A stretch of 64,000 nt of DNA from Woeseiaceae bacterium (lineage in GTDB: Bacteria > Pseudomonadota > Gammaproteobacteria > Steroidobacterales > Woeseiaceae), in assembly GCA_021773075.1 (NCBI GenBank), contig JAJFKT010000010.1:434001-498000 (forward strand), written 5' to 3'. Position 1 is the stretch's first letter. Each line of letters starts with the position of its first letter. This document shows positions 1-64,000 of this stretch, piece by piece. The notes beneath the pieces are model-generated. The model was not told the origin of the DNA, ran no database searches, and saw only the letters and a program-made list of their open reading frames with translations. Both the position numbers and the translations under genes were made by a program.

Positions 1-97
1 CCTCGATTCGCCAGGCTTCTTTTGCGGCCAGTTCGGTGAGTTTTCTCGCCTCTTCCGACGATTTTGCCTCGCATAGCAGTTCACAGGGACTGCCCAT
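1..97 (-). CDS. ApbE-like FAD:protein FMN transferase, N-terminal fragment
   Basis: This gene is cut by the left edge of the window. Reading down from the ATG at 97 gives MGSPCELLCEAKSSEEARK followed by a helix ending in AWRIE. This matches the opening of ApbE flavin transferases, which begin with an M-G-T/S-x-C/W-E strand and a helix ending in RIE before the KYSRY segment. ApbE attaches FMN covalently to periplasmic target proteins such as Nqr/Rnf subunits. The codons upstream of 97 stay open and read G-R-F-Q-A, which is also ApbE-like, so translation may begin earlier. However, there is no ATG, GTG or TTG in this frame between 97 and the glpQ stop. About 32 codons are visible, so the family call is tentative. 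Confidence 0.45.
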   Translation of the reverse strand, partial: MGSPCELLCEAKSSEEARKLTELAAKEAWRIE

Positions 98-153
98 CGC
101 CTGAAATCGGCCTGAAAAGCCCTGTGGTGAGGACTCTAATGCGATCTGTCTGT

Positions 154-1107
154 CTATGGTCCCGGGCTCGGTAATGCCAGATCGGGAAAATCCGTAAACA
201 AGCCATCGACGGATAGCTCGTGTGTCGCGAACTGGAGCAACTGTTCGAAGGACTCAAAGCCCTGCGGCAGATCGTCTTTTCGAAAGGTAAAGGGATGAAC
301 CGCGAGTCCGTATTTATGTGCCCGGGCAACCGCCCCTGTGTTGTCAATCTCGCCATCCGGTCTGATACGGTACAACTGATTGATCCAGGGCCCGATTCCG
401 TCAACTGTTGACGAGAGCCTCTGCAGGCCGTCCTCCGTCCACAACGCCTCATAGTCCGTTTTCGCCTCACGCCAGCTGTTTTCGCCGATGAGTTGAATCA
501 GTTTGAGGGAGCAGCCCAGAGTATTACGAATTCGAATTAGCTCCTGATCATCAAAGCACTGCACATACACCGGATCACTGTGCGATTCGAAACCAAACTC
601 ACGCAACAAGTCGAGGAACAGTGCGCTTATGTCGACGCCCTCACTGAGGTGCCAGGCGGGGCTCTTGATTTCAGGATAAATCCCAACGGGACGGCCACCG
701 TCGGATTGCAGCCGCGCGATGAAAGAGAGTTCTTCCGCAAAGGTATGCACACGAAATTGTTCGCCTTCGCCTTCATAACGGCCCGGGTATACAAGCGAGC
801 CATCCGCATTGGTCCGTTCATGCGCTGACAGTTGCCTGATTTCCTCGAGTGCGAAATCGCGGGCGTAAAAACGGCCGTCGTCGCGACAGCGCCGTGGATA
901 AAACGACGCAACGTCAGTCACTCGATCGAGATGAATGTCGTGCAGCACGACCAATTCGTCGTCCAGCGTTGCGACGACATCCTGCTCGAGATAATCCGCG
1001 CCCATTTTGTAAGCGAGTGCTTTGGCCTGCAAGGTGTGTTCGGGTAAGTAGCCCGAAGCCCCGCGATGAGCAATAACGACTGGCCTAATCGGTGGGCCCG
1101 TCCGCAT
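154..1107 (-). CDS. glpQ: GlpQ-like glycerophosphodiester phosphodiesterase
   Basis: Hydrolyses glycerophosphodiesters to glycerol-3-phosphate and an alcohol. With the start at 1107 the product has 317 residues. The metal site is visible as HRGASGYLPEHT near residue 14, followed by YLEQDVV and VVLHDIHLDRVTD, which is the order of conserved His, Arg, Glu and Asp residues in GlpQ. Downstream YPEIKSP supplies another conserved acidic residue. An upstream reading to 1272 is open but lies inside the TIR-like gene and does not look like GDPD, so I use the ATG at 1107. This overlaps the end of the upstream TIR-like gene by 23 bases. No signal peptide is visible, so unlike periplasmic E. coli GlpQ it is predicted to be cytoplasmic unless the start is wrong. 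It follows the TIR-like gene on the same strand and is probably co-transcribed with it. Confidence 0.85.
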   Translation of the reverse strand: MRTGPPIRPVVIAHRGASGYLPEHTLQAKALAYKMGADYLEQDVVATLDDELVVLHDIHLDRVTDVASFYPRRCRDDGRFYARDFALEEIRQLSAHERTNADGSLVYPGRYEGEGEQFRVHTFAEELSFIARLQSDGGRPVGIYPEIKSPAWHLSEGVDISALFLDLLREFGFESHSDPVYVQCFDDQELIRIRNTLGCSLKLIQLIGENSWREAKTDYEALWTEDGLQRLSSTVDGIGPWINQLYRIRPDGEIDNTGAVARAHKYGLAVHPFTFRKDDLPQGFESFEQLLQFATHELSVDGLFTDFPDLALPSPGP

Positions 1108-1561
1108 CGAAGCCCGGAAAGTCGAGGACTTCCCATCTCGACGTATCTTCGCCGCGTGCCTGGCGGCGCAACGCATCGGCAATCTCGCGGTCATTCCACT
1201 CGATATGCTCCTGGCAGCGTTCCACCATTTCAGCGGGTGTTTCGGCTGAGACGCCGAATGGCCGAATGGCAATCATGCCTTTCTTGTTGATTTCTGCAGC
1301 GTCCATTATGAATTGGGCGATGTCGGTCCTGTTTTCGTACAAGCTGGAAAGTACGATGACAGCTTCTGCAGCCTTTATTTGTTCGATCAATTCATCTTTG
1401 ACCGTTTGTAACCCACCCGTTTGAGGAACGTTCTCGGGTTTACTCACATTCAGGTAATAAAATCGGTCTACACTCTCGAGGAATTCAAAAACGCGCAGGT
1501 AGTCGTCGCTTTCCTCAAACGCGTGAGTCGCAAAGACTGTGATCGGGTTGTTCTCAGACAC
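1085..1561 (-). CDS. TIR-like (MTH538/ThsB-type) domain protein
   Basis: A 158-residue single-domain protein. The N-terminus PITVFATHAFEESDDYLRVF is a TIR-like beta-strand plus helix. It is followed by a strand with FYYLNVSKPEN, a helix, the hydrophobic strand AEAVIVLSSLYENRTDIAQF, then GMIAIRPFGVSAETPAEMV and HIEWNDREIADALRR. This layout resembles the MTH538 TIR-like family, which includes ThsB of the Thoeris anti-phage system; in that family a late W-x-x-x-x-I-x-x-A-I/L element follows the 'P-x-G' strand. ThsB-type proteins make NAD-derived signal nucleotides, but some family members have no known role. No ThsA-like effector with SIR2 and SLOG domains is nearby, so I do not call a Thoeris system. 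Its end overlaps the glpQ-like start, and the EEP-family gene diverges from it. Confidence 0.6.
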   Translation of the reverse strand: MSENNPITVFATHAFEESDDYLRVFEFLESVDRFYYLNVSKPENVPQTGGLQTVKDELIEQIKAAEAVIVLSSLYENRTDIAQFIMDAAEINKKGMIAIRPFGVSAETPAEMVERCQEHIEWNDREIADALRRQARGEDTSRWEVLDFPGFDADGPTD

Positions 1562-1661
1562 CGGTTGCTCCTGTCTCGATGGTTCAGCCCAAGTTTAACG
1601 AATAATTTCGCCGCACGCGCGCATAGCACTGTACGTGGGGATTCGGTATCGTATGCAGCGC

Positions 1662-2396
1662 ATGCGCCTCCTTCAATACAATATCCGATATGCCGTAGGC
1701 GGTGGCGCCAGTATGCATATGCCACTACCCGGTGCGGGCTACGTTCTCGGCAACCAATCGGTGCTACCCGACATTACAAAATTCATCAAATCAGTTGACC
1801 CGGACATCGTCGGCTTGATTGAGGTGGATACAGGATCGATTAGAAGTCGAAAGGTGAATCAGGCTGAAAAGATCGCCGCAGACCTTGGGATGAATACTTC
1901 GTACGAAACAAAGTATGGCGAGAGATCGATCAACCAAATACTCCCCATTGTTCGCAAACAAGGCAACGCGTTCCTTGCAGCTAACCGCGTGCATGGTGAG
2001 AAATTTCACTACTTCGATACGGGTGTTAAGCGCTTGATCATCGAACTGGAGCTTAAGGAATATGCTATTTTTCTCGTGCATTTGTCGCTGAAATACCGGC
2101 ATCGGCACTTACAGATGCGCAGACTTTACGACTTGATCCAGGACACCCAGAAGCCCGTCGTCGTCGCCGGCGATTTCAATACCTTCTGGGGCGAAAATGA
2201 AATTTACCTGTTCATGAAGGCGGCGGGTCTGACCTCTGCGAATGCAGAAAGTTTACCAACCTACCCAAGCAGATCTCCACGTAAGGAACTCGATTTCGTG
2301 CTCTATCAGGATGGCATTGACGTAACCGGCTTTGAAGTTCCTGACGTACGCTTATCAGACCACCGACCCATTATTTGTGATTTTGAACCGCGATGA
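1662..2396 (+). CDS. Endonuclease/exonuclease/phosphatase (EEP) family protein
   Basis: A 244-residue EEP-fold hydrolase. Visible motifs in order are LLQYNIRY (the N of the first strand), DIVGLIEVD (the metal-binding Glu), VVVAGDFNTF (the GDFN catalytic strand), ELDFVLY (the LDY-type motif) and LSDHRPIIC (the catalytic SDH). Members include DNases, phospholipid phosphatases and sphingomyelinases, and the sequence alone does not say which. There is no signal peptide. I start at the ATG at 1662 because the fold begins directly with RLLQYN; in-frame alternatives at 1635 and 1653 would add a few residues, and none has a clear ribosome-binding site. The gene diverges from the TIR-like gene and ends 7 bases before the fadJ-like gene. 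Confidence 0.8.
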   Translation: MRLLQYNIRYAVGGGASMHMPLPGAGYVLGNQSVLPDITKFIKSVDPDIVGLIEVDTGSIRSRKVNQAEKIAADLGMNTSYETKYGERSINQILPIVRKQGNAFLAANRVHGEKFHYFDTGVKRLIIELELKEYAIFLVHLSLKYRHRHLQMRRLYDLIQDTQKPVVVAGDFNTFWGENEIYLFMKAAGLTSANAESLPTYPSRSPRKELDFVLYQDGIDVTGFEVPDVRLSDHRPIICDFEPR

Positions 2397-2403
2397 TAAA
2401 AAT

Positions 2404-4422
2404 ATGACATTGAAACACTGGAAAATGGAAACCGATGACAAAGGAATTGTCTGGTTATGCCTTGATACGGCGGACTCGAAGGTCAACGTACTTTCGTCCT
2501 TTATTCTCAGCGAATTAAACGACATTCTCGATCCGATGACCGCCAGCCCGCCTGCAGGCGTCGTATTGTGGTCGGGCAAAAATGGCAGTTTCGTGATGGG
2601 TGCCGACATCAAGGAATTCACTAAGGTTGAGTCTGTTGAACACGCGGAGGAAGTCGTCCTTCTCGGCCAGGGTTTGATGGACAAAGTCGAGGCTTTGAGT
2701 TGCCCGACCACCACAGTCATCAACGGAGTTTGTCTCGGCGGCGGACTTGAGCTAGCGATGGCCTGCGATTATCGCATTGCCCTGGCCAGTGAGAAAAAAA
2801 TATTGGGGCTCCCTGAAGTGAAGCTCGGTCTGCACCCTGGATTTGGCGGCACCGTTCGCGCGGTACAAATTTGCGGCGTACGGGCGGCCATGCAATTGAT
2901 GTTGACGGGTAACCCGATTGCACCGGGCAAGGCCATGGCAATCGGCCTGATTGACAAGATAAGCACTGAAAGCGATTGGCGAGATGATGCCAGCGCGCTA
3001 ATCGCCGCAGCGCCGCCGAAGCAACGAGCGCCGCTTGCGGATCGACTGTTGAGCACAGGTGTTGCTCGATCTTTCGTACGCAACATGCTGCTAAAACAGG
3101 TACAGGGAAAAGCAAGAAAAGACCATTACCCTGCTCCCTACATGATGATCGACAATTGGGCGGCGAACGGCGCGTCGCCAGAAACCGGATACCTTGCCGA
3201 AGCGCGAAGCTTTGCGAAACTGATGGTCTCAAGCACGTCTCGAAATCTTGTCAGGGTTTTCTTCCTGCAGAGCAAGCTTAAGGGACAGGGTAAGAAAACG
3301 GATACGAAGGTGAAACACGTGCACGTAGTGGGCGCAGGTGTGATGGGCGGTGATATCGCTGCCTGGTGTGCCTTGCGCGGTCACATAGTAACGCTTCAGG
3401 ATCGAGAACTGAAATACATTGAACCGGCTATGGAGCGAGCGGCGAAATTGTTTTCCAAACGCGTGCGAGATAGTGAGAAACGTGCAGCGACCACTGAACG
3501 TTTGCAGGCGGACGTGGACGGCGCAGGAGTGGCAAAGGCTGATCTCGTCATCGAGGCAATTTACGAAAACCTTGAGGCCAAACAAAGTTTGTACGAGGCC
3601 TTGCAAGCTGAGATGAAACCGGGGGCTTTGCTTGCAACGAATACCTCCAGCATTCGGCTGGAAGAACTGCGAACAGTACTAAATGAGCCACAGCGATTTA
3701 TCGGGCTGCATTTCTTCAACCCGGTGGCCATGTTGCCGCTGGTTGAAGTCATTCGTTGTGAAGATACCGATCAGGACGCCATGGACATCGGCTTCGCATT
3801 TACGAAAGGTATTGGAAAAATGCCGCTGGAGTGCTTGAGTTCACCGGGATTTGTTGTCAACAGGATTCTCGCACCGTATATGGCTGAGGCCATGCATCTT
3901 GCGGATGAAGGTGTTCCGCTGGCAGAAATCGACAAGGCAGCCGAAGCTTTCGGCATGCCCATGGGACCCGTTGAGCTGGCAGACAGCGTTGGCCTTGACG
4001 TCGGATTGCACGTTTCAAAAGTGCTTGGTGCTGCTTTCGACCGACCCGTTCCGGATACGCTGCAGAAGATGGTTGACGACGGCCTACTCGGGCGCAAATC
4101 CGGACAGGGCTACTACCTCTGGGAGGATGGCAAAGCCGTCAAACCTGCCAGTGACGGCAGGAATGTAGCAGACGATATTCAGGATCGTCTGATACTGCCA
4201 ATGCTCAACGAGGCCGTCGCGTGCTTGCAGGAGAATGTCGTCAGCGACGCTGACTTGCTGGACGCCGGTGTGATATTTGGTACTGGATTCGCTCCATTCC
4301 GCGGTGGGCCGCTGAACTACGCAAAAGAGCGCGGTACGACCTCCGTCGTAATGCGCATGAACGAACTGGCCAAAGCTCATGGAGAACGATTCGAGCCGCA
4401 CAGTGGGTGGTCTGAGCTGTGA
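2404..4422 (+). CDS. fadJ: FadJ-like enoyl-CoA hydratase/3-hydroxyacyl-CoA dehydrogenase
   Basis: Alpha subunit type of the fatty-acid beta-oxidation complex, hydrating enoyl-CoA and oxidising L-3-hydroxyacyl-CoA with NAD. The 672-residue product has an N-terminal crotonase domain with the oxyanion-hole stretch VCLGGGLELAMACDYRIA and the catalytic Glu pair at about E116 and E138 (LPEVKLGL). The dehydrogenase domain starts near residue 305 with VVGAGVMGGDIA (Rossmann loop) and carries NTSS and GLHFFNPVAMLPLVEVI. Two C-terminal 3HCDH domains follow, ending with FGTGFAPFRGGPL. The ATG at 2404 lies 7 bases after the EEP gene; the open frame starts at 2332 but the upstream part overlaps that gene. 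No thiolase (FadI/FadA) gene is adjacent. FadJ and FadB are not separated with certainty. Confidence 0.9.
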   Translation: MTLKHWKMETDDKGIVWLCLDTADSKVNVLSSFILSELNDILDPMTASPPAGVVLWSGKNGSFVMGADIKEFTKVESVEHAEEVVLLGQGLMDKVEALSCPTTTVINGVCLGGGLELAMACDYRIALASEKKILGLPEVKLGLHPGFGGTVRAVQICGVRAAMQLMLTGNPIAPGKAMAIGLIDKISTESDWRDDASALIAAAPPKQRAPLADRLLSTGVARSFVRNMLLKQVQGKARKDHYPAPYMMIDNWAANGASPETGYLAEARSFAKLMVSSTSRNLVRVFFLQSKLKGQGKKTDTKVKHVHVVGAGVMGGDIAAWCALRGHIVTLQDRELKYIEPAMERAAKLFSKRVRDSEKRAATTERLQADVDGAGVAKADLVIEAIYENLEAKQSLYEALQAEMKPGALLATNTSSIRLEELRTVLNEPQRFIGLHFFNPVAMLPLVEVIRCEDTDQDAMDIGFAFTKGIGKMPLECLSSPGFVVNRILAPYMAEAMHLADEGVPLAEIDKAAEAFGMPMGPVELADSVGLDVGLHVSKVLGAAFDRPVPDTLQKMVDDGLLGRKSGQGYYLWEDGKAVKPASDGRNVADDIQDRLILPMLNEAVACLQENVVSDADLLDAGVIFGTGFAPFRGGPLNYAKERGTTSVVMRMNELAKAHGERFEPHSGWSEL

Positions 4423-4433
4423 TTGACGTCACA
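4418..4433. promoter_or_regulatory. Perfect CRP-type palindrome before the cNMP-binding/rhodanese gene
   Basis: TGTGATTGACGTCACA matches the CRP/Vfr consensus TGTGA-N6-TCACA at all ten fixed positions. It overlaps the fadJ-like stop codon (4420-4422) and lies 148 bases before the ATG at 4582. Downstream, a possible -10 (TAGAAT, 4516-4521) has only a weak -35 (TTCCCG, 4492-4497, 18-base spacer), as expected for an activator-dependent promoter, although the site is farther upstream than a classic class I CRP site. That it drives the downstream gene is inferred. Confidence 0.55.
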
Positions 4434-4581
4434 GACGGCCTTGAACTGCAAAATAAACTGTGCGGCGTTTCACGCTGCGTGAATTGAGCGGTTCCCGAAG
4501 TCATTGAATTAACGGTAGAATACGGCGCTTACAGGGGCTTTGCCCCCGATGAGCGAAACTCGAGTGAAAACAGGATGAATA

Positions 4582-5628
4582 ATGGCAATTGAGCAGGTAA
4601 GCACAGAGCTGCTCAGAGGGTTTTCTCCGCTAGACGGCCTTAAGCGCGATAACCTCGCGGCGCTTGCGCGTAAGGTGCAGATTCGTGAGATGTCGCCCGG
4701 GCAATTGCTGTTCAAAGAGGGCGACACTGAAAAGCGTACCTTGTACATTATTTCCGGCAATCTCGAGCTGATCGATCAGGGTAAAGTTGTTGGCGTCGTC
4801 GAGGGCGGAACCGATATTGCGCGAAATCCGATCGCCCCAGTCTACCCTCGTCGTGTTTCCGCACGTGCGCGGGACCGTGTGCAGTTTATTTCAATAGACA
4901 GCGACCTCCTCGATGTCATGTTGACCTGGGATCAAACCGGAACCTACGAAGTCTCTGAATTAGCCGGCAAGTCAGACCAGAGCAATGAAGACTGGATGAC
5001 GATGCTGTTGCAGACAAAAGCTTTTCACAAGATTCCGCCTGCAAATATTCAGGCAATCTTCATGCGTATGCAGCAGATCAATTACCGCACGGGTGATGTG
5101 ATCTTGAAGCAGGGATCTGAGGGCGATTACTTCTATGTATTGATTCGCGGCACCGCCTTGGTGACTCGCGAGACACCACTGAGCAAAGAAGGCATCAAAC
5201 TGGCAGAATTATCGGTTGGTGACACCTTCGGTGAAGAAGCACTGATTTCGAATGCGAAACGCAACGCCACGGTTACCATGCAAAGTGATGGTGCCGTGAT
5301 GCGACTCGGCAAGGAGGACTTCAAGAAGCTGCTAAATGAACCAATGCTTGACTGGGTCAATAAGGCCGAAGCGGACGAGATTATCCGCTCGGGCGGACAG
5401 TGGCTCGATGTGAGACTTCCCAGTGAGTTTGAAAACCAGCATCTCGATGCGGCCCTGAATATCCCGCTGTATTTTATTCGGCTGAAGATTAACACTCTGG
5501 ATCAGAGCAAGAAGTACATCGTTTGCTGTGATACCGGGCGCCGCAGCTCTGCGGGCGCGTACATATTGAGTGAGCGTGGATATCACGCCTACGTATTACG
5601 GGGCGGTATCAACCGCGATCAAGCCTAG
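4582..5628 (+). CDS. Tandem cyclic-nucleotide-binding domain plus rhodanese protein
   Basis: A 348-residue soluble protein with three domains. Residues about 14-110 form a first cNMP-binding beta-barrel (PGQLLFKEGDTEKRTLYIISGNL) whose phosphate-binding cassette is not recognisable. Residues about 150-255 form a second barrel with a good cassette, FGEEALISNAKRNATV, carrying the Glu and Arg that contact the cyclic phosphate. Residues about 265-345 form a rhodanese domain with the active-site loop CCDTGRRSSAGAY, where the second Cys and the Arg fit a C-x4-R loop. There is no helix-turn-helix, so this is not a CRP-like transcription factor; it looks like a cNMP-gated sulfurtransferase or a sensor. 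The start is supported by AGGA six bases before the ATG. A perfect CRP-type site lies upstream. The physiological role is unknown. Confidence 0.82.
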   Translation: MAIEQVSTELLRGFSPLDGLKRDNLAALARKVQIREMSPGQLLFKEGDTEKRTLYIISGNLELIDQGKVVGVVEGGTDIARNPIAPVYPRRVSARARDRVQFISIDSDLLDVMLTWDQTGTYEVSELAGKSDQSNEDWMTMLLQTKAFHKIPPANIQAIFMRMQQINYRTGDVILKQGSEGDYFYVLIRGTALVTRETPLSKEGIKLAELSVGDTFGEEALISNAKRNATVTMQSDGAVMRLGKEDFKKLLNEPMLDWVNKAEADEIIRSGGQWLDVRLPSEFENQHLDAALNIPLYFIRLKINTLDQSKKYIVCCDTGRRSSAGAYILSERGYHAYVLRGGINRDQA

Positions 5629-5638
5629 ATATTTTTGC

Positions 5639-5977
5639 CTACATCGTGTGTGTAGGTTTGTCTCCGCCAAGGGCACCGGCCAGGTAGTTTTCAATCTTCT
5701 TCTGTGTATTTCCCTGATCCTGATCAGAAAATTGCACACCGATTCCTGCAGTGCGCTTGCCTTGGGCGCCTTTCGGAGTCATCCAGATCACGGTACCGGC
5801 GACCGGGATTTTCTCCTCTTCACCCATCAGGTTTAGCAGCATGAAAACCTCATCGCCGAGGCGGTAGGAGCTATTGGTGGGTATGAAGAGCCCACCGTTG
5901 ATCACATAAGGCATGTACGCGAGGTACAACGCGCTCTTGTCCTTGATCGTCAGTGTCAGCAGTCCTGGTTTGCTCAT
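5639..5977 (-). CDS. pilZ: PilZ domain protein (type IV pilus assembly type)
   Basis: A 112-residue single PilZ domain, the last gene of the fab-to-holB cluster, 12 bases after holB. The core reads LTIKDKSALYLAYMPYVINGG, then FIPTNSSYRLGDEVFMLL and IPVAGTVIWMTPKG, ending in GIGVQFSD. This is the holB-linked PilZ needed for type IV pilus biogenesis in Pseudomonas and Xanthomonas. The RxxxR and D/NxSxxG residues that bind cyclic di-GMP in other PilZ domains are absent; only GG remains where the second motif would be. Ligand binding is therefore not expected, and a scaffold role with PilB and FimX-like partners is the known function of this subfamily. Whether the organism makes type IV pili cannot be told from this window. 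Confidence 0.87.
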   Translation of the reverse strand: MSKPGLLTLTIKDKSALYLAYMPYVINGGLFIPTNSSYRLGDEVFMLLNLMGEEEKIPVAGTVIWMTPKGAQGKRTAGIGVQFSDQDQGNTQKKIENYLAGALGGDKPTHTM

Positions 5978-5989
5978 TTCGCGCTTTCT

Positions 5990-6979
5990 CTAGTTATGGC
6001 CAGCTGTCATTAGCTGCATACCGTCAGTGGGTGGCGTCAGGCCGCAATCCTTCAACCCGTCCGCCCAATCGATCAACAGGCCCTCAAAGCTCAGTTGAAC
6101 GTTATACGATCCGCCCGGTTGCCCGCGCAATCGATTGATTATGTCTAAATAGCAGAACAAATTTCGCCTGTCCATGCGCCGCAGCACAGAATCATCAATA
6201 AGCAGCCCGTCGGCCGTTTCGCGACCTGCAGAAGTGGCCAAAATCGCCAATTTAACCTGTTGAGACAACCAGTTGAGTACGAATCCAGGGTCGATTTTGG
6301 CCCATCTGGCAGCCACTTCCACCGCGGAACCCTTGCCCTGCCCCAAAACACTCAGATCGCGCCCCATTGTTGTGTTGGTGTCGAGGTCATTAAGCGCATC
6401 GATGGCTGCCAGCGGCGCTCCACCAGACATTCGAAGCGCATCCAGCCAACGTGTACCCGGTTGCACTCGATCGAGCCACACTAGCGCCTCTGGCTCGCCG
6501 GGAACCGAGAAGTCAATTCTCTGACAGCGACTGAAGATCGTGGCTGGCAGTTTTCCGACTCGATCGGCTACCAGAATCAGCAACGCGTCGCCCGGCGGCT
6601 CTTCCAGCGTCTTTAAGAGGCTGTTAGCGGCATTGACCGTCATATCGTTCGCCGGTTCGATGACCGCAACTTTGCCGTGTCCTTCGTAGCTCGTCAGGCT
6701 GAGCTCGCTGACCAAGGCTCGGATTTGCTCAATGCCAATCGTTTTCTTGTCTTCCGGCGTGGCAATCCAGCGCATATCCGGAAGCTCCGGCCGGTCGAAC
6801 GGATAGCCGGGCAATATCGTCAACGGATCGGGTCGCAGCCGCTGCGTTGCCATCCAGGCTGCTGCGGCACGTTTGCCGACACCGACGGGCCCCATTAACA
6901 AGACAGCATGGGGCAGGCGACCCTGCTTATCGGCCTCTAGCCACGAATCTGCAAACGCTCTGTGCCAGAAAAGCTCCAT
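5990..6979 (-). CDS. holB: DNA polymerase III delta-prime subunit
   Basis: Clamp-loader subunit of the replicative polymerase. The 329-residue product begins with MELFWHRAFADSW and a P-loop-like GPVGVGKR, then AANSLLKTLEEPP and the SRC motif (FSRCQRIDF) typical of HolB/DnaX AAA+ proteins. The ATG at 6979 is preferred over an in-frame TTG at 7000: it lies one base after the tmk stop and its N-terminus fits the family. The zinc-module cysteines that usually follow the P-loop helix in delta-prime are missing; the stretch RLRPDPLTILPGYPFDRPEL has none, and the only cysteine in the AAA+ part is the SRC one. Position between tmk and pilZ is the standard gammaproteobacterial arrangement. Confidence 0.9.
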   Translation of the reverse strand: MELFWHRAFADSWLEADKQGRLPHAVLLMGPVGVGKRAAAAWMATQRLRPDPLTILPGYPFDRPELPDMRWIATPEDKKTIGIEQIRALVSELSLTSYEGHGKVAVIEPANDMTVNAANSLLKTLEEPPGDALLILVADRVGKLPATIFSRCQRIDFSVPGEPEALVWLDRVQPGTRWLDALRMSGGAPLAAIDALNDLDTNTTMGRDLSVLGQGKGSAVEVAARWAKIDPGFVLNWLSQQVKLAILATSAGRETADGLLIDDSVLRRMDRRNLFCYLDIINRLRGQPGGSYNVQLSFEGLLIDWADGLKDCGLTPPTDGMQLMTAGHN

Positions 6980-6980
6980 C

Positions 6981-7616
6981 TTAATGTGAGTTGCTTTCAA
7001 TCAGCTGCACTGCAAGGCGGCCCACATCGGCTTGCACTTCTTCCAGGCTTCGCGTCGTATCGATGATGACGAATCGATCTGGCTCACGAAGCGCGAGGTT
7101 CAAATAGCACTCTCGAACCCGCTCGAAGAAATCGTGCTTTTCGCGTTCAATCCTGTCCGGTGCGCCACGATTACCCGCCCGCGCCATGCCTATTTCAACG
7201 GGTGCATCCAGAAGGATCGTGACATCGGGCCAGGTATCGCCATGAACCCAGTTCGCCAGGCTATCGATAGATTCCATCGGCAAACCACGGCCACCGCCCT
7301 GATACGCCCGGCTGGAATCCGTGAACCGATCACAAACGACCCACTTACCGGCTTCAAGCGCTGGCAAAATGACGTTATTAACGTTGAGCGATCGCGCCGC
7401 AAACATCATCAACAACTCGGCTATCTCGGGAATGGGTTCGTCACCGTGGTCCTTAAGAAGTTTGCGGATGTCTTCCGCAACCGGGGTGCCTCCCGGTTCA
7501 CGAGTTGTGATTACCTCGAGACCGGCTTTGCGGACCTGCTCCACAAGGACGTCAATATTGCTGGACTTGCCAACGCCCTCGATACCTTCAACGGTGATAA
7601 AAAGACCGCGCTTCAT
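6981..7616 (-). CDS. tmk: Thymidylate kinase
   Basis: Phosphorylates dTMP to dTDP. The 211-residue length is typical. The P-loop FITVEGIEGVGKSS is at residues 6-19, TREPGGTPVAEDIRKLL is the dTMP-contacting segment, and DRFTDSSRAYQGGGRGL is the DR-motif plus the lid-proximal region. Arg and Gln residues follow in the DRIEREKHDFFERVR lid. The start is ATG; the mltG stop lies two bases upstream, so translation is likely coupled. It feeds dTTP synthesis and sits in the conserved pabC-mltG-tmk-holB string. Confidence 0.95.
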   Translation of the reverse strand: MKRGLFITVEGIEGVGKSSNIDVLVEQVRKAGLEVITTREPGGTPVAEDIRKLLKDHGDEPIPEIAELLMMFAARSLNVNNVILPALEAGKWVVCDRFTDSSRAYQGGGRGLPMESIDSLANWVHGDTWPDVTILLDAPVEIGMARAGNRGAPDRIEREKHDFFERVRECYLNLALREPDRFVIIDTTRSLEEVQADVGRLAVQLIESNSH

Positions 7617-7618
7617 GA

Positions 7619-8662
7619 TCAGCCACCGTTCCTTCGGTTTTTTCGTAGCTGAATGAGATATTCGGCGACCGCCGCATCATGCTCCGCTTTTGTTGTAGAG
7701 AATTTGTGGCTGCCATCACTCAGACCCGTTGCAACGAAGTACAACTCGGTTCCTGCCTCTGGATTCAAAGCCGCATTAATAGCCGCCCTACCGGGCATTG
7801 CAATCGGCGTGGGTGGCAGGCCATGCCGTGTGTAAGTGTTGTAAGGCGTATCTGTTTTCAGGTGCGCACGTGTAATGTCGCCATCAAATGCGGGGCCGAT
7901 GCCGTAGATCACAGTGGGGTCTGTTTGCAAACGCATGCGTATTTGAAGCCGGCGAGCAAAGACGCCGGCAATCCTCGGACGTTCATCTGCCCGTGCTGTT
8001 TCTTTTTCGACAATGGACGCAAGGATCAATGCTTCGTACGCAGATTGAATCGGTGCATCGCTGCTGCGCGTATTCCATTCCTCCTGCAAAACCGATTGCA
8101 TCAATTCATAGGCTTGTATCAGCAAAGCCCGGTCTGTCGTATTGCGGGGAAAACGATAAGTCTCCGGTAAAAACAAGCCCTCGGGATGGGTCAATTCAGA
8201 ACCGAGTGACGCCAGCAACGCCGGCCAATCTTCGTCGGTCATTGTTGCCTGTACGGCTTGGTGAGTATGCAGTGCCTGCAATACTTCACGATGATTCCAA
8301 CCTTCGACGATGGTGAAGTCGTATAGCCGCACAGAACCGTTCGTAAACTGCTCCAGTATCAATCGCGGTGTTGCCCCAGCGGCTATTAAATATTCGCCCG
8401 CTTGAATTCCGCCGCCAATGTCATGCCAGCGCACGTATAAACGCAGCCAGCGATCATCAGCGATCACCCCGCTGGCAACCAGGTCGCGCGATACAGCGTT
8501 GAAAGAACTACCCGGGCTGATCTCGAATTCAATTCCTGCCTGCGGGATATCCAATTCGGCGTCCATAAACGAATTCAAGTACTGAGCCACGATCAACCCG
8601 GCGGCAAACACGGCGACCAGCAACACCGCTAGGATCATCACAAGTCGTTTCATTGTCGGCAT
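7619..8662 (-). CDS. mltG: Endolytic murein transglycosylase MltG (YceG)
   Basis: Inner-membrane lytic transglycosylase that cuts nascent glycan strands and sets their length. The 347-residue protein has one N-terminal membrane segment (residues about 5-27) and a periplasmic LysM-like then YceG domain. The catalytic Glu lies in LILASIVEKETA, and the downstream LQTDPTVIYG and LPPTPIAMPGRAAINAAL stretches are family signatures. Two ATG starts are possible: 8662, which overlaps pabC by 13 bases, and 8653, which forms an ATGA overlap with the pabC stop. Neither has a strong ribosome-binding site. The gene belongs to the fab-pab-tmk-holB unit. Confidence 0.93.
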   Translation of the reverse strand: MPTMKRLVMILAVLLVAVFAAGLIVAQYLNSFMDAELDIPQAGIEFEISPGSSFNAVSRDLVASGVIADDRWLRLYVRWHDIGGGIQAGEYLIAAGATPRLILEQFTNGSVRLYDFTIVEGWNHREVLQALHTHQAVQATMTDEDWPALLASLGSELTHPEGLFLPETYRFPRNTTDRALLIQAYELMQSVLQEEWNTRSSDAPIQSAYEALILASIVEKETARADERPRIAGVFARRLQIRMRLQTDPTVIYGIGPAFDGDITRAHLKTDTPYNTYTRHGLPPTPIAMPGRAAINAALNPEAGTELYFVATGLSDGSHKFSTTKAEHDAAVAEYLIQLRKNRRNGG

Positions 8663-9495
8663 TCAATCACGCCGTTTTGCGCCAGGAGGGCCATGACCGA
8701 ACGTGTCACCTCCCCGACGGGCCACTTGTATTTCATACAGCTGCGAATGGGTATGATCCCAAACTGACTGTTGGTCAGGAAAACTTCGTCGACGTCTTGA
8801 AGTTCCGCCCGACTTGTATGTCGAACTTCTACTTCAACGCCCTGCTCCTCAAGAGTCAGCATGACGTGCCTGCGCATGATACCTGCTACTCCCGAGCGGT
8901 CCACCGGCGGCGTTGATAGAACACTGTTGTTGACGAAAAACACGTTGCTCATAGTACCGCAGATAAGTCGATCGTCCGCGTCCATTGTTAATCCTTCGAA
9001 GCCGTTAATTGATGTCACTTCACTTCGCGCTAATACTTGCTCCAGGCGATTTAGAGTCTTTAGTCCGGCAAGTTGTGAGTTGGATGCCAGGCGGGTATTG
9101 CACAAGATTGCGTCAATCCCCTTTTCGTACGACCGGGCCGGCGCCGGCGATGATGCGAATGCCCCATACAAGATCAAGGGTTCATCCGCATTCGGCCGCC
9201 CGTAACCCCGTTGGCCGATTCCCGCCGATACAATGATCTTGGCGACGGCGTATTCTTTCGGCACATTACTGGCGGCCAGGGCCTGCAAAACCCCGTCGGA
9301 GAGTTCTTGTTCCGCTGGCATCGAGATTCTCAGAAGCTCGCAACCACGGGACAGACGATCCATGTGATGTGACCAAAATCTCGGCCCCCCGCTTCGAATG
9401 GCAATCGTCTCAAAGAGTCCATCGCCATATTGAAAGCCACGGTCATTGACAGAAATAGTATCGACCGCCTTACCGCCTGAGAACCAGTTACTCAC
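8650..9495 (-). CDS. pabC: Aminodeoxychorismate lyase
   Basis: PLP fold-type IV enzyme converting 4-amino-4-deoxychorismate into p-aminobenzoate and pyruvate for folate. The 281-residue product starts with the diagnostic VNDRGFQYGDGLFETIAI block. The Schiff-base lysine is the K in LAGLKTLNRLEQVLAR, and the cofactor loop near SNVFFVNNSVLSTPPVDRSGVAGIMR fits branched-chain aminotransferase-fold lyases. The start is GTG at 9495, eight bases inside the end of pabB, and the stop overlaps mltG. Adjacency to pabB supports PabC rather than a D-amino-acid or branched-chain aminotransferase. Confidence 0.92.
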   Translation of the reverse strand: MSNWFSGGKAVDTISVNDRGFQYGDGLFETIAIRSGGPRFWSHHMDRLSRGCELLRISMPAEQELSDGVLQALAASNVPKEYAVAKIIVSAGIGQRGYGRPNADEPLILYGAFASSPAPARSYEKGIDAILCNTRLASNSQLAGLKTLNRLEQVLARSEVTSINGFEGLTMDADDRLICGTMSNVFFVNNSVLSTPPVDRSGVAGIMRRHVMLTLEEQGVEVEVRHTSRAELQDVDEVFLTNSQFGIIPIRSCMKYKWPVGEVTRSVMALLAQNGVIECRQ

Positions 9496-10840
9496 TGCTC
9501 AATGCCTTTAGCATGCCTTCAGCCTTTGCTCTCGCTTCGTCAAGTTCGGCTTGCGGCACCGAATCGGCGACAATGCCAGCGCCCGCCCGGAATGAAACAT
9601 TGTTACCGTTCTTAAGCATGGTTCGAATGAGTATATTCAGGTCCATTGTACCGTCGCGATTGAGGTAGCCGAACGATCCTGTGTAAGCGCCCCGCGGCGA
9701 CGATTCCAGTTCATGAATAATTTCCATACAACGAACTTTGGGGCAGCCGGTAATAGTGCCGCCCGGAAAAACAGCAGCGATTGCCTGGCCGGGAGTTACA
9801 TCTTTTCTGATTCGGCCACGAACATTGGAAACGATATGGTGCACGTGCGTATAGCTCTCTAATACCATCATTTCGTCAACCTCAACAGTACCCGCCACGC
9901 ACACTCGCCCAAGATCGTTGCGCTCGAGGTCGATCAGCATGACATGTTCCGCACGTTCCTTTGGGTGAGCGAAGAGTTCATTCGACAAATTGTCATCCGC
10001 AGTTTCGGTTTCACCGCGACGCCTCGTACCAGCGATCGGTCGAGTGGAAATAATACCCTCCTTTATCTGCAACAGGCGTTCGGGTGATGATGAGATAATT
10101 GATGTTTTCTGCCAGCGGGCAATTCCTGCGAATGGTCCGGGGTTCGCGGCGCATAGAGACGCGTATATGGATTCGGATCTCGAATCTTCGGAGACGACGA
10201 CATCCCACTGCCGAGATAAATTTGCCTGGTAGATATCGCCCGCTTCGATGTGAGTCTTAGCGCGCGTAACTGCAGCAATGAAACGCTCGGCATTGTCTTC
10301 TAATATGCCCTGGAGTCGCGGCCGGGACTTGTCGGGTGGAGCTATATGTATGTTCGCCAGGTCAGAGTTTAGTCGTTCAATTTGTTGTTGATCACTGTTT
10401 TCAGAAACGAACTCGCAAGAGTTTGTTTCGTGATCGAGGATTATCGCAACCGGGCATCGCACAGCGAACGCAACCGGCAGATCGGGATCTTCGCGCAATG
10501 TCAGGCTCGGTTCAATCTCCGCAGCAAGCTCATAGCCGAGATATAGAAACCATCCACCGTTGAACGGCCATTTGCTGGTGCCCGGTTCAGTTCGATCTTC
10601 ATGCCACCAGTTATCGAGGCACGTAAGGAATGAGGTGTCCGCGCCAGCGCATCGTCCGGAAAGTTGCCCTATTCGGTCCAGCGCAATGGATTCACCTGGA
10701 AACGCAAACAGAATGTCGAAGCGTCCAAGATCGCCACCGATGGCAGTACTTTGCAGCAGAAAGGGATACCGATCTGGAAATGCCTGGTTAAGCTTTCTAA
10801 GCTCGTCAGGACCGCAATCAAGGCGCAAAGGCTCAGTCAA
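9488..10840 (-). CDS. pabB: Aminodeoxychorismate synthase component I
   Basis: Makes 4-amino-4-deoxychorismate from chorismate and ammonia, with a PabA glutaminase not encoded here. The 450-residue chorismate-binding protein has [19 protein letters not shown], the [11 protein letters not shown] motif and the late [19 protein letters not shown] and [19 protein letters not shown] blocks. The active-site motif reads [10 protein letters not shown]. Many PabB proteins have PIKGT with a nucleophilic Lys, whereas Ala is the anthranilate-synthase (TrpE) state, so by this residue alone it could be TrpE. The N-terminus and pabC context favour PabB. The start is TTG at 10840 inside the fabF end; there is no in-frame ATG before the conserved YPFLLQS segment. 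Confidence 0.85.
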
Positions 10841-12074
10841 ATGCTTTGAGAATCAGGCTTCCGTTTGTGCCGCCGAAACCGAATGAGTTTGATATTGCGG
10901 TGCGCACTTTTGCATCTCGTGCAGTATTCGGCGTGTAGTCCAGGTCACACTCGGGATCCTGATTTTCCAGATTGATCGTCGGTGGAATGACCTGATCACG
11001 AATAGATAGCGCACAAAAAATCGCCTCTACAGCACCAGCGGCGCCAAGCAGGTGTCCGGTTGTCGACTTGGTTGAGCTGACGCTCAGGCTCTTTGCAGTA
11101 TCACCAAAGGCCCGCTTGATTCCGGTGGTCTCACCGATGTCACCAGCCGGGGTCGAAGTTCCGTGTGCATTTAGATAGTCAATATCTGATGCGTCAATTC
11201 CAGCATCGCGCAGCGCAGCCGTCATGCACTTTCGCGCACCCTCACCATCGGCTGGCGGCAGCGTGATGTGATAAGCATCACCGCTCATTCCGAAGCCAAT
11301 GACCTCCGCATAGATTTGAGCACCCCGCGCCTTGGCGTGTTCGAGTTCTTCCAACACGATGCATCCGGCGCCGTTACTCAACACAAAACCGTCACGATCA
11401 ATATCATAAGGACGGCTGGCAGCTTTAGGGTCGTCATTGCGAGTGCTCATGGCGCGCGCGGAACAAAAACCAGCCATTGCCAAGGGCGTTGTTGCATATT
11501 CGGAACCGCCGGCGATCATAACTTCGGCGTCACCATGTTCAATACTCCGGGCGGCCAGTCCAATGCAATGCGTGGATGAAGCACAGGCAGTAACAATCGA
11601 GATATTTGGCCCGGTAATGTCATGCATGATGCTGGCCTGCCCCGACGTCATATTGATGATGCTGCCAGGAATAAAAAACGGCGAAACCTTGCGCACGCCA
11701 CCCGCAAGTAGTTTGTCGTGGTTGTCTTCGATCGTTTTGATGCCGCCAATACCGGCACCCATTGCGACACCGATCGTGTGCCCGTTTTCTTCCGTGATTT
11801 CGAGACCAGCATCTTTAATCGCGTCCATCGTTGCGGCGACGCCATAGTGGATAAACGGATCGTTCTTGCGCTGATCTTTTCTTGAGATGTAGGAATCGAC
11901 GTCAAAGTCCCTGACCAGTCCCGCAATTTTCGTCGGGAAAGTGCTGGTATCAAACTCGTCGATTAGGACGGTGCCGGAAACGCCTTCGAGGACGTTGGAC
12001 CAGGCATCCTTAAGCTGGCTACCTACCGGCGAGATGATACCCATGCCGGTGATTACAACTCGTCTTTTGCTCAA
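10833..12074 (-). CDS. fabF: Beta-ketoacyl-ACP synthase II
   Basis: Elongating condensing enzyme of type II fatty-acid synthesis. The 413-residue thiolase-fold protein has the nucleophile Cys in [14 protein letters not shown] and the two catalytic histidines in [11 protein letters not shown] and [12 protein letters not shown], with the C-terminal [13 protein letters not shown] loop. The N-terminus [17 protein letters not shown] fixes the start at a TTG (12074). The TTG lies 82 bases after acpP, and its stop overlaps the pabB start. It works with acpP, fabG and fabD encoded just upstream. Confidence 0.96.
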
Positions 12075-12156
12075 GGTAATTTCGTCTTGATGTGGCAGAA
12101 ATGCCGTGTGTTGCTAAACGAAAATGGCGCGGCGACAAGCACCGCGCCGGAATTCA

Positions 12157-12399
12157 TTAGTCTGCTTTCTGGCGAGATGTGACAAAGTCGATCGCTTGTT
12201 GAACGGTCGTGATCTTTTCAGCATCTTCGTCAGGAATTTCGGTTTCAAATTCCTCTTCCAAAGCCATTACCAGTTCGACGGTGTCGAGCGAGTCAGCGCC
12301 CAGATCATCGACGAATGAAGCATCGTTAGTTACCTCGTCTTCTTTAACGCCGAGTTGCTCTGCAACGATGCCTTTTACTTGTTCTTCGATACTGCTCAT
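12157..12399 (-). CDS. acpP: Acyl carrier protein
   Basis: An 80-residue acidic four-helix protein that carries growing acyl chains on 4'-phosphopantetheine. The attachment serine is S37 in [19 protein letters not shown], the universal ACP motif. The start is ATG at 12399, with AGGAG about 12 bases upstream. The roughly 180 bases between it and fabG are enough for a separate promoter, as usual for highly expressed acpP, but I could not identify convincing -35/-10 boxes. The gene lies between fabG and fabF as in most Gammaproteobacteria. Confidence 0.97.
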
Positions 12400-12582
12400 A
12401 GTCTTTATTACTCCTGAAAAGACTCAAAAAATTCGATACGGCCTGCCGTTAGTGGCGTGTAAACTGGCCTGTTAACACGATCAGAAACGATCTAAGTGAT
12501 TGATATTTCTAGGAACGACTCGCTCGTGGGTGGCCATTGTATGTGATTAAGTTGTGGCAATCTATAGGCTAAACTTGCTCAT

Positions 12583-13338
12583 TTAGTCCATCACCATACC
12601 GCCATTCACGTGCAAGGTCTCGCCTGTAATGTATGCACCCGCAGCCGAGGCCAAAAACAGCACCGAATTAGCGATATCGTCGCCGTCGCCGAGCCGACCT
12701 AAAGGCACTTGCGACAGCATCGCTGCACGCTGCTCATCTGCCAATACTTTGGTCATATCAGTGTCAATAAAACCGGGAGCAACAACGTTGACTGTTATGC
12801 CTCTCGAACCAATTTCCCGAGCCAGTGATTTCGAAAATCCGACCATGCCTGCCTTGGTCGCCGCATAGTTCGACTGACCTGCGTTGCCCATCACCGCAAT
12901 GACTGAGGCAATGTTTATGATGCGACCACGCTTTGCTTTCATCATGCCTCGAAGGCAGGCTTTGCTGACCCGATAAAGGCCGGTCAGGTTGGTGGCGATG
13001 ACGTCATCCCATTCCTCCTGTTTCATACGCATAAGCAGATTATCTTTGGTGATGCCGGCATTGTTGACCAAAATACTCGGGCTGCCTTCGTTGCCCTGAA
13101 CATCCTTAATGGCGGCCTTTACAGACTCACCGTCGGCCACGTTCAGGACAATACCGCGCCCTTTTCCCGTCAGCGCTGTGCTAATCCCATCAGCCCCGCC
13201 CTGGCTTGTAGCAGTGCCTATGACCGTTGCGCCTGCTGCCGCGAGAACCCCAGCGATCGACGCACCTATACCGCGCGAGGCGCCTGTCACCAGAGCAACT
13301 TCGCCAGCCAGTGCGTCAGAACTGTAAATACTTGTCAT
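12583..13338 (-). CDS. fabG: 3-oxoacyl-ACP reductase
   Basis: NADPH-dependent short-chain dehydrogenase that reduces 3-oxoacyl-ACP. The 251-residue product has the cofactor loop VTGASRGIGASIAG, the NNAGITKDNLL motif and the catalytic Ser-Tyr-Lys set in NIASVIAVMGNAGQSNYAATKAG, ending with GETLHVNGGMVM. The ATG at 13338 has AAGGA 7 bases upstream. The open frame continues upstream to 13494, but that part overlaps fabD and is not FabG-like. About eight residues before ALAGEVALVTG are extra compared with many FabG proteins. Confidence 0.95.
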   Translation of the reverse strand: MTSIYSSDALAGEVALVTGASRGIGASIAGVLAAAGATVIGTATSQGGADGISTALTGKGRGIVLNVADGESVKAAIKDVQGNEGSPSILVNNAGITKDNLLMRMKQEEWDDVIATNLTGLYRVSKACLRGMMKAKRGRIINIASVIAVMGNAGQSNYAATKAGMVGFSKSLAREIGSRGITVNVVAPGFIDTDMTKVLADEQRAAMLSQVPLGRLGDGDDIANSVLFLASAAGAYITGETLHVNGGMVMD

Positions 13339-13357
13339 TGCGAATCCTTGTGTGTAC

Positions 13358-14299
13358 TTAAGCGTCCAGAGATTTATGCAAACTGTCGAGCGAGTCAATG
13401 AAGGATGTTGGCGTTCCCTTGTCGATTCGGCGACACAATCCTGCGAGTACCTTGCCTGGTCCGCACTCGACAATGTTGGTCGCGCCGCCCGCAATCATCG
13501 TGTTGACGGTCTTGACCCATTGCACTGGGCCATAGACCTGTTGTGACAAACGCTCCGGCATATTTTCATCGGGCTTGTATGGCATACCGTCGCTGGATGC
13601 GACAACAGTGATTCCGGGTAACTGGAACTTTACGCTCTCAAGCGTCGTTAGCAGACTTTTCCCGGCATTGGTCATCAGAGACGAGTGGTTCGGTACGCTT
13701 ACAGGAAGAAACACAGCACGACGTGCCCCTGCTTCTTTAAGTAATTCGATCGCCCGCTCCAAAGCGTTTATGTGGCCCGCGATGACCGTTTGGCCGGGGG
13801 AATTGAAATTGACCGGTTCGGCAATGCCGATACTCGAAGACTCCATGCAAACTCTGAATATGCTTTCGTCGTCGAGTCCTATGATCGCAGCCATGCCGCC
13901 AACACCTGGAGGTACAGCGGTACTCATAAGCTCTGAGCGCTGGATTACGACCTTCAAAGCATCGGCAAAGCTGAGGGCACCAGCCGCTACCAACGCCGAG
14001 TACTCCCCAACGCTGTGCCCGGCGACCTGACCGGGTTCGGCTCCGCCAGCCGCTTTCCAGACCCGGTATGCCGCTGTACCAGCCGTCAACATCGCCGGCT
14101 GTGTAACCGTGGTCTCTGCAAGATTTTCCGCCGGCCCGCTCTGGACCCGTGACCAGAGGTCATAACCGAGCACCTCGGTCGCCTCCGCATACGTTTCCTG
14201 CACGACAGGAAATTCTGCCGCCAGCTCAGCCTGCATACCCACTGCTTGCGATCCCTGCCCGGGAAATACCATTGCTCTAGTCAAAACTGTCTCCGCCAC
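13358..14299 (-). CDS. fabD: Malonyl-CoA:ACP transacylase
   Basis: Moves malonate from CoA to ACP to start fatty-acid elongation. The 313-residue product shows AMVFPGQGSQAVGMQ, the nucleophile motif GHSVGEYSALVAAG (Ser about 96) and VPNHSSLM with the catalytic His. The frame opens at a GTG (14299). An in-frame TTG at 14284 has a better-spaced GGAG upstream and gives an N-terminus (LTRAMVFPGQ) closer to E. coli FabD, so the real start may be 14284. It is the first gene of this fab cluster; plsX and fabH are not in front of it, and the next gene upstream is rhombosortase. Confidence 0.93.
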   Translation of the reverse strand: MAETVLTRAMVFPGQGSQAVGMQAELAAEFPVVQETYAEATEVLGYDLWSRVQSGPAENLAETTVTQPAMLTAGTAAYRVWKAAGGAEPGQVAGHSVGEYSALVAAGALSFADALKVVIQRSELMSTAVPPGVGGMAAIIGLDDESIFRVCMESSSIGIAEPVNFNSPGQTVIAGHINALERAIELLKEAGARRAVFLPVSVPNHSSLMTNAGKSLLTTLESVKFQLPGITVVASSDGMPYKPDENMPERLSQQVYGPVQWVKTVNTMIAGGATNIVECGPGKVLAGLCRRIDKGTPTSFIDSLDSLHKSLDA

Positions 14300-14320
14300 C
14301 TGTAGGCCTAAGGCCGGGCA

Positions 14321-14935
14321 TTATATAGGCGCCTGCGGCCTTACTCTAATTCTTGCGATTACGCCGCCCAGAGCCCCTCCCAGTGCGCCGTAGAGGTGTG
14401 CATCTACGACAACGGGGCCTCCAGAGGTCATTTCCGAGCCCGGAACCGGTCCCTGCCACTGTTCCCAGCCGATTTTCGCTGCCATGAGCAGCAACAATAT
14501 CGTCGTTTCGGTATCGAATTTAGGGAATCGAGCTACGATGCCAGCCCCCAGCAGCCCGTGCAGCATCCCTGACATCCCCACGTACCAGTAGAGCTCCGGG
14601 GTAATAAACCAGAACGCCGCATCCATGACCGCCAAAATTACCGCCAGTATCAGGACCCATGACTGATTGCTGTATGTCCGACCGACGAGGAACCATACGA
14701 GCAACAAACCCGCGCTATTCAGCGCAAGATGCGATGCGCTCAAATGGGCGAAATGACCGCTCAATAAGCGCCAGAATTCGCCCTGACCAATCCAAACCCG
14801 ATCATAGCGAAGCGCTTCTTTACCCGCCTCACCCAACAGGATGATGAACACGGATAGTCCAACAAATACGGCCGGCAATAACCACATTGCCAGCCGACCC
14901 TTGTGCGTACTTTCATTCAATTTGTGTAACCCCAT
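14321..14935 (-). CDS. rrtA: Rhombosortase (intramembrane serine protease)
   Basis: A 204-residue rhomboid-fold membrane protein of the rhombosortase family, which processes proteins with a C-terminal GlyGly-CTERM tail on their way to the cell surface. About six membrane segments are visible. The signature FWRLLSGHFAHLSASHLALN is followed by WYVGMSGMLHGLLGAG, containing the GxSG catalytic serine, and by VVVDAHLYGALGG with the catalytic histidine. The KIGWEQWQGPVPGSE stretch is also typical of RrtA. The ATG at 14935 starts divergently from gspG. Rhombosortase substrates depend on type II secretion, so the head-to-head position with gspG-N is functionally sensible. No GlyGly-CTERM protein is seen in this window. 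Confidence 0.88.
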   Translation of the reverse strand: MGLHKLNESTHKGRLAMWLLPAVFVGLSVFIILLGEAGKEALRYDRVWIGQGEFWRLLSGHFAHLSASHLALNSAGLLLVWFLVGRTYSNQSWVLILAVILAVMDAAFWFITPELYWYVGMSGMLHGLLGAGIVARFPKFDTETTILLLLMAAKIGWEQWQGPVPGSEMTSGGPVVVDAHLYGALGGALGGVIARIRVRPQAPI

Positions 14936-14938
14936 GTT

Positions 14939-14947
14939 TGGTATACT
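14939..14947 (+). promoter_or_regulatory. Extended -10 promoter for gspG
   Basis: TGGTATACT is an extended -10 element (TGn plus TATACT, five of six matches to TATAAT), 49 bases before the gspG GTG. No good -35 is visible, which is common with extended -10 promoters. It lies directly beyond the start of divergent rrtA, whose own promoter must read out of the same short region. Predicted from sequence only. Confidence 0.4.
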
Positions 14948-14995
14948 GACGTTTAATCAAAGAGTGAGTCAATCTGACGTTTCGGAGCATTGAGA

Positions 14996-15442
14996 GTGAC
15001 GCAATTGGAAACAAGTAAGAATCGGCAACAGGGTTTTACTCTGATCGAGATTATGGTCGTCGTTATTATCATCGGCATTCTGGCTGCAATTGTCGCACCG
15101 AATGTCATTGGTCGCGTCGATGACGCGCGCCAGACCGCCGCCAGAGCCGATATTTCCGCTATCGAAGGTGCACTAAGATTGTACCGCCTCGATAACTTTT
15201 CCTACCCGGAAACGCAATTCGGGTTGGATGCGCTGGTAACCAAACCCAATGATCCTATGATCAAGAACTGGAATCCTGAAGGCTATATCGAACGACTGAA
15301 CAATGATCCATGGGGGAATCCCTACCAGTACCTGAACCCGGGTAACCACGGAGCTATCGATATCTATTCCTTTGGTGCGGATGGCAAACCCGACGGTGTC
15401 GAGGAAAATGCTGACATCGGTAACTGGGAACCCGACAACTAG
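14996..15442 (+). CDS. gspG: Type II secretion major pseudopilin GspG
   Basis: Major subunit of the T2SS pseudopilus, which pushes folded proteins through the outer membrane secretin. The 148-residue precursor has a short basic leader cut by the prepilin peptidase in QQG/FTLIEIMVVVIII, with Glu at +5 and an N-terminal membrane helix. The C-terminal part NDPWGNPYQYLNPGNHG and YSFGADGKPDG is the GspG core with its calcium-binding loop. I choose the GTG at 14996 because GGAG at 14984-14987 lies eight bases before it; an in-frame TTG at 14990 would be too close. It heads the gspGHIJKLMN operon. Confidence 0.95.
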   Translation: MTQLETSKNRQQGFTLIEIMVVVIIIGILAAIVAPNVIGRVDDARQTAARADISAIEGALRLYRLDNFSYPETQFGLDALVTKPNDPMIKNWNPEGYIERLNNDPWGNPYQYLNPGNHGAIDIYSFGADGKPDGVEENADIGNWEPDN

Positions 15443-15445
15443 ACA

Positions 15446-16027
15446 ATGTCACCGGCCCTTCCGATGTGCCCGCAGAAAAAACAAGCAGGTTTTACGCTGA
15501 TCGAAATAATGGTCGTTGTGATCATTATTGGCATCATCGTATCTGCTGCGTTTCTTTCTATGGGCTCGGTTCGCAACGACCGTGATCTTACGACGGAAGC
15601 CCAGCGCCTGATCGCGCTCGCGGCTGTTGCCCAGGATGAAGCCGCTATGCAGGGCCGCGAATTCGGGATCGAGCTACTAACGAGCGGCTACCGTTTTGTC
15701 GAGTTCGACGGCTTCACAGGGCAATGGGCTGACGTTCCTGGCGACGAACTGCTGCGAGAAAGAAAGCTATCAGAAGGGCTGGAAATTGAACTTTTCCTGG
15801 AGGGCAAGCAAATTCTGCTCGATGACGATCCGGCGCCGTTTGAAGATCCGAACGCAAGCGGGACTCGAGCCGCTACTGACATCTACGCACCGCATCTTCT
15901 GATTTTCTCCAGCGGCGACACAACCCCCTTTGAAGTGCAAATTAGTAAAGCTGTCAACGACCTGCGTGTCGTAGTTCGCGGCGATGCACTGGGCCTGGTC
16001 GAAATTATTGACCCGGATGAGCCCTAG
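15446..16027 (+). CDS. gspH: Type II secretion minor pseudopilin GspH
   Basis: Minor pseudopilin that joins the tip complex of the T2SS pseudopilus. The 193-residue precursor has the prepilin site KQAG/FTLIEIMVVVIIIGI followed by a hydrophobic helix and a variable beta-rich domain with DVPGDELLRERKL and FSSGDTTPFEV, typical of GspH. The ATG lies three bases after gspG, and the stop abuts the gspI start. Confidence 0.9.
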   Translation: MSPALPMCPQKKQAGFTLIEIMVVVIIIGIIVSAAFLSMGSVRNDRDLTTEAQRLIALAAVAQDEAAMQGREFGIELLTSGYRFVEFDGFTGQWADVPGDELLRERKLSEGLEIELFLEGKQILLDDDPAPFEDPNASGTRAATDIYAPHLLIFSSGDTTPFEVQISKAVNDLRVVVRGDALGLVEIIDPDEP

Positions 16028-16471
16028 GTGTTGCGGCGCCAGGAAAACAGTGGCTTCACCTTGCTTGAGGTTTTGGTTGCACTTGTGATCGTGTCACTTT
16101 CACTAACCGCCGTTTTTGCCAGCATGAGTCAAATGATCGACGCTGCGAATACTTTGCGTAATCGAACATACGCGAGCTGGATCGCGCAAAATCGAATTGC
16201 AGAGCTACGCCTTGCCACGACTCCGACGGATGTTGGTGCAAGTAACGGAGAGGTAGAATACGCAAATACCGACTGGGCCTGGCGCGCCGTCGTTTCGGAG
16301 ACCGATATCGAAGCCTTATACCGTATCGACGTTTCCGTCACCTTCGCTGGTAGCGACGATGTAATACGCTCCGTAACGGGATTCTTTGGGCCGCCGGGCA
16401 ATCCGGGCGAAGCCAATAATATCTGGCGCAGGTCAAGGATCGTCCAACCCGCTCCGGGGAGTACCTCATGA
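16028..16471 (+). CDS. gspI: Type II secretion minor pseudopilin GspI
   Basis: Minor pseudopilin that starts assembly of the T2SS tip with GspJ and GspK. The 147-residue precursor has NSG/FTLLEVLVALVIVSLSL with Glu +5, then NRTYASWIAQNRIAELRLA, the hallmark 'N-x-x-A-E-L-R' helix of GspI. The start is GTG immediately after the gspH stop codon, and the end overlaps gspJ by four bases (ATGA), so the genes are probably translationally coupled. Confidence 0.92.
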   Translation: MLRRQENSGFTLLEVLVALVIVSLSLTAVFASMSQMIDAANTLRNRTYASWIAQNRIAELRLATTPTDVGASNGEVEYANTDWAWRAVVSETDIEALYRIDVSVTFAGSDDVIRSVTGFFGPPGNPGEANNIWRRSRIVQPAPGSTS

Positions 16472-17082
16472 CGAGGCGCAAAACGTCAGGATTTACGCTT
16501 ATCGAAGTGCTCGTGGCAATGGCACTCTTCGGCGTAATGACCATGCTCGCGTACATGTCCCTGGGTCAGACACTCTCGAACGGTGACTTGCTAAATGACC
16601 GAATGGATCGTCTTCAGGCCATACAGCGCACCATGCGCTATTTGAGTAATGATTTGAATTCGGCCTCACCACGGCCGGTTCGCGATGAGACCGGTACAGG
16701 ACTCCTGCCAGCCGTTATGGTCTCACCGGCGAACGATTTTGCGCTCGCCGTTACCCACGGTGGCTGGAACAATCCGGCTGGCCTGCCACGCAGCACACAG
16801 CAACGCAGCGTCTACTTGTTAGAAGATGGCAAGTTATTCCGAGTCTACTATTCCGTACTCGACGCGACCTTTTCAAACCAAGCGATTTCCACACAGATTC
16901 TCGATGGTGTTGAGAGCATCGAATTCCGGCTGATTCAGGATACCGGGCAAATTACAAATCAATGGCCACCGAGCGGCTCACAGGGAAGCTCATCAATTTC
17001 CTTAAGGCCACGCGCGGTGGAAATTATCCTGACGCTTGAAAATGAAGGTGAAATTCGGCGCATTATTGAGGTTGCCTCGTGA
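16468..17082 (+). CDS. gspJ: Type II secretion minor pseudopilin GspJ
   Basis: Minor pseudopilin of the T2SS tip trimer. The 204-residue precursor has TSG/FTLIEVLVAMALFGVMTM. It is followed by DRMDRLQAIQRTMRYLSNDL and the beta-rich domain (RPVRDETG, LLEDGKLFRVYYSVLD, ILDGVESIEFRL) typical of GspJ. The start overlaps the gspI stop as ATGA, and its own stop overlaps gspK as GTGA. Confidence 0.92.
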   Translation: MTRRKTSGFTLIEVLVAMALFGVMTMLAYMSLGQTLSNGDLLNDRMDRLQAIQRTMRYLSNDLNSASPRPVRDETGTGLLPAVMVSPANDFALAVTHGGWNNPAGLPRSTQQRSVYLLEDGKLFRVYYSVLDATFSNQAISTQILDGVESIEFRLIQDTGQITNQWPPSGSQGSSSISLRPRAVEIILTLENEGEIRRIIEVAS

Positions 17083-18020
17083 AACTCGTTAGACGTTTGC
17101 GCGGAGTCGCGCTTATCACCGCGATGCTGATTACAGCACTGGTCGGTTCGCTCGCGGCGGGTCTCTCGTGGGACAACGCCCTCGACGTGCGTCGGACTAT
17201 GACCTTGTTGTTTCACGAACAGGCTGCACAAATTGCCCTCGGTGCCGAGAGTTGGGTGCAGATTATTTTGCGGGACGATGGGATTGATACTACGGAGGAT
17301 CACCTCGGTGAATTGTGGGCGAGCGAGCTGCCCGGCCTGCCCGTCGACAATGATTCCGTGCAAGGAATTGTCACAGGACAATTGGAGGATCTGAACGGTC
17401 GCTTCAACGTTAACAATCTGCTCGACTCCAACGGTGGTATTGATCAGGACATGCTCGAACAGTTTCAGCGCTTGTTGATCGCTGTGGAAGTCGACCCGCG
17501 ATTTGCTGGACTCGCTGCCGACTGGATAGATGGTGACCAGAACGCGGGCTTCCCGGATGGCGCTGAAGATGCAATTTATACCGGAATGCTACCGCCCTAT
17601 CGTACGTTCAATCGGCCCTTGGTCAACGTGACGGAGTTGGCGGCACTTGAGGGAATGGATAAAACAAGCTTCGACAGACTGCTGCCGCATATAACCGCGT
17701 TACCGGGCCGTACCGACATCAACGTCAATACCGCAACATTCGCTGTGTTGCAGTCGCTGGACGACGGAATTGACGCCACGCTGGTCGAAAGTTGGATGTC
17801 ACAGCGAGAGGACGCCGGATTTTCGGATATTACCCAGACTTTCGGTACAGCGGTTACTAATCCCGTGATGATGGGGCAGCTGGTTACGAGCAGTGAGTTT
17901 TTTCGATTGAAGGCGATCGTACAGATTGATACCGTGCGTCTCACCTACTTCAGCATAATGCAGCGGGCACCAAACGGTGGTCCTGTCACTACGATCGTTC
18001 GCAGCCTGGGAACTATTTAA
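17079..18020 (+). CDS. gspK: Type II secretion minor pseudopilin GspK
   Basis: Largest minor pseudopilin, capping the T2SS pseudopilus. In the 313-residue precursor the processed helix begins RG/VALITAMLITALVGS. It has no Glu at +5, as expected only for GspK, since nothing is added above it. The globular part contains GRFNVNNLLD, DWIDGD and VNVTELAALEGM, with the helix-hairpin-helix-like stretch DINVNTATFAVLQSL. The start is GTG overlapping the gspJ stop. Shorter than many GspK proteins but complete. Confidence 0.93.
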   Translation: MKLVRRLRGVALITAMLITALVGSLAAGLSWDNALDVRRTMTLLFHEQAAQIALGAESWVQIILRDDGIDTTEDHLGELWASELPGLPVDNDSVQGIVTGQLEDLNGRFNVNNLLDSNGGIDQDMLEQFQRLLIAVEVDPRFAGLAADWIDGDQNAGFPDGAEDAIYTGMLPPYRTFNRPLVNVTELAALEGMDKTSFDRLLPHITALPGRTDINVNTATFAVLQSLDDGIDATLVESWMSQREDAGFSDITQTFGTAVTNPVMMGQLVTSSEFFRLKAIVQIDTVRLTYFSIMQRAPNGGPVTTIVRSLGTI

Positions 18021-18022
18021 GA

Positions 18023-19279
18023 ATGTCAGAATATCTTGTCATACGGCTCACCGCCGCCGATGCGGCCGTTGAATGGCTGGCAGTTGACAGCAATGGCACG
18101 CGCCAGAGTGCGCTCAGCAGCGGCAGCCTTGAACAGGCGGCTGCCAGTATTGGTCACAGAACGCTTATTGCGCTGGTACCCGCCGAAGATGTTTTGTCGA
18201 CCAGCGTCAATATTCCTGCAAGTTCCTTATCGAGAATCAAGACAGCATTGCCATTCGCGCTGGAAGAGGACCTCGCCAATGATGTTGAGGATTTACACTT
18301 CGCCATCGGAAAGCGGCAAACCAATGACCGCTTGCCGGTTGCCATTGTTGCGCGCGAGAAAATGGACGGCTGGCTTGAGCGTCTGCACTCTGCGGGCATT
18401 GAAGCCGCAATAATGTCACCTGCGAATCACGGTGTCGCAAAAATTCCCGGCACATTGTCGATGGTCGTCGATGAAGATCAATCGATAATGTTCAATGATG
18501 GTGCAGATACCGAGTTTACAATTCAGGGCGTTAAACCCAGCGACGTTCTGGTAATGGCAGGCGAACTCGGTGAGGAACTGAAAGACGACGAGGACAAGTC
18601 CGGGCACCTGCTGGCATTTTGCACGCCAGAGAGTGATGCGAGGCTTACGCACGATTGGAATGCTCTGCGGCACGAATTACACAGTGTCGACGTTAATGTT
18701 TTGCCCGATGGGATCTTGCCCAAACTGGCTGTGACCGTTGCGGCAGGTCACGGTGTTAATCTGTTACAAGGCGACTACGGTAAAAAAACAGAATACGCGG
18801 CGTTGTTTCGACCCTGGAAAATAGCGGCTGCCTTGCTGCTCGGATTCGTAATTACAGGAATGGCGTTCAAAGGGGTTGGCTATTACCACTTGCTGCAGGA
18901 GACAGAAAACTTGCAAGCGCAATTCGCTGCCGAGTACCAACTGATTCGTCCGGGCGACAAGGCAATAATTTCAGACCCCAATGCAATCGTCAATTCACTC
19001 CGCCGCAGTTCCGGAGCATCTGGCGCACCACAGGTGTTTCTACCGAGTCTTCGCGAACTCGGTGAGGCGCTGCTTGGGAAAAATGGAATCGATATTGAAG
19101 CAATCAGCTATCGTGCCGGCGTTATCGATTTACGATTAACGGCGCCAAACGTCTCAACGCTTGACGAGGTCACGAAATCAGTTAGCGCGTCGGGTCGATT
19201 CCAGGCGTCCATATTACGGACGGACCAGGTGGCCGATAAGATCGACGGTCGAATTCAGATCAAGGAGACGGGCAAATGA
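18023..19279 (+). CDS. gspL: Type II secretion inner-membrane protein GspL
   Basis: Links the cytoplasmic ATPase GspE to the inner-membrane platform. The 418-residue protein has a cytoplasmic actin-like part up to about residue 265, starting EYLVIRLTAADAAVEWLAVD and including ALPFALEEDLANDVEDLHFA. One membrane helix follows (about 268-287, KIAAALLLGFVITGMAFKGV) and then a periplasmic ferredoxin-like domain. The ATG lies two bases after gspK, and the end overlaps gspM. The GspE and GspF partners are not in this window. Confidence 0.9.
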   Translation: MSEYLVIRLTAADAAVEWLAVDSNGTRQSALSSGSLEQAAASIGHRTLIALVPAEDVLSTSVNIPASSLSRIKTALPFALEEDLANDVEDLHFAIGKRQTNDRLPVAIVAREKMDGWLERLHSAGIEAAIMSPANHGVAKIPGTLSMVVDEDQSIMFNDGADTEFTIQGVKPSDVLVMAGELGEELKDDEDKSGHLLAFCTPESDARLTHDWNALRHELHSVDVNVLPDGILPKLAVTVAAGHGVNLLQGDYGKKTEYAALFRPWKIAAALLLGFVITGMAFKGVGYYHLLQETENLQAQFAAEYQLIRPGDKAIISDPNAIVNSLRRSSGASGAPQVFLPSLRELGEALLGKNGIDIEAISYRAGVIDLRLTAPNVSTLDEVTKSVSASGRFQASILRTDQVADKIDGRIQIKETGK

Positions 19280-19767
19280 AAGATTGGTTTGCATCTCTCG
19301 ATGATCGTGAACGGCAATTTGTGAGCGTCGGTAGTGTATTTGTGTTCATTGCAATTATTTACGGATTGATTTGGGCACCTTTGAATTCAAAGCATGTGGA
19401 GCTGCAAGCCGATGTTTTGCAATGGGAGCGCTCAATCAACGAATTGAAGTCGCTCAGACTGGCAACATCCGGCGTAGCTCAATCGCAAACTCAGACCCGA
19501 CCTGCAAGCGGACAATCACCGCTCATTGTTGTCGATCAGACTTTGCAGAGTCGAGGGCTTAGCGCTTACCGGCGCAACAGCCAACCGACCACCAGCAACG
19601 GTATTCGGGTTGTCTTCGAAAATGTCGCGTTCGACGATCTGATAATTTGGCTCGGCGACCTCAGTGAGCAGCACTCGATGCACGTACAAATAGGCGCAAT
19701 ATCTGTCGGTTCTCAGGCCTCCCCTGGTCGTATCAACGCCACACTGACGCTGGAGCGTGTTCTTTGA
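19276..19767 (+). CDS. gspM: Type II secretion inner-membrane protein GspM
   Basis: Bitopic T2SS platform protein that pairs with GspL. The 163-residue product has the characteristic short N-terminus with LDDRERQFVSVGSVF leading into one membrane helix (about 15-35). A coiled-coil region and a periplasmic domain follow, with VVDQTLQSRGLSAYRRN and FDDLIIWLGDLSEQH. ATGA overlap with gspL and TTGA overlap with gspN indicate tight coupling. Confidence 0.9.
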   Translation: MKDWFASLDDRERQFVSVGSVFVFIAIIYGLIWAPLNSKHVELQADVLQWERSINELKSLRLATSGVAQSQTQTRPASGQSPLIVVDQTLQSRGLSAYRRNSQPTTSNGIRVVFENVAFDDLIIWLGDLSEQHSMHVQIGAISVGSQASPGRINATLTLERVL

Positions 19768-20504
19768 TCCGCTCGAAACGTGGCCTCATCCTGACCGGGG
19801 TATTAACGTTTTTCGCCGCTCTGTTAATCATGTTTCCGGCTCGAGTTGCGGTTCATGCACTTGCGCCGCCTGATGTCTTGGTTCGTGGGATCGAAGGAAC
19901 GATATGGCATGGATCAGCAGCGGAAGCGTCCGTGACGGGCCTTTACCTGAGCAGTATTGAGTGGGATATCCATCCACTGGCGCTGCTGACGGGCAAGCTG
20001 TCCTATTCGCTTAGTGCGACTCCGGTTGGCGGTATTTTCGATGCCGACGCGTCTCTCGGCTTTGGTGGATCACTGGCGTTTTCGAACCTAACGGCGGCAG
20101 TGCCACTCGCGATGTTCGCAGAGTCCATCGACGTGCAGGGTTTAACGGGCGATGCCAGCCTTAATTTTGAACGACTCGAGCTCACGGACGGAATTGCAAC
20201 TCACGCTAACGGCACATTGAAGGTTGCTAACATGATAGTGCCACTCCTGGGGCGAAACTCGCTGGGTGGTTATCAGGCAGAATTTTACACCCAGAATAAT
20301 GGCGTTTCTGCGAGCGTTGAGGATACCGATGGCGTGGTCGACCTTGCAGGTGTTTTGCAAATCAATGCGGATCGTTCATATGAGTTTGTCGCGCAAATAA
20401 TCGCCAAACCAGATACGCCGCCAAACATCCGTCAGCAACTGCAGTTCCTGCCGCCACCCGATGAGCGCGGTCAACAGGAAATTCGCCTCGAAGGGATTCT
20501 CTAG
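19764..20504 (+). CDS. gspN: Type II secretion protein GspN
   Basis: Accessory T2SS inner-membrane protein of unclear role, found at the end of many gsp operons. The 246-residue product has an N-terminal membrane helix (about 7-30) followed by a periplasmic domain with GIEGTIWHGSAAEASV, SSIEWDIHPLALLTGKLSY and a C-terminal LQFLPPPDERGQQEIRLEG. These are typical GspN stretches. The start is TTG overlapping the gspM stop. Its end overlaps the end of the convergent addA-like gene by four bases. Confidence 0.88.
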   Translation: MIRSKRGLILTGVLTFFAALLIMFPARVAVHALAPPDVLVRGIEGTIWHGSAAEASVTGLYLSSIEWDIHPLALLTGKLSYSLSATPVGGIFDADASLGFGGSLAFSNLTAAVPLAMFAESIDVQGLTGDASLNFERLELTDGIATHANGTLKVANMIVPLLGRNSLGGYQAEFYTQNNGVSASVEDTDGVVDLAGVLQINADRSYEFVAQIIAKPDTPPNIRQQLQFLPPPDERGQQEIRLEGIL

Positions 20505-23500
20505 ACCTGCACTTCGACGAATTTTCTGAGTAAGGGAAAATACAAAGCGCACCTCACGTCAATCTCAGCCCAGTCAGAGTAGAGAGCGGCATAGCGGGCC
20601 AATTGCGGCTTGTAACGATCGGATTCAACTTGCAGGAAACCTTCGAGATTGCCGCCTTCGTGTGAGCTGGTTTTGTAGTCGATAATCCAATGTGTGCCGT
20701 TTTCATCGATTCGCACTCTATCAATAATAACGGAGATCAAATCGCCTTCAACAATGCCACTAAGCGCGAGCTCAGCATGGCCCTGCCCGTCGAGGATCCA
20801 GTGCCCTTTCTCATCATCAAGCATCGACTCAACTGCAAGTTGAACTCGCGCAGCAATCTGCTCCCCAGCCGATCGCTCAATGCCATTTTCGCGCAACCAG
20901 CGCATTGTGACTTCATTGGAATACTTTCTGCTGGTCACGGCCTCGGACGCCAGGCCATCAGTAATTAACTGTAACCACCGGTGCACCAATGTGCCTGCGA
21001 TACGCGCCTCGCTTCCGACCCAATAGAATTCCACCTGGGATTGATCGTCCGCATCCACAGTCGCAATTTCGTCCGCCACCATGCCCGGCATCAATCTCGC
21101 TTCGGGAAGAGTCCACGGCGTCTTGAAGCGCTGTAAAACCGGTGTAGCCCAAATGGATGTATTGTCCGCGGCCGGCTGAGGTTCCAGCATTTCAAATTGT
21201 CGGGCAAACTCCGGTTCGACTGCGGGCCAGAGTAAATGCAAAAGACTGTCACTTCTGGCCGCCTTGAAATTCTCGCCATCGGCTGCGAGCGCTGTGTTTC
21301 CAAGTAGGTGCAAGGATTTCTTCGCGCGCGTGCAAGCCACGTACAGGAGCCTGGCCTGTTCGTACCGATCTTTCTCGGATTCGCTCAATTCGATATAGCG
21401 ATGCAACGGATCGTTGTTAAGCTCTGCGCGTGGTCCGACCGGGCTTATGACCTTGCGTGCGTAACCGTGATTCGCGGGTAAATCGAACCACGACAAAACC
21501 CGACGATCGCCTTTCCCGGCTTGCCGACCCAGTCCGTATAGCAAGACGTGATCAAACTGCAGACCCTTGGCGCGATGCATGGTCATAATTTGCAATCTAT
21601 CTGAATCATTGCTTGAAACACGTTCCAGATCGAGAATGGATTCAAGCTCACCGACATCAAGCAGCGTACCCGCGTGTTCGATACCTGCGAGCACGTCGAA
21701 ATAGCGATAGATATTTTCAACTGCGTGGTCGTCCTCAAGAATGCCGGGACCGCCGAGTGCAAACCAGACTCGTTCGACGAGTTCTCGTAGCCCTTGACTA
21801 CGCCGTGACGCAGTGAGCAATTGCAACACCGGTCGCGCATGCATCACGGATTCCTGGCCGCCCGCCGACAGCCTCGCAATTCGCGTATCGTCCTGCAGTA
21901 ATTCCCAAACACTGCTGCCCGAATCATTCCTGACCAATGCGTGTAAATCGGACCAGCTGAGACCGATCCAGGGTGCGCGCAACAATCCCAGCCAGGCAAT
22001 TCGATCGCCTGCATGCACTGCGGCCCGCGTCAACGCGAGCACATCGATGATTTCAGGCAGATCCGTTAAGCGATCAATTTCCACCGCACGATACGCAATA
22101 CCAAGCTCACGCAACTTAGCGAGGAGCTGCGGCAGTTGCGTCCGGCCTCTGACAAGAACCGCCATATCATCGTCCGGGTTCGCTTCCAGTGTCGTAGCAA
22201 TAACACGACTTGCAAGCGCAGCTTCCTGGGCGACATCAGTACCAAATACAGCGTGGGTGAAGCAATGTCCCTTCCCTTTGAGTTGCAGAACCGGAACCGC
22301 TTCCGAGTATGAGACCGCGCCGCGTAGCGGATCATCTTTCGTCGCGAGAATCGTCGGAAATACAGTATTGAACCAGTCTACAAGCCACTCGCCCGATCGA
22401 AAATTTTGACGCAGCAAAAGTGGTTCCAACTCGATATGACCAATGCCGAACTCCTGTGCGAGTAAAAACTGGCCAACTTCGGCGTTGCGAAAGCGGTAGA
22501 TGGATTGCATAGGATCGCCGACACAATAAAGACTGCGACCATCACCCGGTTGCCAACCGCCCGTCAGTGTTTCCAGCATTCGATATTGTGCCGCTGAGGT
22601 GTCTTGCATCTCGTCAACCAAGAGGTGCTTAACGTGATAGTCCAGCAGCAACGCTACATCACCAGGGCTCTCTGCGGTCCCCAAAGCCGCGCTCGCGGTC
22701 AAGGCGACATCAATATGATCACCTATTCCGCGTTCGTTGAAGAGTCTTTTCAGTTCCATCACCGCAAGCGGCAACAGTCTGAATAGCGCGAGTAATACAC
22801 GCCACTGATCATCGGTGTACTTCGTCGGCGGCAATGCCGTTACGCCATGCAAACTCGCGGCAAGATCGTCGTCATCGAGCATGCTCGCGAGCAAGCCATG
22901 CATGGTCTCTTTCCGTGGTTTGTCGCCCGCTGGGAAACCCTGTCGTTTATCAACTTTTTTTCGAAACTCCCCTTTTCGCGTTAACAACAGTTCTGCGATG
23001 CCACGCCACTTCGCCAGTTTTTCCGGTACAGCGTCAGGTAAGTCCAAAAGCCCGAAGAGCTCCTTGACGGAGCTCGTCGATGAACCATCCTCCCGCAAAT
23101 TTGACGCCGCATAGTCAAACAAATCGACCAGCTCTGAATACTTGCTGTTTCCTAAGCCCGATGCCGTTCGTTGCAGGTGCTCGGATACGGCGAATTCAAG
23201 GCTCTGCTCGAATTTTTCTCTTAGGAGCAGCGCGTCGGACTGAGACAGCGCGCCGCTACCAATGAACGGCAGCCACTGATCACGCGTTGCCAGCATTTGT
23301 GCGAGATAGGCAGCGTACAGCCACGTGTTGTTATCCACATGCTGCAGCACTTCGATCGTCGCGATGCGCATGTCACCCTTTTCTGCAAGCCAATCCAGAG
23401 TTGCCAGCGCAGCTGCACGATGAACGGATTTTAATTCTGCGCCCGTAACAATTCGGGCTCCTGTCCCCGGTGTGCTTAGAGGCTGGGCTCTGGCGATTGA

Positions 23501-23887
23501 AGCATTGAGTGCATCAAGTGTCAGGATCCGCATGCGCCGTGGATTGCCGAGCAAATTCCACTGCAATGCCTCACTCTTCGCCAACACGCGACCCGCAAAG
23601 TCGTAGGTCCGTTTTTCATGCTCCGCGTCTGGCTCGAGACCCGTCTCTCGCAGTCGCAACGCCTCAAGGACACGCATCTGCATTTCCGCCGCCGCTTTCC
23701 GAGTGAAAGTAATCGCAACGACTTCTTCGGGATCCTCGACGACACTTAGAAGGTTCAGGTAGCGCTGAATCAACAACTCCGTTTTTCCCGACCCAGCGGG
23801 CGCTTGAACGATAAACGAACGTTCGACATTCACCGCATCGATACGTGCTTGCGCGTCGGCGCTCAAAAGTCGCTCATCCAAGCTCAC
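20501..23887 (-). CDS. addA: AddA/RecB-like helicase-nuclease
   Basis: UvrD/Rep-family DNA helicase with a C-terminal PD-(D/E)xK nuclease, expected to process double-strand breaks for recombination. In 1128 residues the helicase motifs are Walker A QAPAGSGKTELL (about 28-39), VVAITFTRKAAAEM, LLVDEMQDTSAAQY, CVGDPMQSIYRFRNAEV, LLRQNFRS, IMTMHRAKGLQFDHVLLYG and RLLYVACTRAKKSLHLLG. The nuclease residues are near the end: DRVRIDENGTHWIIDYKTSS. The size and pairing with the upstream AddB-like gene (14-base overlap) point to an AddAB-type complex in place of or besides RecBCD. No Chi-recognition assignment can be made from sequence. Confidence 0.88.
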   Translation of the reverse strand: MSLDERLLSADAQARIDAVNVERSFIVQAPAGSGKTELLIQRYLNLLSVVEDPEEVVAITFTRKAAAEMQMRVLEALRLRETGLEPDAEHEKRTYDFAGRVLAKSEALQWNLLGNPRRMRILTLDALNASIARAQPLSTPGTGARIVTGAELKSVHRAAALATLDWLAEKGDMRIATIEVLQHVDNNTWLYAAYLAQMLATRDQWLPFIGSGALSQSDALLLREKFEQSLEFAVSEHLQRTASGLGNSKYSELVDLFDYAASNLREDGSSTSSVKELFGLLDLPDAVPEKLAKWRGIAELLLTRKGEFRKKVDKRQGFPAGDKPRKETMHGLLASMLDDDDLAASLHGVTALPPTKYTDDQWRVLLALFRLLPLAVMELKRLFNERGIGDHIDVALTASAALGTAESPGDVALLLDYHVKHLLVDEMQDTSAAQYRMLETLTGGWQPGDGRSLYCVGDPMQSIYRFRNAEVGQFLLAQEFGIGHIELEPLLLRQNFRSGEWLVDWFNTVFPTILATKDDPLRGAVSYSEAVPVLQLKGKGHCFTHAVFGTDVAQEAALASRVIATTLEANPDDDMAVLVRGRTQLPQLLAKLRELGIAYRAVEIDRLTDLPEIIDVLALTRAAVHAGDRIAWLGLLRAPWIGLSWSDLHALVRNDSGSSVWELLQDDTRIARLSAGGQESVMHARPVLQLLTASRRSQGLRELVERVWFALGGPGILEDDHAVENIYRYFDVLAGIEHAGTLLDVGELESILDLERVSSNDSDRLQIMTMHRAKGLQFDHVLLYGLGRQAGKGDRRVLSWFDLPANHGYARKVISPVGPRAELNNDPLHRYIELSESEKDRYEQARLLYVACTRAKKSLHLLGNTALAADGENFKAARSDSLLHLLWPAVEPEFARQFEMLEPQPAADNTSIWATPVLQRFKTPWTLPEARLMPGMVADEIATVDADDQSQVEFYWVGSEARIAGTLVHRWLQLITDGLASEAVTSRKYSNEVTMRWLRENGIERSAGEQIAARVQLAVESMLDDEKGHWILDGQGHAELALSGIVEGDLISVIIDRVRIDENGTHWIIDYKTSSHEGGNLEGFLQVESDRYKPQLARYAALYSDWAEIDVRCALYFPLLRKFVEVQV

Positions 23888-26477
23888 GACGTAACTCCGT
23901 GTATCTGGATAAGAGATTCAATGGACGTGCCGCACTAATGCCTTGCTCGATATTGACTCGCACATCACCGTTGGAAAGGTCCTCACATGCGAAGGCGATT
24001 TGCGCTTTGATCTGCTGCAAGAGTTCGGGCCAGGCGTCGATATCGGTGTAGCCACGACCCGCACCATTAAATGCGATTTCCCGACTATCAACATTGACCA
24101 GCGCGAGCGCGGATACCGGAGCGTCCGTCGCACAAGCGTAGACGAATAACTGGATCTCCTGAGCTTCGTTTGATCGATTGATCAGCTGTTTTTTCGATCC
24201 GGTCTTGTAGTCGAGTATCGCAATACTGCCATCGTCGCATCCATCTATACGATCGAAGCGCAGTGGCATACGAATATTCCCGGCAACAAACTCAAATTTT
24301 CCCTCAACACTGGCGATGGAAAAATTGCCACGGGCAGCGTCGATTGCAACAAACTCTCTTAGCAAATCGCTAATACGACCGCGCTCGAGCAGCAGCAATT
24401 GTTGCAGCACTGCGTCGGTGTTTTTCTCATGCCGGCCAAACGCGAAATTGACTGCGTCGTCAATTCGGGTCGTTAATTCATCGCCCTGCCAGGCGGCGAT
24501 CGACTCACTCGATGGCAGGTCCATATACAACTTATACAACGCGTCGTGGATCATGTTGCCGCGCATCGGCGCTGGAATTCCGACGGCCTGCGGATAAATG
24601 ACACGAGCTCTCATTCGACCATGAACAAACGCAGCTATCGGCTCGCGTATTTGGCGCTGGATGGTTCCGGCACCACCCGCAATAAGTTCCTCTGCAGTCA
24701 CCGCCGGTACGCTGTCATCGTGATCGAGCAACTCCGCGCTACTGGCCAGCGTTGCTGCATGCCAGCCGGGGTCTTGATATGCCTCGGTGATCGTTACGTC
24801 GAAGGATTCCAGGAGAACACTAGCGGTCTGTTCTGCATCGTCCTCCGTTATTGCGTAACTACAAACGACGGTCTCGCTTGATTGCGCAAGCGCCTCCAGG
24901 AGCTGCTCAGCGAATTGCAGGGTGTTTGCCGGTGTGCAGTCCGGCATGCCGTATTTCTCTTGTAGGCGACGCGATACTAGCAATGATCGTGACCCGGCCG
25001 CTGGCCAGTTCGAAGCCGTCATGCCCGAGATCCAGATCGCATCGAAACTGGCACCTGATGCGTCGAGCGGCCCCATCAACTGTACAGCTGCATTCGTTGA
25101 CTCAGGTTGAAACACAGTTTCGCCTGCGATCAGATCCAGCCTGGAGACCATCATTCGAGCGCCAAGCCTTGCGCTCACTAATCCAAGTCGAGCAAATTCA
25201 TTCAGCAATTCACGCCAGCGATTGACGAGTTGAAACTCCGGGCTATCGAGCGCGCCCTGTCCTGGCCAGTTGAATCCTTTCAGGAGCTCGTCCACGAAAA
25301 CGGCCCATTCTGATGGGGTTGCGGACTTCGGCAATTCGCGGCGCCGTTTGCTAAATGCCGCCAGTCTCTCAAGCCAGTCGCGGGCATCATCTCCATCGTC
25401 ATCTGTCCCGTCACGATTGCGAAACTCGGCCGTAAGCATGGACGGTGACCAGCGTCGATCCGGCAATTGACGCAGACGCAGTTCAAGGCGACTGCGCGCA
25501 GATAAATCGGCCAAGCCCAATTGAGGCGAGCGTAATAACAGACCGACGTCCGACGACGATAAGTCATCGACGAGCCAGCGCAGCAGCAGCAATGCGGAAC
25601 TAACGGCCGGATAGGCTGAAAGGCGTTGTCCGTAGGATACATTTACCGCATCGAATAATGTTGCGTGACCGTACTGCCAGCCCGGCGCGACACCCTCCCG
25701 CACGCGACCTGCGATCTGCGCGGAATTTTTCTCAAGGCCATTTGCGATTATTCCTATGTGCGCGTCTGGATTGGTCTCATATTGCTGTCTTGCCCATGCC
25801 CCGGCAGCGCGCAATTCGGCATCGCTGTTTACGAACGCCTGCAATTCGCAATTCCTGCCCAATACTACAGCCGGCGCAGAATGAACCTCGACACCAGCCT
25901 CGATCAAGGCCGCTCGAATCGAGCAAACCACTGGGCGCTCTCGCTTGAAACCAATGAATGTGTGGCGCGCAGCAGGCCGAATCCGACCTGATTTGATCGA
26001 TTCCAGAACCAGGCCACCGAGCGCTGCATCGTCTACCCAGTTTTCGTGCTCCAGGAGCGACTCGTAACGACCCGCCACAGATGCATACAGCCGCTGGTCG
26101 TCATTTTGAGCGGCTTGCGCGACCTCTGAGATATGGACTTGCCAATCCGAAAGTTTTTGGCGTGTATCCCGAGCGAGTCTTACGAGGTTTGACAGGCTGG
26201 ACTCGGCATCACCAATTTCCTTTTGCAGGCACCGCTCCCAAAGCAATTGGCTCTGCTGTGTGTTGATACGAGTCGGCAAGTCGCTTTGCTCGGACCCTGC
26301 CGCGAGTGCCGCGCCCAACCAGTCCTGCCAAGCGAATATTCTGGGGCTTTGCCAGGCTTTCTTACCGGTCGCCAGCTGCTGAGCGGCGTATTCATCAGCG
26401 AGGACTCTGGCGAGCCTTCGATTAGCTGTAATTAACGTCGCCGAGTTATCCAGTGCATCAGAGAGCCAGTCGTACAT
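23874..26477 (-). CDS. addB: AddB-like PD-(D/E)xK nuclease subunit, lacking Fe-S cysteines
   Basis: Partner of the AddA-like helicase. The 867-residue product starts with a vestigial helicase region (LITANRRLARVLADEYA, RIFAWQDWLGAAL) and has DAIWISGMTASNWPAAG in the middle. A RecB-like nuclease domain follows from about residue 640, with GNMIHDALYKLYMDL, FDRIDGCDDGSIAILDYKTGS (catalytic Asp and DYK) and VYACATDAPVSALALVNVD. In AddB-type nucleases an Fe-S cluster staples this domain, with one Cys in a CPFRAFA-like motif and three in a C-x2-C-x5-C tail. Here the first motif reads REPIAAFV and the tail ARPLNLLSRY, so none of the four is present. It lies three bases after alaA and overlaps addA. 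Confidence 0.82.
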   Translation of the reverse strand: MYDWLSDALDNSATLITANRRLARVLADEYAAQQLATGKKAWQSPRIFAWQDWLGAALAAGSEQSDLPTRINTQQSQLLWERCLQKEIGDAESSLSNLVRLARDTRQKLSDWQVHISEVAQAAQNDDQRLYASVAGRYESLLEHENWVDDAALGGLVLESIKSGRIRPAARHTFIGFKRERPVVCSIRAALIEAGVEVHSAPAVVLGRNCELQAFVNSDAELRAAGAWARQQYETNPDAHIGIIANGLEKNSAQIAGRVREGVAPGWQYGHATLFDAVNVSYGQRLSAYPAVSSALLLLRWLVDDLSSSDVGLLLRSPQLGLADLSARSRLELRLRQLPDRRWSPSMLTAEFRNRDGTDDDGDDARDWLERLAAFSKRRRELPKSATPSEWAVFVDELLKGFNWPGQGALDSPEFQLVNRWRELLNEFARLGLVSARLGARMMVSRLDLIAGETVFQPESTNAAVQLMGPLDASGASFDAIWISGMTASNWPAAGSRSLLVSRRLQEKYGMPDCTPANTLQFAEQLLEALAQSSETVVCSYAITEDDAEQTASVLLESFDVTITEAYQDPGWHAATLASSAELLDHDDSVPAVTAEELIAGGAGTIQRQIREPIAAFVHGRMRARVIYPQAVGIPAPMRGNMIHDALYKLYMDLPSSESIAAWQGDELTTRIDDAVNFAFGRHEKNTDAVLQQLLLLERGRISDLLREFVAIDAARGNFSIASVEGKFEFVAGNIRMPLRFDRIDGCDDGSIAILDYKTGSKKQLINRSNEAQEIQLFVYACATDAPVSALALVNVDSREIAFNGAGRGYTDIDAWPELLQQIKAQIAFACEDLSNGDVRVNIEQGISAARPLNLLSRYTELRRELG

Positions 26478-26480
26478 CGG

Positions 26481-27713
26481 TCAGCTGTATTGCTCCAGAC
26501 ACGTATGAATTCGCTCGAAGACGACATGCAGGGTATCGGTATCCGGCAATGTCGTAATTCTGAAATGGTCGTTATACGGCGTATTGAAGCTACTACCCGG
26601 CGCGACCAGTACATGGTGGTTCTCAAGCAAGTCGAGAGCAAATGCCTGATCATCGAGCGACTTGCTAAAGCGCTCGTCGAGCCGCAGGAACGCATACATT
26701 GCACCCATTGGTCGTTCCAAATGCAGGTAGTCACTTGCATCAACCTGTTCAATGACAACCTGTCTTGACTGATACAACCTGCCTCCCGGCTCGACCAGCT
26801 GATTAATGCTTTGAAAACCGCCAAGCGCAGTCTGGACGGCCCATTGACCCGGTACATTACTGCATAGTCTCAGCGCCGATAGCAATTCCATGCCGTGAAT
26901 GTAGTCAGTCGCTTTATCCAGGTCCCCGCTGAAAACGCACCAGCCAACGCGATAACCACAGGCTCGATAGATTTTTGAGAGCCCCGAGTACGTCAGGCAA
27001 ACCGAGTTTGTAACAAGTGTTGCCAGCGGAATAAACTCGGCACCGTCATAAACCATCTGATCATAAATTTCGTCTGCCATTATGACGAGGCCGTGTAATT
27101 CGGCCAGTGAAACTATGCTCTGCAGCATCTCCCGGCTATAGACCGCACCACTGGGATTGTTGGGATTGATGACAACGATGGCTTTGGTTTTCGAATTTAT
27201 GGAGCGCTCGATATGTGCGATATCGGGCTGAAAACCCCGCTGAGCGTCACAACGGTAATGAACAGCCTTGCCACCATTCAAGGCTACCGCTGCACTCCAG
27301 AGCGGGTAATCCGGGCTCGGCACGAGCACTTCGTCACCTGGATTGAGTAATGCGCGTAACGACAGATCAATGAGTTCGCTCACGCCATTGCCGATAAATA
27401 CTTCTTCAGCTGATACGCCTTCGACGCCACGATTTTGCTGCTGCATTACAACGGCTTCACGGGCGGGAAAAATCCCTTTTTGATGACAATAGGGTTCGGC
27501 CTGACCCAGGTTTTCGATCATCGCAAGACGCATGGTCTCGGGTGTACGAAAACCGAACAGGCCAGGATTACCGATATTCAGCGAGATTATCTCGTAGCCG
27601 CGTTTCTCCAATTCAAGCGCATGATTCGCGAGTTGGCCGCGAATTTCATAACGAACGTCCTGCAAGACCTGGCTACTATTGATGTGCATAGCTGACGAGT
27701 TAGACGGCTTCAT
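26481..27713 (-). CDS. alaA: AlaA-like alanine-pyruvate aminotransferase
   Basis: Class I/II PLP aminotransferase interconverting alanine/2-oxoglutarate and pyruvate/glutamate. The 410-residue product has LNIGNPGLFGFRTPE, IFIGNGVSELIDL-type spacing (EEVFIGNGVSELIDLSL), VVINPNNPSGAVYSREML, ADEIYDQMVYDG and the Schiff-base lysine in TYSGLSKIYRACGYRVGW, all strong AlaA features. The ATG at 27713 has GAGAG upstream but overlaps the CoA-transferase gene by 14 bases; an ATG at 27689 gives a length and N-terminus nearer E. coli AlaA. It lies in an apparent operon with the CoA-transferase upstream and addB/addA downstream, with no obvious functional link. Confidence 0.87.
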   Translation of the reverse strand: MKPSNSSAMHINSSQVLQDVRYEIRGQLANHALELEKRGYEIISLNIGNPGLFGFRTPETMRLAMIENLGQAEPYCHQKGIFPAREAVVMQQQNRGVEGVSAEEVFIGNGVSELIDLSLRALLNPGDEVLVPSPDYPLWSAAVALNGGKAVHYRCDAQRGFQPDIAHIERSINSKTKAIVVINPNNPSGAVYSREMLQSIVSLAELHGLVIMADEIYDQMVYDGAEFIPLATLVTNSVCLTYSGLSKIYRACGYRVGWCVFSGDLDKATDYIHGMELLSALRLCSNVPGQWAVQTALGGFQSINQLVEPGGRLYQSRQVVIEQVDASDYLHLERPMGAMYAFLRLDERFSKSLDDQAFALDLLENHHVLVAPGSSFNTPYNDHFRITTLPDTDTLHVVFERIHTCLEQYS

Positions 27714-28908
27714 TTTCTCTCAAGGCGATAATTTCCGCGTCAGAGTACCCCAACCATTCGCGTAGTACCTCATTTGTGTGTTCGCCAAGCAACGGTGGCG
27801 CTTTTTCGTAGCAAACCTTTGTTGCGCCGAAGTCAACCGGATTCGATACGGTCGGTACGGAATCGTTGTTGCCGTTTTTGATACTCCGAACCAGTTGCCG
27901 TTCCCGGGCGTGGTTATTTGTCAGGACTTCAGCGATATCGTTTACCGGCCCGGATGGAACGCCGTTATCTTTCAGCAAATCGAGCCAGTGCTCGGTGCTC
28001 CCATGTTGCAGTCGATCCTGAATAAGTGGGATAAGCCGTAGTCGGTTTTCTATTCGAAGACTCATCGACAGGTATCTTGGATCTACCGCAAGCTCAGAGA
28101 GACCCAACGCGTGGCAGCAATTGACAAACTGCCTGTCATTGCCAACCGCCAACATCAGGTCGCCGTCGGATGTTGGAAAAGTCTGATAGGGAACAAGATT
28201 CGGATGCGCTGTTCCCATGCGCCCTGGCGTTTCACCGCCGATGAGGTAATTCATGTTCTGGTTCGCGAGCCAGGCGACCTGGCTATCGTATAAGGGCACA
28301 TCAACTCGTTGGCCGCGCCCGCTTTCCGACCTCGCATTTAAAGCTGCAAGAATGGCGGTCGTGGCATACATGCCGGCCATAATGTCGCTGACTGCCACTC
28401 CGACTTTCTGTGGCCCGCCGGCAGACTTTTCTGCCGGGCCTGTAACGCTCATGAGGCCAGCGGATGCCTGAATCATCGCATCATATCCCGGTTCCTGCGC
28501 ACGCGAGCCCGTTTGGCCGAAGGCTGATATCGAGCAGTAGATTAGCTGAGGGTTCAAGCTAAGGAGTGCATCCGCCCCTACTCCAAACCGATCCATTGTT
28601 CCTACCTTGAAATTTTCAATGAGCACATCTGCCTGCTGCGCCAGGGCCCGAATGACATCCTGCCCGGCCGCATTTGCGATATTGATGGTTACCGAGCGTT
28701 TGTTGCGATTCGTTGACAGGAAATAGGCTGATTCCCCCTCATCGGCGCCCAGCCATGGCGGACCCCAGTGGCGGGTATCATCACCGGCGACTGGTCGTTC
28801 GACCTTGACCACGTCGGCACCATAGTCACCCAGCAGCTGACCAGCCCACGGACCGGCCAGTATCCGGCTCATATCGAGAATTCGTAAATTTCGTAATGGA
28901 GTAGTCAT
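27700..28908 (-). CDS. CaiB/BaiF-family (class III) CoA-transferase
   Basis: Transfers CoA between carboxylic acids. The roughly 402-residue protein begins LRNLRILDMSRILAGPWAGQLLGDYGADVVKVE, in segments typical of the family. It continues with YFLSTNRNKRSV, ENFKVGTMDRFG and YCSISAFGQTG, and the catalytic Asp lies in EPGYDAMIQASAGLMSVTG. It also has HPNLVPYQTFPTSDG and a C-terminal NGVPSGPVNDIAEVL. Overall it resembles the succinyl-CoA:glutarate/dicarboxylate transferase branch, but the substrate cannot be fixed. I start at the ATG at 28908; an in-frame GTG at 28920 is the alternative. It heads the alaA-addB-addA string. Confidence 0.85.
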   Translation of the reverse strand: MTTPLRNLRILDMSRILAGPWAGQLLGDYGADVVKVERPVAGDDTRHWGPPWLGADEGESAYFLSTNRNKRSVTINIANAAGQDVIRALAQQADVLIENFKVGTMDRFGVGADALLSLNPQLIYCSISAFGQTGSRAQEPGYDAMIQASAGLMSVTGPAEKSAGGPQKVGVAVSDIMAGMYATTAILAALNARSESGRGQRVDVPLYDSQVAWLANQNMNYLIGGETPGRMGTAHPNLVPYQTFPTSDGDLMLAVGNDRQFVNCCHALGLSELAVDPRYLSMSLRIENRLRLIPLIQDRLQHGSTEHWLDLLKDNGVPSGPVNDIAEVLTNNHARERQLVRSIKNGNNDSVPTVSNPVDFGATKVCYEKAPPLLGEHTNEVLREWLGYSDAEIIALRENEAV

Positions 28909-28961
28909 TGGAAGAGACACTAAATAATTTCAGCTATCGACGCTACAAAACTGTCGGATAC

Positions 28962-28995
28962 AAAAAACCCGGCCAACCGAAACTGGTTGGCCGGG
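28962..28995 (-). terminator. Rho-independent terminator after the lipoprotein gene
   Basis: CCCGGCCAACC (28968-28978) and GGTTGGCCGGG (28985-28995) form a perfect 11-base stem with a six-base loop. On the minus strand it is followed by six U (28962-28967). It ends the 29028-29525 transcript and separates it from the CoA-transferase gene. Confidence 0.88.
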
Positions 28996-29027
28996 CGGGT
29001 CCGCACGGAGATTGCGGATTGCGTGAC

Positions 29028-29525
29028 TCAGTCGCCTGACGGTTCGTCTGCAGCAGCTGGGTCCAGCTCTTCTACCTCCGCACCCTTCACTTCTCGGGGC
29101 ACGGGTGTTTGTTCGATTTCCGGTTCCTTCTTGCCGTACTGGATCAGAAGATGCTCATGCTCCTCTTCGCTCAGTTCCCGAATTGAATCAATTCGATATT
29201 TACCGCCACCAGATCCACCGATGAATATCACCTGGCTAAAAGCAGCACATACGCGACCCGTCGGTGAATCAAAATCGATGCCCCTGGAAAACTCGATTCC
29301 GTGAGCTCGTCGTCGCAGTGACATGTGGTAATTACGGCGCGATGACGCTTCAATGATGAGATTTGATTCATCAAGCACGCTGTATCCTCGGATACTTGAT
29401 CTGAAGATGCAATCCGGCCGTCCATCCGAAACATCAGACTGCTCGCCCTCAGGAGTATCTACAGAGGCTGCACATGCCACTAAAGCACTTGAAGTAATTA
29501 AAATAACTATTTGTTTTATAAGCAT
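29028..29525 (-). CDS. Lipoprotein of DUF6491 type, function unknown
   Basis: A 165-residue predicted lipoprotein. The N-terminus MLIKQIVILITSSALVAC is a short signal peptide with a lipobox ending at Cys18. The mature part has DCIFRSSIRGYSVLDESNLI, RNYHMSLRRRAHGI, GRVCAAFSQVIFIGG and YRIDSIRELSEEEHEHLL. This spacing of two cysteines with a 'surface-exposed strand plus R-I-D-S/K-I' end matches the DUF6491 family as I recall it. The acidic, Pro/Glu-rich tail from about residue 133 looks disordered. It stands alone with its own terminator; no function is known. Confidence 0.68.
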   Translation of the reverse strand: MLIKQIVILITSSALVACAASVDTPEGEQSDVSDGRPDCIFRSSIRGYSVLDESNLIIEASSRRNYHMSLRRRAHGIEFSRGIDFDSPTGRVCAAFSQVIFIGGSGGGKYRIDSIRELSEEEHEHLLIQYGKKEPEIEQTPVPREVKGAEVEELDPAAADEPSGD

Positions 29526-29866
29526 TTGTACAGCAGCCCGAACTCATTTGATATTGACAGGAAAGACTCCGCTACAAACCTGCCAGAAGCCCCGCCCCGG
29601 TGGGTTTCCGGTTTAAGTTTACGCCAAATCCGCAACGAATTTGCTCTGTTTCGCCCCCAATCGAGTCAAATTGGCCGCTCCGAATCGTCAATTCACCGCC
29701 TCAAAAAACCACATATGGCCGTGCATTGCTGTAGCCAGGTTATCGCCGCAAGATGGCCTTCGGCTCGCATCCAAACCGTGGTCTTGTTTGTGGTCACTCC
29801 GTATTGGACAATACCGTCCCACGAAGTAGATTCGCAACACCGCCACTTTCTAAAAGGAGCTTCAGA
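29526..29866. other. Intergenic region between the lipoprotein gene and etfB
   Basis: This 341-base divergent region contains no convincing gene. It must hold the promoter of the lipoprotein gene (minus) and of etfBA (plus). The best plus-strand candidate is TTGTTT (29784-29789), a 17-base spacer and GACAAT (29807-29812), about 55 bases before the etfB start. The AT-rich part near the lipoprotein start (29500-29520) may carry its promoter, but I cannot name boxes with confidence. Confidence 0.4.
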
Positions 29867-30616
29867 GTGGATAAGATTCTTGTTGGCCTCAAACGCGTCG
29901 TTGATTACAACGTTCGTGTCCGGGTTAAGAACGATGGCACTGGCGTAGAAACGGACGGTGTCAAAATGAGCATTAACCCGTTCGATGAGATAGCTCTCGA
30001 AGAGGCACTGCGGATCAAAGAACGCGGGGAGGCATCGGAAGTAATCGTAATTTCTATCGGGCCGTCCGAAGCACAGCAGCAACTACGCACTGGTCTGGCA
30101 ATGGGCGCCGACCGGGCGATCCTGGTCGAGGTCGACGGAGATACCGATCCGCTGGGTGTCGCAAGGGTGTTCAAAGCAATCATTGATCGGGATGGCATCG
30201 ACTTGACGATACTGGGAAAGCAGGCAATCGACGACGACAACAGCCAAACCGGGCAAATGTTGGCAGCCATATGGGGAAGACCGCAAGCGACATTTGCATC
30301 GCAGCTCGATATCAGTGGTGATGTAGCAAAAGTCACGCGCGAGGTTGACGCGGGACTTGAGATCGTTGAAGTCGACCTGCCGGCAGTCATTAGCGTCGAT
30401 TTACGAATGAACGAACCTCGCTATGTGAAGTTGCCCGATATTATGAAGGCTAAGAAGAAGCCTATGGAGCAGATCGCTCTGGCGGATCTTGGCGTTGAAC
30501 CTGGTCCGATGATCAAAGAACTGGCATTTGAGCCGCCGGCTGAACGGGGCCGCGGAGTGATGGTTGATGATGTCGCAGGACTCGTCGCTGCACTGAAAGA
30601 TAAGGGACTGGTGTAA
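29867..30616 (+). CDS. etfB: Electron transfer flavoprotein beta subunit
   Basis: AMP-binding subunit of ETF, which passes electrons from acyl-CoA and other flavin dehydrogenases to ETF-ubiquinone oxidoreductase. The 249-residue product starts with KILVGLKRVVDYNVRVRV, then SINPFDEIALEEALRIKE, GADRAILVE, GKQAIDDDNSQTGQMLA and the typical C-terminal IMKAKKKPMEQI helix. The start is GTG at 29867 with AAGGAG seven bases upstream; the longer open frame to 29753 is not coding-like. Its TAA overlaps the etfA ATG. It probably serves the FadJ-linked beta-oxidation acyl-CoA dehydrogenases, none of which is in this window. Confidence 0.96.
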   Translation: MDKILVGLKRVVDYNVRVRVKNDGTGVETDGVKMSINPFDEIALEEALRIKERGEASEVIVISIGPSEAQQQLRTGLAMGADRAILVEVDGDTDPLGVARVFKAIIDRDGIDLTILGKQAIDDDNSQTGQMLAAIWGRPQATFASQLDISGDVAKVTREVDAGLEIVEVDLPAVISVDLRMNEPRYVKLPDIMKAKKKPMEQIALADLGVEPGPMIKELAFEPPAERGRGVMVDDVAGLVAALKDKGLV

Positions 30617-31557
30617 TGTCAAAGATACTAATAATTGCTGAGCATGATGGGTCATCCCTGAACGCAAGCGCAGCAAAAACTGTCGCATGCGCGGTCAGCA
30701 TTTCGGGAGCTGAAATTGACGTTTTGGTTTTGGCATCCGATGCGACGTCTGTCGCCGCTGAGGCAGCGAAGATAGACGGTGTTGGCCGAGTACTGACGAT
30801 CGAACGTACGGAGAACGAGCATGCGATGGCTGCAGTGCTTGCGCCACAAGTCGCGGCACTTGCGGCGGACTACTCTCACGTATTTGGTCCATCGACAACT
30901 TTCGGCAGAGATCTTATGCCGCACGTTGCTGCGTTGCTCGGCGTCAACCAGGTCAGTGACATTATGAGCGTCGAGGGAACTCACACCTTCAAACGCCCTA
31001 TATATGCGGGGAATGCCATTGTCACTGTAGAGGCACCGGCCCAGAGCATTGTTGTCGCAACGGTCCGTATCGCTTCTTATCAGTCTGTCGGTGCAGGGAA
31101 CTCAGCCTCAATCCAAAGTGCCGATGCGCCCGTTGAGCTGCCGTCACATACTCGATACGTGGATCTTCAATCCGGGTCGTCAGACCGCCCGGACCTGCAA
31201 TCTGCCGCAAGAGTTGTTTCTGGTGGACGAGCTCTCGGGAGTGAAGAGAATTTCAGCCTGATTTACGCCTTGGCCGACAAACTTGGCGCAGGCGTCGGTG
31301 CATCACGAGCCGCTGTTGATGCCGGCTATGTTGCGAACGAAATGCAGGTTGGACAAACCGGGAAAATTATTGCGCCCGACCTGTACATCGCTATCGGCAT
31401 ATCAGGCGCGATTCAGCACCTGACGGGCATTAAGGATGCAGGTACCATCGTCGCGATCAACAAGGATGAGGATTCCCCCATCTTCGAAGTCGCTGATATC
31501 GGACTGGTTGCCGACTTGTTTAGTGTCGTGCCGGAGCTGACAGAAGCCCTCGACTAG
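30616..31557 (+). CDS. etfA: Electron transfer flavoprotein alpha subunit
   Basis: FAD-binding subunit of ETF. The 313-residue product has an N-terminal ETF fold starting KILIIAEHDGSSLNASAAKTV. The C-terminal FAD domain shows RVVSGGRALGSEENF, VGASRAAVDAGYV, QVGQTGKIIAPDLYIAIGIS and GAIQHLTGIKDAGTIVAINKD, the ETF-alpha signature. The ATG is embedded in the etfB stop (TAATG), so translation is coupled. It converges with the peroxiredoxin gene eight bases away. Confidence 0.96.
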   Translation: MSKILIIAEHDGSSLNASAAKTVACAVSISGAEIDVLVLASDATSVAAEAAKIDGVGRVLTIERTENEHAMAAVLAPQVAALAADYSHVFGPSTTFGRDLMPHVAALLGVNQVSDIMSVEGTHTFKRPIYAGNAIVTVEAPAQSIVVATVRIASYQSVGAGNSASIQSADAPVELPSHTRYVDLQSGSSDRPDLQSAARVVSGGRALGSEENFSLIYALADKLGAGVGASRAAVDAGYVANEMQVGQTGKIIAPDLYIAIGISGAIQHLTGIKDAGTIVAINKDEDSPIFEVADIGLVADLFSVVPELTEALD

Positions 31558-31564
31558 CAGCCCG

Positions 31565-32047
31565 CTAAAGGGCTTCGAGAACGGCCTCGGCCTTGCTGAC
31601 TTCGAACTGGCCAGGCGCTTCAATGGCAACGTGCGTAGCGACGCCATCGTCAACAACAATCGCGAAACGCTGCCCACGCGTACCCATGCCAAATCCCGAT
31701 GCATCGAGTTCGAGCCCGAGCGCTTGAGCATATTCGCCATTGCCATCCGCTAGCATCATAACGTTGTCACCAACACCTCGATCCTTGCCCCAGGCATCCA
31801 TGACGAAGACGTCGTTTACCGCCATACAGGCGACCGTGTCAACACTCTTGGCCTTCAAGGCATCAATTTGATCGACGTATCCGGGAAGGTGATTCATCGA
31901 ACATGTCGGCGTGAATGCACCGGGAACTGACACCAGGACAACTTTCTTGCCCGAAAACAAATCGTCGGTTGATATCGCACCGGGTCCGGCATCAGTCATG
32001 ATCCCAAGGGCACCTGATGGCATTTTTTCACCTGTTGCTATAGTCAT
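31565..32047 (-). CDS. Prx5-type peroxiredoxin
   Basis: Thiol peroxidase reducing hydrogen peroxide and alkyl hydroperoxides. The 160-residue single domain has LVSVPGAFTPTCSMNHLPGY with the peroxidatic Cys49. The second cysteine, Cys74 (VACMAVND), sits where Prx5/type II plant peroxiredoxins have a Cys, and GMGTRGQRFAIVVDDGV is also typical. The reductant is usually glutaredoxin or thioredoxin. The gene lies 17 bases after a [2Fe-2S] ferredoxin gene on the same strand, an uncommon neighbour. Confidence 0.9.
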   Translation of the reverse strand: MTIATGEKMPSGALGIMTDAGPGAISTDDLFSGKKVVLVSVPGAFTPTCSMNHLPGYVDQIDALKAKSVDTVACMAVNDVFVMDAWGKDRGVGDNVMMLADGNGEYAQALGLELDASGFGMGTRGQRFAIVVDDGVATHVAIEAPGQFEVSKAEAVLEAL

Positions 32048-32064
32048 AATGAGCGCTCCTAAAG

Positions 32065-32385
32065 TTAATATTCGTTATCAGCGACATGCACGACAAGACC
32101 GTCGAGCGCATCTGATACTTCAATTTGGCAGGTAAGACGGCTGTTGTCCTTACGCTCAAATGCGGCGTCCAGCATACTGTCTTCCATATCATCCATCGGC
32201 GCCAGTTTGTCCGTCCAGGCTTCGTCGATGTAGCTGTGACAGGTCGCGCAAGCACAGGCACCGCCACACTCTGCGACGATTCCTTCAATATTGTTGTTAA
32301 TAGCGCCTTCCATGACTGAATAGCCATTTTGGACTTCGACTTCATGGCGCTTGCCATCGGGCGTTTGGTAAATGATTTTCGGCAT
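32065..32385 (-). CDS. [2Fe-2S] ferredoxin, adrenodoxin/putidaredoxin type
   Basis: A 106-residue electron carrier. The cluster ligands are Cys40, Cys46, Cys49 and Cys86, in AECGGACACATCHSYID and RLTCQIEVSDALDGLVV; an extra Cys44 lies inside the loop. The DALDGLVVHV end and the acidic helix DKLAPMDDMEDSMLD mark the adrenodoxin/putidaredoxin group that feeds cytochromes P450 and Rieske oxygenases, or Isc-type cluster assembly. No P450, ferredoxin reductase or isc gene is nearby. It appears co-transcribed with the peroxiredoxin. Confidence 0.92.
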   Translation of the reverse strand: MPKIIYQTPDGKRHEVEVQNGYSVMEGAINNNIEGIVAECGGACACATCHSYIDEAWTDKLAPMDDMEDSMLDAAFERKDNSRLTCQIEVSDALDGLVVHVADNEY

Positions 32386-32424
32386 ATTTCTGATTCCGTT
32401 CCGTACAGTTTTGCAAGGGCGCGC

Positions 32425-32460
32425 AATAATAAGGGCGTTGACCGGTGACGGTCAACGCCC
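32425..32460 (-). terminator. Rho-independent terminator of the TonB cluster
   Basis: GGGCGTTGACC (32433-32443) and GGTCAACGCCC (32450-32460) pair perfectly over 11 bases with a six-base loop. On the minus strand they are followed by TTATTATT (32425-32432). It lies 40 bases after the TPR gene and ends the DUF3450-to-TPR operon before the ferredoxin gene. Confidence 0.85.
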
Positions 32461-32499
32461 CTAACAATCAAAGCGCTTCAAGTTGTAACGAAGAGCGAC

Positions 32500-33855
32500 C
32501 TAAGCGCGTCGGCTTTTCGCTTTTCTTTCTTCGATTTCCTTGCGTTTCTTTTGTGCAGCCTCTTCGGCGAGACGAATCTGGCGGTTTCGTTCAAGTTCTG
32601 CATCAATGACTCGAGTCCATTGGCCCGCCGTCCGCTGTGAACGCGGTGTTTTTGCCGCTTCACGGAATGCCGCTTTCGACTCATTATAGCGCCGCAGGTT
32701 GTACAGGCACATACCGAGCGATATTTGAATGTTATCCGGGCTCTTTAGCCCGCCCTTTCGAATGGCGGCATTGGCAGATGTAACGCAGTCACCGTATTCA
32801 CCGACATTCAGGTACGTGTTCGCCAAACGGGCGTCAACTTCACCATTCTTGGCCAGGTTTGCCGCGGCTTTAAGGGCTGGAATCGCTTTCTGATCTTCCA
32901 TTGCCAGCATCCAGGATTGCGATAGTAAACGATAGTTCTTTTCGTTCTTCTCGACGATCCCAGCATCCATTTTTTCCTGCAAAAGCTTGGCAGCGTTATA
33001 AGGCACCTCCGCCTGCAAGAAGAGCTGCGCCATCGTGATGAATTCAGTGCCCTTTTCAAGGAATCCCTGAGTGAACGCAGCATCATAGGCATATATCAGC
33101 TTCTCGTCCTCACCCAGCTCAGTGAACGCCCCAGCAAGTGACTTCCAGTAGCGAGCCTTTGGCCAGTTTTGCAGAAGAGTCTTCTGGATATCGCGAACCT
33201 TGACGTAATTTTCCTCTTGAAAGTAGGCGAAGTTCAGCAGTCCGTACCAATCTTCTTTGACGGGTTTGTCACGGGCACGAGCTACATCCATCGCTTTCTC
33301 AATCGGGCCAATCATCGCTGGATACTGTTCCAAATGATAATGCATCTGCGCCTTGAGAATAAACGGCTCTGGCGCCGGATTCGTTTCGAGCGCGAACCAT
33401 TTATCGAGTGTGTTCAAAGCTTCCTGATAACGCTCCTCGACCGTTAGCAACTGCGCCAATGTGTAGGTCGTTTGCTTGAGCATTTGCGGTTCAAGACTCG
33501 GAATACGTATGAGCTTGTTGTAGGTCGCGATCGCCTTCGGCATATCTTCAGTATTGTAGTGAACGAACCCGAGATAATTCAGAACATTCGCTTGCTCGTA
33601 CTCTGTAAGCTTGTCGGGGTTATAGAGGCTATTCAGAATTTTCAATGCAGTTCTGTAATCTTCTACATCGACCGCTTCTTGCGCTTTTGTAATGCGCTCG
33701 TAAACTTCCTTGCTGACAGCCTGAGCCTGTTTGGTCTTGGTGTCGTCGTCTTTGGCCGCTTTTCCGCTACCCTGAGCATAGACACTTCCACATGCCAGTA
33801 CGCCAGCTAATAGCAGCATGCCAATCTTCAGTGAAATTCCGCGATTAGTATTCAT
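32500..33855 (-). CDS. Periplasmic TPR protein of the TonB cluster
   Basis: A 451-residue exported protein with signal peptide ISLKIGMLLLAGVLACGSVYAQ and a series of TPR-like helical repeats from about residue 50 on, for example ANVLNYLGFVHYNTEDMPKA, QTTYTLAQLLTVEERYQEAL and ANTYLNVGEYGDC. The C-terminal end is strongly basic (KKRKEIEERKAKSRR). Such TPR proteins are regular members of TonB2-type clusters in marine Gammaproteobacteria and are proposed to assist energy transfer or receptor docking in the periplasm. I start at the ATG at 33855, ten bases after tonB, because the longer frame to 33933 lies inside tonB. Confidence 0.85.
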   Translation of the reverse strand: MNTNRGISLKIGMLLLAGVLACGSVYAQGSGKAAKDDDTKTKQAQAVSKEVYERITKAQEAVDVEDYRTALKILNSLYNPDKLTEYEQANVLNYLGFVHYNTEDMPKAIATYNKLIRIPSLEPQMLKQTTYTLAQLLTVEERYQEALNTLDKWFALETNPAPEPFILKAQMHYHLEQYPAMIGPIEKAMDVARARDKPVKEDWYGLLNFAYFQEENYVKVRDIQKTLLQNWPKARYWKSLAGAFTELGEDEKLIYAYDAAFTQGFLEKGTEFITMAQLFLQAEVPYNAAKLLQEKMDAGIVEKNEKNYRLLSQSWMLAMEDQKAIPALKAAANLAKNGEVDARLANTYLNVGEYGDCVTSANAAIRKGGLKSPDNIQISLGMCLYNLRRYNESKAAFREAAKTPRSQRTAGQWTRVIDAELERNRQIRLAEEAAQKKRKEIEERKAKSRRA

Positions 33856-33865
33856 AGTTTCAGCC

Positions 33866-34468
33866 CTAGTCTTCAAGCTCAAATGTAATGCGTGTCTTAA
33901 CCCCGGGCACCTCAACTGGTACGCCGTCCACAACGCGCGGCTTGTACTTAAACTTTAAGACCGCACGCGTCGCTGCGCGTTCAAATAGACTGCTGGTGGA
34001 TTGTAAGACGATCGGATCTTTTACCGTGCCCGCTGAAGTCACCGTAAAAGACATGTCCACAAAGCCTTCAAGTCCGCGAGATAAGGCGCGTGACGGATAG
34101 ACAGGGGCTACCCGAACGATAGGCAAATAATCACCTTCCGCAATATTCATCCCGCCAGGTCCGCCGATGTCAGTATTTGCATTGATCTCGGGGCGACCCA
34201 CATCAATAGTCGGCGCATCGGGATCGATCTGGTCCATATCCTGTGGCGGTGTCTCCGGTGGTGTTTCCGGCGGCTTTGGCGGCTTCTCAGGCGTTAGATC
34301 CTGTGTGTTCAGGTTCTCATTACGCTTAACCCGAACGAAGTCGAGCATTGCTCGCTCTCGTGGTTTGGTCAATGCCGTCTTACCCGAAGCGATTAGCAGT
34401 TGCATTACGAACAGCAGGCTGAGCGTAATGACAACGCCGGTGACGATTGAAATAACATAGCGACCCAT
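33866..34468 (-). CDS. tonB: TonB energy transducer
   Basis: Spans the periplasm to energise outer-membrane receptors. The 200-residue protein has one N-terminal membrane helix (about 5-27) and a proline-rich spacer, LTPEKPPKPPETPPETPP. Its C-terminal TonB domain contains APVYPSRALSRGLEGFVDMS, RAATRAVLKFKYKPRVVDGV and VKTRITFELED. The spacer is short, as in TonB2-type proteins. It is encoded just after two exbD genes and before the TPR gene. Confidence 0.93.
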   Translation of the reverse strand: MGRYVISIVTGVVITLSLLFVMQLLIASGKTALTKPRERAMLDFVRVKRNENLNTQDLTPEKPPKPPETPPETPPQDMDQIDPDAPTIDVGRPEINANTDIGGPGGMNIAEGDYLPIVRVAPVYPSRALSRGLEGFVDMSFTVTSAGTVKDPIVLQSTSSLFERAATRAVLKFKYKPRVVDGVPVEVPGVKTRITFELED

Positions 34469-34509
34469 GGTCCTATCTCCTGAGCGGGGTTAGCCGCTTC
34501 TCCTGGTCT

Positions 34510-34923
34510 CTATCCGTCGTCGTCCGACGCGATAGCAACATTTGTTACGCCAACAGCCTTGGCAGCCTCGAGAATCTGGACCAGCTTCTCGTTGGTCGAC
34601 TCCTCATCCGCCTGAATCACGATCGACCCTTTAGGGTTTTCAGAGTGTAGCCGTTCAATGACAACTCGCAGATCCCGTGGATCACGCTCCTGCTTATCGA
34701 TCCAGATTTCATCGTTAGCGCTGATGGCAATGAGGATTGATGCGTCTTCCTGAGAGTCTGCACTCATCGTGTCCGGGCGATTAACCTGAACACCGGCCTC
34801 CTTGATAAAAGTCGCGGTGACGATGAAGAAAATCAGCATAATGAAAACGACATCAAGCATGGGCGTGAGATTAATCTCTTCGCTTTCCTCTTCGTGCCCA
34901 AAAGATCCTTGTTTATTCCGCAT
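34510..34923 (-). CDS. exbD: ExbD-type proton channel subunit (second copy)
   Basis: A 137-residue inner-membrane protein with a single helix after INLTPMLDVVFIMLIFFIVT, which holds the essential membrane Asp of ExbD/TolR. The periplasmic domain contains VVIERLHSENPKGSIVIQAD. Its closest visible relative is the adjacent 34948-35358 gene, which is alike across the whole length, so the pair arose by duplication. ExbD dimers sit inside the ExbB pentamer and use proton motive force to drive TonB. Confidence 0.93.
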   Translation of the reverse strand: MRNKQGSFGHEEESEEINLTPMLDVVFIMLIFFIVTATFIKEAGVQVNRPDTMSADSQEDASILIAISANDEIWIDKQERDPRDLRVVIERLHSENPKGSIVIQADEESTNEKLVQILEAAKAVGVTNVAIASDDDG

Positions 34924-34947
34924 GACGTATGTTCCTTAAGATCCCGC

Positions 34948-35358
34948 TCAAGTCGAATCCGCAATGGATATGTTGTAGACGCCCGCATTACGAGAGGCAT
35001 CCATGATCGTTACAAGCATTTTGTTCGTCGATCTCTTGTTTGGCTGAATCACCACCGACCCCTTCGGATTTTCCGCGTGCAGCCGTTCGATATTTGCACG
35101 AACGGCACGCGGGTCGATGACTCGTCGATCAATCCAGATATCATCATTTTGGTCAATTACGATAAGTATGTTGGCGTCTTCCGGCTTGGTTTCCGTAACA
35201 GGGGCATCCGGCCGGTTAACATCAATTCCTACTTCTTTGACAAATGACGCAGTCACAATGAAGAAGATAAGCATGATGAAGACGACGTCCAACATCGGCG
35301 TCAGATTAATTTCATCAGCGTCGTTGTCCTGCCCCATTGAAAGATCAGTCTTACGCAT
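34948..35358 (-). CDS. exbD: ExbD-type proton channel subunit (first copy)
   Basis: A 136-residue ExbD/TolR protein with DEINLTPMLDVVFIMLIFFI carrying the channel Asp. Its periplasmic part is VDPRAVRANIERL-like (RRVIDPRAVRANIERLHAEN) with KGSVVIQPNKRST. It lies nine bases after exbB and 24 bases before the second exbD. Two different ExbD proteins may form a heterodimer in one motor. Confidence 0.93.
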   Translation of the reverse strand: MRKTDLSMGQDNDADEINLTPMLDVVFIMLIFFIVTASFVKEVGIDVNRPDAPVTETKPEDANILIVIDQNDDIWIDRRVIDPRAVRANIERLHAENPKGSVVIQPNKRSTNKMLVTIMDASRNAGVYNISIADST

Positions 35359-35367
35359 CTTTATTCC

Positions 35368-35895
35368 TTAATGATCCATCGTGAGGGAATCTTCCAGAAA
35401 CTCAACTTCACGTGCCGCACGGCGCGTTAGCAAAGTTACCAAAAGTACGCCGGATAGTGCACCCACCATCCCGGCCATCGTAGGTACAGTCGCCTGCGAT
35501 ACACCCGCCGCCATCGCGCGAACATTTCCCGATCCGGAAACGGCCATCACCTGAAACACACTGATCATGCCGGTTACGGTACCGAGAAGTCCGAGCAACG
35601 GACACAGTGCAACAAAGGTCTGAATGAGATTAATACCTTTGCTTGTGGCCTCTTCGAATCTTGAAATCAACAATTCGCGAATCTGGTGAGCGTTCCAGGA
35701 CTTGCGTTCCTGTCTTTGCTCCCAGTCGTCATGAATCTCCTTCGACATTTGTTTCATCGAGGAGCGGAAAAACATAATCCGCTCCACAATAAGAACCCAC
35801 ATCAGGAAGATCACGACGGCGATGCTTTTCAGCACAACGCCGCCGAGATTCATGAAATCGCGTATGGCCTCGAAACTATCTATAAGCCAATACAT
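35368..35895 (-). CDS. exbB: ExbB/TolQ-type proton channel protein
   Basis: A 175-residue membrane protein of the MotA/TolQ/ExbB family with three helices: about 20-43 (VVLKSIAVVIFLMWVLIVER), about 90-115 (FVALCPLLGLLGTVTGMIS) and about 130-155 (VPTMAGMVGALSGVLLVTLL). The LLGLLGTVTGMI motif lines the ExbB pore. It forms the pentameric ring around ExbD and energises TonB. It follows the larger TtpC-like ExbB protein with a 15-base gap. Confidence 0.93.
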   Translation of the reverse strand: MYWLIDSFEAIRDFMNLGGVVLKSIAVVIFLMWVLIVERIMFFRSSMKQMSKEIHDDWEQRQERKSWNAHQIRELLISRFEEATSKGINLIQTFVALCPLLGLLGTVTGMISVFQVMAVSGSGNVRAMAAGVSQATVPTMAGMVGALSGVLLVTLLTRRAAREVEFLEDSLTMDH

Positions 35896-35910
35896 GATCG
35901 CTCCCCGGCC

Positions 35911-37275
35911 TTAGCCCTTGCGCTCCGAGTGCTGTGCCACGAGGCCAGCGCTCTGAGATTGAAGGATGTTGATAATCTTACGGCTTTGTCCGCTGACAAC
36001 CGTGTGCAACAACACCATTGGGATAGCAACGACAAGACCCAAAACGGTCGTCATCAAGGCTTGTGATATACCGCCAGCCATCATCTTCGGATCACCCGCA
36101 CCATATAGCGTGATCACCTGGAAGGTTTTGATCATACCGGTAACGGTTCCGAGAAGACCCATGAGCGGAGCAACCGCTGAGACCACTTTGATAAACAGCA
36201 ATCCTTTTGTAAGCCCCGGCATCTCTTTGAGTGCGGCTTCGCTCAATTTGAGCTCAATCGTCTCGGTGTCGGCACCACGATTACTTTCGTACGCGGCAAG
36301 AACGCGGCCCAATGGGTTATCGGTACTGGCCGTTTCACGCTTCAGCTGAGCCGCGACTTTCCGGCTGTCGCCTGAGAGTCCGAACCAGCGCCAGATAGCG
36401 ATCAGAAGACCGACAATACCCAGTGCAATGATGCAGTAACCAACGATGCCACCCTGCTCGATTCGATCTTTGATGGTTGGAGATTCAACCAGCAAGCCCA
36501 GAATCGTGCCGCGAGTAACGTCAACACCGAGTGTCACATCCTCACCGCCGTTTGAGTCCATCAAGTCACTGGTCGTACCGGTATAACGGCCTTCCGGTTG
36601 ACGTCCTAACTCGGACAAGGCGCCATTTTCGTACTTGAGGTAGCCGTTTTCGTTGACGATATTGAACAGACCAATACGTACAACTTCCATCTCTTCGGTC
36701 TGGCCGTCTGCTTTAGTCACGGTATTGCTGAAGCGAACAACTCTTCCAGATTCCGCGACTTCCTGTTGCAACATCAACCAAAGCCTTTCAATATCCTCGA
36801 TCGACGCAAGACTGCTGGCACCAGCCATCTTGCTTCCTAACGCGGTGAGAAACTCTCCACGATTCGGGTATTGGATGTTGGTCAGCGATGAGTTAAATAC
36901 GCCTTGCGTATCACCAGACACTGTTTGCAGTACACCGAACAGCTCTTTCAATGCGCCAAGACGCTCATCGAGAGCTTGTCGTGCCGTGATAATACGCTGC
37001 TGGTTATCCTCGAACTGCTGCTCGAGTTGCGAACTGACATTTTCCTGCCGAGTGCGTTCTGCACGAGACTGGTTCAGCAGTGATTGCTGGCGATTTTTGG
37101 CCTGCGCAAACGCAGCTTCGCGTTGACGCGATTCCTGCGAGTCGCGAGCCTGTCCTTGTTCTATCAGGCGAAGAAGATCGGCCATGCTGCGCGCGTCTTG
37201 ATCATCCTGGGCGTTTGCCGAAGTCATTCCGAGACATAGCAGTCCGGCGGCAATTATGAGTGTCAAACGTTTCAT
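35911..37275 (-). CDS. ttpC: TtpC-like ExbB fusion with periplasmic coiled coil
   Basis: A 454-residue protein with a signal peptide (LTLIIAAGLLCLGMTSANAQ) and a long coiled-coil region (about 30-110, rich in Gln/Arg/Glu). A periplasmic domain follows, then a C-terminal ExbB-type membrane part with VGYCIIALGIVGLLIAIW, APLMGLLGTVTGMIKTF and TTVLGLVVAIPMVLL. This is the layout of Vibrio TtpC, the fourth component of TonB2 systems, required for some siderophore and haem receptors. Its start abuts the DUF3450 stop (TAA-ATG with no gap). It probably contacts DUF3450 and TonB in the periplasm. Confidence 0.9.
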   Translation of the reverse strand: MKRLTLIIAAGLLCLGMTSANAQDDQDARSMADLLRLIEQGQARDSQESRQREAAFAQAKNRQQSLLNQSRAERTRQENVSSQLEQQFEDNQQRIITARQALDERLGALKELFGVLQTVSGDTQGVFNSSLTNIQYPNRGEFLTALGSKMAGASSLASIEDIERLWLMLQQEVAESGRVVRFSNTVTKADGQTEEMEVVRIGLFNIVNENGYLKYENGALSELGRQPEGRYTGTTSDLMDSNGGEDVTLGVDVTRGTILGLLVESPTIKDRIEQGGIVGYCIIALGIVGLLIAIWRWFGLSGDSRKVAAQLKRETASTDNPLGRVLAAYESNRGADTETIELKLSEAALKEMPGLTKGLLFIKVVSAVAPLMGLLGTVTGMIKTFQVITLYGAGDPKMMAGGISQALMTTVLGLVVAIPMVLLHTVVSGQSRKIINILQSQSAGLVAQHSERKG

Positions 37276-38058
37276 TTATTGAGCCTCCGCTGCTGGAACC
37301 GGTATAGCAATGAGTTCCGGTGCGATTAACTGGCGAGCCATTCGGAGGCCCTTGCGAATTTCGTTTCGCGCCGAATCGTCTTCGACCCATGCGCGGTTGG
37401 CAATGTCCCAACGGCCGGTGACTCTTGCGTCATCCGACTGAAAGTAAAGACCGATACGACCAATTCTCAACATATTGAAAGAACGCGTAACACCGTCTTC
37501 CATAGTCAGGGTCTGAGTGAAGTACTCTGAAGTCCAGCCGTACTCGTTCTCAATCTGATAGGCCTCCATTACCTTGCGAAATTTCTCTGCAACTGAAACG
37601 TCGGACCGCTCCATGATGCCTTTGAGATCAGCAACGCGACCCTGACGTTCGTCCAACAGGAACGGAACGTCAAGTTTGATTGACTGGTCCAGACCGTCAA
37701 TCATGCGCTCCATCAACGGGAAAATCTGCCGATTGATGACGTCAACCTGATCCATAGACAAGCTGATATCTTCCAAAGTGGCGGTCTGGCCTTCAACCTG
37801 AGCCCTCATCAGGCGGTTGTAGACTTTGAGTCCGTCGATTTCCTTGTTTATAGCCCGGTACTGGTCTTCGAGTGATCGCGTACCTTCAACTACATTGTTG
37901 ATACGCTCCTGCGATTGCTGTGCCAGATTTAACCGTCGTTGATCAGCTTGAAGAACCTGATCGACGCTCTGGGCGAAAACGCTGCCGGAGATTGCGATAA
38001 CCGTTGCTGCGAAAAAACCAGCGGTTAGGCGCCGACTGCTGCTTGTGCACCGTTTCAT
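37276..38058 (-). CDS. DUF3450 periplasmic protein of the TonB cluster
   Basis: A 260-residue exported protein: the signal peptide (about residues 1-29, ending SGSVFAQ) is followed by a long coiled coil and a domain with FPLMERMIDGLDQSIKLDVPFL, GRVADLKGIMERSDVSVAEKF and GRIGLYFQSDD. These are DUF3450 features. DUF3450 genes almost always lead TonB2-type ExbB/ExbD/TonB operons in Shewanella, Xanthomonadales and related bacteria; the exact role is unknown. AAGGAG lies six bases before the ATG. It is the first gene of the seven-gene minus-strand operon that ends at the terminator near 32.4 kb. Confidence 0.88.
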   Translation of the reverse strand: MKRCTSSSRRLTAGFFAATVIAISGSVFAQSVDQVLQADQRRLNLAQQSQERINNVVEGTRSLEDQYRAINKEIDGLKVYNRLMRAQVEGQTATLEDISLSMDQVDVINRQIFPLMERMIDGLDQSIKLDVPFLLDERQGRVADLKGIMERSDVSVAEKFRKVMEAYQIENEYGWTSEYFTQTLTMEDGVTRSFNMLRIGRIGLYFQSDDARVTGRWDIANRAWVEDDSARNEIRKGLRMARQLIAPELIAIPVPAAEAQ

Positions 38059-38602
38059 GGACGCTCCTTAAAGGTCGTATGTTTTAGTTAGTATCACTGG
38101 AGAGGGATGCAACGTATCCGTTGAATACATGCACAAATGAAAACCGGAAATGCTGAATGCATCTCCAAATGCGCACGCGGCCCTCTCCACTTCGCCGCGC
38201 GGCGTTAAACTATTGGAACCCCTTTTTATGTCTTTTATGTTTGGCATACTCAGTAAATTCCCCTGAGTGTTTCCCGCCGTATGTTCCTTTTGTTTGTTCA
38301 GGTCCCCCTACCACTGTGGCCAAGAATAACACATGGTTTGGATATCGCCAGCCCAACAACACCATAACTTTTAAGACCGACAAGTCGCTTGTTTGTGCCC
38401 TGGATTGCATGCAATTGCGCTTTGTCACGGGATGATGTCAGCGCCAATTTTCTCCAACGCCACGTGCGGCTTTTTTGAGCCACATATATAAGGTATAAGT
38501 CCATTACGCTAGCTCATACCATAAAGTATTTTAGAATTAATTGCTTATAAGCGTTTATTAATGGACTCTCTTTAGTATCACGCGTAACTTAATAAGAACC
38601 TG
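38059..38602. other. Long intergenic region between the TonB cluster and the leucine leader
   Basis: About 540 bases without a supportable gene. Short open frames on both strands (38157-38435 plus, 38210-38428 minus) have no ribosome-binding site and no protein-like composition. The right-hand 130 bases are very AT-rich (ATATATAAGGTATAAG near 38485 and TTGCTTATAAGCGTTTATTA at 38541-38560) and may hold upstream promoter elements of the ilv-leu operon. The left-hand end must hold the promoter of the DUF3450 operon. GCCACGTGCGGC followed by TTTTTT near 38460-38477 resembles a weak plus-strand terminator. No Fur-box-like 19-mer was noticed. Confidence 0.4.
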
Positions 38603-38631
38603 TTGACATCAATAACGCCTTACAACATTAT
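38603..38631 (+). promoter_or_regulatory. Sigma-70 promoter of the ilvC-leuACDB operon
   Basis: TTGACA (38603-38608, perfect -35), a 17-base spacer and CATTAT (38626-38631, four of six matches to the -10). Transcription would start about 38637-38640, at or next to the A of the leader-peptide ATG at 38640. No Shine-Dalgarno sequence precedes that ATG. Confidence 0.6.
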
Positions 38632-38639
38632 TCGGCGCT

Positions 38640-38714
38640 ATGACTGACTCACGTACAACAACGCGTCTCGTGCTACTTCTTTCTTTGCTTCCCCTTGGGA
38701 GGCACAGCGGGTAG
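38640..38714 (+). CDS. leuL: Leucine operon leader peptide
   Basis: A 24-codon reading frame, M-T-D-S-R-T-T-T-R-L-V-L-L-L-S-L-L-P-L-G and four more residues, ending in TAG. Seven of the ten codons from 10 to 19 are Leu and one is Val (LVLLLSLLPL), the classic attenuation control region. A terminator hairpin begins 26 bases after the stop codon, and the leucine genes follow. Scarcity of charged tRNA-Leu would stall the ribosome here and favour readthrough. The ATG lies within a few bases of the predicted transcription start with no ribosome-binding site, so translation may be leaderless. Confidence 0.75.
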   Translation: MTDSRTTTRLVLLLSLLPLGRHSG

Positions 38715-38739
38715 CGCGTATCCAGTCACCGGACATCGT

Positions 38740-38775
38740 AAACCCCGCATCCAAATGGATAGTGGGGTTTTTTTT
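38740..38775 (+). terminator. Attenuator terminator of the leucine leader
   Basis: AACCCCGCATCC (38741-38752), an AAAT loop and GGATAGTGGGGTT (38757-38769) form a strong stem with one bulged A and one G-U pair. Eight T follow (38768-38775). It lies between the Leu-rich leader peptide and ilvC, 30 bases before the ilvC ATG, so it must be read through to express the operon. Confidence 0.82.
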
Positions 38776-38805
38776 ATTTCATTGTTTCAAAGATAGGGTT
38801 TCACC

Positions 38806-39792
38806 ATGCAGATGTACTCAGAATCAGATGTTGATATTTCGTGCCTTGCAGACCGTAAGGTAACCATTCTCGGCTACGGCAGTCAGGGCCGTGCTCATGC
38901 GCTGAATTTGAAAGACAGCGGGTTCAATGTTGTCGTTGGCCTGCGTTCGAGCGGTGCAAGCTGGGCAAAGGCAGAAGCCGATGGCCTGACAGTGCAGGAG
39001 CCGAACGAAGCCGTTAAAGGCGCCGCAATCGTCATGTTCCTGACGCCGGATATGGTCCAGAAAAGCCTTTATCAAAGTGTCGAGAGCGATATCGACAACG
39101 GCGCCATGTTGATGTTCGCACATGGATTCGCGATTCATTATTCGCAGGTTGAGCCGCGAGCCGATCTCGACGTATCGCTCATCGCGCCCAAAGGACCCGG
39201 CGGTCTGGTGCGGCGTCAATACGAAGAGGGTCACGGGGTACCTTGTCTGGTCGCTGTGCATCAGGATGCGTCAGGAAATGCACTGAATATTGCCCTCGCC
39301 TATTCAGCGGGTATTGGCGGTGCACGAGCCGGCGTAATCGAAACCACTTTCGCGGAGGAAACTGAGACGGATCTGTTCGGTGAGCAGGCCGTTCTATGCG
39401 GTGGTGCAACCGAATTGATCGTTGCAGGGTTTGAAACGTTGGTTGAAGCCGGCTATCAGCCCGAAGTCGCCTACTACGAAGTTATGCACGAGCTGAAGCT
39501 CATTGTTGACCTGCTGCACGAAGGCGGCCTGAAGAAGATGCATACCTTTATCAGCGATACCGCCGCCTGGGGCGACATGATCAGCGGTCCACGGGTCGTA
39601 GATGATGCTTCCCGTGCTGCGATGAAGGCCATTCTAGGCGAAATCCAGGATGGCACCTTCGCCCGCAACTGGATCGCGGAAGCCGAAAATGGCATGCCGG
39701 AATTCAAACGCATGATGCAAGCCGATCTGGATCACCCGATCGAAAAAGTCGGTAAAGATCTACGTGGCCGCATGGACTGGCTGGAAGAGTAA
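38806..39792 (+). CDS. ilvC: Ketol-acid reductoisomerase, class I
   Basis: Converts acetolactate and acetohydroxybutyrate to dihydroxy acids for Val, Leu and Ile. The 328-residue product is the short class I form. It shows the Rossmann motif [19 protein letters not shown], a cofactor loop [10 protein letters not shown] whose Arg and Ser favour [20 protein letters not shown], and the metal/active-site region [14 protein letters not shown] and [20 protein letters not shown]. It is the first structural gene of the ilvC-leuACDB operon behind the leader attenuator. Acetolactate synthase genes, often next to ilvC, are absent here. Confidence 0.96.
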
Positions 39793-39821
39793 TTCGCTGA
39801 ATTCGACTGGAGCACCAAGAA

Positions 39822-41399
39822 ATGTCTGACACAAGCTCAGAAAACAGAATACGCATTTTCGACACTACTTTACGTGACGGGGAACAAGCCCCGGGCTGCA
39901 GCATGACGCTCAGCGAAAAACTTCGTGTTGCAAAGGCGCTATCTGAGCTTAAGGTCGACATTATCGAAGCCGGCTTTCCGGCAGCATCGCCGGGCGATTT
40001 CGAATCTGTGAAAGCGATCGCTGATCGGAATTTTGGCCCCGTGATTTGTGGTCTGGCGCGCTGTAATGCGGCTGACATCGAAAAAGTCCACGCCGCTGTA
40101 AAAGGCGCGGACAAACATCGAATTCACGTTTTTGTCGCAACCAGTGCGATTCATCGTGAGCACAAACTCAAGATGGCCAAGGAAGAGATCATCAAGAGTG
40201 CCGTTGGCGCGATTAAGATGGCCCGTGAACTTTGCGATGACGTGGAATTTTCTCCGGAGGATGCTTCACGGACCGAATTAGGCTATTTGGCTGAGGTAGT
40301 TTCGGCAGCCATCGAGGCCGGCGCTACAACGGTCAACGTCCCCGATACAGTCGGTTATACCGTGCCCGCGGAATTTGAGCGATTATTCCGCTATTTGAAG
40401 GAACATGTGGCACGCATCGATGAAATAACCCTGAGCGTGCATTGCCACAATGATCTGGGGATGGCGGTTGCCAATAGTCTGGCCGCGGTAGCGGCAGGTG
40501 CCCGGCAGATCGAATGTACGATAAACGGCATTGGCGAGCGCGCCGGCAATTGCAGCCTGGAAGAGGCTGTTATGGCCGTGAAAACGCGCGAGGAGTTTTT
40601 TGGTTTACACACTGATATTGACACCACGCGCTTATATCCAACCTCCCGTCTTGTCTCGAGTATTACTGGCATGCACACACCTCGAAACAAAGCCATCGTT
40701 GGTGAGAATGCGTTTGCTCATGAGGCAGGTATACATCAACACGGCATGCTGCAACACGCTTCTACCTACGAAATAATGCGTCCCGAGGACGTCGGCCTCA
40801 GCAGTTCCAATCTGGTTTTAGGCAAACACAGTGGCCGGCACGCGTTTCGCGATCGGGTTGCGGAACTCGGCTTCGATCTGGACGACTTCGAAACAAACCG
40901 GGCGTTTCAGGAGTTCAAGAAGCTCGCAGACAAGAAGAAGGATATTTATGACGGCGACATCGAGTCGATCATCATGAACGCAGGCAGTGAATCGTCGGGC
41001 CCCTGGACTCTGAAATCGCTCGAGGTGCAAACACATACGGATGAACCAGCAACAGCGACAGTGAACCTTATCGCCGAGGATGGTGCGGAGGTGTCGGAGT
41101 CAGCCATCGGCGATGGACCGATGGCTGCGTCGTTTCAGGCACTGGAGACAGCGACGGGTGTCGGCATGGTGTTGCGAAACTTTGAGTTGCACAGTACCTC
41201 TGTTGGTGAAGACGCACAGGGCGAAGTCACGGTTACCGTTGAGATTGACGGACATAGTTTTCGTGGCAGAGGTGCCAGCGTCGATATCGTCGAGGCCGGT
41301 TGCCGAGCCTGTCTTGAGGTCATGAATCGTACCTTACGGCGCCGCGAACGTGGAGAAAGCGTCAATGAAGGCAGTGCAGCAAGCCACGCTACGGTCTAG
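39822..41399 (+). CDS. leuA: 2-isopropylmalate synthase
   Basis: Condenses 2-ketoisovalerate with acetyl-CoA, the committed step to leucine. The 525-residue length is that of the feedback-regulated LeuA1 form. The catalytic barrel shows [50 protein letters not shown] (metal His-x-His), and [17 protein letters not shown]. The C-terminal regulatory domain from about residue 395 is expected to bind leucine. GGAG lies nine bases before the ATG. The gap from ilvC is 29 bases, so the two are co-transcribed. Confidence 0.96.
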
Positions 41400-41425
41400 T
41401 AATTAAAGATTTATCAGGAAATATT

Positions 41426-42826
41426 GTGAGTAAACCAAGCACGCTGTTTGAAAAGGTCTGGGCCGATCATATTGTGGTTGATGAAACACCCGAAATCCCT
41501 GCCATTCTCTACGTCGACCTGCACATCGTGCACGAAGTAACAACACCACAAGCGTTTTCAGTTCTTCGTGAAAATGATCTTCCGGTGCGACGGCCGGACC
41601 TGACTTTGCCAACGCTGGATCACTCCACACCGACGACGCCGGTTTCTTCTTTCAAAGACCTGCTTGTCGCGGGCGAAGGGGCTGCGAATCAGGTGCGTCA
41701 AATGGAGCAGAATTGTGAGGAATTTGGTCTCGATCTGTTGGGATATGGTAGCGGTCAGCGCGGCATCGTGCATGTTATCGGCCCCGAGCTTGGCGCGACT
41801 CAGCCGGGAAAGACGATTGTTTGCGGTGACAGCCATTCCAGCACGCACGGGGCATTCGGTGCCCTCGCCTTCGGAATCGGCACCACTGAAGTTGGACATG
41901 TACTGGCAACGCAATGTCTGTTGCAGCGTAAACCGAAGACGCTGGCTGTCAACATCGACGGTGTGCTTCCCCGTGGAGTAACGGCCAAGGATTTGATTCT
42001 CGCCGTTATCGGCAAAATCGGCGTCAATGGGGGGACTGGACACGTGATCGAGTACCGCGGCGAAGCCATCAAAGCCATGGACATGGAAAGTCGTATGACT
42101 GTTTGCAATATGTCGATTGAAGCCGGTGCCAGAGCCGGCATGATTGCGCCCGATGCGACGACGTTCGAATACCTGAAGGGACGCCCAAAGGCCCCGCAAG
42201 GCAATGCTTGGGGTGCTGCTGTAGAACGCTGGTCGCAACTGCACACCGATGATGGCGCGAAGTTCGACAAATCAGTAACGCTGGATGCCAGTGAACTGCA
42301 ACCAATGGTGACCTTCGGTACAAACCCCGGAATGGTGGTTGCCATCAACGAACCTGTGCCCGACGCAAATGATGCGAGTTTCCTCAAGGCACTCGACTAC
42401 ATGCAAATCGAGCCCGGCATACCCATGACCAACAATGAGGTCGATATCGTCTTTGTTGGCAGCTGTACGAATGGTCGACTTTCGGATATCGAAGTGGTCG
42501 CAGCGATTTTGCAGGGAAATCAAGTTGCCGTTGGTGTGCGAATGCTGGTTGTTCCCGGATCGGAACTGGTTAAAAAGGCGGCGGAAGAACGCGGTCTCGA
42601 CAAGATCATTACGGCTGCAGGCGCAGAATGGCGAGAGGCTGGTTGTTCGATGTGCATCGCGATGAACGGCGATATCGTCAAACCCGGCCAGCTCAGCGTC
42701 AGTACCAGCAATCGCAATTTCGAAGGACGCCAGGGCATTGGCGCCCGGACCGTATTGGCAAGTCCCGCGACGGCAGCAGCGTCGGCAATAGCCGGGTATG
42801 TTGCGGACCCGAGGGTCTACTCATGA
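41426..42826 (+). CDS. leuC: 3-isopropylmalate dehydratase large subunit
   Basis: Fe-S aconitase-family subunit that isomerises 2- to 3-isopropylmalate. The 466-residue product has [34 protein letters not shown], and the 4Fe-4S cysteines in [12 protein letters not shown] and [12 protein letters not shown]. The start is GTG at 41426 with CAGGAA upstream. Its TGA overlaps the leuD ATG (ATGA), so the two subunits are coupled. Confidence 0.97.
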
Positions 42827-43407
42827 AGCCGGTGAGAAAAATTCAGTCGCGCACGGTTGTCCTGGCGACGAAAGACATAGACACGGATCAGATCATTGCT
42901 GCTCGGTTCCTGACAACGACGACGCGCGAAGGGCTGGGCAAAAGCGCGTTCTACGACTTGCGCTTCAACAAGGACGGCAGTGAAAAATCCGATTTCGTCC
43001 TGAATAAAGCGGCAGCGAAAGCTTGCGGAATCCTTATCGGTGGGAATAATTTTGGTTGTGGTTCGTCCCGTGAGCACGCTCCGTGGGCACTGCTTGATTA
43101 CGGGTTCGAAGCCGTTATCTCCACCGAGATTGCGGATATATTTCGCAACAACGCATTGAAAAATGGACTGCTTGCGATTGTCGTCGACACAGACACACAC
43201 CAGTGGCTTCTCGACAACCCGGGTGTGGACATCACAATCGACGTCGAAGCAGCGACCATTGCTTTGCCGAACGGATCCATCATTGAATTTGAAATTGACG
43301 GATTTGCCCGGCACTGCCTTGTTGAGGGCCTGGACCAATTGGGCTTCCTGCGGCAGAAATCGGCTGAAATCGAATCATTTGAGGAGAATCGACCTTGGAA
43401 GCCGTAA
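42823..43407 (+). CDS. leuD: 3-isopropylmalate dehydratase small subunit
   Basis: Swivel-domain partner of LeuC. The 194-residue protein shows [17 protein letters not shown] and [26 protein letters not shown], the conserved substrate-binding loops, and [12 protein letters not shown]. The ATG at 42823 overlaps the leuC stop; the longer frame from 42628 lies within leuC and is not LeuD-like. Its own end overlaps leuB by 13 bases. Confidence 0.97.
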
Positions 43408-44456
43408 TCACGCTGCTGCCCGGAGATGGCATCGGTCCGGAAGTGACCGATAGTGCAGTTGCCGTGCTGTCCGAGGTCGCCAGCCAATTCGATCACAATT
43501 TCAATTTCGACACGCAACTGATCGGCGGCGCGGCGATTGACGCACGCGCTGACCCACTACCAGCAGCTACAATTGCAAGTTGCGAGGCCGCCGACGCCGT
43601 TTTTCTCGGTGCTGTAGGGGGACCGAAATGGTCCGATCCGAATGCGAAGATTCGGCCAGAACAAGGCTTGCTCAAACTACGTGCTGTACTGGGTGTGTAT
43701 GCGAATATCCGCCCGGTAAAAGTCTATGCGGAGCTGGTCGGCGCCTCGCCGCTGCGCCCTGAAATTCTCGCTGGCGTCGACATGATTGTCGTCCGGGAAT
43801 TAATCGGTGGCATCTATTTTGGCAAGAAGACCCGCGACGCAACCACGGCAAGCGACCTGTGCACTTATAGCGTGGATGAAATCGAGCGCATTTTGCGGGT
43901 GGCGGCAAAATTGGCCTCAGGCCGCGATGGAAAAATCTGCTCGGTCGACAAGGCGAACGTGCTTGAGACGTCTCGTTTGTGGCGTGACGTAACTGATCGC
44001 CTCATACCGGCAGAGTTTCCGAATATTGAGCTTGAGACGCTGTTGGTCGATGCGGCCGCTATGCACCTCCTGAGCCGCCCTGCCGATTTCGACGTCATCG
44101 TTACCGAGAACATGTTTGGCGACATCCTGACTGACGAAGCCTCGATGTTGGCCGGATCACTGGGTATGCTGCCCTCCGCGTCGATTGGCGACGGAGTGTG
44201 TGGTCTTTACGAGCCTATTCATGGCTCCGCGCCGGATATTGCGGGACAGGGAATCGCCAACCCCTGCGCTGCCATAGCCAGCGTAGCAATGCTGCTCCGC
44301 CACAGCCTTGGATTGGAAAATGAAGCTGTCGCTGTTGAGCGAGCTATCGGGCGAGCTATTTCAGCCGGTGCGCGCACCGCGGACATTGTTAGCAGTGGTG
44401 AAACTCGCATATCGACTAGCGCAATGTGCAACGAGATAATTCGCGCACTGGATTAA
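43395..44456 (+). CDS. leuB: 3-isopropylmalate dehydrogenase
   Basis: NAD-dependent oxidative decarboxylation of 3-isopropylmalate, giving 2-ketoisocaproate. The 353-residue product has [74 protein letters not shown] and the NAD-binding [18 protein letters not shown]. The start is TTG at 43395, justified by GAGGAG eight bases upstream and by the N-terminus. Last gene of the operon; it converges with metB. Confidence 0.97.
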
Positions 44457-44471
44457 ACGGCTGGACTTAGC

Positions 44472-45668
44472 TTAGGCGCTGACTACCGCGACTTGTGCCA
44501 GTACGCTTGATTTGCGTGCGGCTTCCAGCCCTGCAAGCAAGTCTGCGACGAGGTCCTCCCCGCCCTCCAAACCGACAGACAGTCGAATCAGGTTGCGCCC
44601 GATGCCCGCCTCTTTCAACACTTCCGGACACACGGGTGCATGCGTCATGGTTGCCGGATGACAAACCAGGCTCTCCACGCCACCCAATGACTCTGCCAAT
44701 GAGAAGAAATTAAGGCTGGTCAGAAAAGTTCTAACAGCCTCTTCGTCGCCGTCAATCTCAAAACTCACCATGCCACCAAAGCCACGCTGTTGGCGTTTGG
44801 CGATGTCATGTCCTGGGTGTGATTCGAGGCCCGGGTAATAAACACGGCCGACCAGCTCGTGGTCGCTAAGTACATCGGCGATTAGCGCTGCACTTTCCTC
44901 GTGCTGCTTAATGCGTGGGAATAAAGTACGAATTCCCCGTAGCGTCAGAAAGCTGTCGAACGGCGCGCCGGTTATGCCAATACAATTAGCCCAGTAAGCG
45001 AGTTTCTCAGCGAGTTCATCAGTGGCTGCGACGACACACCCACCAACAACATCGCTGTGGCCGTTGATGTATTTTGTTGTGGAGTGAATGACCAGATCAG
45101 CACCGAACTCAATCGGATTTTGTAGCGCTGGCGACAGGAATGTATTGTCGACGGCAAATAATGCGCCGGCTTCTTTGGCGATGGCAGAAATCTTTTCGAT
45201 GTCGACGATACGCAGTAAGGGGTTTGACGGCGTTTCAGAGAGCACGATTTTTGGCTTGCACTTACAGGCTTCGATAAGGGCTTGTGTGTCGGTCTGGTCA
45301 ATGAAGCGGACGTTGAAGAGACCTTTTTTCGATTGCTGATCGAATAGCCGATACGTGCCACCGTAGCAGTCGTGCGGTGCGATGATTGTGTCACCGGGTT
45401 GCAGCAACTGCGTCAGGAGCGTCAAAGCGGCCATCCCGGACGACGTTACAACAGCGCCCGCACCACCTTCGAGCTCTGTAAGAGCGTCGGCCAATGCGTC
45501 ACGGGTGGGGTTTCCAGATCGCGTGTAGTCGTACTTCCGCGGCTCAGCGAAGCCTGCAAATGTGAAGTTCGATGACAGATGAAGTGGCGGTACAACCGCG
45601 CCGTGTTGCGTGTCTGATTCAATAGACGCACGAACAGCTCTGGTCGCTTTGCTTGCTGAGGAAGTCAT
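44472..45668 (-). CDS. metB: Cystathionine gamma-synthase (MetB-type PLP enzyme)
   Basis: Joins an activated homoserine with cysteine on the way to methionine. The 398-residue Cys/Met-metabolism PLP protein shows DTQHGAVVPPLHLSSNFTF, YDYTRSGNPTRDALADALTELE, SSGMAALTLL, AVDNTFLSPALQNP and the cofactor lysine in VIHSTTKYINGHSDVVGG. The absence of MetY/MetZ-type insertions and the DYTRSGNPTRD stretch favour MetB over sulfhydrylases, but O-succinylhomoserine sulfhydrylase is possible. A SAM-I riboswitch lies in its 5' leader, in line with repression by S-adenosylmethionine. GGAG lies 12 bases before the ATG. Confidence 0.88.
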   Translation of the reverse strand: MTSSASKATRAVRASIESDTQHGAVVPPLHLSSNFTFAGFAEPRKYDYTRSGNPTRDALADALTELEGGAGAVVTSSGMAALTLLTQLLQPGDTIIAPHDCYGGTYRLFDQQSKKGLFNVRFIDQTDTQALIEACKCKPKIVLSETPSNPLLRIVDIEKISAIAKEAGALFAVDNTFLSPALQNPIEFGADLVIHSTTKYINGHSDVVGGCVVAATDELAEKLAYWANCIGITGAPFDSFLTLRGIRTLFPRIKQHEESAALIADVLSDHELVGRVYYPGLESHPGHDIAKRQQRGFGGMVSFEIDGDEEAVRTFLTSLNFFSLAESLGGVESLVCHPATMTHAPVCPEVLKEAGIGRNLIRLSVGLEGGEDLVADLLAGLEAARKSSVLAQVAVVSA

Positions 45669-45787
45669 TTTTTCGGTCTCCGCTTAAGTGTTCCGTAGCT
45701 AAAACTGCTTTGCTCATCGGAACCCTGCGAAGCCCGCAAGGGAGGGGTGTACTGCCCTTCGCCCGCGAACGGGTTGTTGCAGTTACC

Positions 45788-45911
45788 CTCATCATTCGAT
45801 GCCCTCAGAAATCTGAGTTCAGCATCGCAGGAGTTGGCACCTTTTCAGAATGGTTAGTTCTGAAGGTTGCCCCGGCGTCGTTGGGCCTATCCCTCGACCG
45901 GTCTCGATGAG
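45788..45911 (-). ncRNA. SAM-I (S-box) riboswitch upstream of metB
   Basis: Read on the minus strand, CTCATC (45911-45906) pairs with GATGAG (45793-45788) as P1. Between them are the S-box core elements in the right order: GAGACCGGTCGAGGGATAGG, CCC, GACGCCGGGGCAACC, a P3 hairpin with arms TTCAGAA and TTCTGAA, AAGGTGCCAACTCC, a P4 hairpin with arms GATGC and GCATC, then the AATGATGAG end. The distance from P1 to the metB ATG is about 120 bases. That stretch contains a CCCG-TTCG-CGGG hairpin and a second CCCTTGCG/CGCAGGG hairpin. Neither has a U run, so control may be at translation or through an antiterminator I cannot resolve. Confidence 0.85.
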
Positions 45912-46019
45912 TTTTGCGAAGTTTATGGGCGAACACAGGGGCGCGTCAAGGACTTGTGACACCTAATTTTTGTCTCATCTGAAACTGTCCGTATTCGCTT
46001 GCTTTTTATAAAGCCTTGC

Positions 46020-46049
46020 ACTAGTGTAATAACTCATTAATACACTGGT
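46020..46049. promoter_or_regulatory. Candidate operator for the TrpR-like regulator of the his operon
   Basis: ACTAGTGTA (46020-46028) and TACACTGGT (46041-46049) are inverted repeats matching at eight of nine positions, 12 bases apart, just before the ATG at 46056. The left arm also contains the palindrome CACTAGTG, whose CTAG core is the half-site core recognised by TrpR. The repeat overlaps possible promoter boxes (TTGCAC 46016-46021 and TAATAC 46038-46043), which suits repression. Use by the adjacent regulator is inferred. Confidence 0.45.
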
Positions 46050-46055
46050 ACAATC

Positions 46056-46361
46056 ATGAAGCCCAATAGAAACGAATCGAATCGCAAGCAACACCGCGCA
46101 CAGGAAGATCTTTTCGAAGCAATATTCGCTTTGCAAGAGACACGTGAAGTGCGTCTGTTTTTCGAGGATTTATGTACGCCCGCCGAACTTCAGGCATTAG
46201 TAGACCGCTGGCAAGTGGTTGAACGTCTGCAGGAAGACCTGCCCTACAGAAAAATCCACGATCTTACGGGCGTTAGCGTCACAACTATCGGTCGCGTTGC
46301 TCGCTGCCTTAGTGATGGTTCTGGCGGCTATCAGACAGCGATCGACAGAATTTCCCACTAA
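46056..46361 (+). CDS. hisR: TrpR-family (YerC/HisR-type) transcriptional regulator
   Basis: A 101-residue all-helical protein of the TrpR superfamily. The DNA-binding part is LCTPAELQALVDRWQVVERL then LPYRKIHDLTGVSVTTIGRV, a helix-turn-helix of the YerC/YecD type. In Xanthomonadales a TrpR-family protein next to hisG is regarded from comparative genomics as the histidine-operon repressor HisR, and the gene here is ten bases from hisG. It is therefore the likely local regulator of hisGDCBHAFE; the effector (histidine or another signal) is not known from sequence. The symbol is given by context. An inverted repeat lies just upstream and may be its site, implying autoregulation. Confidence 0.82.
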   Translation: MKPNRNESNRKQHRAQEDLFEAIFALQETREVRLFFEDLCTPAELQALVDRWQVVERLQEDLPYRKIHDLTGVSVTTIGRVARCLSDGSGGYQTAIDRISH

Positions 46362-46370
46362 GGAATCCCA

Positions 46371-47273
46371 ATGCAGCACTCAGAGCAGCGCATAAAAATT
46401 GCGGTGCAAAAAACCGGCCGCCTTACTGATCATTCAATCGATTTGTTGGAACGCTGCGGCCTCAAGGTTACCAAGAGTAAAGATCAACTGATTTGCTATG
46501 GCGAAAATATGCCAATCGATTTGCTGCTGGTCAGAGACGACGATATTCCAGGCCTTGTGAGTGACGATGTCTGCGACCTCGGCATTGTCGGGCTCAATGT
46601 TGTTGAGGAAAAGCGCTTAATACTGGAGCAAGAGGGCTCAAAGGGTCTGTTCAAGCAAATATTCGAGCTTGAATTTGGTCACTGCCGGCTCTCGATCGCC
46701 GCACCCGATGGGATCGACTTTGATGGACCGAGATCATTAGAAAATACAAAAATTGCAACAAGTTATGTCGGTTTATTAAAGGATTACCTTAATAAAAATC
46801 ACATCGCAGCTGAGCCTGTTTTCTTCTCTGGTGCTGTGGAAATTGCGCCAAAGCTCGGGCGCGCCGACTATATTTGCGATCTCGTATCCTCCGGCGGGAC
46901 TTTGCGAGCCAACGGACTGCGGGAAGTGGCCGTACTGTTGGAAAGTGAAGCGGTGGTCATCCAGACTCTCGCGCCGTTGGGGGCCGAAAAACAAGCGCTC
47001 GTCGATAAGATCATCCAGCGATTGGATGGGGTCCTGAAGGTCCATGACAGCAAGTACATCATGCTGCACGCCCCACGCGCAGCACTTTCCGAGATTAGAG
47101 ACCTGCTACCCGGTTCCGAAGCTCCGACTGTGATGCCACTGGAAGGCAGCGCCGACAAAATTGCTATTCACGCAGTTTGCCGCGAGAACGTGTTTTGGGA
47201 AACCCTGGAAAACCTCAAGGCGGCAGGTGCAAGTTCGATTCTCGTGCTACCTGTCGAGAAAATGCTGGCCTGA
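46371..47273 (+). CDS. hisG: ATP phosphoribosyltransferase, long form
   Basis: First step of histidine synthesis, joining ATP and PRPP. The 300-residue length marks the long HisG form with its own C-terminal ACT-like domain for histidine feedback, which does not need HisZ. Visible features are KIAVQKTGRLTDHSIDLLERCG, DDVCDLGIVGLNVVEE, the PRPP loop DLVSSGGTLRANGLREV and the regulatory part HAPRAALSEIRDLLPGSEAPT. The hisD ATG follows two bases after its stop. Confidence 0.97.
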   Translation: MQHSEQRIKIAVQKTGRLTDHSIDLLERCGLKVTKSKDQLICYGENMPIDLLLVRDDDIPGLVSDDVCDLGIVGLNVVEEKRLILEQEGSKGLFKQIFELEFGHCRLSIAAPDGIDFDGPRSLENTKIATSYVGLLKDYLNKNHIAAEPVFFSGAVEIAPKLGRADYICDLVSSGGTLRANGLREVAVLLESEAVVIQTLAPLGAEKQALVDKIIQRLDGVLKVHDSKYIMLHAPRAALSEIRDLLPGSEAPTVMPLEGSADKIAIHAVCRENVFWETLENLKAAGASSILVLPVEKMLA

Positions 47274-47275
47274 CG

Positions 47276-48580
47276 ATGACGCTCCCGATACACATATGGC
47301 AGAGCCTTAGCGCGGAGCAACAAACCGGCCTGTTGCAACGCCCAGCTGTCGCCGACGATAAAGCAACGCGCAAAGATGCTCAGAGCATCGTCGCAAAGGT
47401 GCGAGCCAACGGAGACAAAGCGCTTGCAGAGCTGACACAGCGCCTCGATCAGGCGAAGGTCACCGAGTTGCGAGTCGGGAAAGCAGAAGTTGATTCGGCA
47501 ATATTAAGTCTTACTGACTCGCAATTGGCCGCCATTGATCTGGCAATTCAGAACGTCCACAAATTTCACGAGCGACAGTTGCCGGTTGATATTCGAGTGG
47601 AGACCATGCCCGGCGTAGTTTGCGAGCGAATCAGCCACGCTATCGACTCCGTCGGCCTGTACGTCCCGGCGGGCACAGCCCCGCTGCCATCGGCGGCCAT
47701 CATGCTAGCGGTACCCGCTACCATCGCAGGTTGCCGCAATACTATTCTCTGCACCCCGCCTCGCCCCGACGGTTCGGCAGATCCTGCGGTATTGGTTGCA
47801 GCATCGCGCGCCGGAGTCGACGAGATATACAAGGTAGGCGGTGCTCAGGCGATAGCGGCCATGGCCTACGGCACTGAGTCTGTGCCCAAGGTTAGTAAAA
47901 TTTTCGGCCCCGGCAATGCCTGGGTAACCAGTGCAAAATCAATTGTCAGTGCAGATCCTGACGGCGCGGCGATCGACATGCCAGCCGGTCCATCCGAAGT
48001 TTTAGTAGTAGGCGATGCGAGCGCGTCGGCCGAATTTGTTGCCGCGGACCTGTTATCACAGGCCGAGCATGGCGCAGACTCACAAGTCATATTCCTGACC
48101 GATAGCGCGGCTCTCGCTGCTGCTGTGAATGACGAGCTTGCCAGCCAAATCGAATCTCTGTCGCGCGCGGCAATCGCGCGGCTTGCGCTGCAGAATTCGA
48201 GACTGATTGTCGTAGAGAGTATCGAGACCGCCATCAGCATTAGCAATCGATATGCACCGGAGCACCTGATTCTACAAATCGAAGACCCCAGGACCGTGCT
48301 GTCTGGCATTCGAAATGCGGGCTCAGTTTTTGTCGGGCGCTGGACGCCCGAATCCGTAGGAGATTACTGCAGCGGTACAAATCACGTGCTACCAACGTAT
48401 GGCTACGCCAAAACGTACAGCGGGCTGGGCGTTGATCAGTTCTTGCGGCAGATGACCATTCAGGAGCTCAGCCGTGAGGGTCTGATGCAACTGGGTGATG
48501 CTGTTATTAGTCTGGCCGGACTCGAAGGACTCGACGCTCACGCCGCGGCCGTAAGTCGCCGCTTGCGAATGCCATCATGA
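47276..48580 (+). CDS. hisD: Histidinol dehydrogenase
   Basis: Two-step NAD-dependent oxidation of L-histidinol to histidine, zinc-dependent. The 434-residue product shows VGLYVPAGTAPLPSAAIMLA, VGGAQAIAAMAYGTESVPKV, IFGPGNAWVTSAK, DMPAGPSEVLVVGD, LLSQAEHGADSQVIF (catalytic His region) and SVGDYCSGTNHVLPT. The start is ATG at 47276; the longer frame from 47177 lies inside hisG. It overlaps hisC by four bases. Confidence 0.97.
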   Translation: MTLPIHIWQSLSAEQQTGLLQRPAVADDKATRKDAQSIVAKVRANGDKALAELTQRLDQAKVTELRVGKAEVDSAILSLTDSQLAAIDLAIQNVHKFHERQLPVDIRVETMPGVVCERISHAIDSVGLYVPAGTAPLPSAAIMLAVPATIAGCRNTILCTPPRPDGSADPAVLVAASRAGVDEIYKVGGAQAIAAMAYGTESVPKVSKIFGPGNAWVTSAKSIVSADPDGAAIDMPAGPSEVLVVGDASASAEFVAADLLSQAEHGADSQVIFLTDSAALAAAVNDELASQIESLSRAAIARLALQNSRLIVVESIETAISISNRYAPEHLILQIEDPRTVLSGIRNAGSVFVGRWTPESVGDYCSGTNHVLPTYGYAKTYSGLGVDQFLRQMTIQELSREGLMQLGDAVISLAGLEGLDAHAAAVSRRLRMPS

Positions 48581-49638
48581 GTATCGTCAAACTGGCTCGA
48601 CCCGAAATACAGACGATGAAACCGTACGAGGCTGCGATTCAGATCGATGACACCGTTCGGCTCAATGCGAACGAGTCGCCCGAGATCAGCCCGATCGGTA
48701 ATTTCCGACGGCCGCTAAACCGTTACCCGGAGGTACGGCCGAGGGGTTTACAGAGCAAGTTAGCCGACCGCTTCGGCTGTGCACCGCAGCAACTACTGGT
48801 CACCCGCGGCTCCAGCGAAGCTATTGATCTGCTTATTCGAACTTTTTGTGCTGCGGGTCAGGACAATATCGTGACCCCAACTCCGTCGTTCTCCATGTAC
48901 TGGCACTATGCACGGATTCAGGCGGCAACCGTGATCGAAGTCCCTACTTTCGCGGAAAACGACTTCGCCATCGATATTGACGCGGTGTTAGCGGCTTGTA
49001 AGCCCTCTTCAAAACTCGTATTCGTCTGTTCACCGAACAATCCGACCGGAACACCGCTTTCCAAAGACGACATTATCCGGCTACTCGAAGGGCGGGACGG
49101 AAAGTCCGCCGTGGTCGTTGATGAAGCTTATGTGGAGTTTGGCAGCGAGGGATCGGTGATCGACCTGGTCGATCACTTCCCGAACCTCCTGGTATTGCGC
49201 ACGCTGTCAAAAGCACTCGGGTTTGCTGGCGCCCGTTGCGGTGCTGTTGCCGGGCCTGAGGGTGTCATCCGGCTGCTAAACGCTGTTCAATCGCCCTACG
49301 CGCTCGCGACACCTGTCGTTGAATGTGTCGAGGATGCATTGGCCGCTGAACAGCTCGCACTGGCTGAAAAAGCGGTAGAAAAAATAGTGAGCGAACGCGA
49401 ACGGATCATGAGTGCGATCGAATCCTATGCCTTTGTTAGCAAAGTATGGCCAAGCCAGGCTAATTTCTTCCTGGCGCGTTTCCGCGACGCCGATGGGGTG
49501 ATGCAGCACTGCGCGAAAAACAATGTCCTATTGCGCCACTTCGGCGGAGCTTTATCAGATTGCATTCGAATTACTGTCGGAAGCGCTTCCGATAACGATT
49601 GTTTGTTACGTGCCTTGGATACGCTGACGGAGTCCTGA
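48577..49638 (+). CDS. hisC: Histidinol-phosphate aminotransferase
   Basis: PLP enzyme turning imidazole-acetol phosphate into histidinol phosphate. The 353-residue product has RLNANESPEISP, RYPEVRPRGLQSKLADRFG, TRGSSEAIDLLIRTFC, VFVCSPNNPTGTPLSKDDI, VVDEAYVEFG and the lysine loop LRTLSKALGFAGARCG. The ATGA overlap with hisD and one-base gap to hisB place it firmly in the operon. Confidence 0.96.
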   Translation: MSIVKLARPEIQTMKPYEAAIQIDDTVRLNANESPEISPIGNFRRPLNRYPEVRPRGLQSKLADRFGCAPQQLLVTRGSSEAIDLLIRTFCAAGQDNIVTPTPSFSMYWHYARIQAATVIEVPTFAENDFAIDIDAVLAACKPSSKLVFVCSPNNPTGTPLSKDDIIRLLEGRDGKSAVVVDEAYVEFGSEGSVIDLVDHFPNLLVLRTLSKALGFAGARCGAVAGPEGVIRLLNAVQSPYALATPVVECVEDALAAEQLALAEKAVEKIVSERERIMSAIESYAFVSKVWPSQANFFLARFRDADGVMQHCAKNNVLLRHFGGALSDCIRITVGSASDNDCLLRALDTLTES

Positions 49639-49639
49639 G

Positions 49640-50713
49640 ATGAGCACCAAGGTACTTTTTATTGACCGCGACGGCACTTTAATCGAGGAACCGGAAGACT
49701 TTCAGGTTGATGAGCTTGGCAAGGTTCAACTTGTGCAGGGAGTAATTCCAGCGCTGCTGGAACTGGCACAGCACGGTTACCGATTCGTCATGGTTAGCAA
49801 TCAGGATGGTCTCGGCACGGACGCATTTCCACAAAACGTTTTTGATTCCTGCCACGAGCATGCGATGCAACTCTTCACGAGCCAGGGAATTACATTCGAC
49901 GAAGTCTTTATCTGCCCACACCTGCCGGACGAGAATTGTGGATGTCGTAAACCACGTACTGGATTGTTAACTCGCTATCTTGCATCTACAGATATCAATT
50001 TGTCTTTGTCCGCTGTGATTGGTGACCGGCTCACTGATATGCAACTAGCAGAACGCATCGGCGTTAGCGGTCTACTGACCAATTGCGATGAACCTGCAGC
50101 GCAGACATGGCCGCGCATTGTCGAGTTACTTTGTTATGCAGATCGAATCGCAACGGTCACTCGCGACACAAATGAAACCAGAATATCGGCGTCCGTCAAT
50201 CTCGACTCGGCGGCATCAGCCGAGATCGATACAGGAATCGGCTTTTTCGATCACATGCTTGAACAGATTTCCAAACACGGTGGATTTGGACTGCAACTGC
50301 GTTGTGATGGAGACCTGGACGTCGACGAGCATCATACTGTTGAAGATGCGGCGATCTGTCTAGGTGGCGCCTTGCGAGAGGCACTGGACAACAAATTCGG
50401 CATCGGCCGATACGGCTTCCTGCTACCAATGGATGAAAGTGAAGCCAAGGTCGCCCTCGACCTGTCCGGGCGTGCCGCGTTTGAGTTTTCGGCGAAATTT
50501 CCGCGCCAAAACGTCGGTGAACTGTCAACAGAGATGGTCGAACATTTCTTCCGCTCCCTGGCTGAATCCCTGGGAGCGGCGCTGCATATCGAAGTGAGCG
50601 GTGAAAACACGCACCACATGATTGAGGCTTGTTTCAAATCTGTCGGTCGCGCATTGCGTCAGGCGATCGATCGCTCAGGTACCGAGTTGCCTTCGACCAA
50701 AGGTGCGTTGTAG
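49640..50713 (+). CDS. hisB: Bifunctional histidinol-phosphatase/imidazoleglycerol-phosphate dehydratase
   Basis: The 357-residue HisB fusion typical of Gammaproteobacteria. The N-terminal HAD phosphatase (about 1-165) has FIDRDGTLIEEP, SNQDGLGTDAFP, the zinc cysteines in CPHLPDENCGCRKP, and IGDRLTDMQLAERIGV. The C-terminal dehydratase (about 170-357) has GIGFFDHMLEQISKHGG, DEHHTVEDAAICLGGAL and ENTHHMIEACFKSVGRALRQA with the metal histidines. It carries out steps six and eight of histidine synthesis. Confidence 0.97.
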   Translation: MSTKVLFIDRDGTLIEEPEDFQVDELGKVQLVQGVIPALLELAQHGYRFVMVSNQDGLGTDAFPQNVFDSCHEHAMQLFTSQGITFDEVFICPHLPDENCGCRKPRTGLLTRYLASTDINLSLSAVIGDRLTDMQLAERIGVSGLLTNCDEPAAQTWPRIVELLCYADRIATVTRDTNETRISASVNLDSAASAEIDTGIGFFDHMLEQISKHGGFGLQLRCDGDLDVDEHHTVEDAAICLGGALREALDNKFGIGRYGFLLPMDESEAKVALDLSGRAAFEFSAKFPRQNVGELSTEMVEHFFRSLAESLGAALHIEVSGENTHHMIEACFKSVGRALRQAIDRSGTELPSTKGAL

Positions 50714-50715
50714 TC

Positions 50716-51312
50716 ATGCAAGTCGCGATCATCGATAGCGGTGGCGCAAATATCGCGTCCTTGCAATTCGCTTTCGAGAGGATCGGCGTAGCTGCACTTC
50801 TGACAACCGACACCAATGTGATCAAGACCGCGGATCGAGTGCTGCTACCCGGCGTCGGGGCGGCCCGCGACGCAATGACACGACTTCGGGATGCGGACTT
50901 GATCGATACAATCCGAGCGCTTAGACAACCGGTATTAGGCATCTGTCTCGGCATGCAGCTACTCTGCGATGCCTCTGAGGAAGAAAATGTTGACTGTCTC
51001 GGAGTCCTGCCTGGTGTGGTGACGAAGCTTGAGGTGGCAACAGATTACCCAGTCCCAAACATGGGTTGGTGCCGCACGAAAAACCTGGCGGCGCATCCCT
51101 TGATGCGAAACATTGGCGATGGCAGCTTCTTTTATTACCTGCACAGTTATGCGCTACCGGTTTCACAGAATACTGTCGCTACCGCGGCCCACACCGAAAT
51201 TTTTTCTGCTGTCGTCTCACATGAGAATTTCGTTGCCGCGCAATTTCATCCGGAACTATCCTCATCCGCGGGTGCCCAATTGCTGAAGAATTTTGTACAG
51301 GTGGGCTCATGA
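50716..51312 (+). CDS. hisH: Imidazole glycerol phosphate synthase, glutaminase subunit
   Basis: Class I glutamine amidotransferase that supplies ammonia to HisF. The 198-residue product has VAIIDSGGANIASLQFAFER, VLLPGVGAARDAM, the nucleophile elbow VLGICLGMQLLCDAS, NMGWCRTKNL and the His-Glu pair in AAQFHPELSSSAG. The start is ATG at 50716, two bases after the hisB stop; the longer frame from 50629 is inside hisB. It overlaps hisA by four bases. Confidence 0.96.
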   Translation: MQVAIIDSGGANIASLQFAFERIGVAALLTTDTNVIKTADRVLLPGVGAARDAMTRLRDADLIDTIRALRQPVLGICLGMQLLCDASEEENVDCLGVLPGVVTKLEVATDYPVPNMGWCRTKNLAAHPLMRNIGDGSFFYYLHSYALPVSQNTVATAAHTEIFSAVVSHENFVAAQFHPELSSSAGAQLLKNFVQVGS

Positions 51313-52049
51313 GAATAATTCCGGCGATCGACCTAAAGGATGGCAAATGTGTACGCCTCTATAAAGGAGACTTCGCGCAACAAACCGAATACAGCGCTAA
51401 CCCAGCTGCTATCGGTCGGCGGTTTTCAAGCCTTGATGTTCAGGATCTGCACATAGTCGATCTCGACGGTGCGCAGTCCGGCACACAGAGCAACCATGCC
51501 ATCGTCACAGAAATTGCCGCTCAGTCCGGTCTTGATGTGCAATTGGGTGGTGGTATTCGCGACCGCAAAGATGTTGTCCGTTGGTTCGATGCTGGCGTTA
51601 GCCGCTGTGTCGTCGGCAGTCTTGCTATTGATCATCCCGCCAAGGTCTGCGAGTGGATGAAGGAATTTGGCCTGGAGAGAATTGTGTTAGCTCTGGACGT
51701 CAAACTGGACAAGGCTGGTACGCCCCTGCTCGCAACCCACGGCTGGACCCGGGATTCGGGCGTTTCACTTTGGGAATGCATCGACGCCTTTCGAGACGTC
51801 GGCGCAAGACACGTCCTGTGCACCGACGTTGCAAGAGATGGAGCGATGGTCGGACCCAATATTGAATTATACGAGGATATTCTCAGGCGCTATCCAGAGC
51901 TCGAATTGCAGGCATCCGGTGGCGTACGCGATATCACAGATATTCGCGCGCTGTCCGAAAAAGGTGTCCCGGCCGCAATTACAGGTCGTGCGCTCCTCGA
52001 CGGCAAAATTAGCGACGCTGAGGTGACATCATTCCGGCAAAACGCATAA
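51309..52049 (+). CDS. hisA: ProFAR isomerase
   Basis: Phosphoribosylformimino-AICAR isomerase, a (beta/alpha)8 barrel. The 246-residue product shows [20 protein letters not shown] with the catalytic Asp of the first strand, [44 protein letters not shown] with the second catalytic Asp, and [19 protein letters not shown]. Its last codons (F-R-Q-N-A-stop) are shared out of frame with the start of hisF, as in E. coli. Confidence 0.96.
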
Positions 52050-52798
52050 TCCCGTGCCTGGACGTTCGCGACGGTGTTGTCGTTAAGGGCGTGCAATTTA
52101 GCAACCACAAGGTCGTCGGCGATATTCTTGATCTCGCAGGAAGATACTGTGAGGAAGGGGCCGACGAGCTGGTGTTCTATGACATCACGGCAAGCCCCGA
52201 TGGCCGAACAGTCGATAGGGGATGGGTAAGCGGCGTCGCAGCAGTACTTGATGTTCCCTTTTGTGTTGCCGGTGGTATCAAGTCAGTGGCGGATGCTGAG
52301 GATGTCCTCAATAAAGGCGCAGATAAGATCTCCATCAACTCCCCCGCTCTGGCGAACCCTGATTTGATCGGCCAGCTGGCCAAACGCTTCGGTTCACAAT
52401 GTGTCGTCATCGGCATTGACAGTCGCGACGAAGACCGGGGCTATTATGTCTATCAAAATACCGGAGACCCTGACAAGAGCGCGGCTGCTGATCGATTGAC
52501 CATCGATTGGGTAACAGAGGTACAGGACCGAGGCGCGGGAGAGATCGTCCTCAACTGTATGAATCAGGATGGCGTCCGTCGCGGCTACGATACTGATCAG
52601 TTAGCAATGATGCGTACGAAATGCAGCGTTCCGTTGATTGCATCTGGTGGTGCTGGCGAAATGCCACACTTCGCGGATGTTTTTCGAGTCGCGAATGTCG
52701 ACGGCGCACTCGCAGCAAGTGTCTTTCACAGTGCCGAAATCAACATCGGTCATCTAAAAAACTACTTGGCTGAGAACAACATCAGCGTTCGAAAATGA
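52031..52798 (+). CDS. hisF: Imidazole glycerol phosphate synthase, cyclase subunit (AUU start)
   Basis: Cyclase half of IGP synthase. The conserved N-terminus [20 protein letters not shown], with catalytic Asp11 in CLDV, is fully encoded and lies upstream of the first in-frame GTG (52091). A stop at 52019-52021 closes the frame, and there is no ATG, GTG or TTG between it and 52091. The codon at the expected Met position is ATT (52031), with GAGGTGA at 52020-52026 giving ideal spacing. It overlaps the hisA end by 19 bases just as in E. coli, where the codon is ATG. With this start the product has 255 residues, near the normal 258. Further motifs are [31 protein letters not shown]-like [13 protein letters not shown] and [16 protein letters not shown]. 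Confidence 0.92.
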
Positions 52799-52805
52799 GG
52801 AAAAG

Positions 52806-53105
52806 ATGAGTTATTCGGAAATAAGTTTTCTTGATGATTTGCAGCAGATTATCAATGATCGCTTGCGCGAACCAAGTGACGAGAGTTACACGGCACGCCT
52901 CAGAAAAGCTGGAACGAAGCGAATCGCACAAAAAGTCGGCGAAGAAGGTGTTGAGCTGGCACTCGCCGCCACGTCTGGCGATAAAGAAGAAATTGTCGAC
53001 GAGGCGGCTGATCTCCTTTATCACGTAATCGTCTTGCTCGCCGATCAGGAACTTGAATTAAAAGATGTCTGTGATCGACTGCGTACCCGCCATTTAACAT
53101 CCTAA
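52806..53105 (+). CDS. hisE: Phosphoribosyl-ATP pyrophosphatase
   Basis: Second step of histidine synthesis. The 99-residue MazG-like protein shows SYTARLRKAGTKRIAQKVGEEGVE (metal-binding Glu) and EEIVDEAADLLYHVIVLLAD. GAGG lies six bases before the ATG, and the gene follows hisF by seven bases. It is a stand-alone HisE: the HisI cyclohydrolase domain, usually fused in front of it in Gammaproteobacteria, is absent here and elsewhere in the window. It converges tightly on the lysA/lysC gene, with three bases between the stops. Confidence 0.95.
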   Translation: MSYSEISFLDDLQQIINDRLREPSDESYTARLRKAGTKRIAQKVGEEGVELALAATSGDKEEIVDEAADLLYHVIVLLADQELELKDVCDRLRTRHLTS

Positions 53106-53108
53106 AAG

Positions 53109-55751
53109 CTAAAGGACGATTTCCTCAGCGACGTCGCGCAAATTATACTGCGAGCTCATGACGTAACCATAAGCGCCTGCATTAGCGATCAGAATAATGT
53201 CACCTTCCGAAGTTGGCGGCAGCAATCTATCACTGCCCAGTCGATCGCCTGTCTCGCAAATTGGCCCTACCACTGTCACGGTCTCGCTAGGGGCCTCGTC
53301 CGCGCGCGTAAGATTGACGATCTCATGATACGAGCCGTACAGGGCCGGCCTGATCAAAGAGTTCATTCCTGTGCCGACGCCAATGTATTGCATCTCACCC
53401 TTGCCTTTCGTCTGCGTACAACGTGTCAGCAATACGCCAGCTCTGGCAACAAGGAATCGTCCCGGCTCGAGCCATAATTTGAACTGTGGATAGGTCTCAC
53501 GAATCTCAGCCAGCGTTTCATCCAGTCTGGCAACGTCAAACTCTTTGTCGCCCGGCTTCTCGGGCACGCCAAGACCTCCGCCGAGGTCGATAGTCTTCAC
53601 ATTTGGAAAACGCTCCGCGATCAGTACCAGCTCGCCAGCAACGCTACGCCAGTTATTCGGGTCCAGAATGCCGCTGCCACTGTGCGCATGTATGCCTGTG
53701 ACTTCAGCGCCTGCAGCCGCTACTAATCTTGCGAGTTCATCAACCTCAAACCGGGGGACACCAAATTTTGAATGTACTCCCGCGGTCTTTACGTGTTCAT
53801 GGTGGCCACGTCCCTGCCCCGGATCGACGCGAATAAACAACTGTTTGCCCTTAAATATCTCTGGCCATGCCTGCAGTGGATACAGGTTATCAAGCGTAAC
53901 CTGCAGGCCTTTTGCCAATGCCCACTGGTATTCCTCACGGGGTGCGAAGTTCGGCGTGAATAGAATTCGCCCGATATCGAAATCCGGGATCTCGCGCTCC
54001 AGCCACTCAACCTCACCCGGGGAAACACATTCGAAATCCACGCCCTCACCGGCCAGTGTGCGCAATAGATCAGGATTAAAATTGGCCTTTACCGCATACA
54101 GAATACGATCGACATTTCTTAATCCAAGCAAGCTACGCGCAGCATCAGTCACGCTGTCTCGATCATAAACATAAGCGTTTAATTGACCCTCAGCGACTTG
54201 TAGTAGTTGTTCGCGCTTCTTCATCCACCAGGCATCAGGTCGTCTCACTGACGGCTCATCACTTGCGAATAATCGCTCCCAACTACGACCAAAAACGCTG
54301 CCAGATCCGCTCTTGCGAATAATCGTTGCATGCAGCTTGCCAACGAGACGCGGGCCCTGCTGCTTATCGACGACAAAGCTCAGATTCAGATCATTTGCCG
54401 CTTGCGACATCAGGTGTATTCGCTCTTCTTCGAATACTTCGAGCGCCGGGGCAAGACGAGGAATAATTGTGCGAATTTTACGGCCGACCAGGCTGACGGC
54501 AGAGCAATTCGAGATGACCCGTACCCGACACAGTTTTTCGAGATCATCGACCAAGGCTTCCTCGACATCATCGGACAGCATTCCGTCCGATGTGTCGATT
54601 GATACGGTGACGTTTGTTTCCGAAGTCGAAACAAGATCGACCGACACGCCATTGTCGCTGAACGCCTTGAATGCTTTGGCAAGGAATCCGACCTCGTGCC
54701 ACATACCGACGCCGTCCATGGAAATGAGGGTCAGGCCATTGCGGATACAAATACCCTTAACTTGCGGCTCAACTTCTTCCGTGATGGACGAAATTACTGT
54801 GCCGGCGATCTCAGGGTTGCTGGTGCTGCGAATAAACAACGGTATACGTGACTCACGCACAGGCGTAATGCAGCGCGGATGTAGCACTGAACTACCCGCC
54901 GACGCCAGCTCTTGCGCCTCGTCGTAATGCAGGGCAACGAGCAATCGGGCAGACGGTACAACCTTAGGATCCGCCGAAAACATTCCTGGCACATCGGTCC
55001 AGACCTCGAGTCTGCGCGCTTGCAGCTTCGCTGCGAAATAAGAGGCAGACGTGTCTGAGCCGCCCCTGCCGAGCAAAACAGTCTCGCCGTTTTTGTTTCT
55101 GGCAATAAAGCCCTGTGTCAGAATAATTTTCTTGTGTGCCGACAGTACAAGCTCCAGGTTCTGGTCGGGCTCAAAGTCACACGTCGCCGATAGATAGGCA
55201 GCGGATGTTTGTCTGGCAGAATGTGGCAAGCTGGTGAGCAGATCGCGGGCATCGGACCATTGAACTGGCAGGGATTGCGACTCCAGGTAGGCGGCCCCAA
55301 GGCGCGTTGCCATCAATTCACCTAAGGCCATGATTCGAACACGCACACGAACGCTAACCTCCCTAACCAGGCGCACACCGGCAACAAGTTGCTCTAACTC
55401 ATGCAGCGTGTCATCGAGCATAATCGGCCCATCAAGGCCCAGCGTTTCTGCCAATTGGTAATGCTGAACGCGAATATTATCCAGTGCATCCGATGGATTA
55501 TCGGCAACTGCGGATTTGAGCAGTCCTTCAAGCGAGTTCGAGACACCTTTGAGTGCGGAATGAACAACCACTGGACGGAGACCGCTATTAAGGCGCTGTC
55601 GCAATAAACTGGCGATTGTTTTCCAGTTCTCAGCGCAGGAGACACTACTACCTCCAAACTTCATCACGACCCACTCTGATTCTGCGATGTCTTTCGACGC
55701 GCCTAGTAATGCGCTATTTTCAAAACTGGCTTCTTCGACCGCTGGATTCAT
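53109..55751 (-). CDS. lysAC: Bifunctional aspartate kinase/diaminopimelate decarboxylase
   Basis: An 880-residue fusion of the first and last enzymes of lysine synthesis. Residues about 25-475 are aspartate kinase: VVMKFGGSSVSC (31-36), LLGRGGSDTSASYFAAKL, WTDVPGMFSADP, then two ACT domains (GICIRNGLTLISMDGVGM; LSFVVDKQQGPRLVG). Residues about 500-880 are a PLP fold-type III decarboxylase with the cofactor lysine K555 in LYAVKANFNPDLL, GIHAHSGSGILDP, TIDLGGGLGVP and the CETGDRLGSDRLLP substrate motif. Such fusions are known from Xanthomonadales. Feedback by lysine at the ACT domains is expected. The ATG is preceded by GAGAG, which directly follows the U run of a leader terminator, so attenuation is likely. 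Confidence 0.96.
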   Translation of the reverse strand: MNPAVEEASFENSALLGASKDIAESEWVVMKFGGSSVSCAENWKTIASLLRQRLNSGLRPVVVHSALKGVSNSLEGLLKSAVADNPSDALDNIRVQHYQLAETLGLDGPIMLDDTLHELEQLVAGVRLVREVSVRVRVRIMALGELMATRLGAAYLESQSLPVQWSDARDLLTSLPHSARQTSAAYLSATCDFEPDQNLELVLSAHKKIILTQGFIARNKNGETVLLGRGGSDTSASYFAAKLQARRLEVWTDVPGMFSADPKVVPSARLLVALHYDEAQELASAGSSVLHPRCITPVRESRIPLFIRSTSNPEIAGTVISSITEEVEPQVKGICIRNGLTLISMDGVGMWHEVGFLAKAFKAFSDNGVSVDLVSTSETNVTVSIDTSDGMLSDDVEEALVDDLEKLCRVRVISNCSAVSLVGRKIRTIIPRLAPALEVFEEERIHLMSQAANDLNLSFVVDKQQGPRLVGKLHATIIRKSGSGSVFGRSWERLFASDEPSVRRPDAWWMKKREQLLQVAEGQLNAYVYDRDSVTDAARSLLGLRNVDRILYAVKANFNPDLLRTLAGEGVDFECVSPGEVEWLEREIPDFDIGRILFTPNFAPREEYQWALAKGLQVTLDNLYPLQAWPEIFKGKQLFIRVDPGQGRGHHEHVKTAGVHSKFGVPRFEVDELARLVAAAGAEVTGIHAHSGSGILDPNNWRSVAGELVLIAERFPNVKTIDLGGGLGVPEKPGDKEFDVARLDETLAEIRETYPQFKLWLEPGRFLVARAGVLLTRCTQTKGKGEMQYIGVGTGMNSLIRPALYGSYHEIVNLTRADEAPSETVTVVGPICETGDRLGSDRLLPPTSEGDIILIANAGAYGYVMSSQYNLRDVAEEIVL

Positions 55752-55761
55752 TTAATCTCTC

Positions 55762-55795
55762 AAAAAAAAACCCGCAAGGATGACCTGGCGGGTTT
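55762..55795 (-). terminator. Leader terminator/attenuator immediately before lysA/lysC
   Basis: On the minus strand AAACCCGC (rc of 55788-55795) pairs with GCGGGTTT (rc of 55768-55775) as an 8-base stem, extended by AGG/CCT around a tetraloop. It is followed by an uninterrupted U run from the nine A at 55762-55770. It ends only ten bases before the lysA/lysC ATG, too close for a promoter in between, so the gene's transcript must pass through it. It could also serve as the ilvD terminator, about 200 bases after the ilvD stop. Confidence 0.82.
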
Positions 55796-55995
55796 GTTGA
55801 CAATGTCCGAGCTTTATATTTACCCGGTACAGTTGCCACTCGCACCCACGCACCTCTGGCGCGCCTTTTCATTATTGTGTTTTATAGCACCGAGATTATC
55901 GATGCATTGGCACAATACGTGGGTGTCGTAAAAAGTCATCGACGCAGTAGAGCGGACATCACAGAAAAGGTCAAGTCCGCCAGTGATTCTGCCCG
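55796..55995 (-). other. Unidentified leader region between ilvD and the lysA/lysC attenuator
   Basis: About 200 bases on the minus strand with no gene. It probably holds the lysA/lysC promoter; TATAAA on the minus strand near 55882-55887 is a possible -10. An RNA leader would continue from there to the terminator. Segments with pairing potential include CCGGG and CTCGG around an 11-base A-rich loop. I could not match it to a known riboswitch class. A short frame starting MKRRARGAWVRVATVPGKYK is open but is not convincing as a lysine-coded leader peptide. Confidence 0.4.
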
Positions 55996-57684
55996 TCAAA
56001 CATCCCATGCGGGAGGGATAGTAACCGCTCCCTCAGATGCAGACGACACGGCGCCCCGGTACTTCGCAAGCGCTCCACGTCTCACCGGAGACGGTGGCCG
56101 CACCCACTGTTTGCGCCGTATTTCCAGCTCTTCCTCGCTGACATTGATGCTGATTTCCTTGCTTTCCGCATCAATTCGGAGCCTGTCTCCATTCTCTACA
56201 AGTGCAATAGGACCACCGACGGCAGCTTCCGGCGTCACATGTCCGACTACAAAGCCATGACTGCCGCCCGAAAAACGCCCGTCGGTTATCAATGCAACGT
56301 CTTTGCCCAGTCCTTTGCCCATAATGGCACCGGTTGGACTCAACATTTCTCGCATTCCCGGCGCACCCTTCGGTCCCTCATAACGGATGACCAAAACGTC
56401 ACCAGCCTGCACAGTATTGTCAAGAATAGCCTGCAGAGCATCTTCCTCCGAGTGAAATACTCTGGCGTTGCCCTCAAAATGAAGACCTTCCTTGCCCGTT
56501 ATCTTCGCAACTGCGCCTTCCGGGGCGAGATTTCCGTAGAGGATAGCCAGATGACTGTCCGCTTTTATGGGCTTATCGAAATCCCGGACGATCTCCTGTC
56601 CCTCGGGGTAATCAGCAACGCCAGCGAGATTCTCGGCAAGCGTTTTTCCGGATACAGTCATGCAATCGCCGTGCAACATTCCTGCATCCAGCATGCGCTT
56701 CATCAATGGCTGAATGCCGCCAATTTCTATGAGCTCAGACATCAGATATTTGCCGCTTGGTTTTACGTCCGCAAGCACGGGCGTCTTCGCGCCAATTCGG
56801 GTGAAGTCATCCAGCGAAAGCTCGACCTCTGCTTCGCGCGCGATTGCAAGAAGATGCAAAACGGCATTCGTCGAACCGCCCAGAGCGATAACAACGGCGA
56901 TTGCATTCTCGAACGCTTCGCGCGTCATGATATCAAGTGGCTTAATATCTTCCCGGATGAGATTCATAACGGCCTCACCCGCGTGATTGCAGTCCGCCAG
57001 TTTGTCCAGAGATACGGCCTCTTGTGCTGAGCTGTTCGCGAGACTCATTCCCAAAGCCTCGATGGCTGATGCCATTGTATTTGCGGTGTACATTCCCCCG
57101 CACGCACCGGGTCCCGGAATCGCGGTCCGTTCAACTTCAAGCAATTCCTCGTCCGATATCTTGCCACCGGACTTTGCACCAACCGCTTCGAATACGGAGA
57201 CAATATCGCGCCGTTTGGCACCGGGTTTGATCGTTCCGCCGTAAACAAAAACAGAGGGCCGATTCAGTCGCGCCATCGCCATTACACATGCCGGCATGTT
57301 CTTGTCGCAGCCACCAATGGCGATGACACCATCGAAGCCTTCAGCGCCTGTGACAGCTTCGATTGAATCCGCAATAATCTCGCGAGAAACCAGCGAGTAG
57401 CGCATTCCGGGTGTTCCCATTGAGATGCCATCCGAAACACTGATCGTATTGAATATGACGCCTTTGCCGCCGGCGCTATCGGCACCTCTTGCGGCTTCCT
57501 CCGCCAAGCCACCAATGTGCATATTGCAGGGAGTAACCATGCTCCAGGTAGAAGCTATTCCGATTTGTGGACGCTGAAAATCATCCTCGGAAAAACCTAC
57601 TGCTCGCAGCATTGCCCGGCTGGGGGCTTGTTCATCGCCATCAACAACAACGCGTGAATAGCGCCGCAGTTCTTTCTCACTCAT
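55996..57684 (-). CDS. ilvD: Dihydroxy-acid dehydratase
   Basis: Fe-S enzyme that dehydrates dihydroxy acids to 2-keto acids in Val, Leu and Ile synthesis. The 562-residue product has [20 protein letters not shown] in two motif parts ([10 protein letters not shown] is the cluster motif), [28 protein letters not shown], and the C-terminal [19 protein letters not shown]-type block. A third cluster-ligand Cys lies in [10 protein letters not shown]. The start is ATG at 57684. It lies 65 bases after the kinase gene on the same strand, with a long-arm inverted repeat (GCTCCG/CGGAGC, 57697-57732) in the gap. Confidence 0.97.
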
Positions 57685-57749
57685 GGTCTTGGGTTCGCTC
57701 CGTATATGGCCCGCAGGATGCCTGGCCGGAGCAGAATTCTAGCAGCTAA

Positions 57750-60212
57750 TCAGGGGCTTTGTGACTCGTCATCTCGGATCAATACGACGATACTGCGCTC
57801 AAGCCCTATCGCGGCCGTACCCACGTCTTCAACAAGTTCCACGACAAAGGTCTCGTCGCCCTCAATTGATGCATCCTGCACCAACGGAATCAGTAAACGC
57901 GCTGAGCGCTGGCCAGGCCCGAACGAGATTGAATAGGCGCCCGGCGCGAAGTAGTCCTCACCTTCAGTTGCCGTGATATCTCTGACCGAAAACTCTACAT
58001 CAACCGGCACGTTCGCCGGGTTGAATCGAACGAGGTCAATTTGCACCGCAGGATCGCTCTCCCGAATCGTAATTTGACGTGCGGAAAAAGCGACGGTATC
58101 TGCTGGTATTCGAGCCTCGTAACTGCGTTGATCATCATCTTCGAGAGTGACGTTCAACAATGCGAGCTCGGATCCAGCAAATTCAGCATCCCGTAGTCGA
58201 AGTGTCGATTGCTGGTCTGCTTCACGAATTGTGTCGGATGCCATTACCAGGCTCACACGACCGCGGGCCTGACCAGCCGGAAAATGGATTTGCCCGGAAT
58301 TCGATAACGCATACTGACCTGCAGACCATGGTGAACGGTTGCCGCTGAAGCCAACCTCTTCCAGACGCAATGTTATTGGGGTCGACAAGCCACTGCCCCT
58401 TATGAAGTCAATGACGACTTCATCACCATCCTCTCGAACTGCAATATTGACCGGCCGGCCAGCACGGCCGCCCGGGGTGAAGGGGACGATCTCTGTCGGT
58501 GGTGGTAGCGCGGAGAAATCAACCAGCATCGAATCCGGTCCAACCACGGGTGTTGTATCTACGACAGGTTCTGTCAGCGCCTCAAGCGCAGGTGATTCAG
58601 TAGCAACTTCTTCGTTCATGAACACCGCGGTTTGATCTGCTGCATCTTCGGCAACAGGGACCGACTCTGCTACAGTCTCCTCAAGCACTGGCCCAGCGAT
58701 CGGGAGTAAGGAATCAGCTTCCTCGGTAACTTCTTGCTCCAAAACCTGTTCGGTTGTAGGCCCGGCTCCCTCCACTGTCACCGACGGCGAAACAGAATCC
58801 TGTGCGGCAAATCGCGCTAATAGCGGATCCAGATATCCGTATTGATAAGCAGCCGCGCTGCCAAGAACAGCCGCAGCAAACAAAAAAAGTAACCACCTCG
58901 TCGACGCTGACTCCTCCGTAACTTCGGGGAATCGGTCAGGCTCCTCCACGCAAAACGGCTCGTCCTGATGCTGATCAAGCGCATCCAGAAATTCCCGCAC
59001 GCTAGCGAAGCGAGTGACGCGCGAATAGGCGAGGCCTTTTTTCAGTGCACGCCATTGACTGTCATTCAGATCTTTCAGCCGCTGCGGTTTCATCCCTTCC
59101 TGTGACGCTTCAGCCGCGTTGCGAGGACCGAACACCCGGTATCCGGCGATCAACCTGTACAGCAAGCAGCTCAAGGAGAAAACGTCGTCCGCTGCTACAG
59201 GATCTTCGCTGGTCAATACCTGCATGCTTGAATATGCCGGTGTAACTCCGCCGAGAACTCCCGGGTCGAAATCGACGTCCGAATGCTGCTGCCGAACCCG
59301 GGCTACGCCGAAATCAAATAACTTCGCGTCGCCATTCGGCATGATCATGATATTCCCTGGTTTGATATCGGCATGTACGATGCCACGGCTGTGCGCGTAC
59401 TCAAGCGCAGCGCCAACCTGCCGCACAATGCGGAATGCGGCCGCAAGATCGATAACGGATGCGTCCTTCGAATCCAGAATATCCGCCAGCGTTTGGCCCT
59501 CAAGCCACTCCATAATGAGGAAATACAGATCATCGTCACGATCGAGATCGATGAACTGGACAATATTCTGATGCACAAGGCAGCGACCTTTCGCTGCTTC
59601 CTGTTGCAAGGCACGAAGAGCCTGCCCGTTTTCGGCAAGTTGCGGCGACAGAACCTTAATAGCGACCCAGTGGTCCTCGCTGCCGGTTTCGGCAAGTCGA
59701 CGGTCCAAAGCCTTGTAGACAACCCCCATGCTGCCACCAGACACTCTTTCCTGCAGCAGGAATCGATCGCGTAAGACAGACCCAACCTGTACTCGACCTT
59801 CGGCCGAAATTTTCGGCATTAGGTCCACAGGAATGACGGTCGTTGCGCCGAACGAGTCATCACCTTGTTGCTCCTCACTCACCGCAGGTATCACCGGGCG
59901 AGGCCCTGGTGCGGGCTCTGAAGCTGTTTGCGTTGGACTTGTCGGGATATTCTCAGTTATGAAGCGATCCAGTAAAGACTTAACGAGCTGAAACGTCTCC
60001 TTACGCAACTCACCGGCGTCGAAGCGCTCTTGAAGGATCTTGCGAATGTCAGCTTCGCTGTTTCCAGACGCCGATAACAGGCGCCCGATGCCGTCCTGAA
60101 TGTCGGCGAGCATATCAACATCATCGACTGTCGAATGGAGCCTGTCATCGAAGCTCGATAGCTGATCAGCAAATGTGTCGCGCACGTTTTTGGAATCTGC
60201 ACTCATAGTCAT
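57750..60212 (-). CDS. Membrane Ser/Thr protein kinase with Calx-beta extracytoplasmic repeats
   Basis: An 820-residue Hanks-type kinase with an unusual layout. Residues 1-90 are a helical N-terminal region, 91-135 a Pro/Thr-rich linker, and about 150-410 the kinase domain: glycine loop SGGSMGVVYKA, Lys186 in WVAIKVL, catalytic loop HADIKPGNIM (Asp282; Arg of HRD replaced by Ala, a non-RD kinase) and DFG at 300-302. One membrane helix lies at about 440-457, then an acidic Val/Thr/Glu-rich stalk (about 460-590). Two Calx-beta-like repeats follow at about 590-700 and 710-815 (TEGEDYFAPGAYSISFGPGQ; IEGDETFVVELVEDVG). Calx-beta repeats bind calcium and mediate adhesion, so this may be a surface sensor that signals inward. 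Neighbours give no clear target. Confidence 0.88.
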   Translation of the reverse strand: MTMSADSKNVRDTFADQLSSFDDRLHSTVDDVDMLADIQDGIGRLLSASGNSEADIRKILQERFDAGELRKETFQLVKSLLDRFITENIPTSPTQTASEPAPGPRPVIPAVSEEQQGDDSFGATTVIPVDLMPKISAEGRVQVGSVLRDRFLLQERVSGGSMGVVYKALDRRLAETGSEDHWVAIKVLSPQLAENGQALRALQQEAAKGRCLVHQNIVQFIDLDRDDDLYFLIMEWLEGQTLADILDSKDASVIDLAAAFRIVRQVGAALEYAHSRGIVHADIKPGNIMIMPNGDAKLFDFGVARVRQQHSDVDFDPGVLGGVTPAYSSMQVLTSEDPVAADDVFSLSCLLYRLIAGYRVFGPRNAAEASQEGMKPQRLKDLNDSQWRALKKGLAYSRVTRFASVREFLDALDQHQDEPFCVEEPDRFPEVTEESASTRWLLFLFAAAVLGSAAAYQYGYLDPLLARFAAQDSVSPSVTVEGAGPTTEQVLEQEVTEEADSLLPIAGPVLEETVAESVPVAEDAADQTAVFMNEEVATESPALEALTEPVVDTTPVVGPDSMLVDFSALPPPTEIVPFTPGGRAGRPVNIAVREDGDEVVIDFIRGSGLSTPITLRLEEVGFSGNRSPWSAGQYALSNSGQIHFPAGQARGRVSLVMASDTIREADQQSTLRLRDAEFAGSELALLNVTLEDDDQRSYEARIPADTVAFSARQITIRESDPAVQIDLVRFNPANVPVDVEFSVRDITATEGEDYFAPGAYSISFGPGQRSARLLIPLVQDASIEGDETFVVELVEDVGTAAIGLERSIVVLIRDDESQSP

Positions 60213-60257
60213 TTGACATTTTATCGTAAAGATGCGATCCGAGTCCGGAACTGGTCG

Positions 60258-61634
60258 TCAAATTACCTTGCCAGGATTGAGAATATTCTTGGGATCCAGA
60301 GCCGTTTTCAACGTTCGCATGAGCCTGATTTCGCTCTCGCTACGGTATTTGGGCAAGAGTTCTCTTTTCGTAGCTCCGACCCCGTGCTCGGCACTGAAAC
60401 TGCCGCCGAGTTCATTGACCAGATCGTAAATCGCATGGCTGACCTGTACACCCGCCTCTGAGCCGGCTGGCAAGGCGACGTTGTAGTGCAAATTGCCGTC
60501 ACCAACATGCCCGAAAGCGATTAGCTGGATATCCGGCGCCAGGTTCTTCAGGAGTTCATCTCCACGCCTCAGAAACTCCTCCATGCGTGAGATGGGAACC
60601 GCAATATCGTGCTTAAGGGATTTGCCGTGGGCTTTTTCAGCCTCGGCAATCGAATGACGCATACGCCACAAGCGCCCTGCTTCCATTGAATTCTTTGCAA
60701 CGACTGCATCCCGTACAAGACCTTCATTCACAGCGTTTCCCAACACTGCCTGGAGGAGCTCGTTATTGTCACCGATCGCCACGTCCAGCAAGACATACCA
60801 GGGCGCTCGCTGCTCAAACGGCAAGCGCGTATCAGGAATATGGGATTCGACTAAGCCGAAGACAAAGTCGGAAATAAGCTCGAAAGCCTCGATCGAATCA
60901 GCCAGCGCGTTGCGCAGAAGGCCGAGAAGCCGCACTGCGTCGCCAGACGAGTCAATGGCTAGCAGCACTGTAGATATCGCAGCGGGGCGTGGAAACAGTT
61001 TCAGGGTGGCTGCGGTGATTATACCGAGCGTCCCTTCACTGCCGATAAACAGCTGCTTAAGGTCGTAGCCCGCTGTGTCTTTGCGAAGCGAACGCAAACC
61101 GCTGACGATGGTGCCATCGGCAAGAACGGCTTCAATGCCAAGAACCTGGGCACGCGCTGTACCATAACGAACGACATTGATTCCGCCTGCATTCGTGGAG
61201 AGGTTTCCGCCAATTTGACAGCTGCCCTCTGCGCTCAGACTCAGCGCAAAAAAACGATCAACATTTGACGCGGCAGTTTGTACATTTTCGAGCAGGCAGC
61301 CAGCCTCAACTTCCATCGAGAAATTGGCAGCATCGACATCGCGTATCCTGTTCATACGAGCTAGCGAAACGATAACTTGTTCTCCGGACGCATCTGGAAC
61401 CGCACCTGCACACATTCCGGTATTACCACCTTGCGGGACTATCGCGACTTCGGCATCAGCACAAGCGCACACGACAGCAGCCACTTCATCCGTGCTTGCA
61501 GGAAAGACTGCAATGGGTGTCGCGCCATTCGCTACGCCACGCCACTCCGTTAGGCGCGCTTCGAGATCCGTCGGATCGGTCGTCCAGCCTTTCGGTCCTA
61601 CAATAGCTTTGAGTTGCTCAAGCAGCTGTTTCAA
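60258..61634 (-). CDS. FAD-binding oxidoreductase of the D-lactate/D-2-hydroxyglutarate dehydrogenase family
   Basis: A 458-residue VAO-fold flavoprotein oxidising a D-2-hydroxy acid (lactate, 2-hydroxyglutarate or glycolate type). The FAD domain shows VVPQGGNTGMCAGAVPD, GNLSTNAGGINVVRYG, DTAGYDLKQLFIGSEGTLGIIT. The C-terminal cap has the metal/substrate residues in GHVGDGNLHYNVALP and SFSAEHGVGATKRELLP. The start is TTG at 61634, inside the end of the upstream dehydratase gene, with AGGTGA just before it. The substrate is not settled; overall it looks closest to D2HGDH-type enzymes. The overlap suggests co-transcription with the dehydratase. Confidence 0.87.
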   Translation of the reverse strand: MKQLLEQLKAIVGPKGWTTDPTDLEARLTEWRGVANGATPIAVFPASTDEVAAVVCACADAEVAIVPQGGNTGMCAGAVPDASGEQVIVSLARMNRIRDVDAANFSMEVEAGCLLENVQTAASNVDRFFALSLSAEGSCQIGGNLSTNAGGINVVRYGTARAQVLGIEAVLADGTIVSGLRSLRKDTAGYDLKQLFIGSEGTLGIITAATLKLFPRPAAISTVLLAIDSSGDAVRLLGLLRNALADSIEAFELISDFVFGLVESHIPDTRLPFEQRAPWYVLLDVAIGDNNELLQAVLGNAVNEGLVRDAVVAKNSMEAGRLWRMRHSIAEAEKAHGKSLKHDIAVPISRMEEFLRRGDELLKNLAPDIQLIAFGHVGDGNLHYNVALPAGSEAGVQVSHAIYDLVNELGGSFSAEHGVGATKRELLPKYRSESEIRLMRTLKTALDPKNILNPGKVI

Positions 61635-62601
61635 GAATCACCTGTTCAGAGAAAGTTGCCCAATCTATATTGCTACCACACATTAGCAAGACCACGCGCT
61701 TGCCGGCTGCTCGCGCGCGCAGGGGGCCGAGCAGCGCCGCGGTTGTTGCTGCGCAGGCCGGCTCAACGGCAATCCTCATCGATTGAAACAGAATGCCCAT
61801 TGCCACGCGTAATTGGTGATCGTCGATCATGCAGAGTCGATCAACATTCTTCCGCGTCAGTTGAAACGAATAGGGCATCGCGAATGGCGCGCCCAGACTG
61901 TCGGCGATTGTTGTAACCGCGTCAATGCTCTCGGGCTGCCCGCTGGCAAAACTTCTGTGCATTGAGTCCGCGCCAACGGGCTCTACACCGATGATCTCGA
62001 CCTCCGGTCGCAGTTGCCTTACAGCATTCGAGATACCCCCGATCAGGCCACCACCGCCGACTGGAATAACAATAGCGTCAAAATCGTCAACCTGCTCGCA
62101 TATCTCGAGCCCTACTATGCCCGTGCCCAATGCAACCGTTCGTCCTTCGAATGGATGTACGAAAAAGCGATTCTCGTCATCTCGAATACGATTAGCGAGG
62201 GTAAAGGCCTCATGTACATCTTCAGCGATAACCACGTCGGCGCCGTATGCCTTGCACGCCGCAACACGGGACGGGTTTGAAGATCGCGTCATGACGACCT
62301 TGGCAGTAGTCCCCGACGCCTGCGCAGCAAAAGCCGTTGCAATCGCGTGATTTCCAGCGCTAACGGCAGTTACGCCCAGTTGTAGCTGCTCATCCGTCAG
62401 CGCCTGAATAGTTGCAAGCGCACCGCGGGCTTTAAAGGTGCCGGTGCGCTGCAAAAACTCAAGCTTTGCAACGACTTCCGTGTCCGTACCGAGACGATCT
62501 TCAAGTGCCCTACAGCGCATGACCGGTGTGCGTAGTGAGAGATCACGCAATCGATTGCGCAATGTACGAATCTCATCGATATTAGGCCCAGATTCGGTCA
62601 T
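61618..62601 (-). CDS. Threonine/serine dehydratase-like PLP enzyme
   Basis: A 327-residue fold-type II PLP protein, the length of catabolic dehydratases without the IlvA regulatory domain. The cofactor lysine lies in LQRTGTFKARGALATI, the glycine loop is IPVGGGGLIGGI, and SAGNHAIATAFAA carries the Asn loop. KNVDRLCMIDDHQLRVAM and VVLLMCGSNID close the fold. Deamination of L-threonine or L-serine is likely; serine racemase-type or threo-3-hydroxyaspartate activity is possible. It heads the minus-strand string dehydratase-oxidoreductase-kinase and is divergent from the cyclase-like gene. Confidence 0.85.
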   Translation of the reverse strand: MTESGPNIDEIRTLRNRLRDLSLRTPVMRCRALEDRLGTDTEVVAKLEFLQRTGTFKARGALATIQALTDEQLQLGVTAVSAGNHAIATAFAAQASGTTAKVVMTRSSNPSRVAACKAYGADVVIAEDVHEAFTLANRIRDDENRFFVHPFEGRTVALGTGIVGLEICEQVDDFDAIVIPVGGGGLIGGISNAVRQLRPEVEIIGVEPVGADSMHRSFASGQPESIDAVTTIADSLGAPFAMPYSFQLTRKNVDRLCMIDDHQLRVAMGILFQSMRIAVEPACAATTAALLGPLRARAAGKRVVLLMCGSNIDWATFSEQVILETAA

Positions 62602-62718
62602 AAGTTAGGTAAACTCCCACAACGCGTGTTGACTTGCGCGGTACACAAGTGTTGATTAGGTATTTAATGTGAACTGTGGCAGAGAATCCACGTTCGCGAA
62701 AGTCGCAACGGGCCTTAT

Positions 62719-63957
62719 ATGGAACTTGATGAATTGTCGAAATCGGGGATTCGACGAATAGCGGACTATTCGCCGTATCTTGACCAATTGGCAGGCCTCG
62801 CTCAACAAATGGGTTTGCGACAACGCAGCAATTTGACACACGTTGAAAGCGCGCTGCGCAGCCATTGGTCGTTGGGCCAGAACAGTATTCTGAGCTGGTC
62901 GCCACTGGACCAAAGTATCCTCATTCTGGTGGTCCCGCACTATGCGATTGCCGAATACACGTCACCCCAGGACGGCACCCTGCCGCCAGCCGTGTCGCCA
63001 CGCTTTATCACCGAACTCATATCAGGCGATCGCCAACTGACCATATCGCAGATGCAAAAGGTTGCGCGCCTGCTGAACATCGAACCGATCAACATCCCAT
63101 TGCGCGTGCCGCTGGAAGGCAGCAAGGTCGAAACACAGATCATCGAAAAAATGATCCGCAAATACGGCATCAATTACGTACCCAGCCGTGCCGTCACCCT
63201 GTTTGATATTGTGGGTTTTAGCTTGTTGACTCCCTTTGAACAAATGAGCCAACTTAACAGCCTGTCCTACTCATTGAATTCAGCGCACGCGAAAATGCTG
63301 GAAGCGGATGTAAATATTGATTTCGCCCGTTCCTCGAGTGGCGATGGATTCTATATCTGGAATCGTGATGAGGGACTGGAGGCCAGTGTAAACCTGTACC
63401 ACTTTATGCACATAGTGCTTGCTGACAATGCGATCGCCAGAAGCAAATCATCATCGAAGTCAGCGCCTCGATTGCGCGCATGTTTTCATGTCGGGAGCTG
63501 CTATGAATTTCACCAGGCCGAAGGCCTGAATCCAACGACACACGACTTTATTGTCGGCGATGTGACCATTGAACTTGCGCGCATGATTGACGCAGCGCTC
63601 CCTGGCCAGATTCTTGTCGGCGACTTTATGGCCGATATCGAAATCGTCAACGACAATGGCGAAGTTACAATCCACCCCAACGTCGATGCGGTCACTTTTT
63701 TGCAACGTGCACAGGGCAATCTGTCACAGCTCAGCGGCATGGAGCTTTCCGGCGAGCGCATTACTGCGATCAAGTGCTACCTGACGGGTGAAAATATGGG
63801 CGGTGGGCAATTTAATATTCGACGGCTGACCATCAAAGATAAACACGGCCTGTCCCGAGTCGCATTCAATGCGAAGGTAAATATTTACAGAGAAACGGCA
63901 CAACCTATTCTGCTTGGAATTCAAGACCGGAAGCTACCGGCGATTGGCCTGACCTAA
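62719..63957 (+). CDS. Class III nucleotidyl cyclase-like protein
   Basis: A 412-residue soluble protein. Residues 1-155 are a domain I do not recognise; it includes LSWSPLDQSILILVVPHYAI and LISGDRQLTISQMQKVARLLN. Residues about 160-310 resemble a class III adenylyl/guanylyl cyclase: VTLFDIVGFSLL with the first metal-binding Asp, SSSGDGFYIW with the second, LRACFHVGSCYEF, and FIVGDVTIELARMIDAALPGQILVGDF matching the V-N-x-A-A-R helix region. The Arg of that motif is kept, but the transition-state Asn is not obvious. The C-terminal 100 residues are also unassigned. It may make or sense cyclic nucleotides, or be an inactive relative. The ATG at 62719 lacks a strong ribosome-binding site. Confidence 0.7.
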   Translation: MELDELSKSGIRRIADYSPYLDQLAGLAQQMGLRQRSNLTHVESALRSHWSLGQNSILSWSPLDQSILILVVPHYAIAEYTSPQDGTLPPAVSPRFITELISGDRQLTISQMQKVARLLNIEPINIPLRVPLEGSKVETQIIEKMIRKYGINYVPSRAVTLFDIVGFSLLTPFEQMSQLNSLSYSLNSAHAKMLEADVNIDFARSSSGDGFYIWNRDEGLEASVNLYHFMHIVLADNAIARSKSSSKSAPRLRACFHVGSCYEFHQAEGLNPTTHDFIVGDVTIELARMIDAALPGQILVGDFMADIEIVNDNGEVTIHPNVDAVTFLQRAQGNLSQLSGMELSGERITAIKCYLTGENMGGGQFNIRRLTIKDKHGLSRVAFNAKVNIYRETAQPILLGIQDRKLPAIGLT

Positions 63958-64000
63958 TCCACAGAGTTCGCCGGGGTTTCTTCGAAGCAATCATTTTTTC

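Follow-up and report, generated by a model that had tools for sequence, protein, structure and literature searches.

Translation initiation at AUU is inefficient and is opposed by IF3. The sequence-only reading that this analysis follows up held that AUU starts are known mainly from infC and pcnB. These two genes stand as examples and the list is incomplete, as the available text of two papers adds non-canonical starts in Streptomyces sigR (GTC; PMC5472188) and in S. aureus cvfC1 (AUU) and ccpN (AUA; PMC13009471). In the same portions of text, initiation at AUU is described as inefficient and opposed by IF3 (PMC5472188, PMC13009471), and the S. aureus AUU and AUA starts gave ∼10% of the AUG level in poor medium; the available part of that paper states no overprinting cause for the cvfC1 and ccpN starts (PMC13009471). 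The accessible portion of a third paper, which treats mainly gene overlaps of 4 nt and 1 nt, reports that ATT ranked seventh when all 64 codons were tested (PMC10666635); the hisA/hisF overlap considered here, at 19 nt, is longer.

Judging from the sequence comparisons described below, a large group of related bacteria almost certainly uses AUU to start hisF. The explanation that we favor, with a probability of roughly 0.8 for the whole, is that this start would be set by the overprinted end of hisA and made usable by its Shine-Dalgarno sequence together with probable coupling to hisA. Non-AUG starts with a strong Shine-Dalgarno sequence are already known as a kind; its wide conservation within an order for a biosynthetic gene, and its connection with an overlapping frame, look new. 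No paper linking hisF with initiation at AUU or ATT, or Woeseia with 'start codon', came up in a search of the open literature, where an earlier report may still exist. To our knowledge, few AUU starts other than that of infC may be conserved as widely as this one, which belongs to a central metabolic enzyme.

The hisF start in the window

The window, meaning the whole stretch of DNA analysed, comprises 64,000 nucleotides from a Woeseiaceae bacterium. On its plus strand, hisA occupies positions 51309–52049 and hisF positions 52031–52798, the latter assigned by TIGR00735 scores and family conservation and containing 255 codons from the AUU at 52031–52033 to a TGA stop at 52796–52798. The last 19 nt of hisA (52031–52049) overlap hisF in a different frame; the ATT therefore sits 19 nt inside hisA, and, counted from the A of AUU, the first base of the hisA stop codon lies 16 nt further downstream. 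In the hisA frame, base 1 of the AUU completes a Ser codon (TCA), bases 2 and 3 together with the next C form a Phe codon (TTC), and the HisA C-terminus reads ...SFRQNA. A Shine-Dalgarno sequence, GAGGTGA (52020–52026, plus strand), which is presumably complementary to the 16S 3' end, lies 4 nt before the AUU, or 7 nt when counted from its GAGG core.

The hisF frame is closed upstream by a TGA at 52019–52021 (plus strand), the fourth codon before the AUU, and continues as GGT GAC ATC ATT CCG GCA AAA CGC ATA ATC CCG TGC CTG GAC. The ATC in this frame is at 52028, and the final GAC, at 52061–52063, encodes the catalytic residue Asp11. No ATG, GTG, or TTG occurs in the frame between the TGA and a GTG at 52091–52093 (plus strand), the first canonical start and codon 21 of hisF. 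The closed frame, the missing canonical codon and the well-spaced GAGGTGA had all been pointed out in the sequence-only reading and are confirmed, as is its argument that a start at GTG 52091 would delete the first strand and Asp11. When read from the ATT, HisF retains the N-terminal strand with Asp11 and scores 328.2 bits against the NCBIfam hisF model TIGR00735 (curated cut-off, 294.55 bits), its residue 3 aligning with position 3 of the profile; read from GTG 52091, the product lacks both and drops to 286.5 bits, under the cut-off. A gene finder restricted to ATG, GTG, and TTG would thus give this locus a HisF scoring under the NCBIfam threshold. hisF is single-copy in the genome, and the sole other match in a search of that genome is hisA. 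First canonical starts are listed for 49 of the 58 long ORFs of the window.

Two neighbouring ORFs were recognised from their sequences. A 101-aa TrpR/YerC-like regulator lies directly upstream of hisG (46056–46361, plus strand) and is a possible his operon regulator. An 880-aa ORF at 53109–55751 on the minus strand resembles an aspartokinase–diaminopimelate decarboxylase fusion.

Conservation and constraint at the start codon

The hisA/hisF junction was read in relatives of increasing distance. ATT occupies the homologous codon in 62/62 HisF loci of the genus, HisF being identified in 62 of its 73 genomes, and in 17/17 loci outside the genus but within the family (which we take to be Woeseiaceae), giving 79/79 for the whole family, in which HisF was found in 79 of 107 genomes; L002, a second locus of the window's own genome, was left out. 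The rest of the order was represented by 141 loci, read from ∼181 genomes with HisF (counted by eye) and selected by genus, up to set limits on number, with no regard to start codon. Here the codon is ATT in 99, ATA in 13, GTT in one, GTG in six, and ATG in 19, of which 16 have a short hisA overlap or none and three a long one; the remaining three loci carry CCC, GCG, or ACC at the aligned codon and have a canonical start upstream. The GTT locus (L150) is a doubtful match broken in two pieces, yet it is counted among the non-AUG loci below. Another 80 listed loci had been selected by an ATH pattern and for that reason did not enter any count of frequencies; the script retained 78 of them, 71 with ATT and 7 with ATA. 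The ATT at 52031 is thus conserved among relatives, the check that the sequence-only reading had proposed.

These relatives exclude the idea that the codon is a sequencing error or an isolated mutation at 52033, to which we give practically no credence. Besides the 79/79 family loci, ATT is present in six single-contig genomes, one of a family member (G105, L066) and five from the rest of the order (G133, L293; G150, L309; G275, L129; G178, L322; G185, L088). In a sample of the class, HisF was found at E ≤ 1e-90 in 23 of 369 genomes, and all 18 loci outside the order were fetched. Of these 18 loci, all with similar HisF, 16 carry ATG at the aligned codon; the alignment puts L276 out of frame, and L279 has an apparent ATG two codons upstream (by eye). 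A contig titled Rheinheimera tuosuensis (MAG; L164) carries an ATT hisF junction like that of family f15, and its title may be wrong.

The pattern of constraint around the codon was followed through the 192 non-AUG loci whose overlap is at least 19 nt. Upstream, the encoded amino acids differ between loci at codons −1, −2, −5, and −6, the Shine-Dalgarno sequence constrains codons −3 and −4, and in-frame stops occur at codon −5 in 27 loci and at codon −4 in four. Codons 5 and 8–12 encode Arg, Pro, Cys, Leu, Asp, and Val in 192/192 loci with variable third bases, the Asp at codon 11 being present in every one, and codons 6 and 7 encode Ile, Leu, or Val. As far as this pattern tells, constraint on the HisF protein begins at this codon.

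A canonical start elsewhere, whether an in-frame TTG, GTG, or ATG upstream in hisA or the GTG at 52091, was rejected on this codon survey and the TIGR00735 score, and appears very improbable. Some in-frame canonical codon does exist upstream in 48 of the 192 loci, the nearest being 9 codons away (L066), but the distances are scattered, 123 loci run into a stop before any such codon, and in 21 the fetched stretch ends before one appears. The window itself, with its TGA at codon −4, offers none, and the GTG carries the deficits already described.

The first base of the start codon is informative in its own right, being at the same time the wobble position of a HisA codon. Where that codon is four-fold degenerate, the base is A in 175 of 180 loci and G in five, against a background of A in 740 of 6560 such positions elsewhere in the same hisA stretches, indicating that the base is held by something besides the HisA protein. 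Similarly, the Glu codon within the Shine-Dalgarno sequence is GAG in 189/200 loci (background, 266/512). The mean Shine-Dalgarno duplex energy, a predicted pairing with the anti-Shine-Dalgarno sequence, is −9.52 kcal/mol for the 192 non-AUG loci versus −4.66 for 1085 control stretches upstream in hisA; the corresponding values are −7.91 for nine canonical overlapping loci and −4.29 for 16 ATG loci with a short overlap or none. Since the canonical overlapping loci are also fairly strong, Shine-Dalgarno strength is not special to non-AUG starts. Related loci were counted separately in all these comparisons, and the argument is one of effect sizes, not p-values.

A different account would dispense with a start codon altogether, HisF being made as a HisA-HisF fusion by ribosomal frameshifting. 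The overlap of the two genes in shifted frames and the lack of anything canonical to start hisF would suit such a fusion, but it would not need the A at base 1. By-eye inspection of the overlap in the 192 loci found no conserved slippery run, codon 4 being Arg in 75/192 and third bases varying; the fusion was rejected on this ground and has only a very slight chance of being correct. Initiation at the AUU is instead strongly supported, as first proposed from the window, by the conservation of the codon, the nearby in-frame stops, the selection on base 1, and the strong Shine-Dalgarno sequence. hisF shows the sequence features expected of a non-canonical AUH start: no canonical codon able to start the conserved N-terminus, a conserved codon, and a well-placed Shine-Dalgarno sequence. 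The initiator tRNA would read the AUU at 52031 and HisF would begin with fMet, whose removal is likely given Pro2.

The hisA overlap and the choice of start codon

The start codon follows the extent of the overlap with hisA. An overlap of at least 19 nt is present in 201 loci of the genus, family, and order together, comprising 192 with a non-AUG start, six with GTG, all from genus g23, and three with ATG (L144, L146, and L359). In the 19 order loci whose overlap is 7 nt or less, or absent, there are 16 ATG starts and three canonical starts upstream (L136, L141, and L147); a non-AUG start at this codon occurs in 0/19, none being AUU or AUA. The association with the overlap, like the conserved AUU or AUA and the constraint on base 1 and the Shine-Dalgarno sequence, can be seen directly in the aligned loci. 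It amounts to a natural experiment, in which the codon is non-AUG within the order only where hisA overlaps.

The HisA residue encoded across the start codon offers a reason. It is Phe in 179, Tyr in 13, Cys in seven, and Trp in two of the 201 overlapping loci, and it matches the start: Phe goes with ATT (178) and GTT (1), Tyr with ATA (13), and Cys with GTG (6), while the three ATG loci have Trp (2) or Cys (1). An ATC start, which would make the HisA residue Ser, was not seen in the 201 loci. AUG in the long overlap would force TGN in HisA, meaning Cys, Trp, or a stop. The proposed reason why the start is not AUG is that its second and third bases, read with the base that follows, specify an aromatic residue close to the end of HisA. 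HisA proteins without the long overlap have an aromatic residue among their last 10 residues in 14 of 19 loci (by eye); the five that do not are four of one genus and L360.

The overlap alone does not exclude AUG, as ATG is combined with the same 19-nt overlap outside the order, in E. coli (L384), whose ATG stands where the window has its ATT as the earlier reading had stated, and also in three of the 18 class loci (L274, L275, and L277), all four with Cys in HisA. Judged from these junctions, the overlap would forbid AUG only with an aromatic HisA residue at that place, and the HisA residue is what differs in this order.

On this evidence we infer that hisF initiates at AUU, that initiation is coupled to hisA, and that the HisA residue is the cause of the unusual codon. 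The start would be overprinted by the last hisA codons, AUU giving TTC (Phe) and AUA giving TAC (Tyr) in HisA, so that two demands would meet in it, A at base 1 for initiation and T or A at base 3 for the aromatic residue. The weak codon would be offset by a strong, selected Shine-Dalgarno sequence at good spacing, and probably also by coupling to hisA, whose ribosomes would finish close downstream; the coupling is suggested by the anatomy only, that is, by the 19-nt overlap. Order lineages with a short overlap or none would then use AUG. The locus suggests a way for one gene's reading frame to determine which start codon its overlapping downstream neighbour can use.

A tree of 193 rows was used to count independent changes. 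Within the order, three supported independent pairs differ in overlap and the start follows in ∼3/3; with the outgroup there are four supported differences, and the start follows in ∼2.9/4, too few for significance. Irrespective of branch support, overlap differences number seven within the order and 10 with the outgroup. ATA requires nine changes on the tree, of which at least five are forced by supported branches.

Two variants of the junction were observed. The six GTG loci of g23 (L113, L306, L307, L308, L310, and L314) keep the 19-nt overlap with Cys in HisA, and GAGGAA replaces GAGGAG in five of them. The hisA stop is displaced in 22 of the 141 order loci and in one of the 17 family loci outside the genus, giving overlaps of 31, 37, or 55 nt; the start in these loci (L104, L107, L124, L129, L299, L331, and others) is ATT in all but one, L350, which has ATA.

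Possible regulation by IF3 and comparison with known systems

The AUU might alternatively be kept for regulation, with IF3 repressing hisF and thereby tying histidine/purine flux or the HisH:HisF ratio to the IF3 level. Precedents exist: according to the available text of PMC5472188, IF3 controls its own gene infC, which starts with ATT or ATC, and represses sigR, which starts with GTC. The codon is widely conserved in the order, and the conserved start position of infC is occupied in this lineage by ATC in 11/11 printed loci, of 12 searched; in L369 and L370 a TTG lies in frame two codons ahead of it. A second control, pcnB, yielded its N-terminal motif by script in three of 11 loci tried, of 12 fetched, and was left out of the argument. 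Regulation would nevertheless leave unexplained why non-AUG occurs in 0/19 order loci lacking the long overlap and why the third base is T or A, never C, in 201 loci, although infC here uses AUC. The strong Shine-Dalgarno sequence also suggests compensation, not dampening. We therefore consider retention for IF3 control unlikely. In the infC of the window's own genome (L271; C37:507128–507628, minus strand), no ATG, GTG, or TTG lies between a TAG and the conserved N-terminus, and the ATC follows GGAGGA at start distance.

Sensitivity of an AUU hisF to IF3 is expected from the known biochemistry of AUU. Selection for that sensitivity is another matter: the sequences lean against it, the weak codon being absent where the overlap is short or gone. 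The proposal of a new IF3 control point, or of tuning of the HisH:HisF ratio, has accordingly lost ground, having gained no positive evidence while the third base was found to follow HisA. Somewhat less doubtful, though still improbable, is that most of the order keeps an IF3-sensitive, hisA-coupled AUU or AUA on a central metabolic gene, with HisF synthesis depending on ribosomes arriving from hisA, as so weak a codon would seldom initiate by itself. If true, HisF would be locked to HisA by the weakness of its start codon, and histidine/AICAR flux would respond to IF3.

Among the known systems, infC (AUU, AUC, or AUA) resembles hisF in combining a non-AUG AUH start with a strong Shine-Dalgarno sequence. 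It differs in being autoregulated by its own product, whereas hisF is a metabolic enzyme gene whose start lies inside an overlap and has a third base that varies with the HisA residue. S. aureus cvfC1 (AUU) and ccpN (AUA) are likewise conserved AUU/AUA starts with an extended Shine-Dalgarno sequence; according to the available text, they were mapped by ribosome profiling and reporters (PMC13009471). Streptomyces sigR, with GTC, shares with hisF a non-canonical start missed by annotation, and the part of the source available describes this start as setting SigR against RsrA through IF3 (PMC5472188), where for hisF the link to IF3 is a hypothesis. A further counterpart is the hisA/hisF junction of E. 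coli, which has the same 19-nt overlap in the same frames as the window: E. coli has ATG and a HisA ending in ...CWQNG (by eye), the window ATT and a HisA ending in ...SFRQNA.
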